Both the position numbers and the translations under genes were made by a program. The notes beneath the pieces are model-generated. The model saw nothing but the letters and a program-made list of their open reading frames with translations, did no database searches and was not told the origin of the DNA. Positions 1 through 53,275 of a stretch of DNA of 53,275 nt are shown piece after piece; the first letter of the stretch is position 1, and every line of letters starts with the position of its first letter. This stretch comes from Cochliopodium minus (lineage: Eukaryota > Discosea > Himatismenida > Cochliopodiidae): the NCBI GenBank assembly GCA_024220525.1, contig JAMYWO010000066.1:1-53275 (forward strand). Reading direction: 5' to 3'.

Positions 1-1143
1 ATATCACATGTCCCATTTGAAACAATACAAGCATTAAAAGGACAAGTTTTTGGAACATCTTGACATGCTTGAGATGTGCTATTACAAAATGAAGATTCTG
101 CACACAAATTGCTTGATGTACAAGTTCTTGGATCTGTGATACATGTTCCTGTGCTGTTGTCACAACGTGAATTAACTTTTTTTAAAATTTTTAAAAAATG
201 GAAATAAGTTTTTACATAATAAAAAATAAGAAAAGAAAGAAAATGCTTTACTTTGACAAAAATTTGAAGAAGTACAAGTTCTTTGAGTGTTTACACATCC
301 TGTCAATGGATTACAAGTATCAGTTGTACATAAAAATCCATCATCACATGAAATTGGTGTGTTTACACATCCTGTTGTTGAATTACAAGAATCAATTGTA
401 CATTCATTTCCATCATCACAATTAAGAAGATTACATTGATCTCCACCATCACCTCCACACAATCCATTCAATGCAATTGAAATATAAGGACAGCAATTAT
501 CATTAATACTGCATGTTCCAACAGTGACTGAAGGTGGAATCAAATAGATTCTGTCTTGATTTGAAATAAAGCCTCTATTATTTTCCACAACAAAATTATC
601 CGAACAATTTTTGACAATTTGCAAAGTTGAGCAAACATCTTTTCCAATTGAACAAGTTGGTCTTCTTGCATATGTATATCTTCTTGTTTTTTCGATAAAT
701 GGAAATTCAGATAACCAAGAAACGATAAATTGAGAACTTGGTGCAGGTGTTTCATCTTCTTCGACCACAAAAATTTCATGAAATCTAAAAAGTGATCTTC
801 CTCTAAAAGTATTTGTGCAAAAAACATGAGCATGATAATCATTTATATCTTGTGTTGGATCAATTGTTGAAATTGGAAGACAAGTTGGACTTGTTACTCT
901 GCTTATTTGAATTGAATCCAAAGTACGTGCAAGATATGCTTCACAAGGTGCTTTAAATGTTGATTATTTTTCATTTAAATCTTGATCAAAATAAAAAGAT
1001 TTGTTTGATTTACCATTTACTTCAACTTCAAAAATTACTGGTTCTGTTATAATTCCTCTTTTTTCAATATGTTTTATTGTTATTTTGCATAAAGAAATCG
1101 AAACAAAAATTGCTAACAACAAAATGATTTGTGAGATTTTCAT
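1..1143 (-). CDS. Secreted Cys-rich CTDC-repeat protein, 5' part (runs off the left edge)
   Basis: Read as exons 1143-1014, 950-252 and 175-1. The ATG lies right behind a long A-tract. The first 20 residues (MKISQIILLLAIFVSISLCK) form a clear signal peptide. A middle domain of about 200 residues with scattered Cys is followed by tandem repeats of about 24 residues with the pattern CxDGxxCTxDxCxxxxGCxxT, the repeat known from dictyostelid extracellular matrix and prestalk proteins. An in-frame TAA at 964-966 is removed if 951-1013 is an intron (GTAAAT...TTTAAAG), and the phase then closes as Asn-Ala-Pro. A second intron interrupts the repeats at 176-251. The protein is probably secreted or part of a matrix or wall; no enzyme motif is visible. 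The C-terminus is missing here. A close relative of the C-terminal part lies at 46103-46719, and the stretch at 1-114 is nearly the same as part of it. Confidence 0.75.
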
Positions 1144-1259
1144 TTTTTTTTTTTTTTTTCTTTTTCCTTTAAAAATTAATGACACTTTTTTTTTAATGCT
1201 GTCATTTTAGAAAAATTATTATTCCGATTGAAAATAAAAGATAGAAATCAAATAATTTT

Positions 1260-1395
1260 TTATTGTTTATCAAATAATGTAGTTTCCAAAGTTTTTCTTC
1301 TACAATTTGGTCCTCCAAGAAAAGTGCTGTTACAATATAAAGCATTTCTTGCAGTGATAACATCAGCTGCGAGTGCAGCAGTTGTACTTGGATCA
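1260..1395 (-). pseudogene. Fragment: C-terminal tail of a CTDC-repeat gene
   Basis: Antisense reading gives a 45-residue tail (DPSTTAALAADV..., then CRRKTLETT, LFDKQ, stop at 1260-1262). It matches the tail coded at 46240-46358 almost base for base, but ends sooner: the copy at 46103 continues for about 35 Lys-rich residues after CRRKTLET. The fragment begins exactly at the single N at 1396, where it abuts RCC1 coding sequence in a different frame. It is therefore best read as the end of a contig from a repeated gene family, not as a gene fusion. Confidence 0.7.
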
Positions 1396-1396
1396 G
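1396..1396. other. Single-N contig join
   Basis: An isolated N separates CTDC-tail sequence (left) from RCC1-repeat sequence (right). The reading frames do not match across it. Two more isolated Ns, at 46720 and 51301, also fall inside or beside members of these families. Confidence 0.75.
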
Positions 1397-1674
1397 NCCA
1401 CAAGAAATTAATTTGATTGTTGAATCATTCATCACCAATACTGCTTCAAATTGATTTTCATAATTTCCTATTCCCAATTCTCCATATTCATTGTTTCCAA
1501 AGGCAAATAAATCTCCATTTTTATAGAAGATCAAAGAAAAGCAGCTTCCCAAACAAATTGATTTGATATTTTTATCCTTTTTCAAAAAAATTGGTTTATC
1601 TATTTCTTCTATATCTTTTCCAATTCCCAATTGCCCACAGCTATTATCTCCCATTCCAAATAAATCTCCATTAT
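1397..1674 (-). CDS. RCC1-repeat protein, partial exon
   Basis: The exon reads two RCC1-type repeats (GDLFGMGDNSCGQLGIG, then GDLFAFGNNEYGELGIG), each followed by the usual strand ending in IKSICLG or IKLISC. An acceptor TAG at 1675-1677 marks its 5' end. The 3' end is lost at the N at 1396. RCC1 repeats fold into a beta-propeller that serves for guanine-nucleotide exchange or protein binding; the role here is unknown. The other RCC1 gene fragment in the window (50503-51300, also cut by an N) could belong to the same or a sister gene. Confidence 0.7.
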
Positions 1675-1989
1675 CTATTTTAATTTATTTGAGGAAAGGA
1701 TAAAGAGAACGATTTCAGAATTAAAAATTAATTTTACGACAATAAAACAAAAGATGGTTTGAATGATATCCACTGCTAATTCTTTCCATTTTATTTTTTA
1801 TGTATTTATTTTGTAATTTCACCCACTTTTTTTTTTTTGAATTTTATTAACTTAAATCGACACATTAATTTGTAATTATCAATTGAGTTGTTATGTTTTC
1901 AGCCAATATCATTGTTCTTTGTTTTAAATGTTGACAAAAAGAATAATTTTCCAGAAACACACTTACAATTTAATTTGATGAAAAAGAAG

Positions 1990-2330
1990 ACCTAGTTCTT
2001 CACCTGGGTTTCTAATTTCTGAATTTTGTACTTCTTATTAAATAAGAAGCTTGATGTTTTCATTATCTTTTGGAGTAAATGATAGTTTTTTGATGATTTT
2101 CTTCATTTTTCCTCCATAATTGTGAATAACAAATAAAGATTCTTGGTTTTTGTAGAAATTTCCAACTTTTTTAATGACTCCTAACTTTTTTCTCTATCTC
2201 CTTTTTGTAATTTCTTGTTTTCAATCCAAATATTTTGAAAAATGGAAATTTCCTTTGATTGACAAAAGAAGTATTTGGTTCTCCATCTTTTTTTCACTTG
2301 TTTAATTTAAATTAAAGAATAAAAAGAAAA
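1990..2330 (-). pseudogene. Possible RCC1-family remnant
   Basis: The antisense strand shows two short coding-like stretches in different frames. About 2296-2185 reads a piece containing FPFFKIFGLKTR and EIEKKVR, resembling the first blade of RCC1-family proteins. About 2165-2037 reads SLFVIHNYGGK, KKLSF and TPKDNENIK, resembling the next strand, then a stop. They could be divergent exons of the gene whose later exon is at 1397-1674, or a decayed copy. I could not find splice sites that join them cleanly. Confidence 0.3.
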
Positions 2331-2551
2331 TTAATATTGAAAATACCTCTATATTCCTCAATTACAAAATAACAAACATTTGGAATTGATATATGTTATT
2401 TTGTTGAATAGTATCTTTAAGCATCTTTAATTTTTTATGATAAAAGCATCACTCCTATTCATAAATATCCTTCAATCAAAAAAAATTATAAATCAAATTA
2501 AAATAAATAAAAAAAAAAATCAAATTAATCTCTATTTTTCAATAAAATTAA
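2331..2551. other. Intergenic, AT-rich
   Basis: I see no gene here. The stretch holds A/T runs only, between the RCC1-like remnant and the presumed first exon of the tropomodulin-like gene. Confidence 0.5.
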
Positions 2552-3635
2552 ATGTAAAATTCCTTCCCTTTCACTGTTTATACCCCTATTACCCTATAAT
2601 AAAAAAAAATCAATTTTATCAATTTTGATCTATGAAATAGATGAAATATAAAAAAATATAATTTCCCTCTATTCAAAAATTAAATCTATTTAAATTTACA
2701 TTCAATATTATATTTTTTTTATTGGTTTATTTCAAGATTTTATTTATTGATTTTTAATAGGTCTAAAGGATTTGTATCTCCATTGAAGCTTGTCCAACAA
2801 GTAGAAAGTAATGATCCATCATTGACCGAATTAGATCTCTCTGGAAACTCTTCTTACCAAATGAAATCAGCAGAATACACCAAAAGAATTGGAGAAGCAC
2901 TCAAAACTAACACACACATCAAAAGAGTAACTCTCAAAAATGTAGGTATTGATGATGTCTCTGTAATTCCTATTGCTGAAGCAATCAAAGTAAATAAAAT
3001 TGTAGAATTTATTGATTTGGAAAAAAATAAAATTGGATCTGCTGGTGCTGAAGCTATTGCTCAAGCATTGAAAGAAAATACTACCCTCACTGAAATTGTA
3101 CTTCTCGGACAAAATAAAGAATTTGGAGGTAAAAACAAAATCAAAATGGACAACAAAAAAAATAATCAAAAAAAATTTAATATTTATTATTCATATTCGC
3201 TGTATTGATATTTGTGAAATTAATTTTTATTTTTATCTTTTAGAACAATGCCTTTCTTCATTCATTGATATGTTTCAATACAATGTTCATCTTTTGAAGA
3301 TCACATGGAGACTTAATTCTCGTCAAAGTTTCCCTATCAACAAATGTATCGTCAGAAATAATGAAATCCAAAAAAGACTCAAAAATGGAACCAATTATGA
3401 TGAACTCCTCCCTAAATTCGTTGTAGGTCTCTCCAGATCTGAACCTGTTCCTGAACATACTGAACCAAAAGGAGGATCTGATCAATCCACCACCAAAGAA
3501 CCACCAACCAAAAATGAAGAGACTCAACAAGAAGAACCACAACAAGAAGAGCCCCAACAAGAAGAACCACAACAAGAAGAGAATAATGAAGAGCCTGTAG
3601 GTGAAGATAACCAAGAAATTGAAGAGGATAACTAA
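2552..3635 (+). CDS. Tropomodulin-like leucine-rich-repeat protein
   Basis: Exons 2761-3128 and 3244-3635 join as ...EFGEQCLSS... The protein has leucine-rich-repeat strands of the tropomodulin/leiomodin type (LTELDLSGN, IKRVTLKNVGI, VEFIDLEKNKIG, LTEIVLLG), then a capping segment (LLKITWRLNSR, RNNEIQKRLKNG) typical of tropomodulin C-termini. It ends in an acidic Gln/Glu/Pro tail with four copies of QQEEP. Tropomodulins cap actin filament pointed ends; this one may bind actin or serve as a scaffold. The exon at 2761 needs two upstream bases. An AT at 2552-2553, followed by the donor GTAAAA, supplies them and would rebuild ATG-TCT-AAA, a start codon split by a 207-nt intron; that 5' end is inference. 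The body of the gene is secure. Confidence 0.75.
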
Positions 3636-3878
3636 AAAGCTTTTTTTTTTTTCACATAAAAAAAATTATTTTCAATCCATTTCATTTTATTGGAAAAAAA
3701 TCACATTGTTAGAGTAAAATTAAAAAAAATACAAAAAAACCCAAGTTTTTTCCAAAGATTTTTGAATCTTTTTGCAACATCTTTCAAAACAAATTATTTA
3801 CTTCTTCTTTTCATTGTTTTTTGATAGTTGCATACATTCGCAGAACAAAAAAAAAAAAATTAAAATTGTTTTTTTATA

Positions 3879-6122
3879 ATGGCAAACACCAATCAAGATC
3901 ATGATCTTTTGATTGGAGAAGAGGATAACTGGAAGATTTATGAGACCAAGACTTTGCAGGGATTCGATTGGAAATCTCCTGTATTCACTTTCTTAAATGT
4001 TATTGGGGGATCCCTTCAAGCAATTGTATTGACATTATGGTAAGTTATCAATCAAATAAAAACACCAATGATTATTTAAATAAAATCATCAAAACAAAAC
4101 ACAGGATATCGACATTCATAGGTAAAATATAAAAAAGAAAAAGAATTTTCACATGTGAGATAAAAAATTCCAAAGAAAATTAAAATCAAAAAAATTGAGA
4201 AAAAGAAAAGATTAATTTCAAAAAAAATTAATTAAATAATAAATTAAATCACAAATATTTTACTTTTTTTTCCTTGAAACTTTACTAACTGCTTTTCTTA
4301 CCTTCATTATAGTTGGAGGAGGGCCTTATTTCATCTTATTATTCAGCTCATTAGTATTCTTTGTGGGGTTTTTAATCTTGGCGATAGCATGGAAGGTAAT
4401 GTACAGAGATGTTTTGGTACCTTCTTTGAAACAGTACTTCTTACAGTTTTTTTTGATTGGATTTTTTGATGCTTTGAACGGTGTTTTGATTGTTTATGCT
4501 AGTGATCCTACCAGGACTCCTCCCGTTCTCCAAGCCATCTTGCCCAACACTTCTATCTTATGTAATAAAAAAATTTTTTTAAAAGATAAATTAAAAAATG
4601 ACATAATAATCAATAAAAATAAGTAACAATAAACAAAGAAATAAATAAATAAAAAAACTTTTATTTTTAGGAAAAAATTAATAAATTTTTTTTTGAATTA
4701 TTAGTTTTAAAAATATTTTAAAAAAATTCAAAAAAAAAATTCAAAAAAAAAAATACAAAAAAAATAAAAATTGTAATCGAATTTCGAAATTTTTTGTTAA
4801 AATAGGGGGAATTCTTACGACAAAGTTGATTGTTGGAAAGAAAAACAATCCGTTACAGTTTTGCCAAGCATGGCCTATGATTTCTTTGTTTGTTGTCTTG
4901 GCAGGTATTTTTCTCAGCTTGTTGCCCACCATCATCGGTACCATCAAGGGTACCATCCCTTTTTTCCATGGAGAAGGTGGTTTGGTTTGGAGTTTCATGT
5001 TCGCATTGGGTGTTGTTCCTGGTGCTTTGTGTAAAAAAAAAATATTTTTTTTCAAAATTTTTTATTTATCAAACATTTTTTAAATTTTTTTTTTTATTTT
5101 GTTCCATTTGTTTTTTTTTTTTTAAATTAATTTTCTTTTTTAATAGTAAATGTGATCCAAGAAAAATTTTTGAAGATGAGAAAAAGAGAATTTGCAAAAG
5201 AAGAACAGAGATCAAGATGTAAAAAAAAAAAAAAAATTTTAAAATTTAATAATAAATTATTTTAATTATTTAATAAAATTAATTTAATATAAAAACAAAT
5301 TGATTTTTAATTTTTTTTGAAAAATGATAATATGTGTAGCTTTTGACATGATAATGTTGTTGATGTACAGCTGTTTGTTCCAATTTTTGACTCTTATTTT
5401 GTTCTTTTGGGTGGATGTAAGAAAATAAAAGATTTAAAAAAAATTGTTTTAACCATCATTTAAAAAAAATTAAATTTCAAAAAAAAACGTCATAAAAATA
5501 AAAATAAAATATATTAAAATAAAAATAGTTCAATAAAATTGTTAATATAAAAAAAACTGTGATTTATTATAATTATTATATAAGATTATTCCGGGGTATG
5601 GATATTCGAAGAACATCGACCAGTTTTTTGAGAATCAATTACTCTCAATAAAATGTTTTTTCAACGTGTACAATGGGTGTTCACAATGTGGATGGCATGG
5701 ATTTTTGTTCATTTTCGGTTATTTCATTTCTTATTTCAGTGGTGCTGCTCTTAACGAGACTTCTGCCAATTATGGTAATTTTTTAATAAAATTATTTTAA
5801 AAAAAAAAAAAATTTTTAAATGAATAAATTTTTCAAAAAAAATTAGGTTTGATTGCTGGTGTAAAAAAAATAAAAAATATTTTATCATTTTTTAATTTTT
5901 AATATATTTTTATTAAATTTAAATTTGTAGGTAATCACAACACCTTTTTGTGCGTTCTTTTGGGTGATCTTCAAAAACCTCAATCCCCAATCTTCTAAGA
6001 CTCCTTTGTGGAGTGTTTTACCTTCTTTGGTTTTGTTGGTAGTGGGAAGCGTGTTTTGGAGATTATGGGAAAATCACGAAAAAAGAAAAAACTTGAATAA
6101 AAAGACAAACAATGTCAATTAA
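3879..6122 (+). CDS. CRT-family (chloroquine-resistance-transporter-like) membrane carrier
   Basis: Nine exons close in phase: 3879-4039, 4105-4121, 4313-4561, 4806-5030, 5147-5218, 5340-5416, 5585-5774, 5847-5860, 5931-6122; 398 residues. Around ten hydrophobic helices are seen, with family landmarks: the repeat-end segment LQAILPNTSILWGILTTKL, the loop NVIQEKF after the fifth helix, and IPGYGYSKNIDQFFEN followed by a Cys-rich loop (CSQCGW). CRT proteins belong to the drug/metabolite transporter superfamily and move amino acids, peptides or drugs across vacuolar or digestive membranes. The N-terminus has an acidic dileucine-like segment (DLLIGEED) suited to endolysosomal sorting. Two exons are only 17 and 14 nt long. 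Assignment to the family is strong; the substrate is unknown. Confidence 0.85.
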
Positions 6123-6430
6123 AAATTTTCTTTTAAAATATTTTAATACTTTTATTTGTTATTTTTTTTTTCTAAATTTCTTAAATGTCAATATTTTTTT
6201 TCTTTCTTTTTTGTTCGAACTTTTTTAATTTTTGATATGTTTCGGTAAATCAAAAATCAAATAAATCTTTTTTCAAATATACAACAATACTCCTTTTACA
6301 AGCAAGGCTTTGCTTTTGAAAATAATTTTTTATAAACATAATTAATAAATTTTTTCTGATTATTTTCTTTGAAAATCTATATTTTTTAATTTTTTTAATT
6401 AATAAATTGAAAAAAATAAATAAAAAAAAA
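6123..6430. other. Intergenic, AT-rich
   Basis: Between two co-directional genes. I see only T-rich 3' sequence, a short stretch with somewhat more G+C at 6290-6320, and the A-tract in front of the next ATG. No gene or RNA is recognised. Confidence 0.5.
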
Positions 6431-7463
6431 ATGAAACAAAAAAAGTTGGAAAGCTATTTCCAAATCAAACAAAAAAAATCTAAAACAAAGAGCTTTTTTA
6501 TTTATGATAGAATAAACAACAAGGCGTTCTATGATTATGAAATTGTGGAAACAGATAAATTTGTTATTCAAAATAATGGGTTCAAATTATATATAAGAGA
6601 CAATGAAACAATATATAAAAAGATCCAACCAATAAATGAAAAAAAGGTGGTTTCTGTATTAAAATCTAATCTTCAAAAAGCAGTCAGAAGAAAGAAAACA
6701 GATATAGCTTTGAATACAACGAGATTATTGTTAAGATTGGATTCAACTGCTTTAATAAGGAGATTGCCCATCATAATGATTGAAGATACCAGTTTATTCG
6801 ATTCGATCAACATCTTGGTATGGTTGGTTGTATCCTACAAAGATCATGTGGTGGATGAAAAGGATGAGATGATCATTTTGAATATCGTCAAAAACCTCTG
6901 CGAATGCGATTCCTATTTCCCATTCTATGATTTGCCTCAACCAAATGTAGAAGTGGATATAAAATATTGTGAAGATATAGAGCAATTAAATTCATTATAT
7001 CTCAGAAGATTGTAAAAATTTTTATAACGGTTTTATTTTAATTTTTATTTTTATTTTATATTTTAAAAGATATGGCGGCATGAAAGGAGATATGACTTTG
7101 ATCGACCAATGCATTATATATCACAAAGAAAACACAAATTTGATTCTCCCAACCAAATTCGAAGAATTGGATCTCCAAAATTATAATAACAGGAACTTTA
7201 TTGAAATAATCATCCCAGAAAGCATTGATTTCCATCCATATCCAAGAATGCTTCAATCTATTCATGATTCATGCAAAAATGTATCAATAGAAGAGATAAA
7301 GGCTTTGATTTGGGAGGTCAGCTCTGCTCCTAACTCTAGAAAGACTTTTCTCCTCGAAAAATCTGTTGAGCTTTCTAAAACAACTCAATGGAACTTGATT
7401 TCAGAACACATTAACATTTTTAGGAAGGATTTGTTGAATAATTTAATGAAAATTAATTTTTGA
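6431..7463 (+). CDS. PIP-box protein with a clamp-loader-like helical segment (unrecognised family)
   Basis: Exons 6431-7011 and 7070-7463 give a 324-residue protein that starts right behind an A-tract. The N-terminus reads MKQKKLESYFQIKQ: Gln-x-x-Leu-x-x-Tyr-Phe is a textbook PCNA-interacting (PIP) box, here at residues 3-10. Around residues 80-125 a helical segment (LQKAVRRKKTDIALNTTRLL, then LIRRLPIIMIEDTSLFD) recalls the C-terminal helices of MgsA/WRNIP1-type clamp-loader ATPases (ALxKAxRxxDxxAALxxLxxLL...RRLxxIAxED). No P-loop or nuclease motif is visible, so this is not an ATPase. I infer a PCNA-bound accessory factor in replication or repair. It lies 250 nt upstream of a PrimPol gene on the same strand. 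The family itself I do not recognise. Confidence 0.75.
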
Positions 7464-7715
7464 AAAATTAAATAATTCAATTATATTTAATTGAGTAATT
7501 CATTTGAACTTTTGACAACTTGTTCTAAACTGCATTTTTAATCAAACATTTTTTTTACTTGATAATTTTAATTGTTAGTGATGAAAATAAGAACCATTTG
7601 TATTTCTCTATTTTAAAATGTTGTTAGAGTAATAACAGCAGTTCTTGTAAATTTCCCATAAATCGTTTAAAACAACATTTCTTTAATTTAATTTTAATTA
7701 AATAAAAAAAAAAAA

Positions 7716-9652
7716 ATGAAAAAAGAAATTAATGAGAAAGAATTGGTAAAAAATTCATACATAGATAAAGCAAGAAAAGATTTGAAATTCACCAAATTGA
7801 ACAAATATCTCTTCGCAAGTGACCTCAAGAAGAAAAAGGGAGCAAAGATGTGGATCACCTCAACCATAGAAGCAATATACGAGCATTTCACCAAATTAGA
7901 TAAGATGGACAGAAATCTCTATGCCATGATCAACGAAGAGAAACCCATTTATTGTTTTTTCGACTTGGAATTCCATAAAGAATTAAATGAGGGAGTGGAT
8001 ATTCATCAAAACACAATGCTTTTGTTGGATCTTCTGGCTGATGTATGGTTCACAGTATTTGAAGAAGAGAAAAGGGTTCCTAAATATTCAGATTTCTTGA
8101 TTTTCGATAGCAGCACCTCATCCAAGGCTTCCTTACATGTACATGGTAAAAAATAAACTTTAAATCCTTTAGAAATATTCCAAAAAAAATAAAAATCTTA
8201 AGAAATTTAAAATTGAATTTTATTTATAATAAATTAATTAATAAAATTAAAAAAACTGATAATCTAATTTTTGTATTTTAATAAGGACCTTTCTTTGCTT
8301 TGTTCGAGAATGTTTATCATCTTAAAGCATTTGTGACATACATTGAAGAAGAGGCACTAAAAAGATCTGTTCATGACAAGAGAATGGAAAACTTGTTCGT
8401 CAAAGTCTCCAACTCTGAAAAGAAAAAATTCTTTGTGGACATGGGAGTTTATAATCACAGCCAATGCTTTAGAATGTTCATGAATACTAAATCATACAGT
8501 GAAACTTACAATCCTCTAAAAATCTCCGAACATTGGTAAATAATAAAAAAATTAGAAAAAAAAAATGAAATATTTTAAAAATAAAATAAAAATTTTTTAA
8601 ATTTTTCTTCTTTTCTTTAATAAAAAAAGTAAATTTCCAGTAGATTTATTTAAAGAAGAAGAAAGAGAAAAAATTATTTTCTTTAAATCCATTCCTCATT
8701 ATATCTTCTTTCCTGACCTGGGTGAAATGGAAAGTTCAGAAGAAAAAGAAAAACAAATCAAAAACACTCTCAAAATAAAAAACAAAGAAGACCTCTCAAA
8801 AGCCACTCCTCAAAATGCTTTTAGGAGAGATTATTCCACCAAAAAGAGGAAAGTAGTCGATTTTTTTTTCCGTTTTCCTTCGCCTAATGAAAAAAATCTC
8901 GCCACTCACTCAAGCACCGGACAAACAAAGTTAGTTTTATAATAATTTTTAATTTTATTTTAAATAATTCATTTATTTTTTAAATTTTTAGTAAAGTTTG
9001 TTTTAGGAATATTGTCGGTGAGAATGTTCACAAGCTTTTTGATTTCATTTCTTCAAAAAACAAAGATATATTCAATGTTTGTGAGCTTATAGATTCTCCT
9101 GTTACCAGACTTACAATAAATTTGGTTGGTGCAAATTTTTTTGATGTTTCTACATCTAGCCAAGAGTGGTCCAAATCTTGCAATATGGAAAATTCTTTTT
9201 CGTTTATAATCCAAAATATTGTTTCAAAGTTTTTCAATGTTCTGAATGAAAACAATGAATGTTTTGTCTTCCAACATTTTGAACATAATCATTATTTTTT
9301 AATATGGCCAAACATTTTTCTTCCAACAACACAAGCAGTTGAAATAGTTAAGAAAATATCAGATCTTTGCCCTTCTCATTTGAAAGATAAAGTTTTACCC
9401 AAATGTTATGAGGATGGCTTCGTTTATTTAGTTGGAAGTGAAAATACTGAAAAAACAACAAAAATGATGAATGAAAAAGTGTTAGAGTCAACAAAGAGAA
9501 ATAACAAAGTGAAGAAAGTAAAGTGTCTTGGAAGGTTTGACTTTGAGGGGAAAAAAATAAATGAGTCGTTGGAGATATCCTTCATCCTAAAATCTTGTTC
9601 ACTCAGAAAAAGGGAAAATGAAAAATGGGAAACCACAGAAATAAAAAACTAA
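7716..9652 (+). CDS. primpol: Primase-polymerase PrimPol (archaeo-eukaryotic primase)
   Basis: Exons 7716-8145, 8286-8535, 8630-8929 and 8992-9652 give 546 residues, close to the usual length of about 560. The three catalytic motifs are present: DxE (FFDLEF, D83/E85), SxH (S139-L-H141) and the metal Asp in FVDMGVYNHSQCFRMF (about D195), which matches the PrimPol VDxGVYxxxxxFR block closely. PrimPol re-primes stalled forks and bypasses lesions. I do not see the usual C-terminal zinc knuckle. Instead, exon 4 carries a second stretch laid out like a primase core (NHYFLIWPNIFLPTTQAVEI, later GFVYLVGSE). The end is basic. The first half is a secure call; the nature of the second half is open. Confidence 0.85.
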
Positions 9653-9696
9653 AAAAACAAATTAAATCTTTTTAATTCATTTTCCTATATTTTCTT

Positions 9697-10855
9697 CTAT
9701 TTCCATTCAAAAACAGCAGAAATACATATATGATCACTAGGATAGTGTTCAGTGGGTAAAGGTTTCTCGAAGTCAGGAATTTCTAGTAATTGGACAGGAG
9801 TCAACTGGTTGCTGTAAAAAATGTAATCGATGCATCTAAATAAACAAATTATTTATTTTGTTTAATTAAAAAAAATTTTGGGTGGAGATTTTGTAAATTA
9901 ATAATAACCTTTTTGAAACATATTCTCTTTCTTTGTATGTTGAAATTGGCTCGACACCACTTTCATCAAAAAGAGAATAAGAACTCTTTAAAGGAGAGCC
10001 ATTGGAAACAAAAGAAGAAGCTCTGTTATAACATAAACCTGGAAAAATACAAAGTAAAAATGAAAATTTAAAATTTTAAAAAAAAGTAAGAGCTAAAAAC
10101 AATAGTTTTACTTTTTGGTTCATCGTTGAAATCACCACAAATAATGAGAGGAGAATTATGTTTGTTGTAATGTTTTAATTCATCTAACAAAATCTTAATT
10201 TGAGACTCCCTTATCTTCTCGTTTCCTGACTTGGCCTTCAAATGTAAAGCAGCCACGATTATTTCTTTGTTGTTTGCTTTGTACTTTAGTTTTGCGATGA
10301 TGCTATTTGATTTTCTCACTTTTTTCTTTTCGATCAATTCGAATAATTCTTTTCTAAAAAAAATTGTTGAGCCATCTCTTTCCTTCCTATTGTTTTTTTT
10401 TAAAAAAATTGATAAATAATAACATAAAATGCATCTTTCTTTCTTACTTTGAATCTCCTTTTTTTGGGAAATGTATTCCTTGAAAATTTTGGAAATGATT
10501 TTTCAAATCTTCGAATTTATCATTCTCTATTTTTTGAATTTGGATAGATAGATAATAAACGATTATAATAAATTCTCTTCAATTTTTTTTTTGACCTTCG
10601 ATGCACATTATATCTGCATTTACATTCTCCAATTCTTTTATTATCAATGGTTTTCTATGTTTCCATTCTATCCAACTTTTATTAATATTCTTGAATCCAC
10701 CATCTGAAAGCTGATCAGCTTATATATTTGGTGTAAATTTTAAATAATGAGTTAATATTTCTTAATACTTGATTACCTAACATATTAAATTGTGAAATCT
10801 TTATTGTATGATCATTTGTTTCTTTTTTCAGTATTTTGAATGTTCTTTCAATCAT
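9697..10855 (-). CDS. Endonuclease/exonuclease/phosphatase (EEP) family nuclease, CCR4/nocturnin/ANGEL-like
   Basis: Six exons close in phase: 10855-10777, 10718-10596, 10526-10448, 10386-10112, 10038-9909, 9835-9697; 274 residues. Diagnostic EEP motifs occur in order: QFNMLADQL (strand 1 with the metal Asn), ADIMCIEE (metal Glu), RDGSTIFFRKELFELI, VAALHLKA, IICGDFNDEP (catalytic Asp-Asn), IDYIFYS, and the terminal HYPSDHICISAVFEW (Asp-His pair). All residues expected for Mg-dependent phosphodiester or nucleotide phosphatase chemistry are present. The compact size, without leucine-rich repeats or a targeting peptide, fits ANGEL or nocturnin-type enzymes better than full CCR4. The substrate (poly(A), 2',3'-cyclic ends or NADPH) cannot be read from sequence. 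Confidence 0.85.
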
Positions 10856-11285
10856 TGATAATCTTTCAAGTAAAATACCCTCCTTGCAATTGAGATTGAG
10901 TATTTCAATAAGTCGATATTGAAATCAATCAAATTTTTTTTTTTTTTTTTTTTTTTAGCTTCCTACTTTTATATACTTTATAACAATTTTATTTATTTTT
11001 TATTTAATAAATTAAAAATTGAATAAATAAAAAATAAAAAAAAGAGTATATTCGCCTTCAAGTAATACTATTTCTCAATTTTTTCAATTTTATATAAATA
11101 TTCAAGAGTATATAAATTAAACATAAACTAAAATATCAATCCAAATACAAAATATAATCACCAAATAAGAAATATTTATAATAAATCAACCTCAATATCA
11201 AATATATATTTACCTTTTTTTTGAAAATATAACAAACAAGATGGATTTATAAGAACAAAATTTTAATATATCTTCTTAAAAAAAG
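10856..11285. other. Divergent intergenic region, promoter side of RPL23A
   Basis: This region sits between the EEP nuclease and RPL23A, which diverge. It holds a T-run of about 22 nt (10938-10959) and long A/T stretches. A three-codon upstream ORF (ATG GAT TTA TAA at 11241-11252) lies about 33 nt before the RPL23A start. No RNA gene is recognised. Confidence 0.5.
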
Positions 11286-11795
11286 ATGCCAAAAAGAAAA
11301 AAAGTATCAGCTTTGCCTACCTATCCTACCCTTACCACTAAAACCTCTAAAGCTTTGCAAAAAGATAGAAGACAAAAGAAACAAAAAGCTTTGGAAGCAG
11401 CAAGAAAGCTCAAACAAGGAAAGACTGTTACTCAAAGAAGAATTAAAACTGATATTGAATTTAGAAGACCAAACACTTTAAAATTGGCAAGAAAACCTAA
11501 ATATCACAGAAAGTCCGTCCCAAACAGACCAAGACTCGATCAATATTCTATCATTAAACATCCTCTCACCACCGAAAGTGCTATGAAAAAGATTGAAGAA
11601 AATAATACTCTTGTTTTTATCGTTGATGTCACCGCAAATAAACGTACTATCAGATATGCTGCAGAAAAACTTTATAATATTAAAGCTGAAAAGATTAACA
11701 CCCTCATCAGACCTGATGGAAGAAAGAAAGCTTACATTAAAGTTGCAAAGGGAACCGAAGCTTTAGATATTGCTAACACTATTGGTATTATATAA
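11286..11795 (+). CDS. rpl23a: 60S ribosomal protein L23a (uL23)
   Basis: A single uninterrupted exon of 169 residues. The basic N-terminal extension is Lys/Arg-rich, as in eukaryotic L23a. The uL23 core is obvious: [36 protein letters not shown], [27 protein letters not shown] with local variants, and the terminal [11 protein letters not shown]. It binds 26S/28S rRNA domain III near the peptide exit tunnel and is the docking site for SRP and the nascent-chain complex. It is the only clearly housekeeping gene here without an intron, and its codons are more regular than those of its neighbours, as expected for a highly expressed gene. Confidence 0.95.
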
Positions 11796-12017
11796 TATAT
11801 TTATCTATTTTGGAAGATAAAAAGTATTAAACAAAATATTTAAACAAAGCCCAATTAAATTATTTTTTTCTCATCTTATAAATCTATTGTATACTTTACA
11901 AGTTTTTTGATCCCAAATTTTATAATACTAAAGTATTGAAGCAATAACTAACAAATAATATTTTAATTGTTTAATAAATTTGAAATCTTTTTTTTTTTGT
12001 GATAAAAATGAAACATT

Positions 12018-13141
12018 TTATTTTGGAAATTCATCGATTTTAACAATCATTTCTCTTCCTCCAAAATCTTCTCCATCAAGTTTGAGAGCTTTCTTTGCAG
12101 ATTCTTCAGAGAAAAACAAAACTACACCTTGTCCTTTTGATCTTCCATCACGATTCTCCAAGATATCGGCTCTTTCAACCTCCCCAAAATCAATAAACTT
12201 ATCTTTCAGATCTTGCCATGAAGTATTGTAAGTCAACTTTTTGATGAATTGTTTTGTGTTTGATTAGTTTTAAAGATTTTCAAGCAATTTTCTATTCGAA
12301 ACTTACATTCCCAACAAATATTTGTCTCCCTTTTTTATCTCCACCAGAAGATCTGAATGAAGAACCAGATCTAGGTCTATCAAGGGGATCTCTTTTAGAT
12401 CTTCCTTTGTTTTCTCTATTATTATTTCTTCTTCTGCTATCAAACCTATCCTCTCTTCTCTCATCTCTTCTATCGTCCCTTCTACTATCTCTTCTTCTAT
12501 CATCTCTATTTTTATCCTCTCTATCCTCTCTCACAAAGATTTCAAAGTCAGAATCTCCAATTTTTGTTCCATTCAATGTTTCTATTGCTTTCAATGCTTG
12601 ATCTCTAGAAGAAAATTCCACTATTCTGGAAAAGTAAAGAATAATTCACATAAATAATAATTATTATTTTTAACGATATTTTTTATAATTTGATTCTAAA
12701 ATTATTGAAATGCAAAATAGTATTATCAAACCAAATCTTTTGTGTACAAAAAATTGTAAATTTTATAAATATATAAGAATAAAAATTTTAATTATATTTT
12801 TTTCATTTCTTACCCACACCCCTTTAATTTTAAATAATATGTTATCCCTTTACTTTATACCACCCTTATTATCATTGTTTTACTTTTGATCTGTTCTTAT
12901 CATCTTGAAAGATGCTGGTATAAACTACATCACCAGCAGATCTGAAATGATCTTTCATATCTTGCCAAGATGTTTTATAGTCAAGATGTGTAACGTAGAG
13001 TCTGTTTGTATAATTTTCACTAATTTTTGGCATGTGTGTTTTTGAACCATTATTATTGTGGCCACCATCTTTTCCACTTCCTCTTCTTCTATTAGTTTTA
13101 TGGCTTTCAATCAATTCATCTAATCCTTTATCTAAATCCAT
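12018..13141 (-). CDS. RNA-binding protein with two RRMs and an RD/RS-rich linker (Gbp2/hnRNP M-like)
   Basis: Exons 13141-12884, 12821-12814, 12625-12307 and 12236-12018; 267 residues. RRM1 begins RLYVTHLDYKTSWQDMKDHF and RRM2 begins IFVGNLTYNTSWQDLKDKF. Both carry RNP1 blocks (KGCGIVEF, KGQGVVLF). Between them lies an Arg/Asp/Ser-rich linker (about residues 115-165) of the kind that mediates SR-type protein contacts. The pairing with the TSWQDLKD helix is typical of yeast Gbp2/Hrb1 and hnRNP M, nuclear mRNP packaging and export factors. The RNP1 block of RRM1 is encoded in part by an exon of only 8 nt: without it the flanking exons do not join in frame, and with it GCG is supplied exactly where expected. 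Confidence 0.85.
12814..12821 (-). other. 8-nt micro-exon in the RNA-binding protein gene
   Basis: On the antisense strand the octamer GGGTGTGG is preceded by a TTAAAG acceptor and followed by a GTAAGA donor. It joins Lys-AAA of exon 1 to A-ATA of exon 3 to read GGG-TGT-GGA-ATA (Gly-Cys-Gly-Ile). This completes the RNP1 octapeptide of RRM1. Confidence 0.8.
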
Positions 13142-13360
13142 TTTCTGGAAAGAACAATTTTTTTTATATTTTTTTATTAATATTTTTGATTAACAATCAA
13201 TAAAAAATGATTTTTTAATTTGAGGTTTTTGAGAAGAATAAAGACAAAGAAAAGAATTTTGAAATAAATTGAACTAAGAAACAAAAAAATTTTCAAAAAG
13301 GTTTCAAAACAAGAATAATGAGAAAAAAGGTTTCAAAATCCAAAATAGGAAAATGTAATT

Positions 13361-16300
13361 TTAATTTAAAAAATAATTCAACATTAAAGATAAATAAACA
13401 AAGATATTTTGGGAAGAATCAATAGATAAATGAACCCCTTTACTTTTCAAAACAAGCAAAAAAGTAAAAACAGTTTGTCTAAATGAAAGGGGAAAGTAAA
13501 TGTGCAAGTTTTTGTCCCACTTTCCCATGAGCTCCTTTTCAACTTCTTTCATTTTTCTAAAGTTGTCTATTCTTTCAAAATACATTCTTTGTTGATTATC
13601 TTCAAAGGGGTTGAAAGATAAAAGGATCAAATCAGACAATGATTTCAAATGATTTTTTGATATCTAAAGAAAGTAAGTATTGAGTAAGTAAGAATGAAAA
13701 ATTAAGGATTATAATTAAAATGTAAAAAATAAAAGGATTTGATTAAAAAAAAAAAAGAGTTTGTTTAAAAATAAATTATAAGAAAAATGTGAAATTTTAA
13801 AAGAAGTAAAAAATAAATAAAAAAATATTTTTAAAAAAGAAATAAAAAAAAGAACCTTGGAAGAGGGATAAAGGTAAAGAAAGGAGTAAACAGAAAAAAC
13901 ATCAATAAAACTTTCAATACGGAGGTCTTGATTCTCCATCAAATCACAAATGGTCAAAGACTTTTGAAGGGAGTTCAAAATAAAAGAAGAAAACTTTTCG
14001 GAGAATTTGGACTTGGTGATCATAATTGAAAAGTTGTAGAGGCAGTCGATTTGGTGCTTTTTTGTGACGATTTGGAGGATGTACTTGGCAATTTTTTTGA
14101 TGAGCTCTTCAAAGTCGTTTTCTGAGATTTTTTCAAGTTTGTTCACCACATTCAATATTTCCTGCACCTTCCACTTTTCTGCTCTTAGTGATAAACTCTT
14201 TTATTTTTTGGGAAAAGATGTAATGAAAAATTAATTTTAAAATTAAATTAAAAAAAAATTTGGGTTTATAAAATTTTGATTTATGAAATTAACTGTTGTT
14301 TAAAAAAACAAACTTTAAAATAATGGGTTTAAATTTATATTTGATTGAAATATATGAAAAATTGCAGAATACCAAAATTTAAATCTTTAAAGAATGAGGT
14401 GGAACAATAAAAAAAAAAAAAAAGAAATTTTCAAAGAAAAAAAAATTAAAATTAAAAAATAAAATTTTACCAAATTGAGGAAATGAAGAGATTGTTTGGA
14501 GAAATTATAAGAATCAGAAATGAGAGCAGTATGCAACAAAAGTTGAAAATGAAAGGCGGATTTGTTGGAGGCGACAGAAACAGAGTTGAGGAGAGAATTG
14601 TGATTTAAGAGGAGAATTTTCTCCAACTTTTCCAACATCTGCAAAAAAAAAGACATGTTCCCCAACTCCCCCATTATTTGCATTGCTTCTAACAGTTTGA
14701 AGCACACGCTGTTAAACACTGAATCGTCCATTCCAGAGTAGTTTCCTTTCCAAAAAAAAAAAATTTATTGGAATTAATTTATTTTTTATAAATTTTTATT
14801 AAATTAATTTATTTTATTGATCATTTTTGATTATTTTCATTTTTCAATATTTTTTTTTATTTTCTTTATATTTTTATTTTTTTTTATCATTTTTTTTATT
14901 TTTTTAATTAATTTTTTTTTAAAATTTAATTTCATTTGTTGATTTATTTGATATTTTTTAATGGGGTTTTTATCAATATTTTTTTTGATGGGTTTTTTAT
15001 TTAATATTTATTTTAAATTTAATATATTTTTTTGATTATATTTTTAATTTTATTACCTAGGGACATACAACGATCGAAATAATCTTTTTCTTCACGTTGA
15101 GAATCTTCCGAAGAAGAAAGGGAGGAGGGAGAGGAGAGATTGGGGTTGGAAGTAGAATGCACCAACAAGGGGTCCAACGATGCGGAGGAATCGAGAGACA
15201 TCAAGGGATCTTGAGTGGTGTCCATCAAATCGTTTTGGCTGCTGCTTTTGATAATATTGAAATCGATATTTTTCACTGAAATCTTTTTTTTATCATTAAA
15301 ATCGATTAAATTGTTATTATTATCATTTTCATTATCATTATATTTGTTATTATCATTATTTTTATTTTCATTATCTTTGTTATTATCATTAATATAATTT
15401 TTAAGAAGATTATTATTATTATTATTAAAAGAATTATTATTTTTATTATTTTTGTGAGTTAAATCGGATTTGGAGGAGTTTTTATTTTTCTGCTTTTGTT
15501 GGAAGGGAGGCTTCTTGCCAAAGATTTGGATGAGGGAGGAGGTGTTGTAATAAACTTTGGAATATCTTTCTTGTTGAAAGTTGTTCAATGACCTAAATGA
15601 TGTGTTTTGTATTGGCTGTTCAAAAAATAATGTTTAAAATTTCAAAAATAATTAAAATTAAAATTTATGTAAATCTGAAAATAAATTAAATTAAAAAAAT
15701 TCATCAAAATTTAATATTTAAAATTTAAAATCAAAAAAAATATTTAAAATTAAAAATTGAAATTAATTCAATTGAGATTTAAGATTTAATTTAAAATTTT
15801 AAAAATAATGAAATGAATTTGAAAAAAAAAAATAAAAAAATAAAACCTTGGATTGGATGAAATGACTGATGAAATGATCGGGTAAAATTCGGAGGAGTTT
15901 TTGAAAGAAATGTTCGCTGAAATGAACAGAAAAAGTTTTTGGAGGAGAAGAAGGGGAGAGGACATCGTCTTTAAACAAAGAAGGGGTGGAGGAAATGGGA
16001 GAGGAAGAATAAATGGAGAGAGGATTGATTAGAGGGGAATTATTTAAAAGAGAATTGTTATTTAACGGAGAGTTATTTTTCTTAGCGGAGATTAATTCTC
16101 TTTCATGATTCACTAATAAAATTTCTACAAAGTGGTTGAACAGACTTATTCTTTGTGCTTCTAACAGTATCGACACTTTGCTATAGAATCCCTCCAAGTC
16201 CAACAATATCAAGATGTTTTCTATTCAAATTAAAAATAAAATTAATAAAAATGACACTAATAAAAATAACAATGATAATAATAAAAGTAACAATAATAAA

Positions 16301-18272
16301 AATAACAATAATGATAATAAAAATAACAATAATAAAAATAACAAAAATAATAATTTAAAAATTAAAGCAATCATTTTTTTTATTTAAGATTTATTATTTA
16401 TTAATATTTTTTTTATTTTCTCATTTCATATATTTTTATTTTTGTCATTATTTTTAAATTTTTTTTTATTTTTCATGATTATATATTTAAAATTTATTAC
16501 AAATTCAAATTTTTATTTTTTTTTATTTAACTATTCATTTTTTTTTTTCATTAATAAATTAAAATTTTTTATTTAATTTACCAGTCTCAACAATTTCCTC
16601 AGCAGAAGAGAAAAAGACAGAGTTGTTGATATCAATGAAATGCTGATTCAAAAGTTCATAAGAAAGAGAAATGGCATCCAAACGTTCAATGGTCTTCTCT
16701 ATCTGATGCAAAGAATGAATGGGATACTTCTCCTTGATGGGATGAGGGGTGGCCATCTGCTGGAAAATGAGAAACAAAATGGCCAAATCAGGTTTGGCAG
16801 ACAAAACATTGTTATTGCCAACCCCCACAATCTCAATACAAACCACCCCTATTCCAAATATATCCTCCTCCACCCCCCTCCTTATAAACTTGCTTTTCAA
16901 CATTTTTTTTTCGGAAATGTTTTGATCGTTTTTCTCTTTTTGATCTTTTTGATCATTTTTTTCATTTTTTTCATTTTTTTCTTCGTTTTTCGGAGTGTTT
17001 TGGTTGTTTCCTTCGTTTTTGGGCTGGGCGTAGATGGGCGTGGAGTAGAATTTGGGGTCGGCGTAGACGATCACGGGAAATCTGATGAGGTAGTAGCTTT
17101 GTTCTTGTGCCACGAACACGATCGAGTTTGAAGTGATGTCTTTTGTTTTAAAAATATAAATTAAAAATAAAATAACAATTTTTTTTTTGAAATAAAATGG
17201 AATAGATGAAATGATTATAATTTTTTTTATTTTATTTAATTTTATCTTGATAAAAATTTTTTTATAGCTAAATTTGTTATTTAGATTGAAAAAACCCAAA
17301 AATTTTTGATTTTTAATAATTAATAAAAAATTTTTTTTAAAAAAAATAAATGATACCTCCATGAAAAACGTTAAGGTCATGTAACTGTCTGACATTGGAA
17401 ATGAATTTGGAAATAATGGTGATGATAGGAACGTCCATAACCTGAGTGCTCATATCGACGCCATCCACTGCTTCCCAAATGATGACGAAGAGTTGTTTTT
17501 TGTATTCGTTGGGGTTACTTGTAGAATTATCGACGTTAAAATACTCCAGGTGTGTTGAAACGTTGAGTCTCCTGTTTTTGTACGCTTTTTTGATTATTTC
17601 AAAGTCTTCCAACCTTTTTTCTATCATCTCTATGTCTTTATCGCTTTCTATTGATACTATCGTCATTTCCACTATTTTTTCTTCTTCTTTGTCGAATCCT
17701 GCCACCACTTTTATTGTAATAAAAAAAAAAAATGATTTTAATTTGAGTTGATTTTATCCATTTTTTTTGATGTCTTTCAATGATATACTTCTTATTCATA
17801 AAATAAATGTTTTATATTAATTTTGAATCATTTTCTAAATATTTCTTTTGAAAAAGAACTCGACATTTTATTATTTTCAATTGATTTGAAAATATATCAA
17901 AATGTATAAGCTATTATTGATTAATTGACGATATTATTAGAATGAAAATTATAAGAAAATAATTTTTAACTTTATATTTCAAATATTTCAAATTCATAAT
18001 CTCCCTTTAAAATTATTAATCCAAATATATTTGAATAATGTTAAATATAGGTTACCTATTTCATGTGTTCTCGAATAAATCAGATGAGTGGCGATATATT
18101 TTCCATTATAAATCAATGATCTCAAACATTTATTGCAATTTTCTTTTTGATTGGCTCTTGTTTCAGATTTACAATGAATACAAAAGACAGTATTTCCCAC
18201 AATGCTCTTTTTTTTGGTTGGAGTAACAAATTTTTCTGTAATTTGATTTACAATCACATTATTATTACCCAT
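13361..18272 (-). CDS. Zinc-ribbon pseudokinase with a long helical C-terminal region
   Basis: Eight exons close in phase: 18272-18056, 17707-17357, 17139-16582, 16220-15847, 15615-15057, 14745-14471, 14197-13856, 13663-13361; 992 residues. A CxxC...CxxC zinc ribbon (CIHCKSE...CNKCL, about residues 31-50) precedes a protein-kinase fold: N-lobe YIATHLIYSRTHEIVVAGFD, then RQLHDLNVFHGDITSN at the catalytic loop. HGD keeps the Asp, but the metal-binding Asn is shifted or lost, the strand-3 Lys is not visible (IVEMTI), and DFG reads RFP (YYLIRFPV). It should therefore be catalytically dead. The lobe has Asn/Lys/Glu-rich inserts. The last 450 residues, split by an Asn-rich tract, are alpha-helical and may form a HEAT-like solenoid, an arrangement reminiscent of SCYL-type pseudokinases. 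I do not recognise the exact family. Confidence 0.65.
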
Positions 18273-18502
18273 TCTATCTATTATTTTAAATTTCTTTAAA
18301 TGATCGATTGTCTAATCAATAGAATGCGATCTTGAAAAAATATATCTAAATTTTTTTTAATTTTAAAGTATTGATCCCTCAAAGAATCATCCTTCAAACC
18401 TGTTTAGAAATAAGATTATTAATCAAAAGAAAAAGATTTAATTGTAACCTTTGATTCATTGGGAGGAATTTTTAATTCAGCATTTCAAAAATTAAAAAAA
18501 AA

Positions 18503-20800
18503 ATGAATCTTTTGAAAACAAAAAAGAAATGTTTCAACTTCTCCAAATTTGTTTTCACTCAAAAAATAACTGAAAAGAATTTGAATATCTTTTTGTACTC
18601 TACAATATCTCATCACAAGGGTAATAAAAAGGGAAGTAAAAAAGGAGGAAAAAAAGGAGGAAATAAAATGGAGAATATCAAACCTGATGACGACATTCTG
18701 CAAGCAATATATGTCAGAGGACAAACAGGGATAGAAGCAATACCCACAATGATGAATACATCAAAATCAGATGAACTAGATAAGACGTTATCAGAAAAAA
18801 TAAAGCCTTTAAAAGAAAAGGTCGATAAAGAAATTGCAAAGAAAAAAGATTTGGAAGAAATAAGAAAGAAATTGGAACAAATTGAGATCACGGATAAGAA
18901 AAAAAAAGAATCCAAAAAAAATGCTGAAGAATCCACTTCACAAGAGGTTGCTGTTGATCCGAAGGGAGGTAAAAAGAAGGGGAAGAAGAAAAAAGGGGAG
19001 ATCAAGATTGATGAGAATGATATCACTTCAATTATAGAACAAGATAAGAATCAAAATCTTTCTGTAAAAAAAAAAAAAAAATTTCCTCCAAATCAAATTT
19101 TTTATTTTTTTTATTTTCATTTAATTTATTCAATTTAAATTATTTTTAAAAAGGAAATCCCAAAAACTCAAGAGAATAACAAATCTGACAAAATGTAAAA
19201 AATGTATATTATTGCCATTACTATAACTTTGCTTTTTTATTTCCATATTTATTGTTTGGATTTAATTTTTTTATTTTTTATTTTTTTTATTTTTTTTATC
19301 AATTAAATTCTTTATTTTTTATTTTTTATTTTTTATTTTAATAATTTTTTTTTTATTTTTTATTTTTTATTTTTTAATTGCTAAATTTTTAAAAAAATAG
19401 AGAAGAAGGAAGTGACGTGGATAACGAATTTGAACTGTTTTTGTACAACGCACACAAAACAAATGTGACAGAGGGAGTGATGGAGAAAATTCTGACAGGT
19501 TTTTACATCACTTATGTTCAAACAGGCGTCCCCATCGATGAAGCAGAAGAATTCATTAAAAGTGAATCTTCTGATTTTAAAGGTTTTGACATCGATCATT
19601 CCATCACTCGTATCATGTGCGAAGAATATGATGATAAAGGTTTTTTTCAAAAAAAAAATTATTTGTTTTTTATTCATTATTAATTTGTCTTTAACATTTT
19701 TATTCATTTGACTATTATTTTATTTTGTTTTATTATTTTTTATTTTAACATTTATTTTTTTAAAGCATTTATTTTTATTTTTTCGAGTTTTATTTTATTT
19801 TTTATTCGTTTGACTATTATTTTATTTAATTTTTATTTCAAACTTTTATTTTTTTATTTTTTCAAGTTTTGTTTTATTTTTTAAAATTTTTATATTTTTT
19901 TTTAAAAAAATATGAATTTGATTCATTTTCTTATTATAATTTTATTGTTACTTTTTATTTTTACTTTTTTTTAATTTTTCTTTTGTAAAGGATACATACC
20001 TGTGTTTACTTCCCATAAAAGACTCGAACAATTTGTTGAATGGAGTGAAAGGGAAGATGTGCCTAGGTGGGAAATAAGAAATTTCAATGCACACAACGTT
20101 TTTTATTTCGCTCAAAAATTAAAAGTAAAAAAAAATTTATTAACTTTAAAAAAAAAAATCATTCAAAATTAATTTAAAAAATAAAAAAATTTAGGCTGGT
20201 GTTGGTAATTATTTTTATTTTTTTTTCAAATTTTATTCATTTTATTTTTGTTTATTTTTTAAGCAATCAATCCGGGGTGCACTTATCCTATTCTTTTGGA
20301 AGAAGAAGCTCTCAGAGAAATGCAACTTGTGGAAGTTGACAAAAACTACCAAGAAGAAAATATCCCACAAGGAGAAACCTACTACGAAGGTAAATTCCTT
20401 ATTTTTTAAATAAATTATTTCAATTTTTTTTTATATTTTTAAATAATTTGTTATATTTTTTATTTTATTTTTAGGAAAGGTGGGTGTACATCTTCCTAAT
20501 TCATTGATTCATCAAGTGAGAAATCTTTTAAAGTCATTCCAACACATAGTGAAAAATGGATATATCCAACAACGTGTCAATATTAAAGATCAAGCAAACC
20601 CAGATCTTGTTATTGGTGTCGAATTCAAATCAATTGCTACTCCTACTGACAAACAAAACATTGTTGGCTTGGTCGGCTCCCGTGTTTGTCCTAGCGTCAA
20701 CTTGTTGGAGTTGAATGGTAGAGGTCTTTTGTACACAGAGTGGATAAAGTCTGATCAAGATCCTGAAAATTGGATTCACATCTTTCCTTCTTATGTTTAA
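18503..20800 (+). CDS. SseB-like domain protein with Lys-rich N-terminus
   Basis: Seven exons close in phase: 18503-19063, 19154-19194, 19401-19639, 19991-20124, 20195-20204 (10 nt), 20264-20389, 20475-20800; 478 residues. Residues 35-210 are highly basic and coiled-coil-like, with GGKKGG-type clusters. The second half matches the bacterial SseB (enhanced serine sensitivity) layout: YIPVFTSHKRLEQFVEW, then AQKLKAGVAINPG (the AxxAGVxxxINPG signature) and a C-terminal beta domain ending WIHIFPSYV. SseB proteins are of uncertain biochemical role and are chiefly bacterial. The AINPG signature spans the 10-nt exon, so the splice model is well supported. A downstream start at Met 18668 is possible. 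Function is unknown. Confidence 0.65.
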
Positions 20801-20971
20801 AAAAAAAAACATTTAAATTAAATTAAAAATATTTATTTTTTCTTTCATGAATCTGAATAAATTGAATCAACAAATAAATAACAAAGAGAAATTTTTCTTT
20901 AATAACAATTTTACACTTGCAAACTTTTTTTAAAAAAACAAAAATAAAAACAAAAAAAGATATGTTTTTCC

Positions 20972-22219
20972 TTAGTTGACAGTCTGGTAGCCATATCTCT
21001 TATCATTTGTCAGCTCTGAACCAAAATTACTTTTTGAGTTGGTAATGAACACCATCGCCACAATACAAGGGAAAACTTCACAAACCACTTCATAACCAAT
21101 AATGAAATACCAGAAGTACTTATGAGACATTGTATCAACATAAAAGTACCTTTTTTTATTATTTGAAAGGAAGTATTAAAAGAATGTTCTAATGAAAAGA
21201 TGTGTTAAAAAAATAATAGTTTTTACCAAATAAAACTAAGAACAGTTCTTATTAACAAAGATACAACAGTACAAATCAGCGTTATTTTTATTCTGAAAGC
21301 TTTTTGCTTGAGATGAAAGGCGTTCACATTTTTTATTGCTTTGTTGAGACTAAACCCAGCTATGGCCACTCCACATGCCGTAAAAAAGAAAGATGATCCC
21401 AAAAAAATTGACTCAATCATTAAACTATTTACAAAATTAAAATTTTAAAAAAATAAAAAGTAAAATAAAATAAAACAAAAAATTAATTCAAATAAAATAA
21501 AACTTTAAATAAAAATTACTTTTTAAAAAAATTTACAATTTTTTCCCGTAATAAAATTTAAATAAGAATGGCTGAGGTAATAATGCCAACAAATCATACA
21601 ACCCTTTTAAAAAATTTAGTTTATTAAAAAAACAAAAATATTTTAAATTTTTTACAAATGAATTTTTTTAGGAGGTAGTAGGATCGTTTTCTGTGAACCA
21701 AATAGTTTATTGAAAAATAGATTTTGGCCCAAAATAGAATTAACATGGTGAACGCTATTATGAATAACACGCTGGGAATTACTAACAAAAGATCAAACAT
21801 CATGTCTTCTATATGTTTAAAGTCTGTGACAAACCAAAATGATGATCTTTTTAAGAAAATAAAAGAATGATTTACAAAAATAAAAACAGAAATTTTAACT
21901 TTTTTTTTCAAAATTTATTATTTTTTGAAATTATATATTTTACCTCAATGCACAGAATAGAAACTATTTTTGGGATCAAAAAGAAATTAGTTGGACTGAT
22001 AATCCTTCAATTCTTTTTATTTACCAAAATCAAATAGAATCTTGCTTGTAGAGTTAATCTCGCAAAACATCTTCCTTTTTTATTCAATATCCTTATTCTG
22101 AATAGAATAATAATGATAATGAGTGTCATTAAAGAGAATATGCTTCCTAGGATTGGAGACACTATTTTATATTCATCATCATCTTTATGGCTTTTGATTA
22201 TATCCAAATTATATGACAT
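20972..22219 (-). CDS. Seven-helix membrane protein, THH1/TOM1/TOM3-like
   Basis: Six exons close in phase: 22219-22025, 21963-21944 (20 nt), 21846-21656, 21603-21537, 21424-21227, 21149-20972; 282 residues. Seven hydrophobic segments alternate with short charged loops: first helix around SPILGSIFSLMTLIIIIILF, second rebuilt over the 20-nt exon (YLILFLFCALRSSF), then the VIPSVLFIIAFTMLILFWA, SSFFFTACGVAIAGF, ITLICTVVSLLIR and terminal FWYFIIGYEVVCEVFPCIVAM segments. The helix-2 FxxCxLR motif and the last helix (YxxxEVxPCxVxM) recall the plant THH1/TOM1/TOM3 and amoebozoan GPCR-like proteins. There is no signal peptide. The family call is tentative; the topology is clear. Confidence 0.6.
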
Positions 22220-22562
22220 TCAATGAGGTATAAATATTCTATTTTTGATTTTTATTTCTATTTATAAAGTAAGGAAGATTCCTTTCCAATTTATCCTTCA
22301 AATTTTTTTTATTTTAACTTTCTATTTTAGATTTCTTTAAAAAAGAGGTGAAATGAAACTATATGATCAAATTTCACTTTTGCATCGATTTTACAAAACC
22401 AACAAAATAACCTAATTTTTGTACCTTTCTTCAAAAATTAAAATTTAGAGGTTAATTTTTGTTTGAAAAATCACAATTGGTCAAAAATAAGAGTGATAAA
22501 AAAAGGTAAATGAAGAATCATTTAACTTTATTTTTTTAAAAAAAAAAAAAACGAAAACGAAA

Positions 22563-23280
22563 ATGTTCACTAAATTAAAGATCAAAAAGCTACCTTCCTT
22601 TAAAAAAGTTATAAGCCAGTTTAAAAACAGCAAGAACTACTCCATAATCACAAAAAGAACAAAATCTATTTCAAAGTTTATCTTACCAACTATTTGTGCA
22701 ACAACTTTTATTCATTACAACTCCAATGAAAACATCTTTCAATGTCAAGATAAAGGTTAAAAAATCTTTGAAATTAATAAAATTTTTTTTCGCTTAAAAA
22801 TTATAAAAGAAAAAGAAGAAAAAGGATTGATAGAAAAAGTTACTGATAAAGCAATGGAAAAGGTTAAAGATAAAGCTGTTGAAAAACTGGAGTAATATTT
22901 ACTATTATAACTTATTTATAAACTTGAATTTAAATAGGGAAAGAGAAGAAAAATTGAATGAACAGAACATTGCAAGAAGTATAGGTTTGAAAACGACAAC
23001 TTTCTTTGTCTCAGGATTGGCCGGGTTTGTAAGTGGCTATACAATAACCAAGATGGGAAAATATATGTTCATTTTGGCAGGTCTCACTTTTGTTGGCGTG
23101 AAATATCTTGATAATCAAGGTTTTATTGATGTTCATTGGTCCAGATTCATTACTAAAGATACGATCAGTACAGTCTACAATAATAAAGATACTGCCTTCA
23201 GTTTATACAATACTGTCACCAAAAATAATACCACTACCTTTGGATTTGTGATTGGTTTGATTCTTGGTATAATTATATGA
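22563..23280 (+). CDS. FUN14-domain mitochondrial membrane protein
   Basis: Exons 22563-22755, 22810-22891 and 22938-23280; 205 residues. The C-terminal 110 residues match FUN14: LAGFVSGYTITKMGKYMFIL (the GxxxGYxxxKxGK signature), then QGFIDVHWSRF (GYIxVxW) and a final Gly-rich helix (FGFVIGLILGIII). The N-terminus is basic and Ser/Lys-rich, plausible as a mitochondrial presequence. Between them lies an amphipathic Lys/Val/Asp segment with repeated VxDKAxEKV units encoded across exon 2. FUN14 family proteins sit in the outer mitochondrial membrane, and the animal member FUNDC1 acts as a mitophagy receptor. No LC3-interacting YxxL motif is evident in the N-terminus, so a mitophagy role is not supported by sequence. 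Confidence 0.75.
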
Positions 23281-23373
23281 AAAATATGATCACAATTTTG
23301 AGTTGAATTAAACAAATACTTTAATCTTTTTTTTTTCTATTTTATATTTTCGAATTTTTTTCTATCATTCCTT

Positions 23374-23763
23374 TTATTTTTCTTCATCTGCGAGCAAAAT
23401 TTGAGCAAATGTTTTATAATCTATAATACCATCACCATTGAAATCTGCTTCATTCAAAAAATCTTGCAACTTATTAAAAAAAAAATTTTTTAAATAATTT
23501 TTATATATTTCCATAATTCAATTAAATTTGATTACCTCTTTTCCTGCCAACGGATTACCGTCTGCTGTTACTATATGTTCCAAATCTTCTCTTGATAAAT
23601 AACCAGTTTTTTCAAGATCAAAATTAAAAAATGCTTCAATAAGTTTATTCAATTCTTGTTGTTTATTATTATTCTATATTTTAAAGTTTAACATTAAATA
23701 CATCCAAATATTTCCAATAATAAATGAGATATGATTCAAAATTAAACATTCTATAAATACCAT
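23374..23763 (-). CDS. Small two-EF-hand protein (calmodulin/centrin-like)
   Basis: Exons 23763-23761 (the ATG alone), 23673-23536 and 23469-23374; 78 residues. Two EF-hand loops are seen: FDLEKTGYLSRED (residues 16-28) and DFNGDGIIDYKTF near the C-terminus. In both, the twelfth loop position is not Glu (Asp, Thr), so Ca2+ affinity may be weakened. The intron falls immediately after ATG (GTATTT...ATATAG), a position well known in calmodulin-family genes, and no other ATG upstream is in frame. It is probably a regulatory light chain or small Ca2+ sensor. The first exon is inferred; the rest is secure. Confidence 0.7.
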
Positions 23764-24106
23764 TCTATTATTTCAAAAGTACAATCCAAAATCTGTTTCC
23801 TTTTTTTTTTTTTTTTGATAATGCTGAAAATATGCAAAAAAGTATAAATAGATAATCTTTAATGAGGGCCTTGAAAACCAATAACTACTTTAAATCTTGA
23901 TTTTCTTTCCAAAAAGAACTTTTATCCTTTTAATTTTATCTAAATAAAAATGAAAAAAAAAATCAGTTCTTTTCTATTCTTTGAAGGATTATGTGCCACC
24001 CATTCTAAATTTAGACATGTTGATTGAATTTATAGTCTGATAATTTTATAATTTTTATTTTTCACAACACATATTGGAATCATTTTTCAAAAATTCTTTA
24101 TTTGCT
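23764..24106. other. Intergenic, AT-rich
   Basis: Between the EF-hand gene and the F-box/XPA-like gene, both on the minus strand. I see an A/T-rich tract and a T-run of about 18 nt near 23800-23817. No gene is recognised. Confidence 0.5.
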
Positions 24107-24697
24107 TTATTTTGAAGTAAAAAAATTTAGTTTCCTTTTCTTTTGTTGATTTTCTCTTTCATATTTTTGGCTTGCTTTTTGTAAATCTTCTTTCAAATAG
24201 TATTTGACAGAAAAAAAATGTTTGAAAACAAATCCTTTCAGATCCTCTTTCTGTAATTTGAAGACCTGAAATGAATTCTCTTCAGTATAAAGAAATTTTG
24301 AATATTTGGTTTGGAAACATTTCCAACAAGTGGATTTGTGACAATTGAACTTTTCAATCCATTCATTAGGAATAGATGTTGTTGATTTTACTCCACAAGA
24401 CAAGCAGTATTGTTTGGAATGAATTCTATCCAATACCCTTTTCATTTTATCTTCTTCACTTTCATTTTCATAAAACTTCCATTGATATAAGATCTCTGCC
24501 CTTACACTGAAAGGATATAATTTCTTTATCTTAAAGTATATTGATTTGTTTATCATTGAAAAAGCTGTGATATGGTGAACACTATTCTTCATTAAACAGA
24601 GAAAAGATAGGATTCTTCAAAAGAAATTTTGAATTTAATCGAATTATAAAAATTTAATTGGTTACTTTGATAAAACAAGATTTGATATTTCGTTCAT
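24107..24697 (-). CDS. F-box protein with an XPA-like zinc finger domain
   Basis: Exons 24697-24666 and 24614-24107 give 169 residues. Residues 1-40 read as an F-box (NEISNLVLSKILSFLCLM, then SMINKSIYFKIKKL). The rest resembles the DNA-binding core of XPA: a zinc finger CLSCG...CHKSTCWKCF (CxxC-x19-CxxxxCxxC), then LQKEDLKGFVFKHFF, YYLKEDLQKASQKYE and a Lys/Arg-rich end, as in XPA's region following its zinc finger (LLKDCDL... then the long helix KxxxEAxExK). F-box proteins select substrates for SCF ubiquitin ligases. The XPA-type module may serve as a protein or DNA-recognition head. The F-box is weak in the middle, and the XPA match is by pattern, so the call is moderate. Confidence 0.55.
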
Positions 24698-24887
24698 CCC
24701 CGAATAAGTAAATCAATAACAAGATTGTATTAAAAAAATACAGTTATTTTATTTGCTTATTTGAGTCTTATTTTTTTTTTTATATTTTTAATTGTTCAAC
24801 TCAAAGAGAAATTCAAATTTTTTTGAAATGAAATAGGAAAATAAAAAAAAATAAAGAAGATAACTTGGATCAAAGAAAATTGGATTG

Positions 24888-27883
24888 ATGAAGATAAACG
24901 CAATATTTATTATTGTGATTTTACTATTTATAAAGAATTCACAAGCTCAAAATGTGACAAATGAAATGATAGATTCAATAAATACAAAATTAGCTAATTT
25001 GGATCAAGCAATCAATCTGACATATTTATTATGCTGTTCCATGATTCTATTTTGTTAGTATTAATTTAAAATAATTAATAATTATTGTTTAATTCATATT
25101 TAAAAGTAATGCAAGCTGGGTTTGCAATGTTAGAGGCTGGATCAGTAACAGAACATAATTCAGCAAATGTGGTATTTAAGGTAAAGATTTATAAAGAAAA
25201 AATTTTCAAAAAAAATTTGAAAATATTTCGACATTTTTGTTGAATTATTCCAAAATATATAAATATTTATATAAATTTAAAGAATTTCTTGGATACATTG
25301 GTTATAATTGCAATATTTTGGGCTGTTGGATTTGCCTTTGCTTTTGGGGAAGCAAATAATAAATTTATAGGAGCAAATTATTTCTTTGGAATGAATTTAC
25401 CAAATAATAAATATGACTACGTATTTTGGTTCTTTCAATTTAATTTTTGTGCAGGTAAATTAAAATTTAAGCGAATTTTAAATATTTTTTATACAAAATA
25501 ATCATACTCCATTTCATCCAAAGATAGGAAAGTTTATTTATTTTTTTAAACATCATTAATTTATAGTAACAACTACCATCGTATCTGGAGCAGTGGCAGG
25601 AAGAATAAAGTTTTTAGGATACATCATTTATGTAATTTTTATGAACATCTTAATCTATCCTCTCATCGCTCACTGGGTTTGGTCAAGTAATGGATTTTTA
25701 TCAAATGATAAAGATGTGGGAATCTTTGGGTTAGGTATTATCGATTTTGCAGGAGCATCTGTTGTTCACATTACGTAAATAAATTTTTAAAAAGAAATTT
25801 CTTTTCATTTTTCAGCATCTATTTTACTATTTTTTTTTAATTTGGTTATAACAGAAGTGGATTTTGTGGATTAACAGGCGCTTGGCTTTTCGGATATAGA
25901 AACCAATACGTTTCTGCAGAGGAAATAGACCACTTCCCTCCTCGCTTTCAGAAATTAAAAAATGGGAAATGGAAAGTGAATGCAATGCAAGCTTCTAATC
26001 CCATTTTGGCTGCTTTGGGTGTATTTTTGCTGTAAATTTTTTTTTTAAAAGTTTTTTTTAAAGTTTTAATTCAAAATTATTAAAATTTACAAAATTATTA
26101 AATCATTAAAATTGTTAAAATCACTTTTTTTAAAAAGGTGGGTTGCTTGGTATGGTTTTAATTGTGGATCCATTTTTAGGGTCACCACATTTGCCAATAC
26201 TGCTGCGTAAAAAATTTTCTTTGTTTTTTATTTTTATCTGATTTGTTTATTTTTTATATTTTAGGAGGGTAGCAATTAACACAACACTCACTCCTGCTTT
26301 TTCTGCAATTACCACTACTTTTACGGGTTTTCTTTTTTCTTTTTTTGATATATTTCATTAAATTTGAACATTTTTATTTTTTTAAAAATTTTCTTTACCA
26401 TTGTTTTTTTTTTATTATCAATTTCATCTTTATTATTATTAATATTTTTTTTAAATTTTTTTAAATTTTTTGTTGGCAGGGTTATTGATAAGATTCATAC
26501 AGAAAAAAAAGACAAAGTGGTCATTAGACGATTTGATAAATGGAATCTTTGTTGGAATGGCTTCTACCACTGGTAAATAAAAAAAAAATCAAAAAATATT
26601 TTTATATTTTTATATTTTTATTTTTTTATGATAGGATCGGGACCAGTGGTAGATATGTGGGCAACAGTTCCAATAGGGATAGCATCCGGACTAATTTTCA
26701 TACTTTTATCATGGGTGCTAATAAAATGCAGAATAGATGATCCTATTTCTGTTTTCCCTGTTCATGCAGGAGGAGGATTATGTGGTATCATTTCTGTTGG
26801 CCTTTTTTCTCGCCAAAATTATATTATAGACAGTTTTCCAAGAGCTGATCCCTCCAGGTTTTTTTTTTAAATTATATTATATTTTTTTTAAAACAATAAT
26901 TTTTTTTAAAACAATAATATCAAATTAATTATTTTTATTTATTTATTTATAAAATTTCACATTTCCAAACGAATAATTTATTAATAAAAATTTTCTATTA
27001 AATTTAATAAATTAATTTATTTTAGTTTCGGATTGTTTATGGGAGGCGGAGGTAAAAGATTAGGAGCTCAATTATTGGGTATTCATTTTTTTAAAACAAA
27101 TTTTCTTCTAAAAACAATACCATTTTTTAATTTTGATTCTACTTTTTAATTCTCTTATTTTTTCTGATTTTTGCTGATTTTTTCTTATTTTTTCTAATTT
27201 TTTATATGTTAAATAAAAGGAGCTTTAATCATTGCAGTGTGGAGTTTTGTCTTTAGTTTCTCTTTGTTTGGAATTTTGGCGAAGATAGACATGAACAGAC
27301 GCAAACCCCTTTTCACTATTCGTGGTAAAACTCAAAAACTCAATTTTGGAGGTAAAAATATTCGTAGACAAACTGTCAGGTAAAATATATGATTTTAAAT
27401 ATATCTTATTAAATTGTTATTAATTTAAGTTTTGATTAAATATATTTTAAATATATCTTACTAAATTGTTATTAATTTAAGTTTTAATTTATATATTTTA
27501 ATATATATTTAATATTTTAATATTTTTTAAACAGATTTGTTACTTCTCAACAGTTGAGATTTGGTATTCAGAACGGGAATAATCAACAAGGGGGATCCAA
27601 CATGAGTGAAGATATCGAATTCGAAGAACAAAGCACAAGTTACAACAACATACACAATGATTTAAATAACAACAACAATAACAATAGTTTCAACGAAAAC
27701 ACAAAAAGTGTTGAAAATAAAAATAAAAATATGAAAATAAGCAAAAATAAAAGTAATACTGATAATGATGACAGCAGTCCCAAATCTTATAGCCCTCCTC
27801 ATCATGTCAATTCCTTGTCTATTGAATTTGAGGATAACAAGATTGACTCGAACAAGTTTGGTAAAGAGCTTGTCGACTCTTAA
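24888..27883 (+). CDS. amt: Ammonium transporter (Amt/Rh family)
   Basis: Twelve exons, all closing in phase, from 24888 to 27883: 24888-25053, 25107-25180, 25283-25454, 25567-25774, 25855-26031, 26138-26206, 26265-26326, 26480-26572, 26635-26857, 27026-27078, 27220-27379, 27535-27883; 601 residues. A cleavable signal peptide (Met-Lys-Ile-Asn-Ala-Ile then a hydrophobic run) precedes the QAGFAMLEAG segment of helix 1. The twin-His pore is intact: GASVVHITSG supplies the first His, VFPVHAGGGLCG the second. The helices GLTGAWLFGYR, WVAWYGFNCGS and GVLLFGxxGK-type segments follow the AmtB order. The C-terminal tail of about 150 residues is Asn-rich and hydrophilic, a likely site of regulation. 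Transports NH4+/NH3 across the plasma or endosomal membrane. In dictyostelids Amt proteins control development through ammonia. Confidence 0.93.
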
Positions 27884-28114
27884 AGAAAACTTTTTGTTTT
27901 AATCATAAGAAAACTTTCTTTTTGTTTAAAAGAGAAAGTTTTTTTATTTTTGTATTTGATTAATTTTTGTTTAATATTAAATTTTTTTATCAAAATTTTT
28001 GACATAATCATCGGGAATTAGAACTTTGATCTGATTTTAATTTTTTTCAAGATGTGATTTAATTAGAAAGATTTTTTATTAGAGAGGAGAAATCATTTTT
28101 TAAAAAAAAAAAAA

Positions 28115-32949
<4,835 letters not shown>

Positions 32950-33150
32950 TAAAAAAATTTATTTAATTTATTTTTTAATTTTTATATTTTTTTATAACAA
33001 AATTTAATTGTTTAACTTTTTTTAACCATCTGATAGATTATAATTTATAGATGAAGTTTTTAAAAATAATTGATAAGGATCTCTTTTATGGTAATATTGA
33101 AATGGAAGAAAAAATATAAAAAAAAAATAGTTTGATTTTAACCAAAATAA

Positions 33151-35606
33151 ATGAAGAAAACCAAAAAGACAAAGAAAAATACAACAAAGAAAAAAGAAGC
33201 TCTTAGAAAAAAATCTATACAATTTGATTGGCATGTATTTTCGAGTTTGCCCAATCAAAGAAGAAAAAGTATTATGGATTTGGAAACAAATCGTATGCAA
33301 TTTCCTTCAATTAATAAAAAGTATAAAATTATAACTTCAAATTTATTTATTTCCTTTTTTATTTAGAAATTATAAAGAAAATAGAAGAAGAGAGGATCAG
33401 CAGAAATTTGCATAATGGTCTAAAATTGAATGAAATGCAAGATGATACTGCACTATATGAACAATTTGTTGTTGTAGGGATTGATTCAATCAATAAAAAT
33501 AAACCAGAGACATTATTTACTTACCCAAATAGTGAAGAAGAAGGTAAATTTTGATTAATATTCATATTAAAGTTCATTCATTCAACATGGAAGAATAAAT
33601 AAAAATCTACACGTATTTATAAAAAAAATTTAATTATATATTATCTAGTTCAGGTAAGGAATTGAAGGATAATAATGAATATGTATAGAAAATATGATAA
33701 AAAAAGTTTAATTTATTTTAATTTTGGTGTTTATTTAATCTTTTTTTTTAATTTAATTGAATTTAAATACATTTAATTTTTCACAAAAGGAAAATATTTT
33801 CAACTTCCTCTTGAATTCCCTAGTTTTTGTTTTCCAAAAGCAACAGAAACAAAAGCAAACAAAATAAGAAGGTCCAGTTCTAATAGTAAATTACTTGAAC
33901 TTTTTTACAGTGCAAGTCATGACTTTGAAGAAGGTGCCTAATCTGTTTTTTACAAAATTTTTAAATGTTTTAATTCTTTTTTATTTTAAAAAAAAAAAAA
34001 GTCAACAAATTTGTAATTTTTTTTATTTTCATTGTTAATTAATTTTTAAATTTTTAAATTTTCTTTTTTTTTCAAAAAAAAAGGTATTTTTGATAAATGG
34101 AGGAGAAGATGGACAAAAAACATATTATGTTTCTTGTTTGGTAAAAAATGAATCTTATATTTTTATTTCTTTTTTATATTTTTTTTATTTGTGTATTGTT
34201 ATTATTTCATATTTTGTTTTATAATATTTTTTTTTTTGAAAAGGTGGTACCAAATGAGTTGGTGGAGGTGAAGCCAGGATTGAGATCAGCAAAGATAAAT
34301 AAAGAGATGGTACGTGAGAAAGGAGTGTTGGAATTTAGTGGGGCAGCGAGAGCATATTGTTTCGTTTCTTTTTTTCCTTTTTTTAGTTTACATTTCAAAG
34401 TGTTGATTGAAATATTGAATGAAGTGCGTTGTCAGAAATTTGCATTGGATCAAAAAATCAAAATATTTGCCTCCCCCTCTTTCTCTTCTTTTTCCACCAA
34501 TGTCAATGGTCTTGATCATCTTCTTCACCATAACAATAACAATAATAAAAATATAAATAATGATAGAAATAGTAATAATAATAATAATGATAATATTAGT
34601 AATAGTAGTAATAATAATAAAAAAAGTAATTCAGAATACAACTACAGCAGTTCTTCTTCTGTTAATTATTCCAATTACAATTCTTTAAATTCTCATCTTT
34701 CACATAATACCTTTACCATTGACAATACTCCTTCCATCCCCAACAAAACTCCTTTTCTCAGTTTTAACAATAAAGATAATATTAGAGATAATAACAATAC
34801 AAATAATTCTAATAACAAAAAAGATAATTATAATAATATTAAAGATAATAATACAAATAATAATAATGTTAAAGATAATTATAATATTAATAAAGATAAT
34901 ACTACAAATAATTATAATATTAAAGATAATAATACAAATAATAATGTTAAAGATAATAATACAAATAATAATGTTAAAGATAATAATACAAATAATAATG
35001 TTAAAGATAATAATATTAATAATAATATTAAAGATAATAGTAATGAGAGAAGGGAGAATTTTATATTGAATAGTAAAGATAGAAACAGTTATAGTGTTAC
35101 AAGTACAAAGGACAGAAATAGTAATAATATCAATAACACCACAAGTAACACCATAAGTAATAATAACAATAATATAAATAGCAATTTTACACTTAATTTT
35201 GCGTCTTCTTCTAAAACTGTTTTAAATGAGAATTTCATCCTCTCCTTACCCAACAAATCTAATCTCAACATTCTTCAAAAAAATGATCCTTTACTTAATA
35301 ATGTTAACCTTAATGATAGTAATGTTAACCATAATGTCAATAATGTTAATATTAATCGTAACAATAATGGTAATAATAATAGTTATAATAATGTTAATAA
35401 TAATAGTAACAATAATAGTAATAATAATAGTAATAATAATGTTAGTGATGGTAATGGTTTTGAAATGTATAATCATTTGAGTGATAGTACAATGTTGATA
35501 AGAAAAACCTCCTCTGATAATATTTCTGAAAATCCCTTTCATAATATTTCCAATGAAAATAACACCCCCTTTTTGTTTAACTCTCCTCTCTATAAAAATG
35601 ACCCCA

Positions 35607-35670
<64 letters not shown>

Positions 35671-37671
35671 TGATGAAAGTAACAATGTGAGAAATTCAAC
35701 ATCAAAACAAACAATGAAAACTATTAAAGAAGATGATGAAGAAAACAATTCTTCTTCTATATCCTCTTCTACTTCTTCTTCTCATGTAAATATAAATACG
35801 AGAAAAGATATAAGTAAATCTGGTAATGATGTAATGAATAGTAACATAATAAATAATAATGATATAATGAATAGTAACATAATGAAGAATAATGATGTAA
35901 TGAATGTAGTAATGAATGATGAAATGAATGACGATGTAATGAGTAATAATGAGATCATGAGTGGGAATATGAATAAGTCTTGTAATGATGTGGTAAATGT
36001 GGGGGATGATAATTTGGGGGTGAAAGGGATGAAAAAAATTAATATTAATTTGAAAACAAGAAAACATTCCTCACACAGAAGATCTTCTAGTGTTCAGTTA
36101 TACAAACATCAACCCTCCCTTCTCCTTCCCAACAGTAATCTCAATCCTCCCAATTCAATTCACAATCATAACGACAAAAACAAAAATAATGACAATAATA
36201 CTAATACTGACATTAAAAATGACATTAATAATGACATTAATACTGACATTAATAATAAAAATGATAATAATAAAGGTAATAACAATCATCAAATTAATAA
36301 AGATAATAACAATGGGAATAAAGAAGGAGAAGAAAATAAAAAAGAAAAAGTAAAAGTAGTAGAAAAAAAAAAGAAAAAGGGAGAATTACAAAAGATATTG
36401 GATGATTATTTAATTTCCCGCAAAAAAATGGAAAACGAAGGGGGAGTGAAAATAAGAAACAATTTCATTGAACATACAAAAGAAGAATTTGAAGAGGAAA
36501 GTTACATGATTGGAAAATGGTGTTTGCCTTTATTCTTTTGCACCATCCCCATCTCTTCCATCAATAAATTGTTGTCTGTTGTCCTCCTTGAAAGAAAACT
36601 CATCATCATTTCTGAAAATCTACGTCTTTTGTCAAACACTGTATTTATTATTTTTTTATTATTTATTATTTATTTTTTATTTTTTTAGATTTTTTTAGAT
36701 TTTATTTTCATTTTTTTTAGATTTTTTTATTTTTATAATTTTATTTTATTTATTTTATTTTTAATTATTTATTTTATTTTAAGGTACTATCTCTTCTTTG
36801 TTTGTTGAGACCTTTTGTTTACCAATCAGTTGTTCTCCCTTTTCTCCCACTTCATCTCATCGACTTTCTTGATGCTATTGTCCCTTTCATTATTGGTAAA
36901 AAAATTCTTTAAAAGAATTATAAACAAATTATTTTAAAAAATAATTTGTTATATAAAAATTAAATTATTATTTTAAAATTAATTATTTTTTTAAATATAT
37001 TTTTATTCCTAACATTTTAGGAATGCCATATCTCCCAAAGTTACACGTTCCTTCAAAAGATATTTTTTATTATAACGCAGATAAAAATGAATGGTAATTT
37101 TGAAAAAATTAAAAACAATTTTGAAAAATAATTTTCATTATTTTAATTTTTGATTTTTTTTTTTAGGTTTGGATGTTACAATTCTTCTTCAAAAGAAAAA
37201 TTTAACACTTTACTTCCAACTTTGCCATTTTTGGAAAAGTTAAATGTAGAAAACAATTTGCAAATGCTCAAAAATAGTTTTTTGAACGACAAAAAACCAA
37301 AAAACACACATCCTTCTAAAACTTCCTCTCCTACTGTCACAACTCCACCATTGTTTATCTCGAAATATCAATCGGAATTAACTTTTTTGTGCGCAGAACA
37401 ATTTAAATCTTTTTTTACAAATCTTTTTATCAATTTTTCAAAGCATTGTGTTCGTGATAAGACGGATAAAAAGAATATAATCTCCATTTTTTTGCCTGAA
37501 TCTTTTCTTCTTGATCTTGTCAATACTCGCCCCAAGAATACCGGCAAGTTGGAGGCTTCTTTCTTCCAGTTGTTTTTTCAGACTCAGATCTTCACTCAAT
37601 TTAGTGAGAGAAAGAGAAGTGTGGATGAAAAAAGTTTGAGCAGTCAAAATATAAAAAAAGAAAATAAATAA
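33151..37671 (+). CDS. DENN-domain protein with a giant Asn-rich insertion
   Basis: Exons 33151-33292, 33367-33543, 33790-33932, 34084-34140, 34244-36640, 36784-36895, 37021-37093, 37167-37671. The uDENN part (QLPLEFPSFCFPKATE, VFLINGGEDGQKTYYVSCLV) is followed by an exon of 2.4 kb coding a low-complexity stretch of about 600 residues. The core DENN resumes as YMIGKWCLPLFFCTIPISSI and VLSLLCLLRPFVYQSV, then HLIDFLDAIVPFIIGMPYLP and a dDENN tail. DENN proteins are Rab guanine-nucleotide exchange factors acting on endomembranes. The insertion contains poly-Asn and repeated VKDNNTNNN. The junction 33932/34084 keeps frame only if a donor GG or acceptor GG is accepted, so a one-base sequence error there is possible. 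Confidence 0.75.
34838..35038 (+). repeat. 27-nt coding tandem repeat (VKDNNTNNN) in the DENN gene
   Basis: Inside the large DENN exon, copies of a 27-nt unit (AAAGATAATAATACAAATAATAATGTT and variants) encode KDNNTNNNV. Roughly five clear copies and a few degenerate ones are visible. A separate GAT/AAT codon run follows. Confidence 0.7.
35609..35668 (+). repeat. Poly-Asn AAT run in the DENN gene
   Basis: About twenty consecutive AAT codons, broken only by rare AAC, encode poly-Asn. This is typical dictyostelid-type homopolymer expansion and falls within the loop between uDENN and DENN parts. Confidence 0.85.
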
Positions 37672-37951
37672 TATAAAGTTTTGAGAAAAAGAGCGCCAAA
37701 AAAAAAATTTTCGGTTTCGAAATATTCAAAAGAGTTTGAAATAAAGAAAACTTATATATGTACAAGATTGAATTATGATTTCAAGAATTATCCAGCCAAA
37801 TCAAAAATTTAGATGATATGGAATGGTAAAATTGGAAATTAAGTCGATTTGAAACTTTTTCGCCCTTTTTTTTTTCTGCATGAAATGTTTTATAAAATTA
37901 TGCGCCAAATTTTAAAAAAAAAATATTTCAGTTTAAAAAAAAAAAAAAAAA

Positions 37952-39443
37952 ATGAATAAAGAAAACAAAAGCAATAACAAGAAAAGAAAAGAAGATAATA
38001 ATGTAATATTTAAGGAAAGTAAATCCATAACAAAGAATAAGAGAAACAAAAAAGAATTTATTGAGAAAAATTGTGATAAAGAGATCCTTCTTATTTTTCA
38101 ATCATTGATGTCATTTGGGAAGAGAGATGTAGAAAAAGCGCATCAAATATTCAATTCTATTCCAACAAATAAGGAAAACAAAGAAATGAAAGATGCTATA
38201 AAATATTTCTTTGCATGGGACAACTTTATTGAAGATATCACCCTATCTTTAGTTCACTTTTCAAAATATTTGGAACAAATAAAGGATAAAGAATCAAAGA
38301 AAGAAATAAAAGGATTTGTGTTGCTAATGATTGCCTACATTCTTCAAAATTTTAAAGAAAAAGTGAAATCAATTCCCAATGAAATAAAATCAATAAGAAA
38401 AGACACCAAACTTCCATTATATCTTCATATTTATCAAAAATCTGCTGATTTAGGTAACATGATAGCATATCATACTTTGGGAAATCATTTTATGATCAAT
38501 AAGGATGTTGATATAGCAATATCAAATTATAAAAAGTCAGGTCAGACAATTTAATTAAATTTTAAAATTTCAAATTTTTTTTTTTTTTCATAAAAGGGGA
38601 ATTGGGCAACACAAGGTCTTTTGAGATTCTTGCAAAGGTTTAAAATGATTTTTTTTTTTTTTTTTTTTTTAACTAAAACTATATTGAAGTTATTTTCAAG
38701 TGGAGAAGAGGGAGTGGTGGTTGATGAAGAAATGGCAATTAATTATTATAAAAAAGCAGCGATTCTTGGTTCTGATTTATCTGCTACTTTTCTCGCAAAA
38801 TGCTATCTGTTTGGTTTCAAAAACCTTGTAATCTTTGGTTCGTTTGATAGTTTAAACTTTTTAAATAATTCCTTTTTTTTAACAGATTGAGAAAGATACT
38901 TCGAATGCTATAAAGTATTTTGAAAAAAGTGCTAATAACGGAAATATTGACTCCATTGAAAGATTAGCTTTTTTGTACAAAGAAGGTACTAATAATCACA
39001 TATTACTTTAAAGTAAAAATCATTTTCTTCCAGGAAAAGAAGTAAATGAAGATCTGGAAAAGTCATGTAACTATTTTGTGTCTGCTTTATTACACCCCAA
39101 AGTAAGTAAATCACATGAATGCGAGGAATATGGTCTAACAAGAGCTGACTTGTATGGTTTTGAGTTAAATCAGTTAGTTTCTTCGAACAAAGTAAATTGG
39201 AGAAAAGATTTTCATGTGATTTGGAAAAACAAAAAAAATACTGATGAACAAATCTTCACTCTCCTCTTGATTTCCAAGATTAGAAAAGATTGTAAATCAA
39301 AAGTCATTACAAAAGTACTTTCAAAAGATATAGTATTACAATTCATAAAATTTCTTTGTCATTTCAATCAATACAAGAACAAAAGAACCCAAATGAAAAT
39401 CAATCAAAAAGAAAAAAACAAAAAAGATTGCATTATTTTTTAA
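37952..39443 (+). CDS. Sel1-repeat protein 1 with C-terminal HxxW module
   Basis: Exons 37952-38540, 38597-38637, 38690-38827, 38886-38985, 39034-39443; 425 residues. After a Lys/Asn-rich start, the centre carries Sel1/TPR-like helical pairs (LYLHIYQKSADLGNMIAYHTLG, then AINYYKKAAILGSDLSATFLAK and AIKYFEKSANNGNIDSIERLA). Sel1 repeats scaffold protein complexes, often for ER or ubiquitin-related signalling. Its last 60 residues share a short pattern (FHVIWKNK...TDEQIFTLLLISKIR...FIKFLCHF) with the second Sel1 protein at 47813-48807 and loosely with the RCC1 protein at 50503. No catalytic motif is present. Confidence 0.75.
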
Positions 39444-39468
39444 AGCAAAATAAAATAAACCAAATTTA

Positions 39469-41301
39469 TTATTTTTTGTTTCTTTTCATATAAAAACAAA
39501 CATAACTTTTTGCGGAAACTATATTCTTTTCATCAATTTCAGAAACAAAATTATCATCAAACTTGTACCACTGATAATTATTAAAATTTTTAGCATAAGC
39601 AGTATAATGACCACCTGAAAGACTTCCCTCATGATTTACAACAGAAATAAGATCATAAATATTCTCTTCTTTTTTATTTTCTTCTCCTTGTGGAGAACCT
39701 TTAGCTAAAAAGTTTGAAATATCTAACCCATCTACCGGATAGTTTATTTGTGTATCTAAAAAGGGAATAATTTATTTAGATAATTAAATTTAATGAATTT
39801 TAATTTTAAATTTCTTTTTATTTTTATTTTAATATGTTTCATGTATTTAAATAATTTTTATTTACTTTAAATTGGTTTTATTTATTATTTTTTACCAATT
39901 TTTTGTCTTCCCCATCTTGAAGCAGAAAAACGTTTGAATTGAATGATGAGGACATGAGGAGTTTTCCAAATTTCTAATTTTTTAATTGCTCTCGTGTGTT
40001 GTTTGCATTTATTACAATACCATGTGTCATTCTCTGAAAGTTCTTCTTCCGTACTAAATAGTTCCAAACATGAATTTATGTTTATTACTCTACTTTCCTT
40101 CACTGAAGGATGTAATCTCACTTTTTTTCATTTAAAATTAAAAATTTAAAAAAAATAAAATAAAAATAAAAATAAAACAAAAATAAAACAAAAATAAAAC
40201 AAAAATAAAACAGAAATAAAACAATCAATTAAAGATTTTTTACCAGAAAGATTTCTCTGAAAATTGAAATAATCAGTGTTGGAAGAAGACCATTCAATAG
40301 CAATGGTATGGTATTTCATTTTATTGTCTTTATCTAAATCTTTGAATGGTAATTTTTCTTCCCCAAAATCTATCACACATCCCAAACACTTTTCTTTCCT
40401 GCATTTTCCTTTTTTACAAAAACAAATTTTTAAAAAAAAAAAAATAATTTTAATTTGGTAAAACTTTCTTTATTATATTCAAAACTTCATAACATAATTA
40501 CAATTTAACATTATTTAACATTAATTATAATTTAAAACTTTACAATTACAATAAAACAATTAATGAAATTTAAACTTTATTAAAATATAATAAAATATAA
40601 TTAATATAAATTTAATAATTTTGATTAATTAAAAATATAATAAATATAAATTTAATAATTTTGATATATAATTCATTCATATTTTATTTTAAAATTTTGT
40701 TTTTAAATTTACCACATTTACTTGGATCTACAGAATCAACAATGGTTAAGAGAAAAGGTCTTTTTGATGATTTAAAAGTTTTAAAAAGAGGCAGTTCTTC
40801 CTCACTTTTATCTTCTTCCTCCCCTTTCTTCTGATCATTATCATCTCCTCTCTTATGATTATCATCTCCTTTCTTCTGATCATTATTATCTCCTTTCTTA
40901 TCATTATTATCTCCTTTCTTATCATTATTACCATCCCCTTTCTTATTATCATTATTATCTACTCTCTTATGATTATCATCTCCTCTCTTATGATTCTTAT
41001 TTCCATTCTTTTTAGGAAGAGAAGAAGAAGAAGAAGAAGGGGAGGAAGGAGAGAGTTGTTGGAGAAGGGGGGAGTTGAGATAACAACTGATGCGATGATA
41101 AATGATGTCATACAAATTTTTATTATTTGCTTCTTTTTTAATGAAAATGATGAAAGGTACTCCACTCAACTTTCCTTTTCTCTTTTTCTCTCCACTTCTC
41201 CCCTCACTCTCTTTTTCATTCACTATTTTATGCACCACATTTACTTGATACTTTTTTTCAATTTCCAAAAAAAAAAATATAAATAATAAATTGGTAATTC
41301 A

Positions 41302-41356
<55 letters not shown>

Positions 41357-44300
41357 AATAATATTAATAAATAATAAAAATAATAAAAATAATAATAAAA
41401 ATAAAAATGATAAAAAGAATAATAATTATTTGGTAAATTCATAATTAATTAAAAATAATTAAATATAAATAATTAATTAAAATTAAATAAATGAAGAAAT
41501 AATTAATTAAATAAAATAAAGAAATAATGTATGAATAATTAATTAAATAAAATTAATTAAATGAAGAAATAATTAATTAAATAAATAAAGAAATAATTTA
41601 ATTAATTAAATAAAATTAAATGAAGAAATAATTAATTAAATAAAATTAATAAAATAAAGAAATAATGTATGAAGAAAAAAAGGGGGGAGTACATAAAGAG
41701 GCAAGAAGGAGGGATCAGGGGAAGGATAAGCAAAAGAAAGTTCATTTGTTTGTTGAGAAAAAGGTTTTAAAGGAGAAAAGAAAGGACGAACTTCATATAT
41801 TTTATTCATCCATACATCTGCGTATATCATGTTTCTTTCCTCAAAATGTTTTATTTCCATTCCTTCTTCTACTTCTCTTCCTATCTTTTCTTTTCCCCAT
41901 TCTACCTTTCCAAATTCCTCTTTTTTGTTATTCAAAACATTTAAATAAAAAATAAAACAAAAAAAAACAAAAAACTAATAATAAAACTAATAATAAAACT
42001 AATAATAAAATAATAATAAAACTAATAATAAAACTAATAATAAAACAATAATAAACTAATAATAAAACTAATAATAAAACTAATAATAAAACTAATAATA
42101 AAACTAATAATAAAACTAATAATAAAACTAATAATAAAATAATAATAAAATAATAATAAAACTAATAATAAAACTAATAATAAAACTAATAATAAAATAA
42201 TAATAAAACTAATAATAAAACTAATAATAAAATAATAATAAAACTAATAATAAAACTAATAATAAAACTAATAATAAAACTAATAATAAAACTAATAAAA
42301 CAAGTTTCTATTTTATGTATATGTATATGTATATATATTATTTTTCTTTTAGAAAATACCTTTGCAAATCATTTGATTTAATTTTTCAGTTACATCAGAG
42401 TATTTGAAAGTTTTTTCTACGCGCACCGAAAACTGATATTGAAATAAAAAAAATGAAAATAAATTTGAAATAAAACGATAACAAATAAAAATAAATAAAA
42501 AAAAAAAAAATAATAAATAAATAATATTTATAAAACAAATAAAAATAATAAATGATTAAAAAAAAAAAATTAAAATAAAGAATAATAAAATTTACAAAAA
42601 TAATAAAATTTATAATAAAATAATAGAATTTATAATAAAATAAAATAAAATAAAACAAAATAAAGTTTAAAATAAAACAAAATAAAGTTTAAAATAAAAT
42701 ATAACAAAATAAAGTTTAAAATAAAAGAAGAGAAAAAAGAGAATAGTAAAGTTACTTTGATGGGGAGTTGGGGAAAATAGAAATAGAGGGAAACGAGGAG
42801 AAAAGAAGAGGGAGAAGAAGATGAGGGGATGGGTAATGCTAAACTTGTGAAAGGATCAAATTTAATAGACACATTCTCGCATTCTTTCGTTCTGCACACT
42901 ACTTTACTTTTCAATTGTCCTTTTCAAATAATACATATTTCATTAATGCATATTTCATTAATACATATTTCATTAATACATATTTCATTAATGCATATTT
43001 CATTAATACATATTTCATTAATGCATATTTCATTAATACATATTTTTTATATTTATTTCATAATATAAATAATAATATAAATTAAAATAAATAATTAATG
43101 ATGATAAATAATATTAATTAAAATTATAAATAAATAATTAAAATTATAAATAATTAATTAAAATTATAAATAATATAAATAATATATAAATAATTAATTA
43201 AAGAATAAATATTGGGTACCATGAAAGAGGTCAACGATGATGGATTGATTACGAGATAAGTGAAGATCCCAAAATTGAAGAGAAAGGGAAAGAGGATCAT
43301 GAAGAGAGGAAAGAAGGGAAGGAAGAGATTCAACATATTTTTTTTTCAAAACACGATTCAAATCTTCGTGTAAACCATCCAAAACATACATCAACAGTTC
43401 TTGTGCGTCTTGTTGTTGATACCCTTCAAATTGGGGTGCTATCTTCCCTATCAGCCCTTTCAATCCTTTTGGTCTTATCCCTTCTTTGTTTCCATTCCTT
43501 TTTTTCACAAAAAAATAAATAATAAATGAAACTAAAACAATATTTTAAAAAAATATAAATAATAATAATAAATAATTAAATTAAAAAAATAAATAATAAA
43601 TGAAATTTACCAATATTTTAAAAAATATGAATATTAACAATAATATAAAAAAAAAATTTTTTTTTGTTTTTAAAAATATTTTTAAAAAGTTAATTGATTA
43701 TAACAAATTAATTTAAAAAAAAAAACCAAAGAAGATCAAGGATGGAAAAGTATTCACGAGCCAATTTACCACCAGTACCCATTTTGTTTTTTTTATTTAT
43801 TTCGTTTTGATAAGAAAGAGAAAGAAAATAATTTGTTAATGGATACACATTACTCAAACATTGTAATGCACTGTTCATAAAACATGTGTTTCCTTTTTAA
43901 AAAAAAGTATAAAATAAAAAAAGAGAAATAAAAATAAAAAATTTAAATAAAAATAAAAATAAAATAAAATAAAATGTATTAAATAAAAATAAAATAAAAA
44001 TATATTAAATAAAAATATATTGACTATAAATAAAATAAAATAAAATGTATTAAATAAAAATTAAATAAAAATATATTAAATAAAAATTAAATAAAAATAT
44101 ATTAAATAAAAATATAGAATCAATAAATTTTTAATTAAATAACATATGAAATTTATAAAAAGGTAAATATCAAAGAGAAATAAAATGAAACATTAAAAAG
44201 AAAGATAAAAAAGAAATATAAAAAAAGAGATAAAAATGAAAGATTAGGAAAAAAAATACCAATGTTTACGATCCCAACTCTTCCACCTTCTTTGTTTTTT

Positions 44301-46062
44301 ATTGAATTTTTAATTTTTCTCCAATCCACCCCCTCTCTTACTTCCACTCCTTTTTTTGAAAAAGAAAATTTTATTGTTATCTTATTTTTTATTTTATTTA
44401 TTTTATTATCTTATTTTTTTATTTTATTTATTATTTTCATTTTATTTATTATCTTATTTTTTATTTTATTTATTTTATTATTTATTATTTTCATTTTATT
44501 GTTGAAAATTAATTTTTTCATCTGATTTATTCTTTGTTTCTCCAAATTAATTCAATAATTTATTTTATTTTAATTAAATTTACCATTTTTTTCATCATCT
44601 TCGGAATCATTTTTGTGATTGTCATTCTCACTTTTGAATTTATCTTTATTATTCTTATCTTTATTATTATTATTATTATCTTTATTATTATTATTATTAT
44701 CTTTATTATTCTTATTATCTTTATTATTCTTATTATTATCTTTATTATTCTTATTATCTTTATTATTATTATTATTATTCTTATTATTATCTGTAGAATC
44801 ATTTGAATGATGATTAGAATGATCAGATTTAGAGTCTATGTTAGAAGGGAGATGGGGATGAGAAAGGTGGGAATTGGGTTTGAGAGAAGGATCAATGACA
44901 GAATTTTTAGAATTCAAAGAATTGGTGGAATGATTTTTGGAGGGTTTGTTACTCGAATTACCAGTATTTACAGTTTTACCACCAGAAAGTTTGTTTTTAT
45001 TTTTGGAAGAAAAAAAGCGGGAAAAAAGGGAGAATTTTTTCTTTCTGAAAAGAATGATGGAATCAGGATAAACATTTGCTTCATCTAATGTCAGATGAAA
45101 TGAACAAAAAGGATTGGGATCATCATCTATTAGGATTTCTGCACTATCTTCCACCAATTTAAATTCAGAGCAAAATTTCTTGAAAATTTCTTCTATCTTT
45201 GTCTTTTTGCTGTACATTACTCTGTTTTTAGTTGGCTCATCTTTTTTTTCTTTTGTCAATTTCATTACAAAAAATTCAAGGAGATATAATTCTACTTTCT
45301 TTATCTTTGCATTAGTTCCTTCTTCTATCACCCTCCTTTTTATTTCTGGTTTTGCTTTACCATACCTGATAATTAAATAATTTTATATCAAATTCACTCA
45401 ATAATACCAAACTCACTTCATATGAAATTTTTTTTATAAACTTTGAGTAAACAGTAAAAACCAAGAATCTCATCGAAATTAAAACAAAAAATAAAATATT
45501 TCTCTTTCTAATTAAGATATGTTATTCTCGGGCATAATGAGTACCCACACTAAAATTTTATGTAAAATCATTTGAATGCATTATAAAGATAAAGTGATTT
45601 CAATTTTACAATAATCAACATGATTTTAAGATCTGATATAAACAGAACTCAAAAATTTGATGCTAAGAAATTTCTTAAATAAAAAATATCACATATTTCA
45701 TATATGTATACAAATAAAGAGTAAAAATAATGATTTTGGATAATATTTTACCATGAAACAAATAGCTGATATAATTCTTCGGGGAATAGAATAAAATCAA
45801 CATATTCCTCCATTCCTCTCTTCAAATTATTGTCATTATCACATAAGGATGAATTTTCGATTAAACCAACATCTTTATCATTATCAAAAAATTCCTCTTT
45901 TTTCTCTTCTTCAGTTTCATTATCATTATCTTTCCATAATACTCTATTTTTCCATCTCATAAACCACATATAAGATATCAAATAATAAATATCTCCAACC
46001 ATCATTTCCTTTGACATCAATTCTTTCGCTATTTCTCTTTTCTCATAAATATTTAAACTCAT
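39469..46062 (-). CDS. Ubiquitin-specific protease, DUSP-UBL-USP (USP4/11/15 type)
   Basis: Twelve exons close in phase (46062-45752, 45365-44584, 44349-44260, 43892-43727, 43497-43220, 42919-42756, 42432-42360, 41919-41693, 41250-40713, 40408-40244, 40120-39896, 39755-39469); 1101 residues. The N-terminus is a DUSP domain (GDIYYLISYMWFMRWKNRVLW, ending FVSWYGKAK). A UBL-like region and an Asn/Lys repeat follow. The catalytic Cys box is GNTCFMNSALQCLSN, the QQD box EGYQQQDAQELLMYVLDGLH, and the His box HEGSLSGGHYTAYAK with WYKFDD. A zinc-binding Cys cluster (SKCGKCRKEKCLGC) and a charged, Ser/Asp/Lys-rich insert lie between. It removes ubiquitin from substrates; the family acts on spliceosomal and signalling proteins. 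The genes at its 5' end (46103 onward) are not related. Confidence 0.93.
41950..42300. repeat. Intronic tandem array with 12-nt unit (ACTAATAATAAA)
   Basis: Inside a USP intron (42359 to 41920 on the minus strand) lies a run of about 25 copies of ACTAATAATAAA with shorter 9-nt copies mixed in. It is a simple microsatellite-type array and contains no ORF or spacer structure. Confidence 0.85.
42930..43042. repeat. Intronic 15-nt tandem array (CATATTTCATTAATA)
   Basis: About eight copies of a 15-nt unit CATATTTCATTAATR, where the last base alternates A/G giving a 30-nt higher-order pattern, occupy the 5' part of a USP intron. It lies within non-coding sequence. Confidence 0.8.
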
Positions 46063-46102
46063 TTATTTTGAATCAATTTTTATAATTTTTTAATTTGATA
46101 AT

Positions 46103-46719
46103 TTAATTGTTTTTCTTTTTCGATGAAAAAATACTTCCTAAAAAGCTGAAAAGGGAAGGTCTTTTTTTCTTTTGTTTTTTCATTTCGTTGACTTGTTTAG
46201 GTTGTTCAACTTCGGTAGGAAGAGTGTTTTCAAGTAAATTAGTTTCCAAAGTTTTTCTTCTACAATTTGGTCCTCCAACAAAAGTGCTGTTACAATATAA
46301 AGCATTTCTTGCAGTGATAACATCAGCTGCGAGTGCAGCAGTTGTACTTGGATCAGCAGTACATATTCCAGGAGGAGATGGACAATCATTGGTGCAAACT
46401 CTATTGTAACATTCATCAGTATTTGAACAATAAAATACGTTGAAACAGGTTCCTGTTGCAGGATTACAATAATCAACAGAACAAGTGTTATTATCTGAGC
46501 ATTCAACTGGAGGATAGAAACATCCTGTTGAATTGAGACATCTGTTATTGGTGCAAGGATCATTATCATTACATGACAATCTGGTATAAGAACAAGCACC
46601 AGTTGTGATATTACAAACTCCATTCAAAAAACAAGCATTTCCAGGACAAGTTTTTGGAACATCTTGACATGCTTGAGATGTGCTATTACAAAATGAAGAT
46701 TCTGCACACAAATTGCTTG
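46103..46719 (-). CDS. CTDC-repeat protein, C-terminal part (5' end lost at contig join)
   Basis: The reading frame holds tandem Cys repeats (CNDNDPCTNNRCLNSTGC, CSDNNTCSVDYCNPATGTC and variants), then the tail DPSTTAALAADV, CRRKTLETNLLEN and a Lys-rich end, stop at 46103-46105. Its first 100 nt are nearly identical to 10-114 of the window, which codes the same repeat segment of another family member. Both are antisense. The gene is cut by the N at 46720. A secreted or matrix protein is likely; the 5' half may be the gene at the left edge (1-1143) or a relative of it. The stop lies only 40 nt from the start of the USP gene. Confidence 0.75.
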
Positions 46720-46720
46720 N
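46720..46720. other. Single-N contig join
   Basis: Left of this N is CTDC-repeat sequence, right of it F-box gene sequence in a different frame. It is the second of three such joins in the window and lies at the end of a stretch shared with 62-114. Confidence 0.75.
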
Positions 46721-47217
46721 CTCCTATCTCCTGTTGTTTTGACCCTTTTAGATTTTTTGCCATTCACCAACACCACTTTTTTTTCTTGGCAAGTTTGAAA
46801 AGAATTAAGTTTGCTGAAAGACAACGTTTTCCTATTGTTTGATAATGTGAAATCGGATGATTTAGGAAACCACGAAAAATCATAGTTCTCTTTGAAATTA
46901 TCTTTCCATCTATTTTATCAATTAAAATTTACTAAATTTTAAATTTTTTGGGAAATTTCTTGGATTTTCTTTATTTATTGTTATATTAATCATTTTGACT
47001 TTTATTATTCTTTTTCTTACGATAAGGAATTGTTTATTTTGCGTATATCTATTGATGATTTTCCAAATTCCACCTCATATTTGATCTTCCAAAGCAAATC
47101 AGAGCTCCCAATTTCAAAAAATCTTTTATTTACTCTCATTATACAACTGATTGAGAATAAATCAAGAAAATGAAAAATATGGCAAAGACAATTTTTATCC
47201 AGTCCTCCTATTTCCAT
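46721..47217 (-). CDS. F-box protein, 3' end lost
   Basis: Exons 47217-47021 and 46909-46721 (open at the N) give about 128 residues. The N-terminus is a clear F-box: LDKNCLCHIFHFLDLFSISC, then MRVNKRFFEIGSSDLLWKIKY. The following region (YDFSWFPKSSDFTLSNNRKT, VVLVNGKKSKRV) may be the start of a B30.2/SPRY-like or other substrate-binding domain; too little remains to tell. F-box proteins are the recognition subunits of SCF ubiquitin ligases. The splice restores Ser (TC|A) across the intron. The gene stops at the contig join, so its C-terminus is absent here. Confidence 0.7.
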
Positions 47218-47812
47218 CTTTTTTTTTTAAAATATTTTTTATAAAAAAAAATTTATGAATTTATAAGTTACAGAGTTCTTTAAAAGTCCATTTTCTAAGT
47301 AATTTAGTTTCTTGTAGTTTTATATGAAGAAGCAAAATATTTATTTTAAAATTTTAGAACCTTAAAAGTTAAATAGTTGTGAAGATTTCTTAAAAAATTG
47401 GAAAAAAGGTTAATAGTGTTTCCTTGATTGTAGTTTTTCACTCTTTTTTCAAATTCTTTTTCTTTAAATGAAGTATGACGTAAGAGTTAACCTGAAATTT
47501 AATACCTGAATAAGATGTGGGATTTTTAAAATTATTTGAAAATTTTAAATTGAAAATTTTTTGAAACACTCAAAGAATTTATAAAAATTTTTCAAATTTT
47601 GTTAAACTTTGTTTTCCTTTTAATGAAATCTTGTAATTTTTATTTTGAGTATGCAGAATTACAAAAATGGGTTTTTTTTTCTCATTAAATTAATCTAACT
47701 CTTTAGATACTTAAAAATATAGAATTGGAATTGTTCAAACTGTTAGTACAAAGTCTTTTAAAATTGAAAAAAATTGATCCAATAAAAAAAAAAAAAATTT
47801 TAAAAAAAGAAA
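47218..47812. other. Divergent intergenic region
   Basis: About 600 nt of mixed A/T sequence between an F-box gene and a Sel1 gene that diverge. It contains no ORF of note. A stretch around 47455-47520 has slightly more G+C. The 3' end is an A-tract at the Sel1 start. No RNA gene or repeat is recognised. Confidence 0.5.
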
Positions 47813-48807
47813 ATGGATTTGATGGAATTAAAAGAAGATTTTGAATCAGAAGAAGATAAAGATTTAGTGAAAATGTTTTGTTATTATTTTGGAATTAATG
47901 TGGAGGAGGATAGTGAAATAACAAATCCTATATGCACTAAATATGCTGAATTGGGGAATGATCTTGCATTGGGTTTGAGAGGATATAAAGATACTATAGA
48001 AGAAGGAAATAGAGGATTTGATTATTTCAAGAAATATTATGAAGAAAACAAGAATGATCCAAATATCAAAAAGAAGAGAATTAAGAAGTTTTTATTTGGT
48101 ATATGCACGAATATGATGGGTTACGTCCCTTCTTATTTGGAAGGGAATGATATAGAAAAAGAGAAGAGCTATTATTTGGAGGCAATTGAATATGATTGTT
48201 CAGTCGCATATCATAATCTTGGTTATATGCTCGAAGAAGGTTTTATAAAAAGAGTTTTTAAAATCAAGAAATTTAAAAGAAATTTAATTTTAGTTTCACC
48301 ATCGTCATTTTGCTTCTAAAAAAAAAAATTTTTCTTTTAGAATTAAAAATTGAAAAGGCATTAGATTTATATGAGAAAGCATATGATCTTGGACATCTAG
48401 ATTCACTCCCTAGGCTTGCATTCATCTACGAAACTCATTTTAACGACGAAGAAAAAGCAGTAGAACATCTCTTAAAGATTTACAAAATTAATCCACAAAA
48501 ATTTGTTTTAAACCGTGACGAGACAAGCATTCTTGTGATAGAAAAACTTAAAATGATAATTGAAAAAAAAATAATTAGTTGGTCTTGTGATCTTCATTTT
48601 GTTTGGAATATTTCTGAAGAGACAATCAACCAAATCGAAGTTCTTCTTATGATTTCTAAATTTCGAAGGTTTTCATCTTTAAAAGATAGTTCTTTTCTTG
48701 TCAAGGGAATTGTGATGTTAATTATAAAGTTTGTTTGTAACAATGACCAAAAAGATTACTCGGAACTTCAAGATGAAGAAGAATATGTTGAAAAAGATGA
48801 TTATTAA
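47813..48807 (+). CDS. Sel1-repeat protein 2 with C-terminal HxxW module
   Basis: Exons 47813-48239 and 48341-48807; 297 residues. Sel1-type helical pairs (ICTKYAELGNDLALGLRGY, YYLEAIEYDCSVAYHNLGYM, ALDLYEKAYDLGHLDSLPRL) make up most of the protein. The last 70 residues (DLHFVWNISEETINQIEVLL, MISKFRRF, then LVKGIVMLIIKFVC) line up with the end of the Sel1 protein at 37952-39443: His-x-x-Trp, a Thr-x-x-Gln-Ile pair, LL-x-x-SK-x-R and a hydrophobic IxxxFxC. The two genes are therefore family members. It ends in an acidic tail. Sel1 proteins are scaffolds; the role here is unknown. Confidence 0.75.
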
Positions 48808-48990
48808 AATGTTCTGTTACAATTCTTTGAACAATTTTTTTGGATTTAAAGTAAGAAAAAAAAAAGACAATTAAGAAAAATAAAAAAAATTTTTTTTACA
48901 TTAATTTTTTTTTTTTTAATATTAAGAGTTTTGGTTTTTTTGATCAAAAAGTTCACAAAAAACTTTTTTTAAAAAAAAAAATTAAAATTA

Positions 48991-50306
48991 TTAAAGGCCC
49001 TTCCAAACAGAAACTTCAATACTGTCAAAAAAAGAAGGGTCACTAACTTGAGAAGGAGACAAATAAGGTAAATGAGTATCATAAGAAGTGGTAGAAGTAA
49101 AAAGACTAGTATTTTTGACGTGATCTAAATAATCCTTTTTTTTGTTGAAGCCGATGTTGTCAGCGATGATGATGGCGCCTGGTTTGAGGAGTCCGCTTTT
49201 TTGGATGAGTTTGAGATCTGAGAGGAATAGTTTGGGGTCGTGGTCCAAGAAGACCATGTCGTATTGATCTATTTTTATGAGTCCACTAAAATTATTCAAA
49301 ATAAAAAATAAAAATAAAATAAAAATAAAAAATAAAAATAATATTAAAAAAATAAAAAAAAAATAATAAAATAAAATTTTGAAATTTGAAATAAATAATA
49401 ATAATAAAAAAATTTATAATAAAATATTAAAAATAACAAATGAAAAAGTAAACTAAATTTTTTTTTTTAATTTTTACAAAGTAAATCCTTTGATGGTGGG
49501 AATCAATTTTGAAGCAAGTCCATTCATAAAAAATACTTTTTCTTTTAACCCTGCTTGCTTAACAATTTTTTTTGCAGCTGTAAGGGGATCACTGTCCATA
49601 CTCACCAAAATACCTTTTAATAAAAATTAAATTTAAAAAAATTAAATATGAAAAATCCAAAAACCTTCTTCTGGCATCTGTGCTGCTATTCTTTGATTTT
49701 TTTAAATTTTAATTTATTCAATATTATTTTTAAAATTTTTTTTTTTTTGAAATTTTATTTACCTGCATGATGAATATCCACAATATGATCCTAATTCTAG
49801 AACTGATTGTGGTTTATTTTCCAATACTATCTTATCTATTATCTTCCCCTTAATATCTCCTCTGTATAAATTGAAAATTAAAAAATATAAAAAATTTGAT
49901 TTGATTTGATTTACAAATTCATCATCCATTCTTCTTCATAACAATATTTATCAGCCGCTAGTATATTATATTTTTTTTTTTAATTTTTCAGTTAAAAATT
50001 TTGTTTTTTTTTTTGAATAATCTTCAATACCTTTGATAACTGATTCCCAATCTCCCATTCTGGAATTCTTCAATACATAATTTGAAAATCTATCTTCTGT
50101 GCCTATGTGAATATTAAAAATTTTTATATTTTTGAGAAAATTGAGAAATTAATAGTATTTTTAATTGAATCACCATGATGATATGTCAATGGTCCGTTTA
50201 GCGGTGATCTTGCGTATGATCTTTTGAGTATAAAAGAATTGATTGTATATTTTGAAACATTTTTCTTGGAGATATCCGAAAATAATATATTCTTTGTTTT
50301 CATCAT
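48991..50306 (-). CDS. Catechol O-methyltransferase-like (COMT) SAM-dependent enzyme
   Basis: Seven exons close in phase: 50306-50174, 50102-50031, 49957-49915, 49861-49763, 49690-49665 (26 nt), 49613-49478, 49285-48991; 267 residues. COMT features appear in order: EEEWMMNLGDIKGKIIDKIV (the WAMNVGDxKG segment), VLELGSYCGYSS (SAM motif I), ILVSMDSDPLTAA, YDMVFLDHDPKLFL (catalytic and metal Asp) and IIADNIGF (Asp-Asn metal pair), ending SVWKGL. The N-terminal 35 residues are basic and Ser/Lys/Asn-rich, and could be a mitochondrial presequence. COMT methylates catechol hydroxyls with S-adenosylmethionine; here the physiological substrate is unknown. The 26-nt exon codes part of the conserved core (RIAAQM). 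Confidence 0.9.
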
Positions 50307-50502
50307 TCGTTTTTCTGAAAATATTATAATTGTGATGGTTACTTTAATCCTTTTAATTGAACTATTTTTTTTATTTTATAAATTTGGAAAATTGAAATAA
50401 AGAAAAGTAATTATATTTCATGAAAATCTGATCCTCCCAAATGGAATTAATGATTAATTGTTTTGAGTCCTTGAAGAAAATCTTTAATGTTATTTTAATA
50501 AT

Positions 50503-51300
50503 TTAAATAAGAGAAAGTTGTATGATCAAGAAAAGAAGGTATTTTGGAAGTTTAGATGCAGTTTTTTTTTGGAAATATTTCGAAACAAGAACAAACTCAA
50601 GAACAGATTGTTTTATTTCATTTGAGAAAAGAGAATGAGTTTGAGGAGACCATTCAAGAACATCACCTGATCCAATAAACATCAAAGAAGGATTGTTAAA
50701 AATCAACTCACCAGAAAAATCTTTTGATAAAAAATATCCTCTTGCAAATACTTTTCCATCATTGAAATGAAAGAAAGAAGAACGATAAAAACAGAGAACA
50801 GATTGAATGTTTTCATCTTTCATTATTGTTTGAGGTGACAAAGATTCATTTTGGTCAATTTCTAAGCTTAATTTATGTTCAAAGTTAGATCCAAAACCAA
50901 TCAATTCTCCATCTTTTTTCAAAATAAGGGTGTGAAAAAATGTTCTAATCATATTTATATTTTCTATTTTCATCAATAAAGTTGGTGTTTTTATTATTCC
51001 CTCTTCCAATGCTAATCTTTTATTGTGGATATTTTTATTAATTATTTAAAAGATTTAATTAATTAAATATTTAAAAAGTTTTTAATAAAATAAAGGAAAA
51101 TTTTAATTTACTTATCTCCAAAAACAAAAACTTCTCCATTTTTCTTGTGATAAATTGTATGTTCATTTCCACAAACAATATCTTCAATTTCAATATCATT
51201 TAACAAAAAAGTGGGTGTATTTATGTTGTTTTCATCTCCCAATCCAAGTTGCCCAAATTCATTATCACCAAAAACCAACAAATCTCCATTTTCTTTGTAA
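50503..51300 (-). CDS. RCC1-repeat protein with HxxW-type C-terminus, 5' end lost
   Basis: Exons 51300-51112 (open at the N) and 51016-50503. RCC1-type repeats (GDLLVFGDNEFGQLGLG, then GEVFVFGDK, GELIGFGSN, GKVFARGYF) are followed by a final stretch (EWSPQTHSLFSNEIKQSVLE, FVLVSKYFQKKTA, LPKYLLFLIIQL). This end recalls both the Sel1 C-termini in this window and the W-x-x-x-x-H...LL-x-K...LPK motif that follows many protist repeat proteins. The stop is at 50503-50505. The 5' end is lost at 51301. The fragment at 1397-1674 could be part of a similar gene. Confidence 0.75.
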
Positions 51301-51301
51301 N
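51301..51301. other. Single-N contig join
   Basis: Left of this N is RCC1 coding sequence on the minus strand, right of it a T-rich repeat. The RCC1 repeat is cut in mid-strand (LYKENGD expected to continue), so sequence is missing here. Confidence 0.75.
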
Positions 51302-51377
51302 TTTTATTTTTTATTTTTTATTTTTTATTTTTTATTTTTTATTTTTTATTTTTTATTTTTTATTTATTTATTTTTAT
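51302..51377. repeat. T-rich microsatellite (ATTTTTT)n
   Basis: Repeats of ATTTTTT occupy the interval between the RCC1 contig end and the transposase stop codon. Such arrays are prone to collapse and probably explain the contig end. Confidence 0.7.
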
Positions 51378-53167
51378 TTATTTTTTTAGAAAAATAACCA
51401 TATTTTGTTGCATGGAAAGAGGTTCATATCGTTTGACTCCGAGGTGGTTTACGCATAATTGCATTATCTGATCCGAGAATTGTGTGAGAATTTCTTTATC
51501 ATATTCTTGTTTAAGTGATAAATCATTGATTAATAGGGAGAGATCTCTTTGAAAAAGAGCATTTCTTTTTTTGGGTGGAAGTAAAATATCTGATGTTTGA
51601 TTAAAACTTTTTTTTTGGGAAAAGTTTTGGGAAGGAGAAAGGGAAGAATCGTCTAATTCCTCTTCAGGAAGCGTGGACATTACATCATGTATTTCAAGTA
51701 TTTTTCTTGCGTTATCCAAATGTTTCTTGAAGTTTTCTGTTTTAAATGTTATTGGCGCTTCTGGTATTATTTTTGATCTTACAAAAGAGTTGACAATATG
51801 ATCAGCCTTCAATGAATTTTTGATTGTTTTGGAAAGTTCAATAATCAAATGAGTAATATTGGGCTTTATTGGATTAAAAGTGAGATTGGGAACTGCATTA
51901 TTTCTCCAAGCTTTCTTTACGATACTATTTGGGATCCTATCCAAAGGTTGTAACTTGTGCGACATGTGTGAAGGAACAAAAAGAGGGATTATTTGATTGG
52001 TTTCACAAAAAATAGAAAATTCTTCAAAAACATGACTATAATGTCCATCAACAATAGCAACAATAGGTCTTTTTTGAGTTAAATGTGGCAACAGAAGTTC
52101 CCATGATTTTATCCAATTTTTTTGAGTCATGTAAGAACTTTTTTCTCCAATTAAAAGATAACCATTTTCGTGGTTGTTTTCAAAAATTTATTTATGATTC
52201 CAACTTTTTTTTTAGAAGTAGAATTGATTAGAAATATTGAAGGGTATAATTTCCCTGCAGCATCTATGATCATAAGTGCAGTTGCTCGCAAAACAGTATC
52301 CAGCTTTTGGAGGAGAACGGACCTAGCTTTATTGTAACAAATTGAATTATTTTTATTTTTATATTTAAATTTTATTATTTTATTTTTATGGATGTTTTTC
52401 ATTATTTTATTTTAATTTATTTTTTAATTTTTTAATTTTTTAATTTTTTAATTTTTATTTTTATTTTGTTTACCACCAACAGGATGTAAAGTAGTATTAG
52501 CTGAATCACTCAAATGAAAGCCAGACTCGTCCAAGTTTAACCATTGTTCCAAGTTTAATGCAAGCTCTGGATATTTTTCCACAAGTGCTTTCACCATGGC
52601 TAAAAAAGAATTCTTTGAATCGATAGTATCAGATTCATAACGTGAATTCGAAGTCATAGTACCTCTTCTCCAATTTAGATTCCATCTCTTCTTAAAATTT
52701 CGGAACCATGTTTGGTTCAATTTCTTATTCGTTAGACTCTCTGCAAAGCTGTAAACAAATCCTCTGGTGACAGGAAACCCCATTTTATTTTTTTCGCAAA
52801 TTTTTTCATATATTTCTTGTTCCTCTTCATCAGTCAAGTATCTTCTCCCGTCATTTCTTGGTTTAATGTTGTAATATAAAGTTGATTTTGGGATAATTTC
52901 GCCATATTCAGATACTTTTGCTTTAAATTGATGAATATTAAATCTCTAGTATTTTATTTATTTTTTACCTTCATTGTTTCTAATTTTTTTGATTGCTACT
53001 TCCAAATCCTTGGATGTGTACATTTTCCTTTTTTTCATAACAATTATTTTGGTCCCATTTTGTTGATCATCTGTTACATCAGACTCATCAAGAGGAATCT
53101 TGGTGGTTATATCGGTAGGTACATGTTTAGTCTTCTTTCTTGGCGACAATAAGAATTTCCTTGGCAT
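51378..53167 (-). mobile_element. DDE-superfamily transposase, pogo/Tigger type, frameshifted
   Basis: Exons 53167-52969, 52920-52474 and 52326-51378. The N-terminal half has an HTH-like DNA-binding segment (TSKDLEVAIKKIRNNEG, AKVSEYGEIIPKSTLYY) and a CENP-B-like helix block (LTDEEEQEIYEKICEKNKMG, FRNFKKRWNLNWRRG). The catalytic triad is DDD: NLDESGF, IVDGHYSHVFEE and HKLQPLDR. This is the DDE_1 arrangement of pogo/Tigger elements. Two spliceosomal introns interrupt it. In the last exon, near 52185-52195, the frame must shift by one base between NKF and ENNHENGY; this is either decay or a sequence error. I did not identify terminal inverted repeats. A Met at 53167 is preceded by an A-tract; an upstream in-frame stretch reaches the right edge. 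Confidence 0.8.
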
Positions 53168-53275
53168 TTTTTTTTTATTTTTTGGCTTTTCGCGAACAAA
53201 AAAAAAATTTATATATTTTATATATTCTGAATCAGCATTACCACGTAATGCATTTTTCTTATTTTTTTCCATAAT

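Follow-up and report, generated by a model that had tools for sequence, protein, structure and literature searches.

The window, the whole 53,275-base stretch of DNA that was analysed, has a G+C content of 24.6% and carries on its minus strand a gene with a predicted spliced product of 267 amino acids and two RRMs. It is adjoined by a gene for the ribosomal protein uL23, which is plainly eukaryotic. In coding order, the parts of the predicted gene are as follows.

12884-13141, minus strand: coding part of exon 1, with the ATG at 13141, the N-terminus and the first half of RRM1 to ...NRSK, ending in phase 0 (Pfam RRM_1)
12822-12883, minus strand: intron 1, 62 nt, GTAAAA...TTAAAG, its first base at 12883 after ...AAA
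12814-12821, minus strand: predicted microexon GGGTGTGG, 8 nt, encoding, jointly with base 1 of exon 3, the G-C-G of RNP1 and leaving phase 2
12626-12813, minus strand: intron 2, 188 nt, GTAAGA...TTCCAG
12307-12625, minus strand: exon 3, with the remainder of RNP1 and RRM1, an R/D/E-rich linker and the start of RRM2 (Pfam RRM_1)
12237-12306, minus strand: intron 3, 70 nt, GTAAGT...AAAAAG, at a position shared with a paralogue (see below)
12018-12236, minus strand: exon 4, with RRM2 and the stop codon (Pfam RRM_1)

On the minus strand the octamer is bordered as TTAAAG-GGGTGTGG-GTAAGA, and exon 3 opens with AATAGTGG at 12625, directly 3′ of the acceptor TTCCAG. The original prediction had placed the octamer here between a good acceptor and a good donor. 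Both sites held up when those between 12600 and 12900 were listed, the acceptor ranking first among 12 AG and the donor second among 12 GT. As an 8-nt internal exon with GT-AG flanks, the predicted exon falls within the size range given for microexons (up to 27-51 nt, depending on the author). The translation joined through the octamer reads ...DDKNRSKGCGIVEFSS... and its frame stays open through both RRMs. The octamer and the single base that opens exon 3 encode Gly-Cys-Gly, completing K-G-C-G-I-V-E-F. That it completes RNP1 had been predicted, and the Pfam scores and the paralogue bear this out as well as the joined translation: against RRM_1 (PF00076; cut-off 20.7 bits) the product with the octamer scored 134.9 bits over two stretches, compared with 29.2 bits for the octamer-skipped form.

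The match might nevertheless be due to chance, with the octamer intronic and exon 1 reaching exon 3 by another route. Exons 1 and 3 had been described as impossible to join in frame. This is correct for the direct join, which runs into a stop, but too strong as a general statement: of the in-frame GT-AG routes tried (139 single-intron and 1851 double-intron routes in the window gene, 48 and 370 in the paralogue), 48 of the 139 single-intron routes in the window gene were open. However, the octamer route had the top score among the in-frame routes tried in both genes. The best single-intron route in the window gene deletes part of RRM1 and scored 49.5 compared with 54.2 for the octamer route, and the best in the paralogue adds ∼37 intron codons and scored 59.6 compared with 65.0. 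The runner-up in the window gene has an in-frame 2-nt exon (GG, using the donor GTGTGG inside the octamer) and scored 50.8 against the same 54.2. Its inner donor scores 1.85 versus 4.96, and the variant would drop two RNP1 residues; the octamer of the paralogue has no inner GT.

Dinucleotide-shuffled intron pairs gave a measure of what chance can yield. At least one open in-frame exon no longer than 29 nt was present in 3371 of 5000 shuffles for the window gene and 1581 of 5000 for the paralogue, and an open in-frame octamer in 663 and 242, respectively. Since shuffles often yield a small in-frame exon, an open small exon alone means little. An octamer giving G-x-[G/A] arose in 17 of the 5000 shuffles for the window gene and in none of the 5000 for the paralogue. 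The string AG-GGNNNNGG-GT has one occurrence on both strands of the window, at the octamer. The open single-intron routes, the 2-nt-exon route and the ready supply of small exons in shuffles all speak for a chance match, whereas the lower scores and damaged or padded products of the best single-intron routes, and the recurrence of an 8-nt exon in the paralogue, speak against it. We regard this explanation as very improbable.

The paralogue was found by a DNA search of the organism's own genome, which returned a second locus on another contig (G000:C15, here L002) with the following exons.

L002:1380-1607: exon 1 of the paralogue
L002:1660-1667: 8-nt exon GGATCAGG, with flanking introns of 52 and 167 nt
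L002:1835-2240: exon 3 of the paralogue
L002:2408-2635: exon 4 of the paralogue

Both copies of the gene have an equal exon count, three shared intron positions and an 8-nt exon at the identical codon position and phase. In the paralogue the octamer gives T-G-S-G-I-V-E-F. Three of the eight bases differ between GGGTGTGG and GGATCAGG, one change being synonymous (Gly) and two converting Cys to Ser. The proteins share 44% identity overall, and across 81 RRM1 columns the figure is 58%. Exons 1, 3 and 4 aligned between the paralogues with z = 9.8, 3.9 and 10.9 against simple letter shuffles, whereas introns 1, 2 and 3 gave no clear alignment by the same measure (z = 0.2, 1.4 and 1.1). Therefore, the exon has kept its size and place for longer than the introns have kept their sequence. 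The ancestor of both genes probably had the microexon arrangement already. Conserved coding microexons are defined by agreement between related genes in size, phase and place, and the two octamers agree in all three, one related gene having been compared. We conclude, above all from the paralogue, that GGGTGTGG (12821 to 12814, minus strand) is very probably a genuine 8-nt coding exon.

An error of assembly or sequencing that splits one continuous exon or intron would be a further explanation, and the window does contain three single N and one 100-base run of N. However, positions 12001-14400 are free of N, and the matching architecture at the second locus lies on another contig, so that a local error is no explanation. 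Such an error is exceedingly improbable.

Gene prediction was carried out with a finder that uses codon usage and splice-site weights, without protein knowledge, and was trained on the window. For held-out training the genes overlapping 11900-13300 were removed, leaving 74 introns; this model took its remaining gene models from a run in which the octamer gene had been included, and no training set contained the paralogue. The held-out finder placed both octamers exactly at all three penalty settings. In another run, the exact octamer was obtained at two of three settings (penalty -13) but with neighbouring genes fused, and -15 gave the octamer gene alone. On shuffled intron pairs, an 8-nt exon was called in 0 of 200 cases for the window gene and 1 of 200 for the paralogue, and any internal exon of up to 20 nt in 27 and 18 of 200, respectively. 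The finder works strand by strand, and on the plus strand it produced a further model, ending in an exon (12375-12657) that overlaps exon 3; in all likelihood this model only shadows the coding sequence.

The classical RNP1 consensus is [RK]-G-[FY]-[GA]-[FY]-[ILV]-x-[FY], which Pfam does not require. KGCGIVEF departs from this consensus at positions 3 and 5 (C and I, where aromatics are usual), and TGSGIVEF departs at position 1 also. The RNP1 of hnRNP M likewise departs at positions 3 and 5: it reads SKGCGVVKF (PDB 2dgv, 2dh9), compared with SKGCGIVEF in RRM1 here. When PDB sequences were compared, the relatives with solved structures were hnRNP M, SRSF1, yeast Hrb1 and other RRM proteins, and the best matches were mixed. 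A stretch SWQDLKDH is common to SRSF1 and the predicted product, which, set beside hnRNP M, Hrb1 and the RRMs of SR proteins, has two RRMs around an R/D/E-rich linker. These comparisons show a resemblance of the predicted protein to hnRNP M and to RRMs of the SR type. Another region of the genome, G000:C1:491691-498870, has clustered long reading frames with many tandem RRM matches and was among the better matches to the protein.

RRM genes elsewhere in the genome were surveyed from 131 RRM profile matches, from which 20 loci were taken, mostly for partial matches, and 17 (all except L066, L071 and L072) were read by eye. No tiny exon at RNP1 was seen in these 17 RRM regions, several of which have no clear RNP1. 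By eye, a single intron in a glycine codon at or beside RNP1, in phase 1 or 2, was present at L053, L054, L055, L058 and L068, and less clearly at L065. Among the 17 of 131 RRM matches read by eye, the two-intron arrangement is special to the octamer gene pair.

The octamer is one of several small exons in the window. Three more lie in a plus-strand gene at 28115-32949, and two of these (29534-29569 and 31763-31782) bear motifs that we take to be Walker A.

29534-29569, plus strand: NVL-type exon, 36 nt, first Walker A
30567-30602, plus strand: NVL-type exon, 36 nt, FVGADL stretch
31763-31782, plus strand: NVL-type exon, 20 nt, second Walker A

The gene encodes an NVL-type AAA ATPase, scoring 650.6 bits against PDB 9bji ('nuclear valosin-containing protein-like'), and the alignment crosses all three small exons and is gap-free at those places. 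Both 36-nt exons were found by the gene finder at penalties -9 and -11 and missed at -13, which means that strict settings lead the finder to call too few small exons. An intron of this gene holds the 100-N run (31358-31457), in an AT-rich repeat stretch.

One of the three internal exons of up to 20 nt called in the window looks wrong. This is the 11-nt exon at 5585-5595, which seems to extend to about 5774. It belongs to a membrane-protein gene (3879-6122, plus strand), the first part of which matches Pfam CRT-like with 27.5 bits (cut-off 26.9), and a candidate 14-nt exon was seen by eye in the same gene near 5847-5860.

We consider it highly likely that the octamer, lying between two short GT-AG introns, is constitutively included as an 8-nt coding exon and spliced by intron definition. 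On this reading, the RNP1 codons of RRM1 are interrupted by two ordinary short introns with a spacing of 8 nt, the octamer being what is left between them. As its two splice sites would be too near each other to be bound at once, the introns would be defined and removed in turn. Constitutive inclusion would also be expected because other small exons of the window encode indispensable motifs.

A regulated microexon, which the original prediction had raised as a possible autoregulatory switch, has to be set against constitutive inclusion. In this view the RNA-binding protein, or the paralogous one, would reduce its own expression by a poison-type switch in which the octamer is skipped or intron 1 retained. 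SR proteins are known to regulate themselves in this way, through poison exons, and the predicted protein has the resemblance to hnRNP M and SR-type RRMs described above. Both alternative forms end prematurely: read on the DNA, skipping in the window gene gives ...RSKNSGIFF-stop and retention of intron 1 gives ...RSKVKQ-stop, and in the paralogue, read by eye, the corresponding forms likewise stop early, with skipping giving T-Y-C-stop. In addition, a microexon switch has been published for a fungal transcription-factor gene, Trichoderma Xlr2, in which the microexon is regulated by glucose (PMC11121469). That gene and the octamer gene both carry a microexon in a microbial gene for a nucleic-acid-binding regulator, with glucose regulation shown for Xlr2 alone. 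However, leaving out any exon of 3n+1 or 3n+2 nt shifts the frame anyway, and therefore the premature stops are no evidence of regulation. Furthermore, the introns of the paralogue do not align with those of the window gene, so no shared regulatory element is seen; the splice sites are ordinary, as within the predicted introns used for training the two donors rank at the 39th and 55th percentile and the two acceptors at the 46th and 28th; and other tiny exons of the window bear Walker A motifs. A regulated switch at the octamer is thus unlikely. In an extended form of this idea, inefficient inclusion of the octamer would be a brake shared by the two genes, each protein sensing its own level at the tiny-exon sites, and the arrangement would have been kept through duplication as a cross-regulatory switch, which we think distinctly improbable.

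Very short exons are known from other organisms. The original prediction placed 8 nt near the lower limit of spliceosomal recognition, which was overstated, as 1-nt exons have been published: a constitutive one in Arabidopsis APC11, for which intron definition with stepwise removal was proposed (PMC4674806), and one in Fusarium CYP621A (PMC12940212). The APC11 and CYP621A exons share with the octamer a size far below that of ordinary exons, but they measure 1 nt and are backed by experiments or reads, whereas the octamer measures 8 nt and was deduced from sequence. Plants have conserved coding microexons, including 9-nt exons in AP2 and invertase genes and an 8-nt exon (cluster 18) in RECQ3 (PMC8831610). 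Like these, the octamer is tiny, lies in the core of a conserved motif and has a size and phase common to related genes. Unlike them, it lies in a gene for an RRM protein of an AT-rich eukaryote, in two copies within one genome, and was read from DNA alone. Neural-type cassette microexons usually have a length that is a multiple of three, with both forms in frame (PMC8831610). The octamer is of a different kind, as it has 8 nt and its skipping shifts the frame.

Among the matches listed in our literature searches there was no paper on a microexon within RNP1, from which we do not claim absence from print. For microexons in amoebae, the word 'microexon' did not appear among the matches listed. 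The excerpt available of a paper on Creolimax (PMC4739763) gives the method and no microexon result. What is new here is the host gene and the evidence from its paralogue; tiny exons themselves were already known.

The general view of splicing is unchanged by the octamer. If transcripts confirm it, an 8-nt exon has persisted through gene duplication in an AT-rich eukaryote, probably a protist. In annotation, pipelines that bar such exons would break the NVL-type gene as well as the two octamer genes. For studying how the spliceosome handles exons of 8-36 nt in essential motifs without animal neural factors, a genome that contains them would be useful.
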